64,000 nucleotides of DNA from Sipunculus nudus. Taxonomy: Eukaryota; Annelida; Sipuncula; Golfingiida; Sipunculidae. Under the pieces are notes generated by a model that was not told the origin of the DNA, ran no database searches, and saw nothing but the letters and a program-made list of their open reading frames with translations. The DNA lies in contig CM049321.1 of NCBI GenBank assembly GCA_026874595.1, positions 370,479-434,478 on the forward strand. The letters are read 5' to 3'. Positions 1 through 64,000 of the stretch are shown one piece after another (position 1 is the stretch's first letter; each line of letters starts with the position of its first letter). A program made the position numbers and the translations under genes.

Positions 1-3000
1 TATTATCATCGGAATTATGGCATGGGCCGGTATACCGCTAATATTACAAGCAGGTTATCTGGTAGTAGCATCAAGATTATTGTATGTTTATACCGCTAAT
101 GTTACAAACAGGTTATCTCGTAGTAGCATCAAGATTATGGTATGGTTATACCGCTAATGTTGCAAACAGGTTATCTCGTAGAAGCCTCGGGATTATGGTA
201 TGGGCCGGTATACCGCTAATATTAAAAACAGGTTATCTCGTAGTAGCATCGAGATTATGGTATGGGCCGGTATACCGCTTATATAACAAGCTGGTTATCT
301 CGTAGTAGCATCAAGACGATGGTATGGTTATACCGCTAATGTTACAAACAGGTTATATCGTAGTAGCATCGAGATTATGGTATGGGCCGGTATACCGCTA
401 ATATAACAAACAGGTCATCTCGTAGGTGCGTCCAGATTAAGCTATGGTTTTACAGCTAATGTTACAAACAGGTTATCTCGTAGTGGCCCTGGTGAAGGTA
501 TGGTTATACCGCTAATATTATAAACAGGTTATATCGCATTAGCGTCCAGAATGAGGTATGGGTATACCGCTAATGTACAAACAGGTTATCTTGTAGTAGC
601 GTCGAGATTAAGGTATGGCTATACCGCTCATATAACAAACAGGTTATCTCGTAGTAGCGTCCAAATTAAGGTATGGTTTTACAGCTAATATTACAAACAG
701 GTTATATCGTAGTAGCCCCGCTGAAGGTTATGCTTATACCGCAGATATTACAAACGGGTTATCTCGTAGTAGCCCTGGTGAAGGAATGGGTATACCCCTA
801 ATATTACAAAAAGTTTATCTCGTAGTAGCCCTTGTGAAGGTATTGGTATACGGCTAATATTACAAACAGGTGATCTCGTAGAAACGTCCTGATTAAGATA
901 TGAGGAAACCGCTAATAACACAGACAGGTTATCTCGCAGAAGCTATCGTTAAAGGTATGGGTATACCGCTAATATTAAAATCAGGTGATCTCGTAGTAGC
1001 GTCCAGAATAAGTTATGGGTATACCGCTAATGTACAAACAGGTTATCTTGTAGAAGCGTTGAGATTAAGGTATGGGTATACCGCTAATATTACAAACAGG
1101 TTATCTCGTAGTAGCGTCCAGATTAAGGTATGGGTTTACAGCTAATATTACAAACAGGTTATCTCGTAGTAGCGTCGAGATTAAGGTATGGTTATACCTC
1201 AAATATTACCAACAGGTATCTCGTAGTAGCGTCCAGATTAAGGTATGGTTATACGGCTAATATTACAACAGGTTATCTCGTAGGAGCATCAAGATTATGG
1301 TATGGTTATACCGCTAATGTTACAAACAGGTTATCTCGTAGTAGCATCAAGATTATTGTATGGGCCGGTATACCGCTAATATTACAAACAGGTTATCTCG
1401 TAATAGCATCATAATTATGGTATGGGTCGGTAAACCGCTAATATTACAAAAAGGTTATCTCGTAGTAGCATCAAGATTATGGTATGGTTATACCGCTAAT
1501 GATACAAACAGGTTATCGTCGAGTAGCATCGAGAATATAGTATGGGCCGGTATACCGTTAATATTAGAAACAGGTTATCTCCTAGTAGCATCGAGATTAT
1601 GGTATGGGCCTCTATACCGCTAATAATACAAACAGGTTATCTCGTAGGAGCATCAAGATTATGGTATGGTTATACCGCTAATTTTACAAACAGGTTATCT
1701 CGTAGTAGCATCGAGATTATGGTATGGGCCGGTATACCGCTTATATTACAAAAAGGTTATCTCGTAGTAGAGTCCAGATTAAGGTATGGTTTTACAGCTA
1801 ATGCTACAAACAGGTTATCTCGTAGTAGCCCTGGTGAAGGTATGGTTATACCGCTAATATTATAAACAGGTTATATTGTAGTAGCGTCCAGATTAAGGTA
1901 TGGGTATACCGCTAATGTACAAACAGGTTATCTCGTAGTAGCCCGGATTATGGTATAGGTATACCGCTTAAATTACGAACAGGTTATCTCATAGTAGCGT
2001 CCAGATTATGGTATGGGCCGGTATACCGCTAATATTTAAATCAGGTGATCTCGTAGTAGCCCTGATTATGGTATGGGTAAACCGCTTATATTACGAACAG
2101 GTTATCTTGTAGTAACCCTGATTAAGGTATGGGTATACCGCTAATATTATAAAGAGGTTATCTCGTAGTAGCATCCAGATTAAGGTATGGCTATACCGCT
2201 AATGTGACAAACATGGGATCTCGTAGTAGCGTCCAAATTAAGGTATGGTTATGCCGCTAATGTTACAAACATGGCATCTCTTAGTAGCGTCCAGATTAAG
2301 GTATGGTTATACCGCTAATATTACAAACAGGTTATCTCGTAGTAGCGTCCAGATTATGGTATGGGTATACCGCTAATATTACAAACAGGTTATCTCGTAG
2401 TGGCATCGAGATTATGGTATGGGCAGGTATACCGCTAATATTACAAACAGGTTATCTCGTATTATCATCAAGATTATGGTATGGGCCGGTATACCGCTAA
2501 TATTACAAACAGGTTATCTCGTAGTAGCATCGAGATTATGGTATGGGCCGGTAAACCGCTAATTTAACAAGCTGGTTATATCGTAGTAGCATCAAGATTA
2601 TGGTATGGTTATACCGCTAATGTTACAAACAGGTTATCTCGTAGTAGCATCGAGATTATGGTATGGGCCAGTATACCGCTAATATAACAAACGGGTCATC
2701 TCGTAGTTGCGTCCAGATTAAGCTATGGTTTTACAGCTAATGTTACAAACAGGTTATCTCGTAGTGGCCCTGGTGAAGGTATGGTTATACCGCTAATATT
2801 ATAAACAGGTTATATCGTAGTAGCGTCCAGAATAAGGTATGGGTATACCGCTAATGTACAAACAGGTTATCTTGTAGTAGCCCTGATTATGGTATGGGTA
2901 TACCGCTTAAATTACGAACAGGTTATCTCGTAGTAGCGTCCAGATTATGGTATGGGCCGGTATACCGCTAATATTAAAATCAGGTGATCTCGTAGTAGCC

Positions 3001-3579
3001 CTGATTATGGTATGGGTAAACCGCTTATATTACGAACAGGTTATCTTGTAGTAACCCTGATTAAGGTATGGGTATACCGCAAATATAACAAACAGGTTTC
3101 TCCTAGTAGCTTCCCGATTAAGGTATGGTTATACAGTTAATGTTACAAACATAGAATCTCGTAAAAGCGTCCAGATTAAGGTATGGGTGTACCGCTAAGG
3201 TTACAAACATGGGATCTCGTAGTAGCTTCCCGATTAAGGTATGGTTATACCGCTAATGTTACAAACATGGTATCTGGTAGTAGCGTAGAGATTAAGGTAC
3301 GGTTATACCCCTAATATTATAAAGAGGTTATCTCGTAGAAGCATCCAGATTAAGGTATGGGTATACCGCTAATGTTACAAACAGGTTATCTCGTAGAAGC
3401 CTCGAGATTATGGTATGGGCAGGTATACCGCTAATATTACAAACAGGTTATCTCGTATTATCATCAAGATTATGGTATGGGCCGGTATACCGCTAATATT
3501 ACAAACAGGTTATCTCGTAGTAGCATCGAGATTATGGTATGGGCCGGTATACCGCTAATATTACAAACAGGTTATCTCG
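1..3579. repeat. Higher-order repeat copy 1 (3579 bp)
   Basis: Position 1 matches position 3580 (TATTATCATCGG-type monomer), and landmarks at 900 and 2303 recur at 4479 and 5882, all 3579 bp apart. Compared with copy 2 it lacks a block of about 588 bp, near ten monomers, towards its right end. The true left boundary is not visible because the window starts inside the array. Confidence 0.85.
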
Positions 3580-6500
3580 TATTATCATCGGGATTATGGC
3601 ATGGGCCGGTATACCGCTAATATTACAAGCAGGTTATCTGGTAGTAGCATCAAGATTATTGTATGTTTATACCGCTAATGTTACAAACAGGTTATCTCGT
3701 AGTAGCATCAAGATTATGGTATGGTTATACCGCTAATGTTGCAAACAGGTTATCTCGTAGAAGCCTCGGGATTATGGTATGGGCCGGTATACCGCTAATA
3801 TTAAAAACAGGTTATCTCGTAGTAGCATCGAGATTATGGTATGGGCCGGTATACCGCTTATATAACAAGCTGGTTATCTCGTAGTAGCATCAAGACGATG
3901 GTATGGTTATACCGCTAATGTTACAAACAGGTTATCTCGTAGTAGCATCGAGATTATGGTATGGGCCGGTATACCGCTAATATAACAAACAGGTCATCTC
4001 GTAGGTGCGTCCAGATTAAGCTATGGTTTTACAGCTAATGTTACAAACAGGTTATCTCGTAGTGGCCCTGGTGAAGGTATGGTTATACCGCTAATATTAT
4101 AAACAGGTTATATCGCATTAGCGTCCAGAATGAGGTATGGGTATACCGCTAATGTACAAACAGGTTATCTTGTAGTAGCGTCGAGATTAAGGTATGGCTA
4201 TACCGCTCATATAACAAACAGGTTATCTCGTAGTAGCGTCCAAATTAAGGTATGGTTTTACAGCTAATATTACAAACAGGTTATATCGTAGTAGCCCCGC
4301 TGAAGGTTATGCTTATACCGCAGATATTACAAACAGGTTATCTCGTAGTAGCCCTGGTGAAGGAATGGGTATACCCCTAATATTACAAAAAGTTTATCTC
4401 GTAGGAGCCCTTGTGAAGGTATTGGTATACGGCTAATATTACAAACAGGTGATCTCGTAGAAGCGTCCTGATTAAGATATGAGGAAACCGCTAATAACAC
4501 AGACAGGTTATCTCGCAGAAGCTATCGTTAAAGGTATGGGTATACCGCTAATATTAAAATCAGGTGATCTCGTAGTAGCGTCCAGAATAAGTTATGGGTA
4601 TACCGCTAATGTACAAACAGGTTATCTTGTAGAAGCGTTGAGATTAAGGTATGGGTATACCGCTAATATTACAAACAGGTTATCTCGTAGTAGCGTCCAG
4701 ATTAGGGTATGGGTTTACAGCTAATATTACAAACAGGTTATCTCGTAGTAGCGTCGAGATTAAGGTATGGTTATACCTCAAATATTACCAACAGGTATCT
4801 CGTAGTAGCGTCCAGATTAAGGTATGGTTATACGGCTAATATTACAACAGGTTATCTCGTAGGAGCATCAAGATTATGGTATGGTTATACCGCTAATGTT
4901 ACAAACAGGTTATCTCGTAGTAGCATCAAGATTATTGTATGGGCCGGTATACCGCTAATATTACAAACAGGTTATCTCGTAATAGCATCATAATTATGGT
5001 ATGGGTCGGTAAACCGCTAATATTACAAAAAGGTTATCTCGTAGTAGCATCAAGATTATGGTATGGTTATACCGCTAATGATACAAACAGGTTATCGTCG
5101 AGTAGCATCGAGAATATAGTATGGGCCGGTATACCGTTAATATTAGAAACAGGTTATCTCCTAGTAGCATCGAGATTATGGTATGGGCCTCTATACCGCT
5201 AATAATACAAACAGGTTATCTCGTAGGAGCATCAAGATTATGGTATGGTTATACCGCTAATTTTACAAACAGGTTATCTCGTAGTAGCATCGAGATTATG
5301 GTATGGGCCGGTATACCGCTTATATTACAAAAAGGTTATCTCGTAGTAGAGTCCAGATTAAGGTATGGTTTTACAGCTAATGCTACAAACAGGTTATCTC
5401 GTAGTAGCCCTGGTGAAGGTATGGTTATACCGCTAATATTATAAACAGGTTATATTGTAGTAGCGTCCAGATTAAGGTATGGGTATACCGCTAATGTACA
5501 AACAGGTTATCTCGTAGTAGCCCTGATTATGGTATAGGTATACCGCTTAAATTACGAACAGGTTATCTCATAGTAGCGTCCAGATTATGGTATGGGCCGG
5601 TATACCGCTAATATTTAAATCAGGTGATCTCGTAGTAGCCCTGATTATGGTATGGGTAAACCGCTTATATTACGAACAGGTTATCTTGTAGTAACCCTGA
5701 TTAAGGTATGGGTATACCGCTAATATTATAAAGAGGTTATCTCGTAGTAGCATCCAGATTAAGGTATGGCTATACCGCTAATGTGACAAACATGGGATCT
5801 CGTAGTAGCGTCCAAATTAAGGTATGGTTATGCCGCTAATGTTACAAACATGGCATCTCTTAGTAGCGTCCAGATTAAGGTATGGTTATACCGCTAATAT
5901 TACAAACAGGTTATCTCGTAGTAGCGTCCAGATTATGGTATGGGTATACCGCTAATATTACAAACAGGTTATCTCGTAGTGGCATCGAGATTATGGTATG
6001 GGCAGGTATACCGCTAATATTACAAACAGGTTATCTCGTATTATCATCAAGATTATGGTATGGGCCGGTATACCGCTAATATTACAAACAGGTTATCTCG
6101 TAGTAGCATCGAGATTATGGTATGGGCCGGTAAACCGCTAATATAACAAGCTGGTTATATCGTAGTAGCATCAAGATTATGGTATGGTTATACCGCTAAT
6201 GTTACAAACAGGTTATCTCGTAGTAGCATCGAGATTATGGTATGGGCCAGTATACCGCTAATATAACAAACGGGTCATCTCGTAGTTGCGTCCAGATTAA
6301 GCTATGGTTTTACAGCTAATGCTACAAACAGGTTATCTCGTAGTGGCCCTGGTGAAGGTATGGTTATACCGCTAATATTATAAACAGGTTATATCGTAGT
6401 AGCGTCCAGAATAAGGTATGGGTATACCGCTAATGTACAAACAGGTTATCTTGTAGTAGCCCTGATTATGGTATGGGTATACCGCTTAAATTACGAACAG

Positions 6501-7746
6501 GTTATCTCGTAGTAGCGTCCAGATTATGGTATGGGCCGGTATACCGCTAATATTAAAATCAGGTGATCTCGTAGTAGCCCTGATTATGGTATGGGTAAAC
6601 CGCTTATATTACGAACAGGTTATCTTGTAGTAACCCTGATTAAGGTATGGGTATACCGCAAATATAACAAACAGGTTTCTCCTAGTAGCTTCCCGATTAA
6701 GGTATGGTTATACAGTTAATGTTACAAACATAGAATCTCGTAAAAGCGTCCAGATTAAGGTATGGGTGTACCGCTAAGGTTACAAACATGGGATCTCGTA
6801 GTAGCTTCCCGATTAAGGTATGGTTATACCGCTAATGTTACAAACATGGTATCTGGTAGTAGCGTAGAGATTAAGTTACGGTTATACCCCTAATATTATA
6901 AAGAGGTTATCTCGTAGAAGCATCCAGATTAAGGTATGGGTATACCGCTAATGTGACAAACATGGGATCTCGTAGTAGCGTCAAAATTAAGGTATGGTTA
7001 TACCGCTAATGTTACAAACATGGCATCTCTTAGTAGCGTCCAGATTAAGGTATGGTTATACCGCTAATATTACAAACAGGTTATCTCGTAGTAGCGTCCA
7101 GATTATGGTATGGGTATACCGCTAATATTAAAATCAGGTGATCTCGTAGTAGCCCTGATTATGGTATGGGTATACCGCTAATATTACGAACAGGTTATTT
7201 TGTTGTAACCCTGATTAAGGTATGTTTATACCGCTTATGTTACAAACAGGTTATCTCGTAGTAGCATCGAGATTATGGTATGGGCAGGTATACCGCTAAT
7301 ATTACAAACAGGTTATCTCGTAGTAGCATCGAGATTATGGTATGGGCCGGTATAACGCTAATATTACAAACAGGTTATCTCGTATTATCATCGGGATTAT
7401 GGCATGGGCCGGTATACCGCTAATATTACAAGCAGGTTATCTGGTAGTAGCATCAAGATTATTGTATGGTTATACCGCTAATGTTACAAACAGGTTATCT
7501 CGTAGAAGCATCAAGATTATGGTATGGTTATACCTCTAATGTTAAAAACAGGTTATCTCGTAGAAGCCTCGGGATTATGGTATGGGCAGGTATACCGCTA
7601 ATATTACAAACAGGTTATCTCGTATTATCATCAAGATTATGGTATGGGCCGGTATACCGCTAATATTACAAACAGGTTATCTCGTAGTAGCATCGAGATT
7701 ATGGTATGGGCCGGTATACCGCTAATATTACAAACAGGTTATCTCG
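3580..7746. repeat. Higher-order repeat copy 2 (4167 bp)
   Basis: It matches copy 1 almost base for base for most of its length, then contains an extra block at about 6945-7540 that copy 1 lacks. Copy 3 begins exactly 4167 bp after it. Differences from the other copies are mainly single substitutions and whole-monomer gains or losses. Confidence 0.85.
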
Positions 7747-10700
7747 TATTATCATCGGGATTATGGCATGGGCCGGTATACCGCTAATATTACAAGCAGG
7801 TTATCTGGTAGTAGCATCAAGATTATTGTATGTTTATACCGCTAATGTTACAAACAGGTTATCTCGTAGTAGCATCAAGATTATGGTATGGTTATACCGC
7901 TAATGTTGCAAACAGGTTATCTCGTAGTAGCATCGAGATTATGGTATGGGCCGGTATACCGCTTATATAACAAGCTGGTTATCTCGTAGTAGCATCAAGA
8001 CGATGGTATGGTTATACCGCTAATGTTACAAACAGGTTATCTCGTAGTAGCATCGAGATTATGGTATGGGCCGGTATACCGCTAATATAACAAACAGGTC
8101 ATCTCGTAGGTGCGTCCAGATTAAGCTATGGTTTTACAGCTAATGTTACAAACAGGTTATCTCGTAGTGGCCCTGGTGAAGGTATGGTTATACCGCTAAT
8201 ATTATAAACAGGTTATATCGCATTAGCGTCCAGAATGAGGTATGGGTATACCGCTAATGTACAAACAGGTTATCTTGTAGTAGCGTCGAGATTAAGGTAT
8301 GGCTATACCGCTCATATAACAAACAGGTTATCTCGTAGTAGCGTCCAAATTAAGGTATGGTTTTATAGCTAATATTACAAACAGGTTATATCGTAGTAGC
8401 CCCGCTGAAGGTTATGCTTATACCGCAGATATTACAAACAGGTTATCTCGTAGTAGCCCTGGTGAAGGAATGGGTATACCCCTAATATTACAAAAAGTTT
8501 ATCTCGTAGTAGCCCTTGTGAAGGTATTGGTATACGGCTAATATTACAAACAGGTGATCTCGTAGAAGCGTCCTGATTAAGATATGAGGAAACCGCTAAT
8601 AACACAGACAGGTTATCTCGCAGAAGCTATCGTTAAAGGTATGGGTATACCGCTAATATTAAAATCAGGTGATCTCGTAGTAGCGTCCAGAATAAGTTAT
8701 GGGTATACCGCTAATGTACAAACAGGTTATCTTGTAGAAGCGTTGAGATTAAGGTATGGGTATACCGCTAATATTACAAACAGGTTATCTCGTAGTAGCG
8801 TCCAGATTAAGGTATGGGTTTACAGCTAATATTACAAACAGGTTATCTCGTAGTAGCGTCGAGATTAAGGTATGGTTATACCTCAAATATTACCAACAGG
8901 TATCTCGTAGTAGCGTCCAGATTAAGGTATGGTTATACGGCTAATATTACAACAGGTTATCTCGTAGGAGCATCAAGATTATGGTATGGTTATACCGCTA
9001 ATGTTACAAACAGGTTATCTCGTAGTAGCATCAAGATTATTGTATGGGCCGGTATACCGCTAATATTACAAACAGGTTATCTCGTAATAGCATCATAATT
9101 ATGGTATGGGTCGGTAAACCGCTAATATTACAAAAAGGTTATCTCGTAGTAGCATCAAGATTATGGTATGGTTATACCGCTAATGATACAAACAGGTTAT
9201 CGTCGAGTAGCATCGAGAATATAGTATGGGCCGGTATACCGCTAATATTACAAACAGGTTATCTCGTAATAGCATCATAATTATGGTATGGGTCGGTAAA
9301 CCGCTAATATTACAAAAAGGTTATCTCCTAGTAGCATCGAGATTATGGTATGGGCCTCTATACCGCTAATAATACAAACAGGTTATCTCGTAGGAGCATC
9401 AAGATTATGGTATGGTTATACCGCTAATTTTACAAACAGGTTATCTCGTAGTAGCATCGAGATTATGGTATGGGCCGGTATACCGCTTATATTACAAAAA
9501 GGTTATCTCGTAGTAGAGTCCAGATTAAGGTATGGTTTTACAGCTAATGCTACAAACAGGTTATCTCGTAGTAGCCCTGGTGAAGGTATGGTTATACCGC
9601 TAATATTATAAACAGGTTATATTGTAGTAGCGTCCAGATTAAGGTATGGGTATACCGCTAATGTAGAAACAGGTTATCTCGTAGTAGCCCTGATTATGGT
9701 ATAGGTATACCGCTTAAATTACGAACAGGTTATCTCATAGTAGCGTCCAGATTATGGTATGGGCCGGTATACCGCTAATATTTAAATCAGGTGATCTCGT
9801 AGTAGCCCTGATTATGGTATGGGTAAACCGCTTATATTACGAACAGGTTATCTTGTAGTAACCCTGATTAAGGTATGGGTATACCGCTAATATTATAAAG
9901 AGGTTATCTCGTAGTAGCATCCAGATTAAGGTATGGCTATACCGCTAATGTGACAAACATGGGATCTCGTAGTAGCGTCCAAATTAAGGTATGGTTATGC
10001 CGCTAATGTTACAAACATGGCATCTCTTAGTAGCGTCCAGATTAAGGTATGGTTATACCGCTAATATTACAAACAGGTTATCTCGTAGTAGCGTCCAGAT
10101 TATGGTATGGGTATACCGCTAATATTACAAACAGGTTATCTCGTAGTGGCATCGAGATTATGGTATGGGCAGGTATACCGCTAATATTACAAACAGGTTA
10201 TCTCGTATTATCATCAAGATTATGGTATGGGCCGGTATACCGCTAATATTACAAACAGGTTATCTCGTAGTAGCATCGAGATTATGGTATGGGCCGGTAA
10301 ACCGCTAATATAACAAGCTGGTTATATCGTGGTAGCATCAAGATTATGGTATGGTTATACCGCTAATGTTACAAACAGGTTATCTCGTAGTAGCATCGAG
10401 ATTATGGTATGGGCCAGTATACCGCTAATATAACAAACGGGTCATCTCGTAGTTGCGTCCAGATTAAGCTATGGTTTTACAGCTAATGCTACAAACAGGT
10501 TATCTCGTAGTGGCCCTGGTGAAGGTATGGTTATACCGCTAATATTATAAACAGGTTATATCGTAGTAGCGTCCAGAATAAGGTATGGGTATACCGCTAA
10601 TGTACAAACAGGTTATCTTGTAGTAGCCCTGATTATGGTATGGGTATACCGCTTAAATTACGAACAGGTTATCTCGTAGTAGCGTCCAGATTATGGTATG

Positions 10701-11913
10701 GGCCGGTATACCGCTAATATTAAAATCAGGTGATCTCGTAGTAGCCCTGATTATGGTATGGGTAAACCGCTTATATTACGAACAGGTTATCTTGTAGTAA
10801 CCCTGATTAAGGTATGGGTATACCGCAAATATAACAAACAGGTTTCTCCTAGTAGCTTCCCGATTAAGGTATGGTTATACAGTTAATGTTACAAACATAG
10901 AATCTCGTAAAAGCGTCCAGATTAAGGTATGGGTGTACCGCTAAGGTTACAAACATGGGATCTCGTAGTAGCTTCCCGATTAAGGTATGGTTATACCGCT
11001 AATGTTACAAACATGGTATCTGGTAGTAGCGTAGAGATTAAGGTACGGTTATACCCCTAATATTATAAAGAGGTTATCTCGTAGAAGCATCCAGATTAAG
11101 GTATGGGTATACCGCTAATGTGACAAACATGGGATCTCGTAGTAGCGTCAAAATTAAGGTATGGTTATACCGCTAATGTTACAAACATGGCATCTCTTAG
11201 TAGCGTCCAGATTAAGGTATGGTTATACCGCTAATATTACAAACAGGTTATCTCGTAGTAGCGTCCAGATTATGGTATGGGTATACCGCTAATATTAAAA
11301 TCAGGTGATCTCGTAGTAGCCCTGATTATGGTATGGGTATACCGCTAATATTACGAACAGGTTATTTTGTTGTAACCCTGATTAAGGTATGTTTATACCG
11401 CTTATGTTACAAACAGGTTATCTCGTAGTAGCATCGAGATTATGGTATGGGCAGGTATACCGCTAATATTACAAACAGGTTATCTCGTAGTAGCATCGAG
11501 ATTATGGTATGGGCCGGTATAACGCTAATATTACAAACAGGTTATCTCGTATTATCATCGGGATTATGGCATGGGCCGGTATACCGCTAATATTACAAGC
11601 AGGTTATCTGGTAGTAGCATCAAGATTATTGTATGGTTATACCGCTAATGTTACAAACAGGTTATCTCGTAGAAGCATTAAGATTATGGTATGGTTATAC
11701 CTCTAATGTTAAAAACAGGTTATCTCGTAGAAGCCTCGGGATTATGGTATGGGCAGGTATACCGCTAATATTACAAACAGGTTATCTCGTATTATCATCA
11801 AGATTATGGTATGGGCCGGTATACCGCTAATATTACAAACAGGTTATCTCGTAGTAGCATCGAGATTATGGTATGGGCCGGTATACCGCTAATATTACAA
11901 ACAGGTTATCTCG
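7747..11913. repeat. Higher-order repeat copy 3 (4167 bp)
   Basis: It is the same length as copy 2, but by compensation. One 62-bp monomer present near 3770 in copy 2 is missing near 7915, and one 62-bp monomer is duplicated near 9240-9301. From 2302 bp into the copy the register matches copies 1 and 2 again. Confidence 0.85.
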
Positions 11914-14900
11914 TATTATCATCGGGATTATGGCATGGGCCGGTATACCGCTAATATTACAAGCAGGTTATCTGGTAGTAGCATCAAGATTATTGTATGT
12001 TTATACCGCTAATGTTACAAACAGGTTATCTCGTAGTAGCATCAAGATTATGGTATGGTTATACCGCTAATGTTGCAAACAGGTTATCTCGTAGAAGCCT
12101 CGGGATTATGGTATGGGCCGGTATACCGCTAATATTAAAAACAGGTTATCTCGTAGTAGCATCGAGATTATGGTATGGGCCGGTATACCGCTTATATAAC
12201 AAGCTGGTTATCTCGTAGTAGCATCAAGACGATGGTATGGTTATACCGCTAATGTTACAAACAGGTTATCTCGTAGTAGCATCGAGATTATGGTATGGGC
12301 CGGTATACCGCTAATATAACAAACAGGTCATCTCGTAGGTGCGTCCAGATTAAGCTATGGTTTTACAGCTAATGTTACAAACAGGTTATCTCGTAGTGGC
12401 TCTGGTGAAGGTATGGTTATACCGCTAATATTATAAACAGGTTATATCGCATTAGCGTCCAGAATGAGGTATGGGTATACCGCTAATGTACAAACAGGTT
12501 ATCTTGTAGTAGCGTCGAGATTAAGGTATGGCTATACCGCTCATATAACAAACAGGTTATCTCGTAGTAGCGTCCAAATTAAGGTATGGTTTTATAGCTA
12601 ATATTACAAACAGGTTATATCGTAGTAGCCCCGCTGAAGGTTATGCTTATACCGCAGATATTACAAACAGGTTATCTCGTAGTAGCCCTGGTGAAGGAAT
12701 GGGTATACCCCTAATATTACAAAAAGTTTATCTCGTAGTAGCCCTTGTGAAGGTATTGGTATACGGCTAATATTACAAACAGGTGATCTCGTAGAAGCGT
12801 CCTGATTAAGATATGAGGAAACCGCTAATAACACAGACAGGTTATCTCGCAGAAGCTATCGTTAAAGGTATGGGTATACCGCTAATATTAAAATCAGGTG
12901 ATCTCGTAGTAGCGTCCAGAATAAGTTATGGGTATACCGCTAATGTACAAACAGGTTATCTTGTAGAAGCGTTGAGATTAAGGTATGGGTATACCGCTAA
13001 TATTACAAACAGGTTATCTCGTAGTAGCGTCCAGATTAAGGTATGGGTTTACAGCTAATATTACAACATGTTATCTCGTAGTAGCGTCGAGATTAAGGTA
13101 TGGTTATACCTCAAATATTACCAACAGGTATCTCGTAGTAGCGTCCAGATTAAGGTATGGTTATACGGCTAATATTACAACAGGTTATCTCGTAGGAGCA
13201 TCAAGATTATGGTATGGTTATACCGCTAATGTTACAAACAGGTTATCTCGTAGTAGCATCAAGATTATTGTATGGGCCGGTATACCGCTAATATTACAAA
13301 CAGGTTATCTCGTAATAGCATCATAATTATGGTATGGGTCGGTAAACCGCTAATATTACAAAAAGGTTATCTCCTAGTAGCATCGAGATTATGGTATGGG
13401 CCTCTATACCGCTAATAATACAAACAGGTTATCTCGTAGGAGCATCAAGATTATGGTATGGTTATACCGCTAATTTTACAAACAGGTTATCTCGTAGTAG
13501 CATCGAGATTATGGTATGGGCCGGTATACCGCTTATATTACAAAAAGGTTATCTCGTAGTAGAGTCCAGATTAAGGTATGGTTTTACAGCTAATGCTACA
13601 AACAGGTTATCTCGTAGTAGCCCTGGTGAAGGTATGGTTATACCGCTAATATTATAAACAGGTTATATTGTAGTAGCGTCCAGATTAAGGTATGGGTATA
13701 CCGCTAATGTACAAACAGGTTATCTCGTAGTAGCCCTGATTATGGTATAGGTATACCGCTTAAATTACGAACAGGTTATCTCATAGTAGCGTCCAGATTA
13801 TGGTATGGGCCGGTATACCGCTAATATTTAAATCAGGTGATCTCGTAGTAGCCCTGATTATGGTATGGGTAAACCGCTTATATTACGAACAGGTTATCTT
13901 GTAGTAACCCTGATTAAGGTATGGGTATACCGCTAATATTATAAAGAGGTTATCTCGTAGTAGCATCCAGATTAAGGTATGGCTATACCGCTAATGTGAC
14001 AAACATGGGATCTCGTAGTAGCGTCCAAATTAAGGTATGGTTATGCCGCTAATGTTACAAACATGGCATCTCTTAGTAGCGTCCAGATTAAGGTATGGTT
14101 ATACCGCTAATATTACAAACAGGTTATCTCGTAGTAGCGTCCAGATTATGGTATGGGTATACCGCTAATATTACAAACAGGTTATCTCGTAGTGGCATCG
14201 AGATTATGGTATGGGCAGGTATACCGCTAATATTACAAACAGGTTATCTCGTATTATCATCAAGATTATGGTATGGGCCGGTATACCGCTAATATTACAA
14301 ACAGGTTATCTCGTAGTAGCATCGAGATTATGGTATGGGCCGGTAAACCGCTAATATAACAAGCTGGTTATATCGTAGTAGCATCCAGATTATGGTATGG
14401 TTATACCGCTAATGTTACAAACAGGTTATCTCGTAGTAGCATCGAGATTATGGTATGGGCCAGTATACCGCTAATATAACAAACGGGTCATCTCGTAGTT
14501 GCGTCCAGATTAAGCTATGGTTTTACAGCTAATGTTACAAACAGGTTATCTCGTAGTGGCCCTGGTGAAGGTATGGTTATACCGCTAATATTATAAACAG
14601 GTTATATCGTAGTAGCGTCCAGAATAAGGTATGGGTATACCGCTAATGTACAAACAGGTTATCTTGTAGTAGCCCTGATTATGGTATGGGTATACCGCTT
14701 AAATTACGAACAGGTTATCTCGTAGTAGCGTCCAGATTATGGTATGGGCCGGTATACCGCTAATATTAAAATCAGGTGATCTCGTAGTAGCCCTGATTAT
14801 GGTATGGGTAAACCGCTTATATTACGAACAGGTTATCTTGTAGTAACCCTGATTAAGGTATGGGTATACCGCAAATATAACAAACAGGTTTCTCCTAGTA

Positions 14901-16080
14901 GCTTCCCGATTAAGGTATGGTTATACAGTTAATGTTACAAACATAGAATCTCGTAAAAGCGTCCAGATTAAGGTATGGGTGTACCGCTAAGGTTACAAAC
15001 ATGGGATCTCGTAGTAGCTTCCCGATTAAGGTATGGTTATACCGCTAATGTTACAAACATGGTATCTGGTAGTAGCGTAGAGATTAAGGTACGGTTATAC
15101 CCCTAATATTATAAAGAGGTTATCTCGTAGAAGCATCCAGATTAAGGTATGGGTATACCGCTAATGTGACAAACATGGGATCTCGTAGTAGCGTCCAAAT
15201 TAAGGTATGGTTATACCGCTAATGTTACAAACATGGCATCTCTTAGTAGCGTCCAGATTAAGGTATGGTTATACCGCTAATATAACAAACAGGTTATCTC
15301 GTAGTAGCGTCCAGATTATGGTATGGGTATACCGCTAATATTACAAACAGGTTATCTCGTAGTGGCATCGAGATTATGGTATGGGCAGGTATACCGCTAA
15401 TATTACAAACAGGTTATCTCGTATTATCATCAAGATTATGGTATGGGCCGGTATACCGCTAATATTACAAACAGGTTATCTCGTAGTAGCATCGAGATTA
15501 TGGTATGGGCCGGTAAACCGCTAATATAACAAGCTGGTTATATCGTAGTAGCATCCAGATTATGGTATGGTTATACCGCTAATGTTACAAACAGGTTATC
15601 TCGTAGTAGCATCGAGATTATGGTATGGGCCAGTATACCGCTAATATAACAAACGGGTCATCTCGTAGTTGCGTCCAGATTAAGCTATGGTTTTACAGCT
15701 AATGTTACAAACAGGTTATCTCGTAGTGGCCCTGGTGAAGGTATGGTTATACCGCTAATATTATAAACAGGTTATATCGTAGTAGCGTCCAGAATAAGGT
15801 ATGGGTATACCGCTAATGTACAAACAGGTTATCTTGTAGTAGCCCTGATTATGGTATGGGTATACCGCTTAAATTACGAACAGGTTATCTCGTAGTAGCG
15901 TCCAGATTATGGTATGGGCCGGTATACCGCTAATATTAAAATCAGGTGATCTCGTAGTAGCCCTGATTATGGTATGGGTAAACCGCTAATATTAAAATCA
16001 GGTGATCTCGTAGTAGCATCCAGATTAAGGTATTGGTATACCGCTAAAGTGAAAAAACATGGGATCTCGAAGTAGCCCTG
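11914..16080. repeat. Higher-order repeat copy 4, rearranged at its right end
   Basis: It follows copy 3 but lacks about two monomers (121 bp) before 14095. From about 15268 it repeats the monomer order already seen from about 14092, an internal duplication with an offset near 1176 bp. The order then decays into the array edge. Copy 4 is therefore an edge copy, rearranged relative to copies 2 and 3. Confidence 0.75.
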
Positions 16081-16113
16081 ATTATGGTATGGTTATACCG
16101 CTATGTTATAAAC

Positions 16114-16626
16114 AGGTTATATCGTAGTAGCCTTAATGAAGGTTATGCTTATACCGCTGATATTACAAACAGGTTATATCGTAGTAGCCTTAATGAAGGT
16201 TATGCTTATACCGCTGATATTACAAACAGATTATCTCGTAGTAGCCTTAATGAAGGTTATGCTTATACCGCTGATATTACAAACAGGTTATATCGTAGTA
16301 GCCTTAATGAAGGTTATGCTTATACCGCTGATATTACAAACAGGTTATCTCGTAGTAGCCTTAATGAAGGTTATGCTTATACCGCTGATATTACAAACAG
16401 GTTATCTCGTAGTAGCCTTAATGAAGGTTATGCTTATACCGCTGATATTACAAACAGGTTATATCGTAGTAGCCTTAATGAAGGTTATGCTTATACCGCT
16501 GATATTACAAACAGGTTATATCGTAGTAGCCTTAATGAAGGTTATGCTTATACCGCTGATATTACAAACAGGTTATCTCGTAGTAGCCTTAATGAAGGTT
16601 ATGCTTATACCGCTGATATTACAAAC
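16114..16626. repeat. Homogeneous 57-bp block, nine units
   Basis: Nine consecutive 57-bp units carry the variant CCTTAATGAAGGTTATGCTT. They are almost identical and differ mainly at one A/C position (TTATATCG versus TTATCTCG). They form a late local expansion at the array's right margin. Because 57 is divisible by three, two overlapping frames stay open for about 180-200 codons. I treat these as non-coding: both read as the same periodic motif with no gene-like context. Confidence 0.95.
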
Positions 16627-16735
16627 AGGTTATATCGTAGTAGCCCTGGTGAAGGTATGGGTTTACCGCTAATATTATTAAGGTAATACCGCTAATGTTA
16701 CAAACATGGTATCTCGTAGTAGCGTCCAGTTTAAG

Positions 16736-19170
16736 CCTCCTGCGATTGGCTTCGTTTAGGCATTAATATTGGAGGGAAATATTCGGCTTGGGCGATTGTT
16801 TGGTGTTAGTATTATTTTATTCGGTGTAGTAAGCAATTGAGGAGATTTTTTTTTTAAATTCATTCTTAAGCCCATGTATGCTCTGGATTTCGAAAACTAT
16901 TTGCCAACGTTGACCTTTGGTAATTTTCAGACAAGTGGAGGGATTACGTTTGATTCGTATGTCCAAGGTCGTACGACACAGCAATATCTCAAATAGCGTT
17001 ATGGGCTATTAATTTTTTTTAGGGGGGGGGGGGGGCTTCAGGTGCTTGATTCTATTGTTAGTAAGGAGATTGCAGACTTCCAGAGCTAGTTTTGATTTAA
17101 TTTTGCAGATTCAGTCAAGTAAATTAAACTTTGAGTACGGTTTTATGCCTCTGGTGATAAATATATTTATCTAGTGTGTTGGCGAAGTGGTTACTCGGGA
17201 GGAAGCTTTGCGAGTTATAAGGCCATGGATAGTTATTAACTCGTTATATAATAATGACTAATTAACTGTTGTTTACACATTGGTACAAATTATCTTGTAT
17301 TACCTGTATTATTGTATCAGGCTTTATATCAATTTATTATATATCCTCTCCCCTTGTGATAACCAGTTGCATGGATTTCAACCACAAACACGCTTGCATT
17401 ACTCCCGTTCACAATCTGCCAACTTGTTCAGAAGTCTATATGGGTTTAATGTAATTTTTGGAGAAAACCGGGCGTAAGGGTTTGCAAGGAGTTTAACCAA
17501 ATCTCACTCTAAAAGCACCATTACATACAATCGCTACCCAGTTAACAATTTACTCTCGGATATCCATGAAGGGAGTAAACATTTGACCATGGTTACCGTT
17601 TCGGCTCGTATTTACAAAAACATGGTAATATACAACTTTCAGTGTAAAATAAAATACAGGGAAAAAGAAACTAAGAAATTACTAAATTACAAAATATGCG
17701 GCCATTGATTTTGAATGCGGCCATTAATTAAAAGGAACCGGTCGTTGGGGTAAACACTTTTTGGCGGTATTTTTTAGTAGTGGTGGAAGCACTGAAACCT
17801 AAATGGACACCATGGTTGGTTATGGAGCAGTCCCGCACTGGCATCCACAGTATCAGCCAAAACCGCTCGAGCGCACGTCAGAGGTAAGAATAGAGCGCAC
17901 GTCAGAGGTAAGAATAGAGTGAAAAGTCTTTAACACCCGTCCGAGAATCCACAAAAGGTCTGAATTAATTTCAAGCGAGATAATTTTTTTTTTTATTTTT
18001 TATGAATTTTTACACGAGGATTCAAGTTACTAATCATTGGAGTTTGCAGCACAGAGTCTGGTTTATGATATATTCTGTTATTAGTTCGCGCATGCAGGTC
18101 TTCCTGGTGGGTTTCTAATCTAAAGGTCCGGCCCTACCAGAGTGTTTTTTTAGCTGGAGAAGAGTGTGCGGGGGGGGGGGGGGGGTTCTCCAGACCTCAA
18201 GAGGTCAAGTTACGCGTGCAGAACCTTAAAGTCAGAAGGGGGTCTTAAAAAGTGGACGACTATGAGGGACAGTCTAGTCTAACATCACCGTTCTGTTGAA
18301 TTTCAGTGGAAGAGTTCCAGTGGATTTGTCTCCCCTCCCCCCCCCCCCCCCCCCCCTCCAACAGTTTTGCATTGATGTGGATACAATGAACCACGAGGAG
18401 CCAATATTAAACCACGAGGAGCCAATATTAAACCACAAGGAATGTTAAAGTCACAAGGTTGGTATACAATAATTAGACAAATACAGGGTTGAAAGAGACA
18501 AAGGGCCGAAAGAAAAGGGCCAACGGATTCGGAGTTTCTCCCATTAGTGTAGAAGTTTAGATCTCCATTTTATAATAAATAAAATGAAATATGGCCATTT
18601 AGATACAAAACTGTTGATACGTGTTCCTTTGTTACAGTTTATGATTTAGGTTTGTACCCTTCACATAACATCTACATCATCTTTCACATTTTCTCACCTT
18701 GCATACACGCCAGATAAAAGGCTCAAGACCACGAAGCGTTAATACATGCCCACTTTTATTACAAGAGCTGCAATGACGCACGAGATTATCTATGCTTTGA
18801 AGTAAATTTAAATTTTTAATACTAATAATTTCCTGTAATACTAGTATATTAAATAAAAAATTCTAAACTAATTACACAAACTAAAAGGAGGTATTTACAC
18901 AGGTTTATAAATACAAGTGTGGCATTTTTAAAATCCCGATGTTTTAAATTCCATAAGGTCAATTTTTACAATTTGTAGAATGTTAACATTTACCAAATCC
19001 TCTGGAAAAATCCTGATTTAGGCCATTCAGCTGCTTGGCTTTAATTGGGACACGAATGCAACAAACAACTCCCCATCCATTAACTACACCATTAACAATT
19101 TTTATCTTGAAACACCATTCCGTGCCAGTTAGCCACTGGATTTTGAGACATCCGGCCGTTTTGTCCTAAA
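16736..19170. other. Intergenic, homopolymer-rich; no gene seen
   Basis: Unique AT-rich DNA begins where the satellite stops. It contains G runs at 17022-17035 and 18170-18185, a C run at 18337-18356, a 24-bp tandem duplication near 17870-17917 (GAGCGCACGTCAGAGGTAAG core) and a small duplicated ACCACGAGGAGCC motif near 18391. No open frame looks coding. The last part is probably the 3' flank of the dermatopontin gene read on the minus strand. Confidence 0.6.
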
Positions 19171-19207
19171 TTAGATCTGGCATATGAAGACCTTCCAGCG
19201 ACGATCC
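19171..19207 (-). CDS. Dermatopontin, exon 3 of 3 (C-terminus)
   Basis: This 37-bp terminal exon is too short to show as an open frame. On the minus strand a TTTTTTAG acceptor precedes one base that completes the Glu codon split from exon 2. Then come codons for DRRWKVFICQI and TAA. Dermatopontin C-termini normally end EDRRW followed by a few residues with a Cys, so length, phase and sequence all agree. A coding total of 320+153+37 = 510 bases divides exactly by three. Confidence 0.85.
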
Positions 19208-21082
19208 CTAAAAAAGTGAAAAATTTTTTACATTATCTTACACAATGCTGAAGACAAATTAATTATGTACGAAAGATTCCTTTATTGATGTACAAAAAAA
19301 TCCTATATATATACATACAATACTTAAAAAAGATACTTATAATGAACAAAACTTTCTTGGGAAAGTTGTAAATTGGTCTCAAACTTCGCAAGCAATGGCG
19401 GTTTCAGATGACCCTCCCCCACAACACTGGGACCCCATTTAAACTGCTCATCGACAAGAGGTATGTTTGATCGTAACTCAAATGGTTACGGAGTAAAAAT
19501 GGTCCAGTAACCGATCGGCATAAAATATCCCCTGTTTCCAAAAAAAAAAAAAAAGGGGGGGGGGGGAGCCTTCATATGGAAACCATTTTGGGGTGTTTTC
19601 TTTTCAATTTTGTTCGCGTAAATCTGCTAACAAATTTTGTTTAGTATTGTTCGCGTAAATCTGCTAACACTGGCGGAAAATGAAAAATCAAACTACTCCA
19701 AAGTTCAAGAAGTCTTATGGCTGGCATGCTTCAGATCTTCTGCTACATGATAAAGCAAATAATATGAAGATACAGCATGGAATATACAGAGAAATAAACA
19801 GCATGAAATATATATTTATACAGAGATATAAACACCCTCGTTTAAATATATATCTTTTAAACAGCCTTTACATTCCCAAACAGCTTCACCCCCCCCCCCC
19901 CCCCCCGATGGGCGGACAGACCTGCGGCAAGGAAGACCCGTTAAATGTAGGTACAGATCAGGATAATGGGCCGGGGGGGGGGGGATAAAGCGGTAATACC
20001 GCCGTAAAAGGGATTCTAAATTTAAAGTATATTGCATAAATCCATCCGGATTTTAACTGCGCGACAGGTCTGAAACATCCTTGGTTTCAACCAAGCTTTT
20101 TGTTCCGCACTTTCTGGTCCTGCATGTTTCAACACCAAGAAACCCCCGAAAGGCGAACTAGTGGGCGAAACAGGACTGTGGGGTTAAAGTCTTCCCATAA
20201 AGCCTGCCGAATGCTCATCCTGGGTGGGGGCCGACCATGAGAAATCCCGGCACTTCCGGGCGGAGATTTGAATCATCTGAACTCTGTACTCTACAACCCA
20301 GTTCCACGGAAGATCACCATAGGTTATTTTCTTAATCAGTTCGTGCTTATATTAATTACGTTGAATCCGTTACTAAACTCAAAGAGAAATGCGGGAGAAG
20401 CGGAAGAAGAGAAATAAAAATACCAGGTTAACCGGGGGGGGGGGGGGGGTTACGGAGCTTTAGCATTTCAAGGAGAGGATGGTACTTTGCAGTAAAATCC
20501 CAGTCTTACTATAGTAACTTAAAATCACCCCCGTCTATTGCTTTTAAGGTTTCACCTTAGATTAGGATGTCAATCATACATTTTAGGAATGCCCTTATTA
20601 AAAAAATAAGGAAGTTCAGTATACTTTGGGTTTATATTAGTGGGTTATAGATACTAAAGTAATAAAGTACAATGTTGACAGGTTTTGAAATACTTGAGGT
20701 GAATGTGTCAAAGATAAACGCGCGTTGGCCAAAATAATTTGCTACCGTGTTGAAATTTTTTTAAATGGCAGATTTTCTGTTATTACAGGTGACCGTTTCA
20801 TTATTGTGGGAATGTCATTCTTGATAGTACCCTAGATTATTTCTTTTTCTTGGAGAGGTCAATTTCCATTATCTTCTTTTTTGGACAGGTCAAGAATTTA
20901 AGGTTTCCGCAGTACTAAAATTAATAATACAGTATTTCTAGACTATACAATTTTCTATTTTAATGTGTACTAAAATACTAAATTTTACAGTGGCCATTAG
21001 AATCTCTTTACTTTTTGGGAATTATGAAGACTTTTTGGGAATTTTGAAGATTTTCGTATTTAAGTAAAATTACTGTACTTAC
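19208..21082. other. Dermatopontin intron 2; repeats and G/C runs
   Basis: The intron lies between exons 2 and 3 of the minus-strand gene, from the GTAAGT donor at 21082 to the TTTTTTAG acceptor at 19208. It holds G runs at 19555-19566, 19973-19984 and 20434-20449, a C run at 19889-19906 and a SINE-like repeat at about 20050-20330. The small open frames across the C and G runs are fortuitous. Confidence 0.75.
20050..20330 (-). repeat. SINE-like dispersed repeat, copy 1
   Basis: It shares an ordered set of blocks with 27195-27530: a GCGCGACAGG/GCGTGACAGG start, a CAGCCTTCCCAT/AGTCTTCCCATAA block, GCCTGC, CCTGGGT, then GGGCCGACC(A/G)TGA. The copies are diverged. In the second copy the end carries a tRNA-like box A on the minus strand; here that end is weaker. 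The minus orientation is inferred from that tRNA-like head. Confidence 0.5.
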
Positions 21083-21235
21083 TCCTTGCTGTTACTGTGG
21101 ACACTGTAGAATCCTCTAATCACGTTGTTTGCGGGGACAGTGTAGTCCATCGGATCGTCCCAGTCGTTTATCCAATTTGTCCAGGAACAGGCTTTCTGGG
21201 TTTTGGGGATTTGAGGGCAGCACTGAAACTTCCAG
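21083..21235 (-). CDS. Dermatopontin, exon 2 of 3
   Basis: This 153-bp internal exon is bounded on the minus strand by a TTTTTTCCAG acceptor and a perfect GTAAGTACAG donor. It joins exon 1 so that the split codon restores Arg in the motif EDRRWKFQCC, a family signature. It encodes a Cys pair, a further Cys (ACSW), NDWD and SVHSNSKE, the third copies of the motifs that repeat through dermatopontins. It ends in phase 2 (GA), completed by exon 3. Confidence 0.9.
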
Positions 21236-23631
21236 CTGGAAAAAAATAATGGAAAATGCAATATATATCATTTTCTATATTACACTTTAATACACTAATG
21301 CATGGAAATATTGCAAAAAGTGTAGAAATATATTGCGATATCTAGCAATTTTAGAGTTCCTATATGTTGCATCTTTTTTAGTTATTAGTCTGCAATTTAA
21401 TTCGCTGCCGATACCCTAGTCAGACTGGCTGATAAAACAAGCGAACCATACGTCCCGACGCTCGCCTAAGCAGCAAGTCTGGCCTTGCATTCACAGACTC
21501 ACAATCACTTGAATGGACACTTAAAATTCTAATTAATAAATCAATTAGAAAACACTTCATAAAAGATTGCTGCCAAGAATACCGACATGACCGATATTGC
21601 TGTGACAGGACTGAAATTGTTTAATATCAACCTGTTTAACAAGCCAAAAAAACTGATCTGATGGGTAAGTAAAGGCCGAGGTTAACATATAGCCTTACAT
21701 TTTACATTTTACATGTGCAAGTCTAAAAGTAACAAATTTATCAGGTTATAACGCCAAAGAAAAGTGACATGGCAAAGAACCGCTAAATCTACCAAACCTA
21801 CAAAACAAGAACCCTTAAATGAAGCCAGCGAAACCCCGATGACTACATTACAACAAGTAGCCAATGACGCTCAGCTGAATTTGACAGGTGATGCATGTAT
21901 TAACAAGATGTGGTCGGACAATGGTCCCCAGGGGGCCCCCATTTCTGGTAGTGCTGGACTCGATTACATATGGGTGAAAATTTTAGGTTAAAGATGAAAA
22001 ATATGACAAACAGAATTAGGTTTTTATCCATATGCACGATGGGAAAAAAATCCTACTTGTTCAATAATATTAAAGAAGATATGTCTGAAATAATGTGTGC
22101 AATAGAAAATCACCGACTGTACTGTTGCCCATATTTGATTTTGAGCAAGTCTATTTCAATAGGTCAGAAGCCCCACCCATATAGGATCTGCAATTCAATA
22201 GAGATTGAGCCCTCATGGGTACCAATCATCCATGTGAATTTAGGAAAGCTGCAGTATGTTGTTGAGTTATCCTGCGCGAAAGGAAGTTTCACTGATGGAA
22301 GGACGGAAGTACGGAAGAACTGAAGAACAGACTGATCACGATAGGGCACCGCTTGTTAAACTGGGCCCTAATTATTTATCTTATAATCTGGTGAAAATAA
22401 ATATTTGTTAAGCAACCTTTAACCAAGAAACGTATTTGTCAAGTTCCCAACGGTATCAATGACTAAAAGGGCCCTCAAAAATCAGGCATTTTGTTTCATA
22501 GGATACAGCGACCTGGATAAAGCAACCTTAATTAGGTTTCCAAGAAGGTTTCACCAAGAAAAACAGATTGTCTATGTCCCTAGTTCTATGTCCCTAGTTC
22601 TGTCTATGTCCCTAGTTCAATATAAAACTGCTACGAGTTGTATCCATCTAACTTACCTGTGTGCTAAATGCTCACAGAATATGGGTCACGGTGATCTTAT
22701 TTAGCGTTTCTAAGAATATTTAAGGGCCATCTATGCATTTCATTTATAAAAGAATCTTAATTAAGAATTTCAAGTTCCTACTTAATCCGACCAATAGGAT
22801 CCTCAAATCATGTTCACCGAAAATAGTCAAATGACCTAGCTTATTTTGGTTTCCTAGGATAAATTTCATTCACGTTTCTGGATCCAATATTTAAGATTAT
22901 GGCCATATCTGACTTGAGTGCTCAAAATTAGGTTTCCATTCCTACCTCACAGAATATAGGGCATCATGATGTTTAAACGAGATTGCCCAAGACCTCGAAT
23001 TTTAAGTCAAATAGGTTCTAGATCCAAACGTTATGATTTGTTCATTCACATGACTAAAACCATTTTTTTATGTCAGGCTGACCAAATTTGACAGATTCAA
23101 TGTTGACTTGCCATGGACCTCCCTAGATCTAACAGAAGAATGCTCTGGGTCCAATAGTTCTTTGCTCTTTGTGACAGTTCAAATCTGGTTCTTTGCCAGT
23201 AACTCAGAATATAGGTCACCAAGATCTTCGATCTAATTTAGACATTCAGGGTGTTCTTCACCTTTACTATAGGTCTCAATATTGGTCAAGGACCAAATTT
23301 CAGGTTTAAAAGGAGATTTGCCCAGGACCTCCCTGAATGTTACCTTAGAAGATTCAGATCCCAACGAATACATTTTTGCTCCGTCTAGGTGACTAAAACC
23401 ATGTTTCTGGGTGATTAAATATGTTTTCGGCCCATAGGTTTCACAATATAGGTCACCATGACCTAATTTCAGGTTTTCATTGAGATTTGCCCAACACCTC
23501 CCTAGATTTTACAACAGAACTTACGATTTGGCCCTAATAACGGTCGAACGGCCGGACGGAACCACGGACGACTGAGAAAAGAGTGATCGCTATAGCCCAG
23601 ATTAACAAACAGCCCCATTAAAATGACCTAC
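21236..23631. other. Dermatopontin intron 1; old repeat sequence
   Basis: The intron runs from the GTAGGT donor to the acceptor before exon 2. It contains two relics ending in GGACGGA-type runs followed by GATCACGATAG (about 22290-22350) or GATCGCTATAGCCCA (about 23540-23600), and the decayed array listed separately. Open frames at about 21764-22323 sit inside this repeat material. They show no recognisable domain and I do not call them genes. Confidence 0.65.
22670..23540. repeat. Decayed tandem array, period about 240-275 bp
   Basis: A landmark of the form CTCACAGAATATAGG followed by TCACCATGACCT recurs at about 22672, 22946, 23202 and 23446. A second landmark, TTTGCCCA followed by ACCTCCCTAGAT, is shared by at least three of the units. 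The units are strongly diverged, so the array is old. It lies wholly inside dermatopontin intron 1. Confidence 0.6.
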
Positions 23632-23951
23632 CGTCTGTCCTCTTTGCTGTTGGAATGGACACTGTTGACGCCTGTGACGACAAAGTTATGGAAACATTTG
23701 AAATTCACGATTCCGTCCCAGTCGTTGACATACCAAGTCCATTCGCAGTTATTTGTATCCACAGCCACTCCGCCTCCACAGCTGAACTGATACAGTCTGT
23801 CCTCTTTACCATTGTCATGTTTACTTCTGATCCTGTTGAAAGACTTGCCGGCCGGGCAGGACTTCAGTAATGGTTGATCCCAATTATTGTCCCAGCTTTC
23901 GCCGACTGACAAGCCAATGCACACGAACAGGAACACCCAGGAGGACTGCAT
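23632..23951 (-). CDS. Dermatopontin, exon 1 (signal peptide and N-terminal half)
   Basis: Dermatopontins are small secreted extracellular-matrix proteins; in molluscs they are also known from shell matrix. I start at the ATG of MQSSWVFLFV because it opens a hydrophobic signal peptide (about residues 1-18), and a TTTCAG acceptor lies just upstream, so a 5'UTR exon is likely. An in-frame ATG at 24023 would add a non-signal extension and is less likely. The mature part shows NNWD (22-25), SKHDNGKEDR (43-52), NDWD (76-79) and SVHSNSKEDR (97-106), the repeated family motifs, plus paired Cys residues. The exon ends in CG before a GTAGGT donor and joins exon 2 in phase. The full product is 169 residues, a little shorter than vertebrate family members of about 200. 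All exons are intact, so it is probably a functional gene. Confidence 0.92.
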
Positions 23952-24218
23952 CTTGCCTGAAATTTCCAATGTACTGCTCATATTAATCCGCTTTCGTTTC
24001 ACAAAAGGTATATTTATATCCATATACTAGCCGGATTAGGATTCAGGAAGAAAATGTACGGGGGGGGGGGGGGGGTAGTAGCCATGTTAAATTACAGACC
24101 TCTAGGGAATTAATGTACAATAATGTATATAATTTATTTCTCAGTTTTTTTTAAGAGGGGGCACACTGAAATAAAGCATGGATATAAAAAAACTTAACTC
24201 TTCCTTACAAACCTAGTT

Positions 24219-24293
24219 TTATTTTCCCACCATCCATGTCCCAACAGTGTCATTGACGGCCATGATAGTTATGTGACCGGTATGGAGAAGGGC
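24219..24293 (-). CDS. Possible terminal exon of unknown Cys-exon gene
   Basis: On the minus strand a pyrimidine-rich stretch ending in GCGCAG precedes 25 codons, from ALLHTGHITIMAV to a TAA stop. The exon starts in phase 0, which matches the phase-0 donor of the exon ending at 25357. Phase agreement and a good acceptor support linkage, but no homology is recognised. It could instead be an unrelated open frame. Confidence 0.35.
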   Translation of the reverse strand, partial: ALLHTGHITIMAVNDTVGTWMVGK

Positions 24294-25356
24294 CTGCGCA
24301 ATCAGCATTGCACAAGGATAATAGATATTTAAATAAATATAAACAGACCTTACTGGTCGGGACCTAGAGCGACGTTTAAAACCTGGGGAAATACGGACAC
24401 GAGCCTCTAATCGCATCAATGGTTAAGATATCTGTATAGTTGATTGTGTGAACAGTATTTTTAAATGTTCTCCATAAATAGTTTACACACGGTATGCAGA
24501 TCCTCTTGAAAGACACCCTGGTTTCGAACCCATAATTTGGAGTGGTTCTGCAAGAACAGGCGCGACACTTTTACTATGAACAGGCGCGACACTAAATTAG
24601 TTCAAGGATCGTCCAAAAGGAGACATTTCATAGAATTGCCTTACTCTCAGCAGCACATGCAAAGACTTAGTTCGTAATTCGAACCCGTACTCTAGATACC
24701 ACAAGGAGGCACGGAGGACCGTTCTGGGCAAAAGTCTGGAAGATACGTTTGTTTATTTACTCTAATGCCTCTGGCCCTCAAAATTATAGATTTCAAAATC
24801 TGCACAAAAAAAATCTCAAAAGTTGCGCAAAAAATTATACGAACCGACATGTATATATATTATTATCATCATACACGTAATGAAGTATTACCAAAAGCTA
24901 AAAGGAAAATACTCGCAAATATAAGAGAGCCTTGTCCATAGCCAGGAGTCTTTTGGTACAGTGACTGCCTTTGCCAAAATATCTGGGAGAAATTTTACTT
25001 TCATTCCAAAAGAAAGCATAGCTGGTTTAAAGTTGACCCGACCTTTGTTCAGTTGAAGCTACATCAAAGTCACATAACGCAGGGTTCCGGAAAAAGCATG
25101 GAGAGTACGTTTTGTTACCATCGTCCAATTAATTTTTTGAAACATCCATGCATGCACGCATGCTTTGAGATCAATATCCCCGTATATCCATTCCAGTATA
25201 TCAATAGAATTTTTTTAAAAATATTACGTCATGTAAATAGTGGTATCCAGTATTAATAACTTTCTAAATTGAAGGAGTCGAGATCCAACTCTTAAAGGAA
25301 CATGCATTTTCAATTTGAAATTCTAACCAGATAATTAAAAAGAACACGTGTCTTAC

Positions 25357-25474
25357 CTGAGGACCGCTGGATCGGACTGCCGATATCTCGATGGTGCCAG
25401 TATAAATAGGTGATTCTGTAGGGGCGTCAGGCTGATACCTGTCCAGGCGGAAAGAAAAACCGCTAGCCATGTAT
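25357..25474 (-). CDS. Unknown gene, exon with SPIYTGTIEISAVRSSGPQ
   Basis: This 118-bp candidate exon runs from a GGCAG acceptor to a GTAAGA donor and starts with one base that completes Arg from the exon ending at 25591. Its end (PTESPIYTGTIEISAVRSSGPQ) closely resembles the end of the exon at 48294-48483 (SIVSPIYSGAIRTPAVRSSGPQ), including donor position and phase. Conservation in the same frame between two loci, with both splice sites kept, argues for real coding exons. The sequence is rich in Ser, Pro and Thr, like a linker or stalk. I do not recognise the family. Confidence 0.5.
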
Positions 25475-25590
25475 CTGCCATTGGTATCTGATTATAATAA
25501 TTCGCTTCATAACTGCATGTACCATGAAAATATATCATGAAGATACAGTGAATCTTCTGTCTACGTGCATTCACTCTCACCCTTTCCCAC

Positions 25591-25685
25591 CTATTTCCGT
25601 AATAGACAAGGTCACACAGACAGTGGCATTCAGTTTTTTTTGACGCGCACGAAACGAAAAGAGATGAATGCCCGTAGATTAAATC
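25591..25685 (-). CDS. Unknown gene, Cys-rich exon (ECHCLCDLVYYGNR)
   Basis: A candidate exon between an ATTATGCAG acceptor and a GTGGGA donor. It encodes a stretch with four Cys (one in FVSC, three in ECHCLC) followed by DLVYYGNR, where Arg is split by the intron. The paralogue at 48538-48663 has EYCCLCDLVYNINR at the same place and the same phase-2 donor. The upstream boundary is less certain: here it reads in phase 0, while the paralogue starts in phase 1, so this copy may be shortened or use another acceptor. The product is unknown; the spacing suggests a small disulphide-bonded module, possibly extracellular. Confidence 0.45.
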
Positions 25686-25835
25686 CTGCATAATGGTGAA
25701 TGGAGGGGCCCGGCGTGCAAGTATTTTCAGGTCAGCATGACTGCTCAGGATTTGTAACGGCTTTTTGAGTTTGCGTGGGAGGGGGCGTCCTCGTTTTATG
25801 GTGCGGGGTTCAATATATAGCAATTTATAAAGCAA

Positions 25836-26040
25836 TTTTGCAGGGGGTGGGGGAATCCAGAATTTAGGAATAGGGAAGGGGGAGGTCCATCCAAAGAGAA
25901 CTAAAGACTTTTCCTTTAAAAGTCACCCCAGGTCATGAAAAGGAAAAGTGCCACTGGTCTGAAACCCTCAAAAGGTTTGCAGCAGCTGAGGGAGGGAGGG
26001 GGGGGGGGGTGGTCCGGATCCGCTTGACTCCTCCCCTGGA
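25836..26040 (-). repeat. Dispersed repeat family A, copy 1
   Basis: On the minus strand it carries the family landmarks in order: CCAGGGGAGGAG, GGTCCGGA or GGACC, a G run, AGGGTTTCAGA, CCTGGGG and CCTAAATTCTGGATTC. The same order is found on the plus strand at 34770-34970 and 47885-48065. No coding capacity is seen. A G run occupies 25998-26009. Confidence 0.65.
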
Positions 26041-27194
26041 GATCTTATAATTTAGGTAGAAAATAAGAAGGAGAATTCTTTCTTCAGAAACCAACTACAG
26101 GTAGAAATATTTTGTACATCCCATGGATTCGTAACAATTAAGTTCTCATTTTGGCACCACTCGCGCACCACTCTGAGGCACATCACTTCTGTGAACAGAA
26201 ATGTTTTTATGTCCAGCTGTTGTATCTGAATTTTGCCACTTATTTTTATCTGCATCTTACTTCTCTATTACATGAATTTAAAACATCATACTGTCCGTCT
26301 GTATGCACTCATCGGCAATACAGTGCGTGATTGATCCTGCAGTGGCTCACTGAGTTTAATCCTTACAACCTGTGTGTTTTGTTTTAATCATTTAGCGTTT
26401 TACGTTGGTTTCATCAATATTGAGGAAGCGGGGCACTCGCGTCATATTATCAGTCGTGTTGGTATTTCTGACAGTTCCTTGATATTTGAGAAACACTTTA
26501 AATATATTTTTCTTAATACCTCAAATCTTTTATACTGACTGAAATGAAGTTCTATTTTTATGGCAAAATGGCATTCCTTTAATTTGATATGATACGTTAT
26601 GTCCACCCTGGTATACAGTGGGGAGAGGGTACCCCTGCCCTCCACTCAACCAAATTGCGGGTATGTAGATACAGGTCACATTGACCTAATTTGGCTCTAT
26701 TTAAAGGAACGTGTGTCCTGAAGTGTTCATACTTGTTTATATTCACATGAAGCATTGGCAAAATATAGCTCATTGAAACGAGGTCAACATAGTTGATTAC
26801 AATCCATACTAATTTTACAATTACATGCTCATAAAAGTCACAAGATCTCTTATCCTGTATATTTGATTTCTGACAGGTATTAAAACATGATAGAGCACAT
26901 ACGCCCATAGAGACAATTAACAATGTACAGGTTCTTGAGAAAGAATGTATGCTTCAATAAGTAACATTGCCTTCTGGCAGTCATCTCGAATGTTCAATGG
27001 GTAAAATATCTTGTATCCTCCCATAGTGAGATATATGAGGCCATGAGGATTATCTCACGATCCGATACATATACAAAAGTATCAGAGTTCAGGTTCAAAT
27101 TTTTTTTGGTGGAGGTAACTGCCTCTATTTTTTATGCTCTCTTGTCTAATTCTTAATCTAGGTATATACATCTGCAAATTTCCATATCGGTTCG
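26041..27194. other. No supported feature
   Basis: AT-rich single-copy-looking sequence. Several minus-strand frames of 65-108 codons occur at 26052-26923, but none has a recognisable domain, splice context or compositional bias that would support a gene. Confidence 0.5.
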
Positions 27195-27530
27195 GGACTG
27201 CGTGACAGGGCGGCAGCACTCGCTACTTTTCATATTATTTTTTATCCTTGTGTTACCCAGGCCTGGTGTCTACTGCACCTGCCGGTCCTGGGTGTGCAAT
27301 CAACCCCATTTCTAGGTCATAATACCGAGGAACCCTTCCCCCTCCCCAAGACGCAATCGTTTGTGAGTGATACACGGCTCTGGGGCACAGCCTTCCCATT
27401 ACGCCTGCAGATCGCTAACCCTGGGTTAGGGCCGACCGTGAAAATCTCACCGCTACTTGGCTGAGAATTAAACGAACGACAATCCTGGATTTGCGTTGTA
27501 GCTCTACCCCTGAGCTACAGAAGCCGGTTC
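27195..27530 (-). repeat. SINE-like dispersed repeat, copy 2, with tRNA-like head
   Basis: It shares ordered blocks with 20050-20330. On the minus strand its 5' end reads GTAGCTCAGGGGTAGAGC, a near-perfect RNA polymerase III box A of tRNA type. It is followed about 40 bases later by a degraded box B (CGTTCGTTTAATTC). The acceptor arm does not pair, so this is not a working tRNA gene. The pattern fits a tRNA-derived SINE. Confidence 0.6.
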
Positions 27531-27896
27531 AGATTCCGAGTCATTGATGATCTTCGTTCAAGTTTGTCTGCACGCTTCATAAATAAAAATGCATAAATAG
27601 ATCAATAAATTTAATTTAAATAGCTTAAAACCCATTTGCTCCAAATGCTCTATACCAATATCATATGCATTATAAATCTAAAAAGATAAAAATATTAAAT
27701 TTTATATGAGACATCAAAATGACAATAGACCTTATCCGGAACTCCTGTAACATATGACCCACCAGCCTGCTGGTGGTACAAACATTGTCCTGGCAGCAGG
27801 CCCCGTGACCTTCATCAGTAGGCTGGACATAGGCCGTGCAACACATACAGCTACAAGCTTGGTTCTCTTTCACTTAATTTACCAGTATAATTGACC

Positions 27897-28101
27897 ATGA
27901 GAACTAAACGTTGCCAGTGGGGTACCTTCACAGTGACAGCAGGTATCATTACAAGCCACACATGGAAGGTGTGAGCTTTATTCCATCCCCGAAACCAAAA
28001 TCCAAGAAAGAGAAATGCCTGCTGTGGATCAAGCTGCTTGGCCGCCCCATCATCAGCTGAATGTGGACAAGATAGACACTGACAAATATGTCTGTTCAAA
28101 G
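27897..28101 (+). pseudogene. THAP zinc-finger exon of a Harbinger-type transposon (broken)
   Basis: THAP domains are C2CH zinc fingers that bind DNA and occur in several metazoan transposases. Reading from ATG at 27897 gives MRTKRCQWGTF, then after a frameshift near 27972 FIPSPKPKSKKEKCLLWIKL, then after another near 28042 HHQLNVDKIDTDKYVCSK. It ends exactly at a GTAAAT donor. Proline-rich FIP.PKPK, W.K..GRP and the final YVCSK are THAP signatures. The second Cys of the first pair is replaced by Phe. The exon probably spliced to the DDE region downstream. It is dead. Confidence 0.75.
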
Positions 28102-28189
28102 GTAAATGTTTATTCAGATATTATCCTTCGTTAAAGCATTAAAATGTATGGCATGAACATGTGACAGCTAGAAGAATTAATTTAATTTA

Positions 28190-28320
28190 TAATCTGAAAC
28201 AGTCTAATGATTTTATAATGCCACATTTTGAAAAAAAATGGTAAAACATATTGATTAATTATCTGAAACAGTCTCATGATTTTGTAAAGCCACATTTCTA
28301 AAAGAAATGGTAAATCTGTT
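28190..28320. repeat. Imperfect tandem duplication, about 68 bp x 2
   Basis: TATCTGAAACAGTCTNATGATTTT followed by GCCACATTT and AAATGGTAAA occurs twice in tandem. It lies in the presumed intron of the THAP transposase pseudogene. Confidence 0.75.
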
Positions 28321-28339
28321 AACATAATTTCTTACAAAT

Positions 28340-28341
<2 letters not shown>

Positions 28342-28395
<54 letters not shown>

Positions 28396-28400
28396 ATATA
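28342..28400. repeat. (TA)n microsatellite
   Basis: About 59 bases of nearly pure TA dinucleotide, with one TTT interruption near 28381. It lies between the THAP exon and the transposase catalytic region. Confidence 0.97.
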
Positions 28401-28438
28401 CAACATTTGTTACATCATCAACACCTACAGCTACAAAA

Positions 28439-29328
28439 GTGGCAGCAGAAATGTCAGGTGGAAAAAAGCCTCAGCGACAGATGTTCATCTCAGAAATATT
28501 AAAGAATGATTCGAATTGTTTTAGATACGCAGGTGTGAGAACAATTGCACACCTAGATTTTATATTCAAATGGTTAGAGCCAACAGCAAAGTTTAGACTG
28601 TGGGATGGGAAATATAAAGGTACTCCTGGAAAGAAAGGTGCACGTAATCGAGCAGTGCTTACTTTGTATCAAGAATACTTACTGACCTTAGTGAGGATCC
28701 GTCGAGGTTTTGACACCTGTTATCTTGCTTTTTTCTTTAGCATATCTAAAAGTCAATGTTTGCAGAATATTGAATGTGTGTATTAACTTCATGTACTTCA
28801 TGCATGCTTCCTCTAAATTATTGGCCTAGCCGAAAAGTTGTTCAAGCAAACATTCCAGATAAATTCAAGAAATACCCTAGAACTAGGTGTATTATTGATT
28901 GTACAAAAGTTTATGTTGAAAAGCCCCTGAGACCTCTAGCCCAACGCCAAGGTCAAACTACAAACATGCAAACACATTTAAGATGCTAGTAGGCATAATG
29001 CCATCAGGATCGTTCACTTTTTATCTGATTTGTACAGTGGCTCTATTTCTTATGTTCATTGTCAAGGACAGTGGGTTTAATATTCGCCACCTTCGTTTGC
29101 CTAAGAAGGCAAATCTTAATATCCCTGCATTTAGTCACGGTGGAAACTTAAGCCGTAAGGCTTTACAGCACTCAAGACATGTTGCAAGTGCAAGGGTACA
29201 TGTAGAAAGGGCAATCAGGAGACTGAAGAATCTTGAGTAGAATCATTCCAATAAGATTAAGGTACAGATTAAATCAAATAACTACAATCGCAGCTGTATT
29301 ATGTAATCTCCAGCAGCGTCTGGCATGA
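28439..29328 (+). pseudogene. Harbinger-type DDE transposase (DDE_Tnp_4-like), frameshifted
   Basis: Read across several frames, this follows the catalytic region of Harbinger/ISL2EU-type transposases: an N-terminal helical region (LTLYQEYLLTLVRIRRGF), WPSR, then the first Asp in RCIIDCTKVYVE (codon near 28897). These are followed by KMLVGIMPSG-type sequence, the second Asp in KDSGFNI (near 29067), LNIPAF, and the catalytic Glu in RVHVERAIRRLKN (near 29204). A last frameshift near 29230 leads to IIPIRLRYRLNQ and a stop at 29326. All three DDE residues survive, but at least three frame breaks make it non-functional. With the THAP exon upstream it forms one decayed element. Confidence 0.85.
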
Positions 29329-29893
29329 TAGTATGACATGGTACACAGTAAATGGCCTTGGTGATTAAGCCGCATCTGGCATGGTGCATTAACAGATACA
29401 TTTATATGAGATACAAAGCCTGTAACTTGACGTGTAAACTTATACCTTTCCCAGGAGGAAAGAGGAATATCTGTTTCTGTAAAATGATACCACTTTGCTC
29501 TGTATATCTGTCCATCGTTCAAGGTCAAAATGCACTTCAGTGTTTTCTATACCTTTGTGAGTATACACAACCAGATTACATATATATATACCTGTGACTG
29601 CCATTTGTGTCAAAATCTGATGGTAATATTTATGTTTTTTTTTGTTGATTTCCAGTTTCCCCTGTGTATCTTTCGTTGCAATACCAGAAGCAACTATTGC
29701 TGCCTTTGGGCGGAAATTACGTTTTGAATATAAACACTTGCATTCGATTAAGAAAGGACCACAGTGAGAACATTAAGCAATGCCATCTGAGGATGCACCA
29801 ATGAATGGGATATCGGAACTTAACAAACCAGGAACATAAATAGAACATTTTCTGTGGTGATACCTGTGAGCTGTAATGAATATATTTCTAGCT

Positions 29894-30507
29894 TTATCTT
29901 CGTATTTTCGGCCAAACAGCACATCTGGTGGTGCGACCTATATGAAGATCGCTGCATGTGTTCTCATGATCTTTTGAAGAACATACAGAATACACCTGTA
30001 ATGTTGTTATAAGCACTTTTCTCATTTCATGCCAGTTAGGGTTGTGATGCTGACCCCGTGTGCCCTCTTCTATTGTTATGATATCTGCCATGCCATATGA
30101 CAGGCACTGAAGGACTGAATCATACAGGATTTTACCCCTGTGTTACTTTTTACATTGTGGAGCTTTTTCAGAGGGGTATCCATGTTAATTCCTGGGTATG
30201 TATGCAGCTCTTTGCTCCTCTCATAACTTGCATCTAAACCACATGACACAGAGTTTAATTCCCTCAAAGAGGAATCTACTGATGGCAGTTCTATGTCCTC
30301 CATCACTGGTCTAAACAGGTAATCCATGGACACAGTGTCGGCTGTATTGATGTGTCTAGGCTGGTCACAGGTACCGCTGTAGTGGTTGAGACGCTGCGTT
30401 GAACCCATCTACACGTTCCTGATGTCACACTTGGCTTTTTCTGATCATCAATGAAATCCATGACCACATACAACGTAGCAACATCATGCCGACAACAGCC
30501 GTCCATC
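29894..30507 (-). pseudogene. SWIM zinc finger plus YqaJ-like nuclease relic
   Basis: On the minus strand a TTTAAG acceptor is followed by MDGCCRHDVATLYVVMDF, a SWIM-type C-x-H context, then KPSVTSGTCRWV, typical of the SWIM region of metazoan YqaJ proteins. After several frame changes comes IEEGTRGQHHNPNWHEMRK, the start of a YqaJ-type recombinase/exonuclease domain, then a degraded continuation to 29894. Such genes often travel with THAP-Harbinger (ISL2EU-like) transposons, and here it converges on the transposase. That association is from memory and only moderately certain. The frame is broken several times, so no working product is expected. Confidence 0.7.
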
Positions 30508-31839
30508 CTTAAATTTAAATTTGTCACAGTTATACAAATATAAGATAACATCAATTATCAAATTAAATAATTTTATTCACAACAGGCATTTATTGTAGGC
30601 ATTTGAAATATTATTATGTAATTGCACTAATTTTCCTGATATGAATAAACATTGTAGTAATGTATAATATAGACCAATGTGAAAGACTACCGAGGGCTGA
30701 TGCAACCACTGTTTATACCACCAGCCAGTTTGACCCCCAGGTGACCCCACTTAGTGGAAAGTTCCGGAGTAGACCTTTTCATACAGTAGCTAGCACACTG
30801 CCCTGTTAGTTTTACGGAATTAATATTGAAACATATTTTTAGAAAAATATTGCACAAAAAAGTAAGTTTTAAGTTTTGACTTGAACACCGTCGAAGAGGG
30901 TGACGTTCATGAAACAGCCCCTTCATAATGAAACGGAACCATCATTTTCTTTGTCAATGCAGTGGTTGGCTAATCATATGTAGATTCAATGATTTCGCCT
31001 TAATAAGCGTTGGGCAATTGATTATAATCAAATGTCAGAGTTGCTGGTCTACATTGTCAACGTGTCGATACAGGGACACCTGACGATATAGATAACCATC
31101 GAGTATCCAGTAATTTCCTGTGTCTCGTACAAGTTGGGTATTGTCTAGTAACCCTTCGAGAGATGCTTGTATTCATGCGGTCAGAAATTTAACAAACATG
31201 CATTGGGATTTACCAATATGCTGAGCCACAACGGACATTGTAGACGTCGTTAAACAGTAAACTAAAAAGCTAACGATTGTTCTGGATAATGCCAGGTGAC
31301 AGTCTACTTATAGGCCACGAGGCGTTAATAAATGACGAAAATTTCCTCACAGAGCGTTACAGTACGGTCTGCGATACGAGAGGTAAAGGCACACTGGAGC
31401 TGGTCGTGGACTCTTAATATCAGAGGGCCGAAATGGCGCCACATGTAAAATGTCAGAGTAACAGGTTGAACTGTCATTCAGCGAATTCAGACGCGAGGGA
31501 CACGCGAGGGACACGCGAGATTTCTGCCTGTTGGCCACAATGGATTCCTGTTTGGTCTGAAACTCAGTGGCATTCATAATCTTACAGAGGCAAATTTTAG
31601 TTAAAATTTGAGAGCAAATTTAAAAAAAAAAGTTCTTAAGATAATCCGTTGGGGAGAAATCTAAGATCGCTTTCTGATGCCATATTGCACTTCTGACGGG
31701 CCTAAAATTCAGTAACACACATCGTCCCGAAAAAGCGCTTATTATCATATAATATGTATACAGAAAATGTGCTTTAAAGGTGCCCATTCACTAACCTTTT
31801 GAAAAAAAGAATTTATATGATATCCGGCTTCCTCTGTTT
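30508..31839. other. No supported gene
   Basis: AT-rich sequence with short frames only. A minus-strand ATG frame at 31347-31577 has a local CGCGTGTCCCT duplication and no recognisable domain. I see no splice-consistent model. Confidence 0.45.
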
Positions 31840-32260
31840 ATATATTAATGGTCTAAGGGCAATTTTGGTTGAGAAAATGTCTTATAAGGCTTTCGTGAAG
31901 GATGTATGAACTTGTTTATCAACAGCATGCTTGTAACACAGCAATGTTGTCAAACATCTAAGGTGGTAGGTTGCATGTATGCGGAGGAAGAAAGGTTAAT
32001 TGTTAAAAAAAAAAAAACAATTTACAAAGCTCTGGCTTATCTGAGTTCCTGCCAGATGCCCTTGTTGGATTTGTTTTGATTATTTTGGTGGGCCCCCACA
32101 TACTATGAAAACGTTGATATAATCAAAACAAGCAGCCTATGTGTGGTGATATCCACGTTTTCTGGTTGATTTTGATAAAGGCTCCACGGGATTACCTTTA
32201 GTTTCTTAAGTTCAGATAGGTGAGTGGGCCCCTTTAGGGCCCTAAAGAAGATCCAAGAGT
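31840..32260. repeat. Dispersed repeat family B, copy 1 (uninterrupted)
   Basis: It shares ordered blocks with 34530-35110: GTGAAGGATNTATGAACTTG, CAATGTT followed by CAAACAT, CTAAGGT, TGCCAGATGCCCTTGTTG, TTTCGGTGGGC-like, TTTCTGGNNTGATTTTG, GGGATT, and GGGCCC or GGTCCC at the end. This copy has no insertion and serves as the reference for the interrupted copy. Confidence 0.75.
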
Positions 32261-34529
32261 AATATCTCTCAGACGCTATCTGGACAATCAGTGGGTATAA
32301 GCCTGTTCTTGCTAGATCTGTGGTTAAAAGAGCCCCGTACCCCTCCTCTTTGGTTAGAGGCCACAACCTGATACATGACAATCCATGCTTATGAACATTA
32401 ACCCCCCCCCCCCCTCGAGTCCTGCTCACAATCCCTTAACAGCACTGTGAAATAAGAAATCATTTCCGAACAAAATGCACAGAGGCTCCAGAGTACACCA
32501 ATGGCGTATGTATACACGTCGTGAGCAAAGTATATATAGATATACACCATTAAACTATATTGGACTAGTATTGATCCAACTCAAATTATATGCACATGAA
32601 TGTTTATCTGTAAAGGGCATAATGAAATTAGTAACATTTTACACGCATATATGCAACATAAAACGATTTTCTCTTGAATTGTGAGAGATTTTGATTTTTA
32701 AGATCGAAAGTTTAGAGGTGTAGTCCCCGTCCGACAATTCCTAAGTGAAATAGGTTTTATTTTGAATAAAACCGACACCTGGTTGTATGGACATGACACC
32801 TGTCTGGCAAATTCGTTTACCATCCTCGGTTCCTGGTCAATGTTGGATTAAGCGGCCCGAAACCAGGATAACAATTTCACTTCGATGAAAGCTCTGCAAA
32901 ATACAGACTTCGGAAAAATGTCAATTTTGCACAAATATATGAATTGCAAGGATCATAGTTTTACAAATTACGCAGTTTACGAAAATATGTTTATACGATA
33001 TCAGGGGTGAAAATGTCCCATATCATCGCCACAGCTACTTGTTTGAACTTATTTTTGAGAATACATTAAAATGGAAAGAGGTGAACTCTAGGAGAGTGTA
33101 TTTGCTGTAAGATCCCATCTGTATCCAAACCTCTGATACCGCCTGCTGTGTCTACGTTAGTCGAGGTATATGTTACCTGTTTGCCATACAAAAGCGTGTC
33201 CAATGTTCTGCATATTAAGATTTCCACCCAAATGTTTTTTTTTTTTAACTCCTTGTAAAACAAAATGGCCCACCCGAATAGAGCCGGGTTTCAACAGGGG
33301 TATCCGCCCCGTATGATGTCCGTAGCTTTGGTGTTCCAGTTGCTTCGAGGGTGGTCGTCCTCTTTTAAAGATTTTACTGTATATATTACATTTCTATGTA
33401 TCGCACGTGTAAATGTCCTGGTTATTCATGAGGAAGCTTTTAAAATGAACCATCAGATGTACTAATTAATTCACTTCGTTATAATATCTTAATTTTTATT
33501 AACGCACCAGGATGCAAAAGTGTTACCACTCAATATTGTTTTTCCTAGCCTGAACTAGGTTTATTATGTGATTATTCTTATTAGTAAAGATGGTTTTTAT
33601 ATGAAAATATCATTTGATATTTGTCATTGTAATAAACTAAAGAAAAACCTAGGATTGTTATATCAGATTCACTGATACATGTTTGTTTGCGCTCTGTAAC
33701 CTTAATTATATCGCAACACAAGGGATTAAAATTGGAAGTGACATTGTTTAACAATGTAACAATAATTAACTCACTCGAACTGAAACAGGAGTGTTATTAC
33801 CCTTGTATTATGTGTGTCCGTAATATATCAGGGGAACAACTGGCGGATTTTATTTAAACTCAACTCGATACATTTTAAATGTCTGGCTTAGTCCTTGTTT
33901 GATGTTAAAATAAATCAGCTGACCAGTGAATCCGTTCCAAGAAATGCGGTTGTGTTTGTGTGTGTGTTTGGGGGGGGAGGGGGTAAGAGAGTTAATTAAC
34001 TGATTGAAAGCTAAGGGATTACTTCAAGTTGCCATTTGCATTTGCATTATGGTGACATCTGTTATCCAGGCTCCAACAGCTACACTATCACAAACATTGC
34101 TGTATCGATCCGCTCTGGTATCTGTTTCATGAATAATGAAACAGACAATTGAACCAATCAAATGACCAGTGAACATCTCCTTAACGCAGCAGCAGAAAAC
34201 ATCTGTTACCTTATTTAAATCAGATGTTAAGCATTGCCAGGGAGACATCCATAATGTGATTAATCAAATGAACAGTAAACTAAGCCCGTTTCTTGTGCAT
34301 ATTTTCTTGTTCAGACGGCATGTGAGTAGCTTAGATATCGGTGAATTTTAACGTTGGATTTGCGAATTTGGTTCGGTCCCGTGCAGGCCTCTTCATTATT
34401 CGTGAACTAGATGACAGAGCAGCTCTATTAAAGCCATCAATTCACCGAACTTTTCAAATTTAGTGATTTCAGGCCTACCCAATGGGTCGTTTTAATTAAC
34501 TCTATTTAATTCATGCAAAGCAAATTTCC
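32261..34529. other. No supported gene; homopolymer runs
   Basis: AT-rich sequence with a C run at 32402-32414 and a GT/G-rich stretch near 33950-33985. Frames of 60-110 codons on both strands lack recognisable domains. Confidence 0.5.
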
Positions 34530-35110
34530 TCTAACACCTCTGTGAAGGATATATGAACTTGTTTATCTGCGAGCTGTTAATAAACACTTTACATGCGCCA
34601 ATGTTTGCAAACATAAAAAATGTAACCTAAGGTAGTTGCATGGTTGTATATATGAGGAGCTACACCAGATGCAAAACGCCGTATGCAAAACTCTGATGTG
34701 ACTTGCCACCAGATGTCCTTGTTGAATGTATTCGGGTTATTTCGGTGGGCTCCCATATATTCAAAGAGGAAACAGCCTAGGGGAGCGGGGCAGGGGGTCC
34801 AGACCCCTTTTTTAGCCCCGGAACCTTTTTAAGGGTTGCAGACCATTTTAGGGGCCTGGGCCTCCTTCCTTCCCGGTCCTGGGGAACTTTTTTTTTTTGG
34901 GGGGGGGGGGGGGGGATTTGACATTAGTCCCCCTGGTTTGGACCCCTATTCCTAAATCCGCCCCTGATATTACAAACACGTGGATATAAACAAACCGAGC
35001 AGAATGTCTATCGTTTGATAGGTGTTTTTTCTGGACTGATTTTGTAACAAAAGGTTCAAGGGATTGTCTTTTATTAAAAGACGTCAAATATCGAAATAGG
35101 TCCCTTTAAG
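34530..35110. repeat. Dispersed repeat family B, copy 2 (interrupted)
   Basis: The left part (34530 to about 34770) and the right part (about 34971-35110) together match family B copy 1 in order. The match breaks after GTGGGCTCCCATATATTCAAA and resumes at GTGGATATAAACAAACCGAG. The gap is filled by family A copy 2. Confidence 0.7.
34770..34970 (+). repeat. Dispersed repeat family A, copy 2, inserted in family B
   Basis: Landmarks are AGGGGGTCCAGACCCC, TTTTTTAGCC, TTTAAGGGTT, GGTCCTGGGGA, a T run and a G run (34899-34915), then TAGTCCCCC and CCTAAATCCGCCCCTG. They appear in the same order as at 47885-48065. Its position inside family B shows that family A moved later. Confidence 0.7.
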
Positions 35111-35521
35111 CCGGCCTCTGGACGCGTAGTTGCCAGTGCCTAGCCTATAAATGCATGTTACTAAATACTGCACAGTCAAACTAGACGATGACTGTGGACG
35201 TGTTTACCAGATCTCTTGATTGTACCCTTGTACTCTGCATTTAAAGACAGATACTACTATCAACATTTGTGCTAGGATTATATACACTACTGCATGCGTT
35301 GTGATTTACACAAAAGTGCCATTCATGATGACTTTAAAGCATTGGTGAGTAAATTTCACTATCAAATTGTATTATCGCTCACGGAATTTAAAAGATCGCA
35401 CTGAGTTGAACTCTGGACTCTGCACTGTTGAATCATGTCTTCCAGTAGAAAGTAACTGATCTTTTATGAGCCTCAACATACTGAACATTTTACAGTGATA
35501 TTTTGAAATAAAAAAAGCAAA
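35111..35521 (+). promoter_or_regulatory. Presumed 5'UTR/promoter of the J-domain LINE
   Basis: The stretch between family B copy 2 and the ORF1 ATG has no other feature. It contains CCTATAAATGC near 35145, which could be a TATA-like element, although most LINE promoters are TATA-less. The 5' end of the element cannot be fixed from one copy. Confidence 0.35.
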
Positions 35522-38485
35522 ATGACAAAAAGTGAAATACTTGAAGCGTTAAAAGTACTTCAACTCTCTGATAATGCATCAGTTGACGATATTCAAAACA
35601 GGTATCGTGAGCTAGCGGGGAAGTACCATCCCGACAAAAACAAAGATAAATCAGCTATAAAAACATTCCAGGAAATGTCCGCTGCGTTTCGAGTTCTGAC
35701 CATTGAGCTTAATGATGAGGTACAAGCCTACCAACAACACAGGGTGGACATAAAAGAGAATACATCCTCTCTAACTGTGCATCTTGATCCCAAAACACTA
35801 CTAGTTTGGCTTGAAGTATGTGAAGAGTTTTACAAAACAAAACCAGTACCAAAACATCCAGGAAAAATAAAGCATGGACTGCAATTTAAAAGTGGCTACT
35901 GTTCAACAGTTGATAAAGTGTTATATGGGTCTATTTCTCTCACATTCTACAAATCTACAGCAAATCTGTTAGTCCAAGGAAATTCATATATGTTGTGGCA
36001 CTCCGAACATTTTCCTGTTCTCTGTGAACAAGTTGACAAACTTTACACAAACGACAAAGAAAAATGGCTCCTTCTAGCAGATAAGGAACAGATAGGGATC
36101 AAAAGAGTGGTACAAACTGATAATGAAAATGATCTTTGTGGCAATAACTGTGAAGCTGAAAATCAGATCAATGAAGTTTCAGTAAAATCTTCTTCACCCA
36201 AACTTTCAGAAAATCCCTTGACACCGTTATTATTAAGACTCAGCACTGGGGAAACATGTACACAACATAACCAACAAGTGCTACTTGCTGACTCGCCCGT
36301 GTCACAATTATGTCGAGATGACGGGGATGAACTGCTTGCATTGAGTGACATAACATACACAGAACTAGATAAATCACAGTCAAAGAATACATTGATGGTG
36401 ACACATGATGAAACACAAGATGGTACAAGCAGCGGTCAAATTAATTATGAAACTAAAGCAGAGGGTAACCTACAAGCGGAACATAATGGAGATATGTTGG
36501 CTGATGACGATAGCATGAGAAAGGGAGACAAAAAGAAAAAATGTAGGGAAAAGTTTGTTGATATTCGTTGCATTATATGCATGGAATGGACAATGGTGCC
36601 TGAAAAAGAACTACACGGTAGTGTTATGTATACATGTAAGAGGTGCAGGGAAATGCCAACAAAGCTGAACTCTGTATATGAAATCCTTAAACTAATGTCG
36701 GATGAACAACAAAAACAAAGAGAGCTAACAGAAAAGCTCCAAATGATTCATGATGAAAACTGTGCATTGAAACTGGAGCTGACTGGCCTACGGACGCTAA
36801 ATGACGCTCACACGGTCAAAGAGAAATCCTCAAAAGGTACTCAAGTGGACTCGTCACCAATTAACAGTGATCAGATTATTGAGCAGGTGGGCCAGGCTAT
36901 GACAATAGTATCACCAGCAAATACCCAACCAAAGAACAAGATTAGCTCGACTACAAAAAGCACTTCATGTAATGATTCAGTATTGGTTGTAGGGGATTCC
37001 ATACTACGGGAGCTGAATAATGCACACACTGACAAAGAGCTCTCCTCAAAAAGTACCCAAGTGAACTTGTCACCAATTAGCGGTGATCAGATCAGTGATC
37101 AGGTGGGCAGCGCTATAACAACGGTAACACCAGCAAATACCCAACCACAGAACAAGATTAGATCGGTTACAAAGAACACCAATAAAACAAAGAATAATAG
37201 AGTATTGGTTGTTGGGGATTCCTTACTAAGACCGGTGAAAACGAAATCACTTGCACCGTCAACGCGAATCCGCACACTCCCAGGTGCTACCATTAATGAT
37301 GTGGAAAGTTACATCTCGGTTGATAAAATTGTGTGCTTAGTCGGTACAAATGATTGTTCTCTTCGTGGGGCTAATACTGACAGGATACTCCATGATTACA
37401 AAAGACTCATCAAAACATCCAAGCAAATTTGTAATGATGTTACAATATTAAGCATCCCTCCGAGGATGGACATTACTGAACACCAAAATATGTGTGAGAA
37501 GGTCAATAAAGCTCTAAAGGATACATGTGAAGCGCTATCCTGTAAATCTGTTGACAATGACCAAACTTTCCTACTTGAAAATGGTTCTATTAACAAACAT
37601 CTGTATCAGACGGATGGTTTGCATTTCTCAGTTCGGGGGACACTGGCATTATTGAGTAATCTGGCGTGTGCTGACCCTGAAATTGTTGTTGATCAAATGA
37701 ATGGCCTTGACGAAAAGGAATTTTCACAGTACTTTGATCAGAAAAGTAACACCAAAGATTACACTCTCCATAACAAGAATCACGAGGAATGGCCCCCACT
37801 TCCTCGTCCAGGGGCTGAAATAAGGCGACATCGATATAAGACAGGAGAACGAAGAAATTATGGACCCCGACATGGTAAGACCATGAAAAGTTTTGTTAGG
37901 ACGGGTGATGAAAATCAACATCATGGATGGAATCCCTGGCAACGAAATTACCGTCGTGCGGCTGATGCCTTGATAAACAGAGAGTTGGAGCCCGATAGAC
38001 TTGAATACCAGGGAAATGTTCCCGTGTTTCTCCCAATCGAGAGTAGGTTTACCCCTGGTCATCCCTACACTCTAACACCTCCACTAGACCGTCAACCAGG
38101 AACATCCAACCCGGGTACACAAGCAAACACACACGCGGCATATGTATCGCAGTACAATGAACTACATAAAGTTTACCCAGATCGGACTAAATATTTTCAA
38201 CAGTCACGACGAAATGTGCCTTTAAATTCACACAACAGCCAGTCGACTAATACAAGCGCATTCCATCAGCGGTATTTACCACGTCAGGAATACGATTACA
38301 GTATTCTACAATGTGCTGCATGTGGGCAAATTGGTCATACAGCTGAACAATGCAGAAAACAAAACGGACTCATGTGTTTCCATTGTGGTAGCATAGGACA
38401 CAGATATGAGAACTGTCCTGTCCGCATCAGTCATGTCAACCAGGGAATCAAACCCCCTCCTAGGAATCCCATGTGGCATAGGTAA
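35522..38485 (+). CDS. Retrotransposon ORF1: J-domain, Cys4 finger, esterase-like, two CCHC knuckles
   Basis: An intact 987-residue frame, read as the ORF1 (RNA-binding/chaperone) protein of a CR1-like LINE. Residues 5-60 are a J-domain with HPD at 36-38 in KYHPDKNKD and a helix III-like segment after it; J-domains recruit and stimulate Hsp70. Residues 135-165 (LTFYKSTANLLVQG, then W159) look like a conserved but unnamed module. Cys350, 353, 372 and 375 form a PHD/RING-like finger followed by a coiled coil (about 385-425). Residues 561-715 resemble an SGNH hydrolase: GDS at 565-567, GTND at 608-611 and DGLH at 698-701, so a Ser/Asp/His set is present. CCHC knuckles are at 931-944 and 952-965. 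Finger plus esterase is known in CR1 ORF1; I know no standard LINE with a J-domain. A tandem duplication lies before the esterase. Confidence 0.88.
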   Translation: MTKSEILEALKVLQLSDNASVDDIQNRYRELAGKYHPDKNKDKSAIKTFQEMSAAFRVLTIELNDEVQAYQQHRVDIKENTSSLTVHLDPKTLLVWLEVCEEFYKTKPVPKHPGKIKHGLQFKSGYCSTVDKVLYGSISLTFYKSTANLLVQGNSYMLWHSEHFPVLCEQVDKLYTNDKEKWLLLADKEQIGIKRVVQTDNENDLCGNNCEAENQINEVSVKSSSPKLSENPLTPLLLRLSTGETCTQHNQQVLLADSPVSQLCRDDGDELLALSDITYTELDKSQSKNTLMVTHDETQDGTSSGQINYETKAEGNLQAEHNGDMLADDDSMRKGDKKKKCREKFVDIRCIICMEWTMVPEKELHGSVMYTCKRCREMPTKLNSVYEILKLMSDEQQKQRELTEKLQMIHDENCALKLELTGLRTLNDAHTVKEKSSKGTQVDSSPINSDQIIEQVGQAMTIVSPANTQPKNKISSTTKSTSCNDSVLVVGDSILRELNNAHTDKELSSKSTQVNLSPISGDQISDQVGSAITTVTPANTQPQNKIRSVTKNTNKTKNNRVLVVGDSLLRPVKTKSLAPSTRIRTLPGATINDVESYISVDKIVCLVGTNDCSLRGANTDRILHDYKRLIKTSKQICNDVTILSIPPRMDITEHQNMCEKVNKALKDTCEALSCKSVDNDQTFLLENGSINKHLYQTDGLHFSVRGTLALLSNLACADPEIVVDQMNGLDEKEFSQYFDQKSNTKDYTLHNKNHEEWPPLPRPGAEIRRHRYKTGERRNYGPRHGKTMKSFVRTGDENQHHGWNPWQRNYRRAADALINRELEPDRLEYQGNVPVFLPIESRFTPGHPYTLTPPLDRQPGTSNPGTQANTHAAYVSQYNELHKVYPDRTKYFQQSRRNVPLNSHNSQSTNTSAFHQRYLPRQEYDYSILQCAACGQIGHTAEQCRKQNGLMCFHCGSIGHRYENCPVRISHVNQGIKPPPRNPMWHR
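36788..37231 (+). repeat. Tandem duplication inside ORF1 (about 72 codons x 2)
   Basis: Residues 423-493 and 495-567 are diverged copies. Both start LR.LN.AHT, continue through STQV or GTQV, SPI, DQI, QVG and PANTQP, and end VLVVGDS. The first copy stops just after the esterase block I serine, so that motif occurs twice but only the second is followed by the rest of the domain. The frame is kept across the junction. Confidence 0.9.
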
Positions 38486-38487
38486 TG
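38483..38487 (+). promoter_or_regulatory. TAATG stop-start overlap between ORF1 and ORF2
   Basis: The ORF1 stop TAA overlaps an ATG (TAATG). Such overlaps support termination-reinitiation of ORF2 in some non-LTR elements. Here the ATG frame closes after eight codons, and the endonuclease frame is offset and has no ATG at its start. A small indel just after the overlap is likely. Confidence 0.45.
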
Positions 38488-38497
38488 GTCAAAATGA

Positions 38498-41089
38498 AAG
38501 TCGGTTCATAAAGCCTCCTTGGAATTAAATAACACAAAAACAGCAAAATCAAGTGACCGCATTAAGATTGGACATATCAACAGCAGAAGCATGATGAATA
38601 AGTTTACGGAACTTCAGAAAATAATCATTGAACAAGATTTTGATATATTTTGTATTACTGAAACTTGGTTGACTGATTACGTGGATAGTTCTGAAATTCA
38701 ACTTGATAACTACCTACTTTTCCGAAATGACAGAGCATCCCATGCTGGTGGGGTCTGTATATATGTGAAATCAAGATTTAAAGTGACACCGCACAAAGTT
38801 AATAAGTATACATATGTTGAACTCATCAGTGTTGACGTCGAACTGAGCAGCAAATTACAAATAACGTTATGTTGTGTATATTGTCCATCATCCGATAGTG
38901 CAAATTATGACGAACTTTGTGAAATATTAGAATGTGTCGTAATTGGAACTAATGAGACCATTATTCTAGGTGACTTTAATATGGACATTACAGACATAAA
39001 TTCTATTGGTTATAAGCGATCAGTAGAAATATGCAATCTCTTTAATTTTGATCAACTAATACGTGAACCAACAAGAGTTACTAACACATGTAGCACACTT
39101 ATAGATCATATTTACTCAACTCTACCTAAATTGCATATTTCAAGTGGAGTATTACAATAAAATGTCCATGGCTGACTGACGATCTGATCCACTTAATGCA
39201 TGAACGGGATGCTGCACATAAACTTGCATGTAAATACAATGATCCCTACCTCATGACGGTATACCGCTCCTTACGTAATCAAGTAACTACTTTTACTCGC
39301 GACGCTAAACGTGAATTCTTCTTTAGTAAAAATTGCAGACGCTAAAGGTAACCAAAAACTAATGTGGAAAGTAATACGCTTTGCCCTTAATAAAAACAAT
39401 TCTAGCTCTTCTAACACAATAACAGCATCACAATTCAACGAGTATTTTGTCGACATTGGTCCTAAACTTGCATCTAAAATTAAAAATTCATGTGAAAATC
39501 ACATTCCAGAGCTTAAATCACAAAATTGCATATTTAAATTTACTTCTATCCAAGAAAATGAAATATTATGGCAACTTAAAAATATGCCGAATTTTTTTAA
39601 TATAGATATTTTAGGTGTAGATGCGTATTTGTTAAAACTAGCTGCAGAAGAGCTCACGCCTTTCATATGCACCATAGTTAACATGAGTTTAGAGGAAAGT
39701 ATAGTTCCTACAGATTTAAAACAGGCAAGAGTTACGCCAATTTATAAAGGGAAAGGACCTGCGGATGATCCATGTAATTATCGCCCGATTTCTGTAATTT
39801 CACATGTAGCTAAAATAATGGAAAAAGTGATTCACCAGCAGTTATATTCATTTATTCATGATAACAAACTTTTAGGTCCATCACAATCGGCATTCATAAA
39901 ACAACACTCGACCATTACGTCACTACTTAGCAGTACATCTGATTGGGTTAAAGCATGCGACAAAGGACATATAACAGTAGTTTGCTTTCTTGATATTTGT
40001 AAATGTTTTGATTCAATATGTCACACTAGGCTACTTTACAAGCTTTATAAATATGGAATACGGAATCGAGAATTAGAGTGGTTTAAATCGTATCTAAGTA
40101 ATCGAACTCAAGCTACTAAATATAATGGATCAATTTCTGACTGTTCGCAGATTTCTATGGGAGTCCCTCAAGGTTCTGTTCTCGGACCACATTTATTCTT
40201 AATTTATCTTAATGATGTTTGTAACATACCAAAATTTAGTAACATTAGCCTATTTGCTGATGATACATGCTTATATGTGTCTGGTCCCACTATTGAGTCC
40301 GTTACACAGAAAATTCAAGTTGATATTAATAGAATATCTGAATGGTTTCGAGTGAATAAACTCACGATAAATACAGAAAAATCCTACCTAATGGTCATTG
40401 GAAGTAGACAAAAATTATCTAAAATTACATCATCATATCCACCTATTTTGTTAAATGATGCAGTCCTACGGTATACTGATAATGTTCAATATCTCGGATT
40501 AACACTTGACAGTTGCCTTACATGAAGAGCACATATCAATGAACTTGCTTCCAAATTTAAACCTAAACTAGGCGCTCTCGCTCGTCTGAGTAAAGTTTTA
40601 CCTTCACAGGAACTCGTTCATATTTATATGACCACCATACAACCCTATATTGATTACGGTTTAATCATTTGGGGCCATCAAAGCCAAACAAATATGAACG
40701 TTCTCCAGAAATTCCAGAATAGAGCTGCCCGTATAATTTCTGGGAATTATGATAGGAATACAGCTAGTTCAACATTGATATCAGCCTTAAAATGGCAAAA
40801 AATCAATCAACGATTATTGTACCTCTCTAATATATTCATGTTTAAATGCCTTAATGGTCTAGCACCTTGTTATCTTAATTATCTATCAGAAACCCGATCT
40901 GAAATACACTCTTATAACACGAGATACTCTTGTCAAGTGAAAGTACCAACAGTTAGAACTGAATTGATGCGAAAATCTTTTATTTATCAGGGACTGAAAT
41001 TATGGAATTTGTTACCGGAAGCTCTTCGTAAGATAGATAATCTAGATAAGTTCAAAAAAGATCTTAAGCAATATTCACTAAACACTTGA
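38498..41089 (+). pseudogene. Retrotransposon ORF2: AP-type endonuclease plus reverse transcriptase, broken
   Basis: The endonuclease portion (38519-39160) shows metal and active-site residues Asn (HINSRS), Glu (ITETW), GDFN and LIDHIYS, but stops at GVLQ before the SDH motif expected next. The following 39160-39345 reads in another frame (CPWLTDDL onward), so part of the linker appears deleted. A further frame change near 39330-39345 returns to the reverse transcriptase (39311-40525), which has RPISVIS, motif A LDICKCFD, motif B PQGSVLGP and motif C FADD. An in-frame TGA follows LDSCLT at 40523. The C-terminal part continues to 41089 (IDYGLIIWG, PEALRKIDN). Domain order and motifs fit the CR1/Jockey group. 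It cannot make a working protein, although all reverse transcriptase motifs survive. Confidence 0.92.
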
Positions 41090-41356
41090 CATAATTACAA
41101 TAAATCTATTATACCACTTTTACATGTTATGCATGCATTTTGATATTTTATGCTTTACGAATACCAATAAGTGAATTAACACTAACATAACTTAGCATAC
41201 ATTGCACTTATGGTTTATATTATTCTTTGCACTTATTTCATACAATGTTAGCAACATTGTTAATAACCTGAATATCCTATGAATATCTAAATAATATTCT
41301 ATAATAAACTCCTAATAATGATCATACTAGTACAGGAAATAACAATATATGTTTTA
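41090..41356 (+). other. Presumed 3'UTR of the J-domain LINE
   Basis: AT-rich and without frames, lying between the ORF2 stop and the left arm of the palindrome. No clear terminal microsatellite or target-site duplication is visible; the palindrome may have replaced the true end. Confidence 0.45.
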
Positions 41357-41534
41357 AGCGTCAATAAAGCTTGGGCCTTTGCCACTCTCCTTTTCTTGGT
41401 TTTGACTGTGGTCAGTATGGCTTGACATTCTTAGTGCATTCTTGTACTCACTGTGTCTCTGAACACATTTCTGATCACCATACCATACAATGTTACGAAG
41501 ACAAATGTTCAGGGAAAAATACTGGGCCGGGACG

Positions 41535-41588
41535 GGATTCGAACCCATGTCGGTGGCGCACATGACCGGCGTTCAAACCGCTTCGCTA
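41535..41588 (-). repeat. tRNA-like SINE head, left-arm copy
   Basis: Mirror image of 43906-43959. On the minus strand it has box A TAGCGAAGCGG and box B GGTTCGAATCC. See the right-arm copy for the reasons it is not called a tRNA gene. Confidence 0.65.
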
Positions 41589-41692
41589 GAAAGGCAAGCT
41601 TCACTAGCGAGACAGTTCAGTCCACTTTTATGTCACCCCGTAACAAAAAACACTACGCCATCAATAACCAACTTGTCATATCGTAACGATCC

Positions 41693-42213
41693 TCAGGCAG
41701 CCTGACCTTTAGGCTTCGTCGCGCATGCCTCACATATTCTAAAAAAATCCTTCTCGACATAAACAGAAGATTTAAATTGTCGTTCGATTAGCGTGCTTTA
41801 TGAAGAACTTCATCTTTATCTGTGAAGCGTTCAAAACGAACAATGGTTGGTCTAGGTTTGTCATTTTCCTACCATGGTAGACGATGTAGTCGCCAGATGT
41901 CGACACTTTCTTTATCAGGAAGTTTGAGTTGCTCTTTAATTACATACGCAATTACCACTTTTGTTTCACATTGTTCCCAGGTCTCTTTTTTTTTAGACTG
42001 GGCTGTATTACGGTTATCAGTTGTGCTGTTAGGGATACCTGAATCATGGAGAGCCTCAGCGATGCTCGTCAGGTGGATGTCTCCACCCAATAACACCCTC
42101 AAGTCGCCACTCTCAGGCCTATCTAGCCTGGCGTGCGTTGGTCGGAGTGTCCGTGGTTGATTCGGTGTCATTCGGGTTTGTTTTCACATCTCCACTAAAC
42201 ATTAGAACCATGG
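41693..42213 (-). pseudogene. LINE ORF1 fragment, left-arm copy
   Basis: Mirror copy of 43280-43801, with the same internal TAG and the same start of frame. The two copies differ at only a few bases. See the right-arm entry for the domain reading. Confidence 0.75.
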
Positions 42214-42439
42214 CAATAATGTTTATACATTGCAAATATATTAATAAATAGTTCCATTTATGAGTTCACCATAAAATATCATACCCTTGTTTAAAATTAA
42301 CTCTGTACATAATTGTAATATATTTGAAATTTGATTAAGTCATTTGTTGGAATGTGTCGTACAAATGCTTAAACTATATATGTGTGTGTGTGTGTGTGTG
42401 TGTCTGCGAGTCATCCCCTGGCATATGGCTGTCCAATAC

Positions 42440-42800
42440 GAATTTCGGACACGAAAATTCCCCGGTCGGAAACCAAATATATCGTTCGGATCTGGTATAA
42501 ATGAAATTTCGAATGCGACAGGATTTTAGTTGGAACGACAGAAATATTCTTTCGTTTCAAATTCGTTCTGACGCATCCGGTGTGAAACCGCCTTAAATAA
42601 TCGCGGCTGACTGACTGACGGACTGTGAGTATACCATAAAGGCGGTTTCCCAAGGGATGCGTCCCAACAAATATTACACGAACAAATATTTCTGTGACAC
42701 CGACTAAATTTCTGTCTCATCTGAAGTTATCATTTCCACCTAGACCGAAAGATATTTTTGGTTTCCGACCGAGGAATTTTCGTATCCGATTTCCAATATA
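42440..42800. repeat. Imperfect inverted repeat inside the palindrome spacer
   Basis: The reverse complement of about 42440-42600 matches about 42636-42800 in order: AAGGCGGTTTC, GGATGCGTC, AATATTTCTGT, CATTT, TTTGGTTTCCGACCG and GGAATTTTCGT. Similarity is moderate, much lower than between the outer arms. The spacer thus looks like an old fold-back element lying at the centre of a recent palindrome. Confidence 0.75.
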
Positions 42801-43085
42801 TCGGATGACTTCAATACAGGTTCAATACAGGTCGTCACTTTATCATTAAGGCATGATATAGGAAATATATTTCCATGATATTTCATGACGAACAGAACAG
42901 TTATAGACTCAAGATAAGAAATTAAGGCAAAAATAAGAAAATAAAGCACCATTTCCTGGAAGGCTAGTAAAATTAAAACAGTTTCTTTATGTTTTGTACT
43001 TCGTCGAATGCTTTATTAACTCCTAAGTCTTCGTTAATGTCCAGAGGTGTCAATTTTTCTTCGAGGGTGGGGGGATGACTCGCAG

Positions 43086-43118
<33 letters not shown>

Positions 43119-43279
43119 GTTTAAGCATTTGTACGACACATTCCAACAAATGACTTAATCAAATTTCAAATATATTACAATTATGTACAGAGTTAATTTT
43201 AAACAAGGGTATGATATTTTATGGTGAACTCATAAATGGAACTATTTATTAATATATTTGCAATGTATAAACATTATTG

Positions 43280-43801
43280 CCATGGTTCTAATGTTTAGTG
43301 GAGATGTGAAAACAAACCCGAATGACACCGAATCAACCACGGACACTCCGACCAACGCACGCCAGGCTAGATAGGCCTGAGAGTGGCGACTTGAGGGTGT
43401 TATTGGGTGGAGACATCCACCTGACGAGCATCGCTGAGGCTCTCCATGATTCAGGTATCCCTAACAGCACAACTGATAACCGTAATACAGCCCAGTCTAA
43501 AAAAAAAGAGACCTGGGAACAATGTGAAACAAAAGTGGTAATTGCGTATGTAATTAAAGAGCAACTCAAACTTCCTGATAAAGAAAGTGTCGACATCTGG
43601 CGACTACATCGTCTACCATGGTAGGAAAATGACAAACCTAGACCAACCATTGTTCGTTTTGAACGCTTCACAGATAAAGATGAAGTTCTTCATAAAGTAC
43701 GCATAATAGAACGACAATTTAAATCTTCTGTTTATGTCGAGGAGGATTTTTTTAGAATATGTGAGGCATGCGCGACGAAGCCTAAAGGTCAGGCTGCCTG
43801 A
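43280..43801 (+). pseudogene. LINE ORF1 fragment (L1-type RRM region), right-arm copy
   Basis: The open part runs 43322-43624 and continues in frame through one TAG to 43801. ESVDIWRLHRLPW, then KPRPTIVRFERF, then DKDEVLHKVR resemble the RRM/C-terminal region of L1-type (transposase 22) ORF1 proteins. There IE..HR.G is followed by RP..VRF and K..VL. Just upstream, in another frame, is FSGDVKTNP, similar to the 2A-like D(V/I)E.NPGP motif at the start of some LINE proteins but lacking the final GP. With a TAG and a frame break the fragment is dead. It may belong to the same element as the endonuclease relic at 44500. Confidence 0.7.
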
Positions 43802-43905
43802 GGATCGTTACGATATGACAAGTTGGTTATTGATGGCGTAGTGTTTTTTGTTACGGGGTGACATAAAAGTGGACTGAACTGTCTCGCTAGTGAAGCTTGC
43901 CTTTC

Positions 43906-43959
43906 TAGCGAAGCGGTTTGAACGCCGGTCATGTGCGCCACCGACATGGGTTCGAATCC
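43906..43959 (+). repeat. tRNA-like SINE head, right-arm copy
   Basis: Box A TAGCGAAGCGG at 43906-43916 and box B GGTTCGAATCC at 43949-43959 have tRNA-like spacing. The 3' side (GTCCCGGCCCA) finds no pairing 5' acceptor strand, so this is a tRNA-derived SINE head and not a tRNA gene. Confidence 0.7.
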
Positions 43960-44499
43960 CGTCCCGGCCCAGTATTTTTCCCTGAACATTTGTCTTCGTA
44001 ACATTGTATGGTATGGTCATCAGAAATGTGTTCAGAGACACAGTGAGTACAAGAATGCACTAAGAATGTCAAGCCATACTGACCACAGTCAAAACCAAGA
44101 AAAGGAGAGTGGCAAAGGCCCAAGCTTTATTGACGCTAGTATGTTATTTGTATAGTGTCCTGCTGTTGAGTAACATATAAGTAGTTACCAATCTAACAAT
44201 CAAGATGTCAATGTCAATACTTCTTTTTACTCATATAAAAACTGGGAGGTCAGTGATACAAACGCTCATGTAATTTCTGACACTGAAACTGTCATTGTTA
44301 ACCATGAACATTTAATTTGTATTTCAGATCACTAAAAATTAGGGTATCAGGTGACATAGTCCTGCACAGTATCAAATTGTAATTCTGTGCAGACTGTTGG
44401 GGACCATACGCACACTAACAGAGCTAACCTAGAGACGGGAAAGTTGCACACTAACAATTAAGATAAGAATGAACATGAAATGATGAAACACGGGGGAAA

Positions 44500-45267
44500 T
44501 GCTTAAATTTGTATTTTGGAATGCAAATGTTTAAAAAAACATATCGGGCAATGTGAATTTGTAAAACTGATTGAAAGTCATGATTGTGTCAGTATTGCTG
44601 AACCACTGGCTGAGAGTGATTGCTAATTTAAAAATGCCTTTCCTGGATATACAGTTTACACGTCTGTGAGAAAAACAAATACAAATGTTAAGAGAGGTAG
44701 CATTATAGTTTATATTAGAAAACATTACAAAAACTTAATAAAAATGATGATACAAAAATACATTGATATTTTGCTGTTTATTCTGGATCGAGCTAAAATG
44801 GGATTTATTAGATGTTCTTCTGGTTTCATTGATGGTGCACCTGAATTTTCAGTAATATATTCATGCTTTGATGATCATGATGGTCTATGCAGACTGAAGG
44901 ATGTTCTTTGTGGAGTGATTGCCCATAATGGTGAAAAGAAAATTATATAATTAGGTGACCTTAATCCAAGAATGGAATATCTGCAAGATGTCCTGACTGA
45001 TTAAAGCGATTACCCTTTTGCATTGTTTTAGTCTAATGATATTTCTTTATTCAGAGAGAGAAAAAGTAAAGATCAAATTGATATTAAGTTTGGTAAATCC
45101 CAACAAGAACTATGTTTAGCTTTAAATATATGTATACTAAATGATAGATTTGATTCTGACCAACAAGAGAAATATATATTTTGCGCTAAGACTGTAAAGA
45201 GCATCATTGACTATATTATTGCAAGTACAGACATGTTTACATTTTTTACTAAATTTGAGGCCTAGGC
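44500..45267 (+). pseudogene. LINE endonuclease (AP-type) relic
   Basis: One frame from about 44550 to 45267 carries the fold's landmarks through at least four stops: CEFVKLIESHDC, PGYTVYTSVRKTN, GSIIVYIRKHYKNL, LGDLNPR (the GDFN position), ELCLALNICILNDR and SIIDYIIAST (the D-x-I position). The start (LKFVFWNAN) is in another frame. It is a long-dead ORF2 endonuclease of a non-LTR element. The reverse transcriptase part is not seen downstream. Confidence 0.75.
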
Positions 45268-46832
45268 CCAGGTCCTCAATCCAGGGGGCTTACCTTTAAA
45301 GAAAAGTGTTATCCGAAACAAAACCAGGGGCATAGGACGGCCAATATCCTCCACTCACTTTTGATACATTCAAAGATTAAAACGTGTACGCATAAAATGA
45401 AAAAAAAAATCAAAATGCAAATTAAAAAAAAGCAGAAGTTGGGGGGGGGGGGCGAACCAAAGACTCTACCAACCCCTCTGTTTTAATTTACCATTCAGGG
45501 CCAGTTCTAGAAAAAAAAATATAGCGGACACTTCAGCAGAAAATGTAGTCGTAATATCTGATGTAACCAGTCGTGCATAAACTGTTACTCAAGTAGTAAT
45601 GTCTACTGAGGGTTCCTCTAGCTACTTTTTTTTCTCTAGTTAGTTCAAAAGACATTACCCAAATATACCTTTGTTTTTAAAATCCAGATTTAATGGCCTG
45701 TAATTATTCAGACTGTGTAAATGCCGACTAACCGACGTTTGTACATAATTTCAATCACTATGCAGGATACTCAACACGCTTTATTGTTAGCTCCAATTTA
45801 TAGACTAAAAATGTATTAATAATGTACCAAGGATTCAGTTTATGGTCTCAGTCTCGCACTTTATTAATGCATAAACACTACCTTATAAGACGGGAAAACT
45901 ACCTTGTATCTCAAGTTTTTCTGGTTAAGAGCCAAAAATGAAAAAAGAGATTAATTCCATGTCAGCATCTTGTCGCATGTATCTTATGTTACCGTCATAT
46001 CGGTTTTCTTAAATAATTCGGAAATTTTTGCAAATGAAAAAGATCAATTCGTTGAATTACTTGTACATTTTAGTTGTACATTTTGTAAACCCTCAAAATG
46101 TTCATTTTATATTAAGTATCAAATATGATCCACATATTTATTTTATACATGGCATGGAAGAAGGGGATGCAATGAAAAACATTCATTTTTTCGTACTCTT
46201 CAGAAGCAATTTTTAAAGAAAACATGTCCAACTAGAAAGAGATAATAATTAGTAGCTATGCAAATTTACGATTACTATTATGCGTGCATTTAACTATGCA
46301 ATAATAACCAGCTTTTTTAAAGTTCAATTTATATTATAAATACTTAATGGTTGCAGTTCTTGTCATGTCGAAGTTGAGTGGCAAATGATTGTACAGTATT
46401 ATTTTTTGTATGTATTCTTATTTACGAAATGTATTCTTAAATTTGAAATGTATTCTTACAACTTCTGCTGCATTCATTACCTTTAGATTAATGCGATCCA
46501 CAGATGTCAAGATACCTTCCGTTATACCAAATAACCAATGACTGGATGTCTAGGTCGTCATAGTAACCAATCGGGAACTAATTTATAATATGTTTGTCAC
46601 ATTTGTTCAATATTATTTTATTTTCCCCAGCAAAACATTTTTGCTTCCCGGATGCCTCATTGCTGTAGATATAGGTGATGGTCGCCGAATCGGACAAATG
46701 GGGTTACCCCCAACAAGCTCCTGTTAGCCAATGGTTATAATACCACTTGTTACGGAACCTAATATAAACAGATCACGTATGCGTGATGAACACACATTTT
46801 GTAACGGAGATAAAAACAAATCATGCAGATTC
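45268..46832. other. No supported gene
   Basis: AT-rich, with a G run at 45441-45452. An imperfect triple AAATGTATTCTTA motif lies near 46425-46465. No domain-bearing frame is seen on either strand. Confidence 0.5.
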
Positions 46833-47584
46833 TGTAACACCAGGCAGCGTGAAATATCTAGGGGAATTAATAAAGAAGTCAGTGTTTTTTGTTAACAAAT
46901 AACTATAATTTATTCTTAAAACAACCCTAACAATACAATACACTAAATCAATACAATTTTACAGTAAAACAGTGGTATAGCAACAAGTCAATACAATCAC
47001 ATAGAAAATAATGTGCACAGTACCTAGATACGAACACCATCACAACGATAAGTCCTTTAAATGTAAACTCTCGGAGAATGACAGTCCAGTGGAAAGTTCT
47101 TGCAACCACCCAGAAAGTAAACTGAAGTCCAAATGCATAAAATACAGGAGAAAGTCTTTCAAAATCTATAATTGCCGCATTCGTCGGATAAGGTCCTGAC
47201 ACACGCTTCTGCGTCCGCTGGAATCTGTTCTGCTGCTCTCTCTCTCTGTCCTATTCCAAAAAAGCAGCCCCTTTATATACCTTCACACCCCAAGCCGGGA
47301 ATTTTCCACTTCTCGAACAGTATATAAGGACCTACTCAACAGTAATCAGGCGTTTCAGAAATTCTCTAGAAAAACAGCGCTGTGTATCTCTACACACCAG
47401 GCTCATCACGTGACCCACGACCAGGCGTGAAAACCCCCAGCCAGCACGACAACGAGAGCTCAACCAGTACGGAGTAAAGATAGAATGTAATACGCGGCCA
47501 GACACGAGTGCCACAACAGGAGTTACGCCCGTGTCACATAATAAAAAGAGCACCAGTAACACCCTGGAACCCCGGAACGCTACA
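46833..47584 (-). mobile_element. Putative solo LTR of an LTR retroelement
   Basis: On the minus strand the block starts TGTAGCG and ends GTTACA, so it has TG...CA ends. Inside, in the right order, are a TATA box (GTATATAAAG, 47271-47280) and a polyadenylation signal AATAAA (46909-46914), giving a U3-R-U5 layout. No second LTR, primer-binding site or coding region is adjacent. The flanks show no matching 4-6 bp duplication, so the ends or the insertion history remain uncertain. The minus frame at 46948-47202 lies within it and is not called a gene. Confidence 0.5.
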
Positions 47585-47884
47585 TTGCACTTGTCAACTT
47601 TTCACCATATTACCCAGAGGTAACGAAAGCAACATTACTTTTAGCAAGAAGTGTTAACATTTATTTTGATTACATTTATTTTACATAGATGACAACATAT
47701 TTTGAACTGCAGTTTGAGGAACGATAGTTTTGAAAATCAAATCGAAAGCGCATGGATTTGCAAGAGGTTCTCGTTTAAGTATTACAACTAGCACTTATTA
47801 CGATATACTTTTTGCCAAAAGATCTGCATTGGTTCAGTGATCAAAACGTGGCTAGGTTATAGTAAAAGCACCTTGTAATTTCCA

Positions 47885-48065
47885 GAAGCGTATCCAGGGG
47901 AGGGGTCCGGACCCCCTTTTTTTAGCCATCGCAACCCGTTTTAAGGGTTTCAGAATAATTGTTGACATTCCCCCTCCACGACCTGGGGACCTTTTTTTTT
48001 AGATTTTGTTATTAGTTCCCATCAGTTGGCCCCTCCTTTTCCTGAATCCTGGATCCGTCCATGAT
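47885..48065 (+). repeat. Dispersed repeat family A, copy 3
   Basis: Landmarks occur in family order: CCAGGGGAGGGGTCCGGACC, TTTTTTTAGCC, TTTTAAGGGTTTCAGA, GACCTGGGGACC, TTAGTTCCC, CCTGAATCCTGGATCCG. It has the cleanest ends of the three copies. Confidence 0.7.
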
Positions 48066-48293
48066 TTTACGGGTATCTATGCATGTATACCTTAATGTTA
48101 CATGAATACGGTTACTCCCTCAACCACAACCACCAACGAAACTATGTTACACGGTACATAAAAGTAAGTTTATATATAACTATTGACAAACTATGGAGAC
48201 TATGCATTTGGAAGGACTGGTGGGACTGGAAATATCAGACACTAGAATTCTAGATTTTAAGTACATATCAGGTGACAAAAACACGTTCCTTAC

Positions 48294-48483
48294 CTGAGGA
48301 CCGCTGGATCGGACTGCTGGAGTCCTTATGGCGCCAGAATAAATAGGTGATACTATAGAGGTGTCAGGCTCATAGGCATCCGAGGAGTTACTAGAAAAAA
48401 TAGCCGTGTTTCCGTCTTTATTATTTGTTGTATATTGACTGGTTTCAGAAAAGTTTAATCCGCTTGTACTTCCAAAAATACAT
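48294..48483 (-). CDS. Unknown gene (paralogue), Ser/Thr-rich exon ending SSGPQ
   Basis: A 190-bp exon from a CATTTTCAG acceptor to a GTAAGG donor. Its first base completes Arg from the exon at 48538, giving the join NRCIFG. The body is Ser/Thr/Asn-rich and carries SPIYSGAIRTPAVRSSGPQ at its end, matching the 25357-25474 exon. It ends in phase 0. It is longer than the 25-kb copy because of an N-terminal Ser/Thr/Asn-rich extension. I do not recognise the family. No following exon was found below 48294. Confidence 0.6.
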
Positions 48484-48537
48484 CTGAAAATGAAGTACAT
48501 CTTTTCTCCTGAATCGTCCTAAATCACCCTGTCTCAC

Positions 48538-48663
48538 CTGTTAATGTTATAGACAAGGTCACAAAGACAGCAGTATTCAGAAATACCTCCTGCTTTCTGG
48601 TCAAAGGAGCCGCCCCGTGTGCAATCAAACGTCAATCGGCGCGTGCCTTCAACATGATCTGTC
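48538..48663 (-). CDS. Unknown gene (paralogue), Cys-rich exon
   Basis: A 126-bp exon between a TTTACTATAG acceptor and a GTGAGA donor, reading TDHVEGTRRLTFDCTRGG and then EYCCLCDLVYNINR with the last Arg split. Four Cys precede DLVY, as in 25591-25685, and the joined next exon adds another Cys immediately after the Arg. Both splice sites and the phase are good, and the frame is open. It looks like part of a small secreted or extracellular module, but this is an inference. Confidence 0.6.
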
Positions 48664-48712
48664 CTATAGTAAAATATTTAGGACAAAGTGTAATAGTGGT
48701 AGGAGGCAATCG

Positions 48713-48852
48713 TATTTTAATTTACATGTGATCTCTCTCTCTATTAATATATATATATATATATGAGAGAAGAAGAAGAAGCAGTGCCATCTTTATGGGC
48801 CCTGCTCTTCATGTTTTAATTTACATGTGATATATATATCTCTCTCTCTCTT

Positions 48853-48923
<71 letters not shown>
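48713..48923. repeat. Duplicated TTTACATGTGAT unit with CT and (TA)n microsatellites
   Basis: TTTTAATTTACATGTGAT followed by a CT run and a TA run occurs twice, starting near 48715 and 48814. The second copy ends in about 70 bases of TA dinucleotide (48852-48923). A GAAGAAGAAG run follows each copy. Confidence 0.85.
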
Positions 48924-48929
<6 letters not shown>

Positions 48930-50327
48930 AGAAGAAGCAGAAGAACGAGAAGGATAAAAAATAAGGATAATAATAATAAAAATAATTATAATAATAATAA
49001 ATCCATTACTAATGCTGATATTCCAGTAGACCTATACCTTATGGGGATATTTATTGCGGGTGTTCGAAGTAAGCACGAAAGACCTTATTTTGGAGAAACT
49101 TTTAATTAAACAGGATTTTCGTCAGGTTAAAACCATGTTTTATAAACATGAGAAGATACAATTGCTTCAAAGACCAAAATACTTCTCCGTTTTTTAATAT
49201 AATAATTGCTTGTGACAAATGCTTAGAAACCAGGTAACAGCGGAAAAGTTTGGTTGTTGTAACGTTAGGTATATACACCTATGCAGGTACACATCAGGAA
49301 TGGAACAGACCCTTAGTAGATATACCTATAGGTGTAGCTTATCGCACGAAGTATGAAGTACGGGTGTAAATGATTAAAAGTGAATGATTATTTAATATGT
49401 CAAATTTTAGCATATTTATGTCGATAATAAAGGCATGTTTCGTATACGTGAACATTGATATAGAGTGTGTTAAAATATACATCAAGTCTTCAAGTTCACC
49501 GATTATTCCTCCGCCAGGAGGGCATGCGTTCATCCCTGTTCGTGTGTGCGTTTATGTGTTTTTGTTCACAATATAAATCACGCAGTCATCAAATGTATAT
49601 CATTAAAATTTTCAGGAGATTTGGAGAATGGGCCATGCAAAAATTCATTAAATTTTAGTGTGGATCCGGAACATGATCCAGATTCAATTACTTCATCAAG
49701 GAATATTCACAGATGTATGTACAGTCACTTAAGAATTTGGGAATATGTGCTTAATAAGTGAATGCAATCATTTTCTTAGGCGCATCCAACAATAAGGACC
49801 CCCACATGGCGGGGGCTTGCATTCCTGAGAATGCAGATTTCTTGTTTAAATTATCCCCAAGGATAGCATTGTATCTCATGATTTTAAATGCATACATTTT
49901 TCACTACCATGAAGTAAATATAAGTGCAGGTAATAAATCTTATTCGTTTTGCCAACATTGTTTATATTTACAATTTCAAGAGCAAAATAAATTTCAGTCT
50001 GAAAATTCTATGCGGGTCGCCACCTGTGGCCTACCCTGGCTCTGCCATTGCTGAACTCTTGTGCTTGGCATTTTAACTATGGAACTTATCCTACTCTACA
50101 AAATCCTTAATACTGGTATCAATATCAAACCATGAAAATGTATATTAATAATTTACATATTGAGTATACATACACTTTCAATCAAAACCTTATATGTACA
50201 CAGCTAAGGCCCGCTATCAAGACAGCAATATACTAGTGTCACCCAGGTCTGAGGATTATCCCAGTGTAATGATCAGTTTTCACACAAATAGCATTCAAAG
50301 ACGTTCATATTAGTAACATCTCTCACA
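48924..50327. other. No supported gene
   Basis: AT-rich, with short AAT/ATA runs near 48965-49000. Plus-strand frames at 49467-50054 have no recognisable domain or splice context. Confidence 0.45.
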
Positions 50328-50787
50328 TAATGTGGTTGCTCAAATATTCGCGAGGATAACTTTTCGCGACTTCCACTTCTTAGTGTTTCGCGAGGGATAA
50401 ATTTTCGCGTTCTCGCCATAAAGTAAACTACACAAAGCATATCCATTATTTTTTTTAATTATTTAATATATCCACAAAAGCTTTACAGTTTGATTAGGCA
50501 GATAATGGCAGATAATGTAAAAGATTTCCATATTATTTATAATAATACTCTTAATGGTAAAATCAAAAATCGGTTAATGTTGATAATATCAAAATTTTGC
50601 CTTGTAACGCTAAACCAGCACAGATAACGTGTAGGCCTATCTGAGGTCCGTTTAACTCTACAGTATAAACGACTCTCACAAGTGTAGCTGGTGCTTCTTA
50701 TTAACGAAGGTTTTATTTTCGGGATAGTTTCCCTTTCGCGAACACCGCGAATTTGAAACCCTCACGAACAGAGAGCCAACCACAGTA
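50328..50787. mobile_element. MITE with TA target duplication
   Basis: The left end reads TA then (A)TGTGGTTG-CTC; the right end is GAGCCAACCACAG then TA, its inverted match. Both sub-terminal regions are rich in TTCGCGA motifs in opposite orientation. At 460 bp with no coding capacity and a TA duplication it fits a Tc1/mariner-type non-autonomous element. Confidence 0.65.
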
Positions 50788-50860
50788 TTACCACATGGCA
50801 CGAGTTAGGATTTGCAGCGTCATTGTTTCGCTGTTCGCTGTTAGGCGGCGCTGGTAGAGG

Positions 50861-51023
50861 TTATATCTTTTGTTGGGTATCATCAGACCTTTGTGGCCGT
50901 TTTGGTCTCGATGTCACAGATTTGTGCAGCTCCTGTACCACATTTCCATACTCAGAGGCTGCACTGCTCCTACCAGCCTCCGCCTTGCCATCCAACTTAG
51001 TTTCTTCTTCATTTAGGAAGGAA
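50861..51023 (-). CDS. Candidate long cytoplasmic-tail exon of the lectin receptor
   Basis: On the minus strand a GTCTGTTTAG acceptor precedes one base plus 54 codons, including the stop. The protein is hydrophilic, has no Cys, and contains SEYGNVVQEL (a Y-x-x-V motif) and a basic TSRPKRPQR stretch before the end. The starting phase (one base needed) matches the GTGAGT donor that ends the transmembrane exon at 52117, giving Asn at the join. It is therefore a good alternative last exon of the C-type-lectin receptor. The linkage is inferred from phase and order only. Confidence 0.5.
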
Positions 51024-51617
51024 CTAAACAGACAATTCCGAGGTAACTGTGATAACTTACAATCGTTTTCATTGTATTTACAATATAATTAAAATATATG
51101 ACTTTCAGCTTTTAAAATCGCGTCACTAACATTTAAAAATGTCGTAGCGATTTCTTATTCGAAAGGCTGGAACCGCTTCTCCTACTTTTTGACAAGCCAG
51201 ACCACAAATAAAACAGAGGCACAAAAGTGATAAATGCTAGGATCCATAACATTAAACAAAATTTAGTTTACTTTGAACCATTGGTACGATAAGGGACAAT
51301 TTTATTTAGAGAACAATTTCCTACTTAAAGTTGACATTAGCCCATACGTTCAAGTCAGAAAGAATGGAAATGGCAATATAAAAAAGACTTTTACTTACAA
51401 CCAATTTTGCTGAGGTGGTTTTCTAGATTTTATTCATTGACTGACGAGAGGGTCACAAGAATTATCTCCGTTTTCCTCGAAATCCTGTACACGGATCAAA
51501 TAATAATATATTATGAATATATAATTTCAATACCGGGATTATCAACAAAAAATGTTGTCCCGGTCTTTTTTTCTATTCTTAAAAATTATATATGTATATA
51601 TTGTGTCTGACCACCGT

Positions 51618-51687
51618 CTACTTCAGGTTGGTTACCTTCTTCAGGGATTCGTAGTAATGCTCATCCTGTTCGGGTTCCTGAGTGTAG
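51618..51687 (-). CDS. Candidate short cytoplasmic-tail exon of the lectin receptor
   Basis: An AACAAAG acceptor (weak pyrimidine tract) is followed by one base and 23 codons: YTQEPEQDEHYYESLKKV and a few more residues, then TAG. YESL is a Y-x-x-L motif of the kind used in endocytic or signalling tails. The phase equals that of the longer tail exon, so the two could be mutually exclusive last exons after the transmembrane exon. The model stands without transcript support. Confidence 0.42.
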
Positions 51688-52116
51688 CTTTGTTATCATT
51701 TATTTCATTTCCGAACTCCACAGCTTGATCGGGGTTATCAATAGAAATTTTGGACCTGTCTCGTCTGCATGAACCATACATTCATTCAGAAAAAAATTTA
51801 ACGTATTATTTGCCATCTTATTGCAATCAAGTGGTTAATAATCATTTATTATGTTTGGAAAATACAATAGAATAATTCATTTTATAAATAAAAGTAATGT
51901 ATAATACTTTCCGGGAATGCTAATATAGTTTTAACAAAGATAATCATTACATACCTTGAAAATTTATAAAAAAAATGAAATAGAAAGACGGTTGTGTTTA
52001 ATGGAACTTTATTAAGATATGGATATTGTTGTTATTTACAAGATGTATCCAAGGCACTTAAAGGACTTTTCCTAATATTGAAATTTCAATTCTGCTACAT
52101 TGTATGATGCACTCAC

Positions 52117-52186
52117 TTCGATATTTTATAAACGATGGCTGCAATGACTACTCCTGCACCGAACGTCGCAGCCACTCCATGTCCTG
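52117..52186 (-). CDS. Lectin receptor, transmembrane exon
   Basis: A 70-bp exon lies between a CTTTGAGAACAG acceptor and a GTGAGT donor. It encodes GHGVAATFGAGVVIAAIVYKIS, about 18 hydrophobic residues then Lys, a single-pass membrane anchor. It takes two bases to complete the codon left by the lectin exon at 52878 and leaves two for a tail exon. If the donor is not used, translation runs into TGA two bases later and gives a tail-less form. Phase agreement on both sides makes this exon convincing despite its size. Confidence 0.62.
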
Positions 52187-52877
52187 CTGTTCTCAAAGAC
52201 CAACCAAGTGTCGTCAGAACGGTCATTTAAAAGTTAAAATCCAAATACTTTTGCATTGTAATTTACATTATCAAACAGTTAGAGATGTCTGACTCAGTAA
52301 ATACATAGCTAACTTCATAATTTAATTGTTATGATATTTGAAAACCTTCATAAAACAAAATAAACAAGCTATTACATATCACCTCTTTAGAAGACGTTGC
52401 AGCCGTAACAATATGGGAAATATTCTTCAAAATTCAGAGTGGATGCTGCGCTAGGTTTTTGTAAAAGTTTATATTCGAGGGATACAGATGATGTCTATTT
52501 GGTCTTTGATATTATTTATATAAAATAAAGATACTGACCATTGAGATTGGAATTTCAGTCTCCTTTACCATTTGCTAAATTGTATCAAAAGTGCAAATTA
52601 CGAAACATTATATAAGGATACATAAGGTATAAAAGACCAATAAACCAAGTGCGTATCCTGGAGGTGCCGTGTCGGTGAATGATGTGTGAGATCCCCTTTT
52701 CTAAAACTGTGAAAAATACCTTTAGTTATAGGAAAGCGCATTGTACATGGAGGAAATGAAGCTATAGTAGTAATGGAGTATAGAAGGCCACACGCGGACT
52801 TCTGGATATACCTCTGGATGTATTGCAGGAAAACATATACAAGTATAAATGTATACATTTAGCTAAAAGTTACTTAC

Positions 52878-53036
52878 ATGTTAAGCATACAGCTGTAGAC
52901 AACACTTCTTCGGAGCACGGAGCAACAGAAAATTTTGACGAATCTTCCGCATGCACTTTGACGCAGAGGGGTTCATAATCAAGGATAGGCTTTAATTTAC
53001 TATTCCGTAGAGTGCCAGGTAGTTTTGAAGTCCACC
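52878..53036 (-). CDS. Lectin receptor, C-terminal half of the C-type-lectin-like domain
   Basis: A 159-bp exon between a CTTGACAG acceptor and a GTAAGT donor. It reads GWTSKLPG, LDYEPLCVKVHAED, FSVAPCSEEV and STAVCLT. The three Cys with intervening W-poor strands fit the second half of a C-type-lectin-like fold. It joins the upstream exon to give ISNGWTSK, as in lectin domains where W.NG..W-type strands precede the ligand loop. No EPN or QPD sugar-binding triplet is seen, so carbohydrate binding by the classical calcium route is doubtful. Confidence 0.68.
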
Positions 53037-53519
53037 CTGTCAAGTATATCATGTAACATATAAAGGGAATATCTTTGACTCATTATGAAAATATATATAT
53101 CGTGTTTGACGTAATAAGCGCCCCGGGCGCTCTCAAAATTATTTTTTTCCAAATATTTTTATACCCTTATAAGCCGGAATTAGCGTCCCCAAATCTGGAT
53201 TGCTGTGAAAACCAAAGCAGCAGGTCATTTCTGTGGTCGATTCGACAGGTTTCATGCCTGTTGTTATAATTAGATCACATTAACGTTTACCGCTCCGGAA
53301 ACAAGGAAGGCCCTTTGTATCCAGTCGTTATGAATGACAGTGAACAACCCGTTAAGCGATATATAAAATTACCTGCTTCATTCACATAAAGCGCGGACGT
53401 ACGATATACACGTGTTGCCGATGTCGAAAAAACTTGAATAACTGGGAAACCCAGTTGATACGGTCCAAATGGCCGAAACCGCAAGTGCAAGGGCTATATG
53501 GGTCTCGAAACAGTGTCGT

Positions 53520-53791
53520 TCACAAGATCGAGTTCGGCTCTCGAATGGTATGGCTGGGTCTCCGCTGCTGGGATCGGTAGAGAGAATGTGGGTTGCTTCT
53601 GGCTTTGTGGCTGTGGGTGCTGTAGCTTTCTAAAAAGGTCACCGGCTCGGGATGGACGATGTCGGCCTCTGCGGCTCCCTGCTTGGCTTGGCGTGGCACT
53701 GCGACTGTTGGCTCAGAGAACATTCTTAAGGAGCGCACAGAGCTGAGGTCTTGACCGCAGCAACCTGTAGCTGCTCGATGAGCGTATACCT
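53520..53791 (-). CDS. Possible exon inside the lectin gene intron, Ser/Pro/Arg-rich
   Basis: On the minus strand a CCAACCAAACCAACAG acceptor precedes an open frame from VYAHRAATGCC through PTVAVPRQAKQG to REPNSIL and a stop. It starts with two bases, so it could follow the phase-1 donor at 55420 and give an alternative ending without the second half of the lectin domain. There is no recognised domain and no TM segment. It may equally be a chance open frame. Confidence 0.25.
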
Positions 53792-54026
53792 CTGTTGGTT
53801 TGGTTGGTTGGATATACACACATCAGAATTCCCAGTAATTGCTCTTTGCAGCGATAGCAGTCTGTGCAGGCGGGATAACTTGCATTTTTATGTCATATAT
53901 ACCATCTCACCGTGCAACCCGTTAATTACTCATGATTTGCAAATGGTCATTTGGGCATCATTTCAGCTGTAATTAGTTTCACGGCACGTACATTGACAAA
54001 CGCGACATAGAGTTTGAAAGACGTCT

Positions 54027-54560
54027 TCGTTGTTATATTACTATTATTTAAGAGAGAACATATTAATTATGAGAAATAACAAACACCAAATAAATATATT
54101 TTATTGAATGATACATCCACATACGTCCCAGAATTCCACGGGGATTTTCATCGTCAGAGGACAGACCTTGCACGACGCAGCCGTGTCGGTCAGTCATTCA
54201 AACCGACATATGGACAAAATACGTCTCTATTGTTTTATTAATATTATTTCACAAAGAGAATATATAAATTATGAGAAATAACAAACACCAAGTAAATACA
54301 TATTTTATTGAATGATACATCCACATACGTTCCTGAATTCCACGGGGATTATCATCGTTTAGGTGACTGACCGTATACACAACAGAGCGGTGGCGGTTTC
54401 AAGCCCACATTTGGACAAAATACATATTAAAGTTTTATTTATATTATTCCAAAGAAAACATATAAATTATTAGAAATAACAAACACCAAGTAAAAATTTT
54501 TCATTGCAAGAAACATCCACATACATATATACCTGAATTCAGGTCACCCGATCAGCATGG
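54027..54560. repeat. Tandem repeat, three units of about 205 bp
   Basis: AGAAATAACAAACACCAA, then GATACATCCACATACGT, then GAATTCCACGGGGATT recur near 54068, 54270 and 54470; the third unit is shorter and more diverged. The block lies in the presumed intron between lectin exons at 53036 and 55420. Confidence 0.9.
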
Positions 54561-55419
54561 CCACCTGCAGGGTCGGCCTTCACGGACACAGTCAATCAAT
54601 GTAATCTATGACACACTTGACAACTGATTCTGTTGTGTGCAACTAATGTAATTAATATCTTAGATTATAAAGCGTTATATTGGCTAGGGAGAAAAACGAG
54701 TTTAAGTTGGCTCATCCCTCAGTTTTCTCAATGTGATGTCTTACGGAAGGGACGCCTATTACGTCAAATACGGTATTCCTATTTTTGATGCAATAACAAG
54801 GACGATGACCTTAAATAAACGCCGCTGTATTTCAACGGTGTATATGGCCTGGCACCCCAAAGGAGGTTATCGTCAAGTGTATTCACTGCATTGAATAAAA
54901 TCTGTGTAAATGAGCAAGGTATATCATATGTACATGTATGTTTCATGGGCATAACTGCTTTAAAATGTGGCCAGTGGCACCGTCTCTCAACATGGTTTCA
55001 CACTAATATCAAATTCTCCCATTAAGAGTGCAAACAAATATATTGTGTTCGAGGCCGAATCCTACTATAATTTGAGGATTGGTCGTGATTCAAAAAGATG
55101 TGTCCGCTCTAAAACACGCCCTCTTGCCACCATACTTCTCATTTACCATTACAGGTTTATTTCTCAAAGTTTCTCGAAACCACTTACGGGGGGCTACCAT
55201 TTTACTTACACGCTAAAACCCAGACGCCACAGGTCGCATGTCGACATTTTGGCTATACCGCTGGTATGAATATTGAATCGTTTAAGTAGGTAATACACCG
55301 CAGGTATTATATGAGTTCAAATATAAAATATATGAGTTCATATCATTATCACAGAATCACATTAAAAACTAATAGTTAATTAAGTTACAAATTGACGGAA
55401 CTGACACACATTTTCTTAC

Positions 55420-55655
55420 CATTACTGATGGGCAACCATTTCGCTCGTGTGAGTCCAAGCCATACTTCCTGGTTACATCTATGGTACGTTACAGCTTGTG
55501 CTATGTCCATGACGTCAGCTTTTGCCACATACATCCCCATCCCCTCGCTATAGCCCTTGCTTTAAACCAGTCGGTTTTCTCACAGAAGGTTTCCAGACAG
55601 ATGGACCGCTTTGCCATACCTTGTATGCAGTAGCCTTTTGTGCACGCTGTGCAAT
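55420..55655 (-). CDS. Lectin receptor, N-terminal half of the C-type-lectin-like domain (one frameshift)
   Basis: On the minus strand an ATCAAG acceptor and a GTAAGA donor bound a 236-bp exon. It reads CTKGYCIQGMAKRSICLETF, CEKTDWFKARA, and, after a one-base frame change near 55545-55560, EGMGMYVAKADVMDIAQAV and then QEVWLGLTRAKWLPISNG. W..A....(E)GM.(L)A......I and WLGL...W....NG are the standard C-type-lectin-like landmarks. The frame change lies in a G-rich stretch, so it may be an assembly error or a real inactivating change. The signal-peptide exon should lie above 55655 but was not found. The donor phase matches the next exon. Confidence 0.68.
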
Positions 55656-55734
55656 CTTGATACAAAAATAATCAACTTATTTAGCACATTTTCCGTACGG
55701 TATTATGACGGTGTTCAAAGGATAAAATCTCTCC

Positions 55735-55905
55735 TATGGACCACCTCAGTTTAATGGCCACCTAAAAAAAACGACATTTTCACGGTCCCCATTCATTTTT
55801 GCTCCTTATAACAGACCTCGCTTAGACAAACAACCACGAACACGCGACCAATTTATCGAGGTCCCGTTGGTGGTCTTAATTTCTCGGTTTCACATTACAA
55901 AAAGG
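55735..55905 (+). repeat. Dispersed repeat family C, copy 1
   Basis: CCTATGGACCACCT, TTAATGGCCACC, TTTTTCACGGTCCC-like, ACAGACCTCGCTTAGA, CGACCAATTTATCGAGGT. The same blocks occur in the same order at 57160-57310. The ends resemble sub-terminal regions of Tc1/mariner-type MITEs, but no full TIR pair was found. Confidence 0.55.
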
Positions 55906-57085
55906 TGGATGGATGATTTAAGTGTGTGTCGTTTACCGATTAGATTTCATACATGTCTGGCTGCAGGCGTATTGTTAATATTGCTGCCAAACTATCAATA
56001 TGGAGGCACAATAAGAAAAAAAAGTTTATTATAGATTCATTAAACATGGTATCGCGCATTCATTCATGCTACAGTCATAGCTAACATTTTTTTTTGCCTA
56101 ATACGTTGCATTATTATGATGATGCATATGATGCATATCCAATATGGCTGAGGCTTCACGTGGATACATTGACTGAATGCAAGCGTGACATCTGATAAAA
56201 TCTGATGAAATCATCAGGCAGTTAAGAAACAGTTTCATTGTCATTTTCATGCCAGGGCCTTAATTTGTTCAAATGGGCTGATACAGATCACGTGCCTGGC
56301 TGATATAACCCGTATTAACTGGCATCGATATAGAACAGGAATATCGCTTCGTATCGCGTGGGCCGTGGTACTTGTATACGGTTGAAACGCCCGGGGCCGA
56401 TTAAATAAGATTAGTAGGGAGAGGAATCAAATGTCAAGAGACGGGGACATTAAACACAGGAACTTGATTCACAGTATATCACGTGTCGTTGGTTTGCTTC
56501 GTAGATAATGATGAATGCAGAAAAGGAGGAATTTTTTCCAAGATACCATATGAAAATTGGTATTAATGGGAATTAGCCTTTTAACATCCTCAACATGATT
56601 CGCTATCCTCAGATATGGTAACAGCGAACTGAAAACCTGTATATCGTTTTGTCAAAACTGTATAAACAGTGGGTTAGAATTGTGGTTGTTATATTTCATA
56701 TTTCATTGATGATGAATAAGCTAACGACAACCATGCTTGTCCGACGTATGCAATCTGTCTGGAAAATGATTTCAGATTTCTGCAAAAACTGTTTGATTAA
56801 ACCTGTGTCGCATGTAACCATGTGCTGTTAATATGTGATTCTTCTCTTGAATTGGCATCATTAATTGCTTAAGAGGTATGCCATTATCTGAACATATAAT
56901 TAACCTACCATTCTTCTGACACACAAAACCAGGCAGCGTCACGTGACATTTGGTACTGATAATATGTCCTCTTCTTAACGGACCACACGTACCCGAAGCA
57001 TTGTTATTTAAAATAGTCTGGTTATCTCCTGTAATTTTCATCAGTATTATGTATTGCATATAAGACTTCGTAAATATATACATAC

Positions 57086-57117
<32 letters not shown>

Positions 57118-57159
57118 TTATTTATTTATTAATTTATCTATATGTGTATATTAATATAC
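55906..57159. other. No supported gene
   Basis: AT-rich sequence with a TA-rich microsatellite near 57079-57135. Frames at 56649-57101 have no recognisable domain. Confidence 0.45.
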
Positions 57160-57310
57160 AGCAATCCTAGCCAAATGACCAACTCGGTTTAGCGACCAGT
57201 TTTTCACGGCCCGATTTTGGTTCCTCTTTTACAGACCTCGCTTAGAGGACACCTCCAAAATCCAACCACTTTACCCGCTGGTTGTCGTTACTTCGAGGTT
57301 TCACTATATA
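57160..57310 (+). repeat. Dispersed repeat family C, copy 2
   Basis: It shares TTTTTCACGG, ACAGACCTCGCTTAGA, GACACC and TTCGAGGTTTCAC with copy 1 at 55735, in the same order and orientation. A TA microsatellite follows it. Confidence 0.55.
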
Positions 57311-57781
57311 TATATATATATGGTGGTTTATGACGTCTCTTTCGGGGCTTCAACCAAACAGCTTAAAAAAAGATGTACACTGAGTTTAGTTAAGTTAAGA
57401 TATCATAAAAATCAAGTTTACAAACTGATATTATATCAAAGGGCTGTTAATGACCTTAGGATGATTTTGTCAGTAAATACTTTTTACTAAAGTTTGGGCT
57501 GCTATTTTTTTATATGTTTTTATATCTGATACGTCCACTACTTAGGAATGGATTTTACAAGTGGTTATCATACGAACTATCTGTCCGTTGGTCCATTTCC
57601 ATGTAGCATCATCAACCCACACCAGTCCAAGCCATGCTGAGTCCAGGCCTCGTGCTGTCACGATCTCCCTGACCTTCGTCATGTTGTGAACTTGCAGCAT
57701 CATATGACACTCTGTGCAAAAGTTCACAGCTTCTGTGATGCTGACTTTTTTTTCAACAAATACGCCCCATCTGCTTCAAAA

Positions 57782-57814
57782 GAATAATAATTATAATAAT
57801 AATAATAATAAGAA

Positions 57815-57897
<83 letters not shown>
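57782..57897. repeat. (AAT)n followed by (ATT)n, palindromic microsatellite
   Basis: About 70 bases of AAT/ATA triplets (with two AAG units) run directly into about 50 bases of ATT triplets. The two halves are self-complementary and could extrude as a cruciform. The Asn/Tyr homopolymer frame across it is not a gene. Confidence 0.97.
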
Positions 57898-57910
57898 AGT
57901 AGTAGTAGTA

Positions 57911-59062
57911 TTTAATATTTATTATAGAATCCCCGGATCACGGTTATATGATAATCTATGTGAGCCAATTTATATACAAAATATGGATAACCGGATATCA
58001 ATTATGTTATCGAAAAGCTAAAAATGAGAGTAAAATTATACAAATGTGTAATGAAAATTTATGCAATATGCCTCCTTAAAATCTTCAAGTTATGTGTTTT
58101 ATCTTGTAACGGGAAAACAACTATAAATTTACAATCTTCAGTGTTATGGAAATGCATGTATTATGGTACCATGATATAATTTATGGAGAACAAGTGCTCT
58201 GTACGAGTCATGCATTTGAGATTGAATAACAAAGTAATAAAAGGAGTGAAATACAGAACAGTGCGTTAAAGTAGTTCATCCATACAATATTTTCATGCAC
58301 AACAGTATTTCTATATGTTACATGTAGGAATACCTTGTCTGGTAGCACATTCTGTCTTCGAAACAATCAAAAGCAAGACATATCCATATACAATACAAAA
58401 GTCACACGTCATGGTCCACCCTGCCTGCATGTTTCCCTTAATAAGGCCTTGAAAGGGCACAGAGCAAACTTACAACAGTCACATTCTTACATAGGTACTT
58501 TACATATATAAATTTGTTATTATGGTGGTTATCTGCTTTTGTGGAAAGTGCTTTGTAAATTATTAGGTATTGTTTTCGGGTTATAAATGTCTGTCGTTTT
58601 GCTTATCTTTATCAGTTGTATCAAATCCCATGCTGTAACTGCTCTTTCTAATTCAACGGAACTTTCACCGCGAAACAATGAAAGCATGCAGATAGTTTGG
58701 TTAAGCCATTTCCCGCGGGGGGCGCTGCAATATAGTTAATATAACCAATATGATATATAAAATTTTTAAATCTTTGCATTAACTTTGGGGCCAATGACCT
58801 TTTATTAACTGGTATTAGCTGACGCCTTTGTTTTGATCCGCATGACTGACATGTGATGCAATCAAAGATTTGATTGACCGTTACTAGCGTTCCTCTGGCG
58901 CAGATTCATGTACGTCCTGTGCTTCCGTCACACACAGACGTTTGATCAGGGTCCTGGCAAAATTTCGGATCTGGTAAACTAGAATGCTAGTCAAGATATA
59001 CAGGAGGTCACTAGTCTTATTTTTCCAAGTTTATTTATACAATTAAGTGTAGCTTTTTAATT
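57911..59062. other. No supported gene
   Basis: AT-rich sequence with no frame over 60 codons of interest, no recognised repeat and no splice-consistent exon. Confidence 0.45.
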
Positions 59063-59380
59063 TTAACTGCATATAGATATGCTGATGTTCATGTGGATGT
59101 TTGTTATGCAGGCTCCTTTCTGCAAAGTTTTGTCAAAATTGTCTTCTCCTACTATTATGAGAACCTGTGAGTCGTCAACAAGCTTTATACTGCTCTTAAC
59201 TTTGCAGATGCCACCAAACTCCTTCCGCAGTACTTTCGTGTCGCATTCTTCGCGCCATAATCCAACCCTAACAGGTTCATTTGCGTACACACTAAACCCG
59301 GATGTCACAGATGGGAACCGCGTGTTACTATTAATGGCCGGTACAACACCAGGTGTTAATTTTAATGCGGGGGTTAATAT
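59063..59380 (-). CDS. Hypothetical terminal exon, unknown protein
   Basis: A minus-strand frame stays open from a stop at 59381 to TAA at 59063. It reads PALKLTPGVVPAINSNTRF, SVYANEPVRVGLWREECDTK, FGGICKVKSSIKLVDDSQV and further. It has four Cys, alternating hydrophobic residues and no low complexity, so it looks more protein-like than other frames nearby. There is no start Met with context, no clear acceptor chosen and no recognised family. Confidence 0.3.
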   Translation of the reverse strand: MLTPALKLTPGVVPAINSNTRFPSVTSGFSVYANEPVRVGLWREECDTKVLRKEFGGICKVKSSIKLVDDSQVLIIVGEDNFDKTLQKGACITNIHMNISISICS

Positions 59381-60131
59381 TCACGCGCGCGTTGCCTGAG
59401 AGCCCTACCTTTTTTTAGCTTAGGCCAAGGGACATCATAGAAATTATGACGTTTTCTTTTACATTTACAATTGGCAAATACAGTTCCTTACTGTCTGGCT
59501 TGAATTGTTTTATGTCTATTGCACTATTTCCCATGGTTCATTTTACCCTATTGTCGCATTCTGATCCTATGTAAACACACAAATAAAAAAAGACAATTTT
59601 TATTTTACCTTACAAAATAATAAATGATGTAGGAGGATGACCAAATTTAAATTTATAATATCGTGTGGATTGAACTATTAAAGCAGACAAAGACTAACTT
59701 CTCCTGCTGTAATGTTGTTTTTTAATAGACAACGTGGTTTTCAGGAAAGATGCTTGGTAGGTGAGTGGTTCAATCACCTGCTGATCACTGCATTGTTATA
59801 AGTTATTAACCATCATTCATCAGCACCACCATTTTACCCCACCTCGCACTGGGACAGGTCCACTGAACTCAAGACGAGTTTTGTGGGAGACGAGTTTACA
59901 GGTTCGATTTCACTTGTGGGCCGAGTTGACTGGTCCCTTCTCGAAATTATGTCAAATTTCTAATTATGTATATTAACATAAAGAAAATTAGGACACACTT
60001 GCTGGAAATGTTGTCCTTTGTTGTAATAATCCAAAGAATGTCCTTACATGTTGAGATACAACAAACAGGTTAATTGTCCACTGCAAGGAAAGTATGCGTT
60101 TATTCTCATTCGTGTGTGTGCGTGTGTTTGT

Positions 60132-60163
60132 TGCTTGCCGGAAATCTTCGATTTCGGCAAGCA
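60132..60163. other. Hairpin 1 of a co-varying pair
   Basis: TGCTTGCC, a bulged G, GAAAT, loop CTTCG, ATTTC, GGCAAGCA: an 8-bp outer stem and a 5-bp inner stem. The outer stem is identical to hairpin 2 while the inner stem differs on both sides. Confidence 0.9.
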
Positions 60164-60215
60164 TGTTCGTCAGTTGCGTATGTCTGTTTGTCTCTTTGTC
60201 TCTTTGTCTGTTTGT

Positions 60216-60245
60216 TGCTTGCCGGAATCAAAGATTCGGCAAGCA
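60216..60245. other. Hairpin 2 of a co-varying pair
   Basis: TGCTTGCC, a bulged G, GAATC, loop AAA, GATTC, GGCAAGCA. It has the same outer stem and bulge as hairpin 1, with a compensated inner stem. Both are followed by ATGTT, then a CA(G/A)(T/C)TGCGTATGT block and TTTGTCT runs, so the hairpins are parts of an 84-bp tandem duplication. Confidence 0.9.
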
Positions 60246-61103
60246 TGTTGATCAACTGCGTATGTTTGTTTGTCTGTCTGTCTGTATATCCCCACTCTAC
60301 AGGCCACAATTTCGCACCAATCGCTCTGAAACGTATACATTCAGTGTAAAATCGGTTCTCCTCGGAGCCTATCGTTTTTGGTCATGACTGGTCAAAGGTC
60401 AACGTCAGGGTCACTGAAAAACCTTAAAACGGTTTTTCCTTCATATCTTTGTCAATAATAATCGTAGCAGTTTCATCTGTAGCATATTTTATTCCTCATT
60501 ATGTAACCTTCCCACGTGTTAGCAAATATCTCTGGTTATTCGTTACCACAGTAAAGTATTTTTGGGGAAAACGTCACAAAATTTGATTTTTTTTTCTAAC
60601 TTTTCCATTTTTAGAGCTAGAGATGTCTGGTTTTTTGCATCAGGAAGTTTTCAACGAGATGTTTATCATAAAGTTGAAAGTCTCGAAGAATCTCGTGCGA
60701 TTTCTCGTCAAACGAGATTTTTCGAGATTTAATTAAAAATGACCTTGAGGTCGCCATTTTTTTAACTATGGCTTTGAAAATGACATATTTTGTGTTATTT
60801 ATAAATATATCGAAATCAATGTTTCATTTTTTGGAAATAGCCACCAGGGGGCGTGGTACCTGAAACACTGTAACATATTATTTTTCTGCAATATCTAAAA
60901 AAAATATTAAACGTGACACAATGTTTATTTCTTATCTGAAACTAGGATCATTGGCTTATTCCTGCGTACATGTAGCTTTGTGCTGCTGTTACCATGGTAA
61001 CCAAATTTTTGGGTAAAACTTGGCAACCTAAATATAAAAAGTTTTTTGCGTCTATCTCTGTTGATATTTATACTACAAGGGTCTAGTTTTCTGCATGAGG
61101 TAG

Positions 61104-61136
61104 ATATGATATGATATGATATGATATGATATGATA
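61104..61136 (-). repeat. (ATCAT)n 3' tail of the L2 element
   Basis: On the plus strand, ATATG-type pentamers repeat from the AGGTAG duplication to GAGTTCATTTATAAAGCGC. It is the terminal microsatellite of the LINE and not an independent repeat. Confidence 0.85.
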
Positions 61137-61192
61137 GAGTTCATTTATAAAGCGCAAATATAATATACATTTCTATGCGCTGATACAAAGGG

Positions 61193-62866
61193 TTAAGAAA
61201 ATAAGTATATCTTGAGAGCACGCTTAAATGATTCAATATGTGTACACGCTCTTACAGAGTCTGGTAAAGAATTCCATGCGGTGCCAGCGTACTTGGAAAA
61301 TTGTCTGTCACCATATACATTATGGGAGCGAGGTACACAGACTATCCTGTGAGCATCAGAAGAACGAAGAGACCTGCGGGGAGAATATTCCACAAACAGT
61401 TGGCGCAAATACAGTGGATACAGGCTATCATTCAGCGCTTTATACACCTGTGTGAGGACTTTAAATGTGATTCTCCTTTCGGCAGGCAGCCAGTGAAGCT
61501 GTCTTAGAACAGGTCCGATGCAGTCGTACTTCCTGGACCTTGTAAGTAATCGGGCTGATGCGTTTTGTGCAAGTTGGAGGCGATGGATGTTAGCATTGGA
61601 AGTTCCAGTTAGCAGGCTGTTGTTGTTGTCCAATCTTGATGTAATCAGTGCGTTGATGGTCTTTGCAGCTGTCTGGTCATCAAGATGGTTCCGGATCTTA
61701 CCAATTCTGCGAAGATGGTAAAAAATGTTCTTCACGACTGATCTTGTCTGACACTCCATACTCATATTCGCATCGAAATTGGCCCCAAGATTTCTGACAG
61801 TGTGTACTGGTCTTATTTCTGCACTACCAATACAGATCTTAGGTTCAGCGCTAAGGATCTTATTAAGATGGTACCTGGGTGATATGATAAGGAGTTCGGT
61901 TTTGGAATCATTCAATTTTAGTTTGTTCTTAATCATCCACGCTCTAACACCAGCTGCACATTGTTCAATCTTCCTCAGGGATTGAGCAAGGCCGTGCTGG
62001 TCACTGAGTTTGAAGAATTCATAAAGTTGGGTGTCATCAGCGTATCCGAGTCTATGTACACCGAAGGCTTCGACAACTCTACGCAGAGGAAGGATGTAGA
62101 TAAGAAATAACAAAGGACCTAATACTGATCCTTGCGGCACTCCCACAGTGAGCATGGCTGGATCAGATAGTACACCACTGAGGTTAACACGGTGAGTGCG
62201 AGTTGTGAGGTATGACTTGCACCAATCCAGTGCTGAACCTTGAATGCCAACTTCCTCAACTAGTCTCTCAATTAGGATGCCATGGTCTAACGCATCGAAG
62301 GCTGCAGAGAGGTCAAGCAGAAGGAGTACTACTCCCTGGCCTGTATCCAGTGCATGGTCAATATCATTCTTTATCCTTATCAGTGCTGTTTCTGTGCTGT
62401 GCCTTGGTTTGTAGGCGGATTGGAGAGGATCGTGGAGTTGATTCTGTGTCATGTGGTCCTGGATCTGCTTTGCAACCACTCTCTCCAGCAATTTGCTTAC
62501 GAACGAAAGATTTGCCACAGGACGATAGTTCTTCAAATCCTCTTGGTCAAGACCATCCTTCTTCAAAAGTGGTGTTATAAGAGCTTCTTTCAAGCAAAGT
62601 GGTACCTCGGATGATGTAATTGAGGTATTTATTACAGATGTAAGGCATGGCAATAATGAACGTAGCACAACAGGATTTTTCAGAAGATTTGTTGTCAAAG
62701 GATCCAGGCTACAGGATTTGTTTGGACTTTTCTGGATGAATTTCTGCAGCTCCTCGGAGGATACTGGATGAAAAGTGACCATAGCAGGCGGGGGTGCTCC
62801 GTGGGACGTCCTGATCAAATCCATATCTACACTTGTGCTATCCAAGTCATTTCGAATCTTCAACAC
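61193..62866 (-). CDS. Reverse transcriptase region of ORF2 (L2-clade LINE), open
   Basis: An uninterrupted 557-codon frame. Residues 95-140 carry LITPLLKKDG and NYRPVANLSFVSKLLERVV; motif A is LDLSAAFD (184-191), motif B PQGSVLGP (244-251), motif C YADD (275-278). The thumb and C-terminal region include WLPAERRITFKVL and end at LKIYLFS. The sequence before the first Met (TSKVLKIRNDL) is still LINE-like, so the Met is not a true start and the protein lost its endonuclease by 5' truncation. All catalytic Asp residues are present. No promoter is expected, so it is probably silent, but the open frame indicates a young insertion. Confidence 0.92.
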   Translation of the reverse strand: MLKIRNDLDSTSVDMDLIRTSHGAPPPAMVTFHPVSSEELQKFIQKSPNKSCSLDPLTTNLLKNPVVLRSLLPCLTSVINTSITSSEVPLCLKEALITPLLKKDGLDQEDLKNYRPVANLSFVSKLLERVVAKQIQDHMTQNQLHDPLQSAYKPRHSTETALIRIKNDIDHALDTGQGVVLLLLDLSAAFDALDHGILIERLVEEVGIQGSALDWCKSYLTTRTHRVNLSGVLSDPAMLTVGVPQGSVLGPLLFLIYILPLRRVVEAFGVHRLGYADDTQLYEFFKLSDQHGLAQSLRKIEQCAAGVRAWMIKNKLKLNDSKTELLIISPRYHLNKILSAEPKICIGSAEIRPVHTVRNLGANFDANMSMECQTRSVVKNIFYHLRRIGKIRNHLDDQTAAKTINALITSRLDNNNSLLTGTSNANIHRLQLAQNASARLLTRSRKYDCIGPVLRQLHWLPAERRITFKVLTQVYKALNDSLYPLYLRQLFVEYSPRRSLRSSDAHRIVCVPRSHNVYGDRQFSKYAGTAWNSLPDSVRACTHIESFKRALKIYLFS

Positions 62867-63189
62867 CTTAGATGTAATAAAGGTAGCATAAACTTTGCGC
62901 TAATTCAGTCAATTGCGGTTTTCCGTCAAACAAGAAATTACGAGATTTCGCAGAAATGCTGATAACTCGATCACAATTTAGCTTTAAGAGTATAGGTTTT
63001 CAACCTCTGGTAGCCTTTCGGAAGCTTAACATAATAAAACTGCAAATCTCGCCAAATCTCGCATCATCTCCCGCCAAACGAGAATGTTCGATATTTTGAA
63101 CAAAATATTCAGCAAATATCTATATCTCTGTCATTTTTATGCTAGAGATTTTATTTTTCTATTGTTAAACAATCATTTGACTAGTGTTA

Positions 63190-63527
63190 GGCCAAAAAAA
63201 TAAAAGGTATGGTTCTCAGGCACCGCCCGCACCAATTTTAAACCCCCGCATCAAAAATTTTTATTTTGATTTTTAATAGAAACTTACCAATTATGAGCTG
63301 CAGCCGCTCGGACATTTTTTTCAAGAAGATAAAATCATACAATTTCCTTTGTTATGTAGTGCTTTTACTTGTTTAGCAAAATAAATCTGTTATTTTCATG
63401 CTTTTCCCTTATCATCTGAAATTTTTATCGAAACATACCAAAAAATTAAATATAAAAAAACCCCGGCCGCCCGCATTGATTTCTGAAAAAAAGTGCCTGA
63501 GAACCACACCTTTTCTTTATTTTGGCC
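63190..63527. mobile_element. Harbinger-type MITE with TTA target duplication
   Basis: The left end reads GGCCAAAAAAATAAAAGGT then TGGTTCTCAGGCAC; the right end is its inverted match with a few differences, about 35 bases each. TTA flanks both sides (GTG-TTA before, TTA-AGTG after). A 338-bp element with GG-starting TIRs and a TTA duplication fits PIF/Harbinger non-autonomous elements. There is no coding capacity. Confidence 0.85.
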
Positions 63528-63727
63528 TTAAGTGATATAAGTGCATATCTCGTTATATCTCGCACCATTTGTCGTCAAACGAGAACAGTGGACCATTTAA
63601 ACAAATGCCTATAATGCTGTCATTTTTTACACTACAGACATATAGTTTCCAGCATTTGACAGCGTCTGACACTCTCAGTCACATCATGTGATTATATTGC
63701 AATTTTCGTCAAATCTTGCCTCGTTTT

Positions 63728-64000
63728 TCATCAAATTATGAAGATATATCCAATTGCCGTGAGCACAAGTGGCTTCAGGGTTGACCGGTAAGTGCCGGCA
63801 AGGCTACTACAGTTGCATGTTGGCGTGCGCAGTCGTCCATGAATCTCACAAAGCAGCATTGAATAGAGGACAAAAGCCGCTAAATGTGGAGGGAACACAC
63901 CTGTGATTTTATTGTGTCCCCTTGTGCGGCCACTTGTGTTGCCAAGAACCACTGGCAAATCTTTCAAACCAGGGACGGATCCCCCAATTCTGTAGTTGGA
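63728..64000. other. No supported feature at the right edge
   Basis: A minus-strand frame at 63731-63967 is open but has no recognisable domain. The window ends here. Confidence 0.4.

Follow-up and report, generated by a model that had tools for sequence, protein, structure and literature searches.

LINEs of the CR1 and L2 lineages provide the closest described systems for the element reported here, which lies in a stretch of 64,000 nucleotides analysed as a whole (the window). The survey of Metcalfe and Casane 2014 (PMC4120745) distinguishes five types among the ORF1s of 448 Jockey-superfamily elements, and the table in the part of that paper covered here names CCHC, RRM, PHD, Tnp22, esterase, coiled-coil and zinc-finger/leucine-zipper domains, with no J-domain among them. 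For zebrafish ZfL2-1, Schneider et al. 2013 (PMC3905857) give an ORF1 with an esterase and a coiled coil, and the article nowhere mentions a J-domain. As in these Type IV ORF1s of CR1/L2 elements, the window ORF1 lies ahead of an APE endonuclease and a reverse transcriptase and combines a coiled coil with an SGNH esterase bearing the Ser, Gly/Asn and Asp/His blocks, and like some ORF1s of the CR1/L2 lineages, which have a PHD, a zinc finger or a leucine zipper, it contains a finger (PMC4120745 and PMC3905857, in the parts covered). Compared with Type IV, it adds an N-terminal J-domain, a second conserved domain (here domain 2) and C-terminal CCHC knuckles.

On the side of the J-domain, the class C J-domain proteins (DNAJC) are similar in that an HPD-bearing J-domain is joined to unrelated domains, but the window protein is encoded by a mobile element and places the J-domain inside an RNA-packaging protein. 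The closest working analogy is the polyomavirus T antigen, in which a parasite's own J-domain sits in a replication protein (PMC13254874, in the part covered), although this is a DNA virus protein with other domains and no kinship is claimed. Section 8 of that 2026 review of J-domain proteins describes the use of the Hsp70 machinery by phages, polyomaviruses, HSV-1 and Plasmodium, and no retroelement appears there. Several papers sharing DnaJ and retrotransposon terms concern, in the parts covered, other matters: a host J-domain protein, SILENZIO, described as a silencer of Arabidopsis transposons (PMC8616336; also the subject of PMC10881000), a mite gene family (PMC7738191) and the human ZAP interactome (PMC4441479). 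The literature searched, with subscription journals, preprints and Repbase entries lying outside it, gave no report of a J-domain in a LINE ORF1, in line with the first-pass annotation of this DNA, which knew of no standard LINE ORF1 with one.

Layout of the element and its ORF1

The element is a two-ORF non-LTR retrotransposon (LINE) with a predicted APE-type endonuclease and reverse transcriptase. ORF1 is one unbroken frame encoding 987 aa (35522..38485, + strand, as are all parts of the element given below), preceded by a 5' untranslated region (35196..35521) whose beginning is the left limit of similarity to five other copies. After a gap of 33 bases, ORF2 follows with an endonuclease part (38519..39157; PF03372, 4.7e-11), a reverse transcriptase part ending at a stop (39311..40525; PF00078, 1.7e-34) and a 3' remainder (40628..41089, from the ORF list and profiles). 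The 3' untranslated region, to the extent that the window copy retains it, was placed at 41090..41356 by comparison with other copies. ORF2 is broken in the window copy, with frames stopping at 39160 and 40525, and 258-259 bases that two other copies retain are missing at 39159.

Beyond the order of ORF1, endonuclease and reverse transcriptase on one strand, the dispersal is that of a LINE, i.e., the copies are scattered, some lack the 5' part and the long ones have a common 5' limit. When aligned to the window with blastn, L082, L084, L093, L094 and L096 all begin to match at window base 35196, and these five have about 16 more near-identical bases upstream that are missing from the window copy. 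Given this common limit in five copies, the J-domain moves within the mobile unit, behind a leader of about 326 nt. At the other end, both copies examined (L140 and L141) extend about 166 bases past 41356 to a simple-repeat (AATA)n tail, before which the window copy is cut.

The cut 3' end adjoins a pair of inverted arms of about 645 bases that are 99.2% identical (41357-42000 and 43493-44137), and the LINE's own 3' tail does not resume beyond this segment (41357-44137). Elsewhere in the window are a second reverse transcriptase fragment at 61760-62662 (-), 35% identical to the element's reverse transcriptase, and a weak tblastn match recurring at 1314, 4893, 8998 and 13226, a spacing of about 3.6-4.2 kb suggestive of a large tandem repeat at the window's start.

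The first-pass annotation had placed a J-domain with an HPD motif at the N-terminus of ORF1, and profile, sequence and predicted fold all bear this out. PF00226 matches the whole protein at 51.2 bits against a curated cut-off of 27.8 (E 1.3e-13), with the J-domain occupying residues 1-62 (35522..35707) and the HPD motif residues 36-38 (35627..35635), between helices II and III. By sequence, the nearest solved J-domain is that of DNAJC5 (1.3e-8), while the J piece of a relative, P0038, has DNAJB12 as its nearest solved match (6.4e-15). The predicted structure of the window's J region, a check for which the same annotation had called, is a helical hairpin with the J fold. Several relatives have a helix IV ending in EYD, making their J-domain fuller than the one in the window. 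As such, the predicted ORF1 product is a class C J-domain protein as well as a LINE ORF1 protein.

Domain 2 (residues 79-196, 35756..36109) is conserved, has no Pfam match and is predicted to adopt an alpha/beta fold with a weak likeness to TBP/KA1/BamC. A search of solved-structure profiles with this domain returned one chance-level match (E 0.66). Domain 2 is an undescribed conserved domain, which we assign to no fold family.

The remainder of the same frame likewise agrees with the first-pass annotation, which had listed a Cys4 finger, an SGNH-esterase-like domain and two CCHC knuckles in it, with an endonuclease and reverse transcriptase 33 bases downstream. Judged by alignment with relatives, the Cys4 finger (residues 348-382, 36563..36667) is a reduced form of their PHD-like finger, which PF00628 matches weakly and below its cut-off. 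The finger is followed by a probable coiled-coil stretch placed by the same alignment (residues 383-425, 36668..36796); the corresponding stretches of relatives match many coiled-coil models, all below cut-off. The SGNH esterase-like domain (residues 560-715, 37199..37666; PF13472, E 2.5e-8) has GDS, PGA, GTND and DGLH blocks in the alignment. Among aligned rows with a residue at the position, the catalytic Ser is present in 29/35, Gly in 28/29, Asp in 23/25 and His in 25/25, and ORF1 thus has a predicted SGNH esterase with its catalytic blocks, as in Type IV ORF1s. A tandem duplication within ORF1 (36788..37228; copies 36788-37006 and 37004-37228, 79% identical) repeats a GDSxLR stretch just ahead of the esterase domain. 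The two CCHC zinc knuckles (residues 930-969, 38309..38428) match a profile below its curated cut-off and retroviral nucleocapsids in a profile search of the PDB.

The J-domain in genomic copies and relatives

The host genome (1.43 Gb) holds at least 57 segments matching ORF1. With residues 1-197 as query, domain 2 was found in nine loci and the J-domain in all nine, as the first-pass annotation had proposed to check in other copies. At a tenth locus (L101/L085, C16:1278486-1280196, -), the J-domain (residues 1-59) is joined directly to residues 479-987, and this junction is either a deletion or the result of a spliced transcript having been copied back. The HPD letters are kept in 7/10 genomic J copies, one of which (C2) has a stop just after them, and are lost in C15 (HPG), C7a (NPD) and C7b, where the motif is gone. 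Such losses and stops are expected of dead copies, though they lower the count of intact J-domains.

PF00226 has 54 matches in the genome, 8 of them in element copies. Uninterrupted J-domain frames of 379 and 388 aa occur on small contigs (L106 and like places on C72, C74, C77 and C79), with further J-domain frames on contigs C61, C62, C83, C89 and C90. L106 reads as a bacterial-type DnaJ, so that the assembly may hold bacterial contigs.

Proteins from other genomes carry the same head. A search with ORF1 residues 1-300 returned two proteins, P0001 (55% identity) and P0002 (35%), both with J-domains. When the J-domain was excluded by seeding with residues 100-240 of P0002, i.e., with domain 2 (219 candidates), 38 proteins including the query were obtained and PF00226 was found in 34 of them. 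In the remaining four, the P0008 model begins inside domain 2, and P0015, P0025 and P0027 have N-termini that are not alignable to the J region, being unrelated or post-J. One predicted protein, P0038, joins the J-ORF1 head to an endonuclease domain. A profile search with the J part removed (A2) returned P0001 alone among the best 7992 candidates and missed P0002, a member of the profile's own alignment.

These results bear on whether a host DNAJ exon was fused by chance to one copy. The closest match in the genome outside the element is 48% identical over 52 residues, and the presence of the J-domain in 9/9 domain-2 copies and in 34/38 proteins found through domain 2 leaves such a fusion with hardly any likelihood. 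We reject it, since these copies and most relatives carry the J-domain and it lies inside the common 5' limit; the first-pass annotation's reading of it as part of the element, not a host exon at a single locus, holds. The J-domain belongs to ORF1 as a built-in and conserved part, both in the element and in related proteins of other genomes.

Conservation was assessed on 40 sequences (the 38 from the domain 2 search, the window and P0001), with the J region covered in 36. In agreement with the first-pass annotation's expectation for relatives, HPD is kept in 35 of these 36, the exception being P0023 (HSD). K25, R29 and K33 are each found in 90% of those non-redundant rows that have a residue at the position. 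The window J-domain departs from the lysine of most relatives at two of these positions, with Q25 and G33, a difference that could weaken docking to Hsp70. One could read from it that the J-domain no longer has an Hsp70 function and serves structure or tethering instead (pseudo-J, type IV), and pseudo-J proteins do exist; however, they are defined by a replaced HPD (PMC13254874, in the part covered), the very motif that nearly every covered sequence retains, and we consider this reading improbable.

Across 31 rows (non-redundant at 85%), the mean identity of pairs is 0.52 in the J-domain, 0.585 in domain 2, 0.515 in the finger and 0.45 in the esterase, as against 0.185 and 0.17 in the two linkers that flank domain 2. 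J distances correlate with those of domain 2 (r 0.76, p 0.0002; r 0.56 when the window and P0001 are left out) and with those of the esterase (r 0.77, p 0.0002).

We also compared the element with other ORF1s of the same genome. P0010, a protein that stops short of the esterase, has matches to many genomic ORF1 frames that are limited to the finger and coiled coil, and those of P0034, also many, extend from the finger through the esterase. From such loci, 24 were fetched and translated (L116-L139), and several contain open frames about 400-650 aa long that have a different N-terminus and show the blocks GDSM and DNLHLNKKG. Neither the J-domain nor domain 2 was detected in any of the 24 by tblastn with 15 J-domains and 15 domain-2 pieces (positive controls 6/6). 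In L117, L128 and L139, for instance, a PHD-like finger, a coiled-coil stretch and the GDSM and DNLHLNKKG blocks are as in the window ORF1, but the N-terminus is another one, with neither J-domain nor domain 2. The head formed by the J-domain and domain 2 is thus a module carried by a single lineage, set on an ORF1 chassis that is widely shared.

ORF1s that bear an esterase are frequent in this genome, as at L117, L128, L139 and similar loci. In the part covered of Metcalfe and Casane 2014 (PMC4120745), vertebrate groups are the only ones reported to have the esterase type, a range that is then too narrow if the host genome is non-vertebrate.

Selection on the J-domain and its origin

The first-pass annotation had proposed to test for purifying selection on the J-domain. 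We counted distinct substitutions relative to the majority codon in six copies (window, C9, C3, C2, C13 and C17), leaving out C15, C16b, C7a and C7b as loci that are degraded or do not span residues 1-690. Residues 1-62 have 7 synonymous, 3 nonsynonymous and 2 stop changes, giving a nonsynonymous/synonymous ratio of 0.19 (p 0.0057), the lowest of seven blocks and the only one with p < 0.05. Residues 63-78 gave 0.22 (p 0.15), the finger with the coiled coil 0.31 (p 0.053), domain 2 0.61, the esterase part 0.85 and the linkers 1.48 and 0.99 (the last four all p >= 0.05). Pooled over residues 1-690 the ratio is 0.66 (p 0.025), and the J-domain differs from the rest by Fisher's test (p 0.04). The J ratio comes to 0.24 (p 0.0035) when eight copies are counted and to 0.44 (p 0.011) when all ten are, including the degraded C7a and C7b.

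Pairwise NG86 ratios for the J-domain are 0.40 and 0.55 for the two C7 copies against the window and 4.46 between C7a and C7b, the last resting on one synonymous change; in the same table, the C16b row extends beyond the alignable part (residue 59). Higher J ratios with the broken C7 copies are as expected of dead copies. With 12 events in six copies the test has low power, and domain 2 and the esterase part show no significant constraint in it. The counts, small and mostly from dead copies, are consistent with selection having maintained the J-domain while the element moved.

As to where the J-domain came from, a tree of 40 J rows and 63 columns places 25 relatives together (97/94), while the window and P0001 fall outside this group, on a long branch that also holds J rows from hosts, bacteria and viruses. 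A single clade of all 27 J-domains is not rejected (p-AU 0.386), and neither is a control grouping of the 25 relatives with L104 that leaves out the window and P0001, which fits worse (p 0.077). There may have been two separate captures of a J-domain ahead of the same domain 2.

A scan of viral contigs with profile A1 kept 80 of 236 confirmed loci, the listed query ranges lying within residues 3-113, mainly in the J part, and ten of the 80 were placed as rows in the tree. The corresponding scan with domain 2 confirmed no locus (11 pattern stretches). A giant-virus source was rejected, since the viral matches are mainly to the J part and domain 2 found none.

A candidate role in the LINE particle

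Recruitment of Hsp70 is the simplest function for this J-domain, given that HPD is kept and that HPD changes abolish Hsp70 stimulation in J-proteins (PMC13254874, in the part covered). The ribonucleoprotein particle (RNP) is the likely client because the J-domain sits on the RNA-packaging ORF1 protein, and Hsp70 at a LINE RNP has a precedent in human L1, for which HSPA8 and HSPA1A are listed as associated with ORF2p and not ORF1p (PMC5821459, Table 1, as covered).

We propose that ORF1p would self-associate through its coiled coil and coat the element's RNA by means of the CCHC knuckles, perhaps together with domain 2, and that many N-terminal J-domains would be held outward from the particle. 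Through helix II and HPD these would bind host Hsc70/Hsp70 and stimulate it to hydrolyse ATP on clients within the RNP, whether ORF1p itself or ORF2p. The purpose would most likely be RNP remodelling, with ORF1p kept assembly-competent and then loosened so that ORF2p can reverse transcribe. That a J-domain LINE ORF1p recruits Hsp70, chiefly for such remodelling, is in our judgement the probable reading, with appreciable room for error.

Two other targets can be considered. Hsp70 might be recruited mainly to fold or activate the ORF2p reverse transcriptase, not to remodel ORF1p. The hepadnaviral reverse transcriptase needs Hsp40/Hsp70, the L1 chaperones just cited are listed with ORF2p, and in this element ORF1 and the endonuclease frame are 33 bases apart on one strand; against this, the J-domain is on ORF1p and these data contain no physical link to ORF2p, so we regard an ORF2p target as rather unlikely.

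The J-domain might instead counter host defence, with Hsc70 engagement disturbing chaperone-dependent silencing, such as the loading of Argonaute or PIWI proteins; Hsc70/Hsp90 act in Argonaute loading. The conserved HPD makes Hsp70 a likely target here too, and the host J-protein SILENZIO is described as silencing transposons in Arabidopsis (PMC8616336, in the part covered), but no sequence feature points to a silencing factor and a freely diffusing decoy would need no fusion to an RNA-packaging protein. This we hold to be very unlikely.

Returning to Hsp70 recruitment for RNP remodelling, the fact that related proteins of other genomes also retain the J-domain suggests that such elements supply a chaperone recruiter of their own. 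A bolder proposal, for which we would put the prospects a little short of even, is that an old LINE branch encodes its own Hsp70 co-chaperone, with HPD-dependent Hsc70 recruitment, which an undescribed, RNA-holding, TBP/KA1-like domain would aid, being required to assemble and then open the particle. If true, this would be the first retrotransposon with a chaperone component, as far as the literature searched reaches. The roles of LINE ORF1 and the opening of the particle for reverse transcription are still poorly understood, and an ORF1 with its own J-domain names both a host partner (Hsp70) and a small site for testing it (HPD). Such an ORF1 may directly reveal a dependence for which other LINEs rely on J-proteins of the host.
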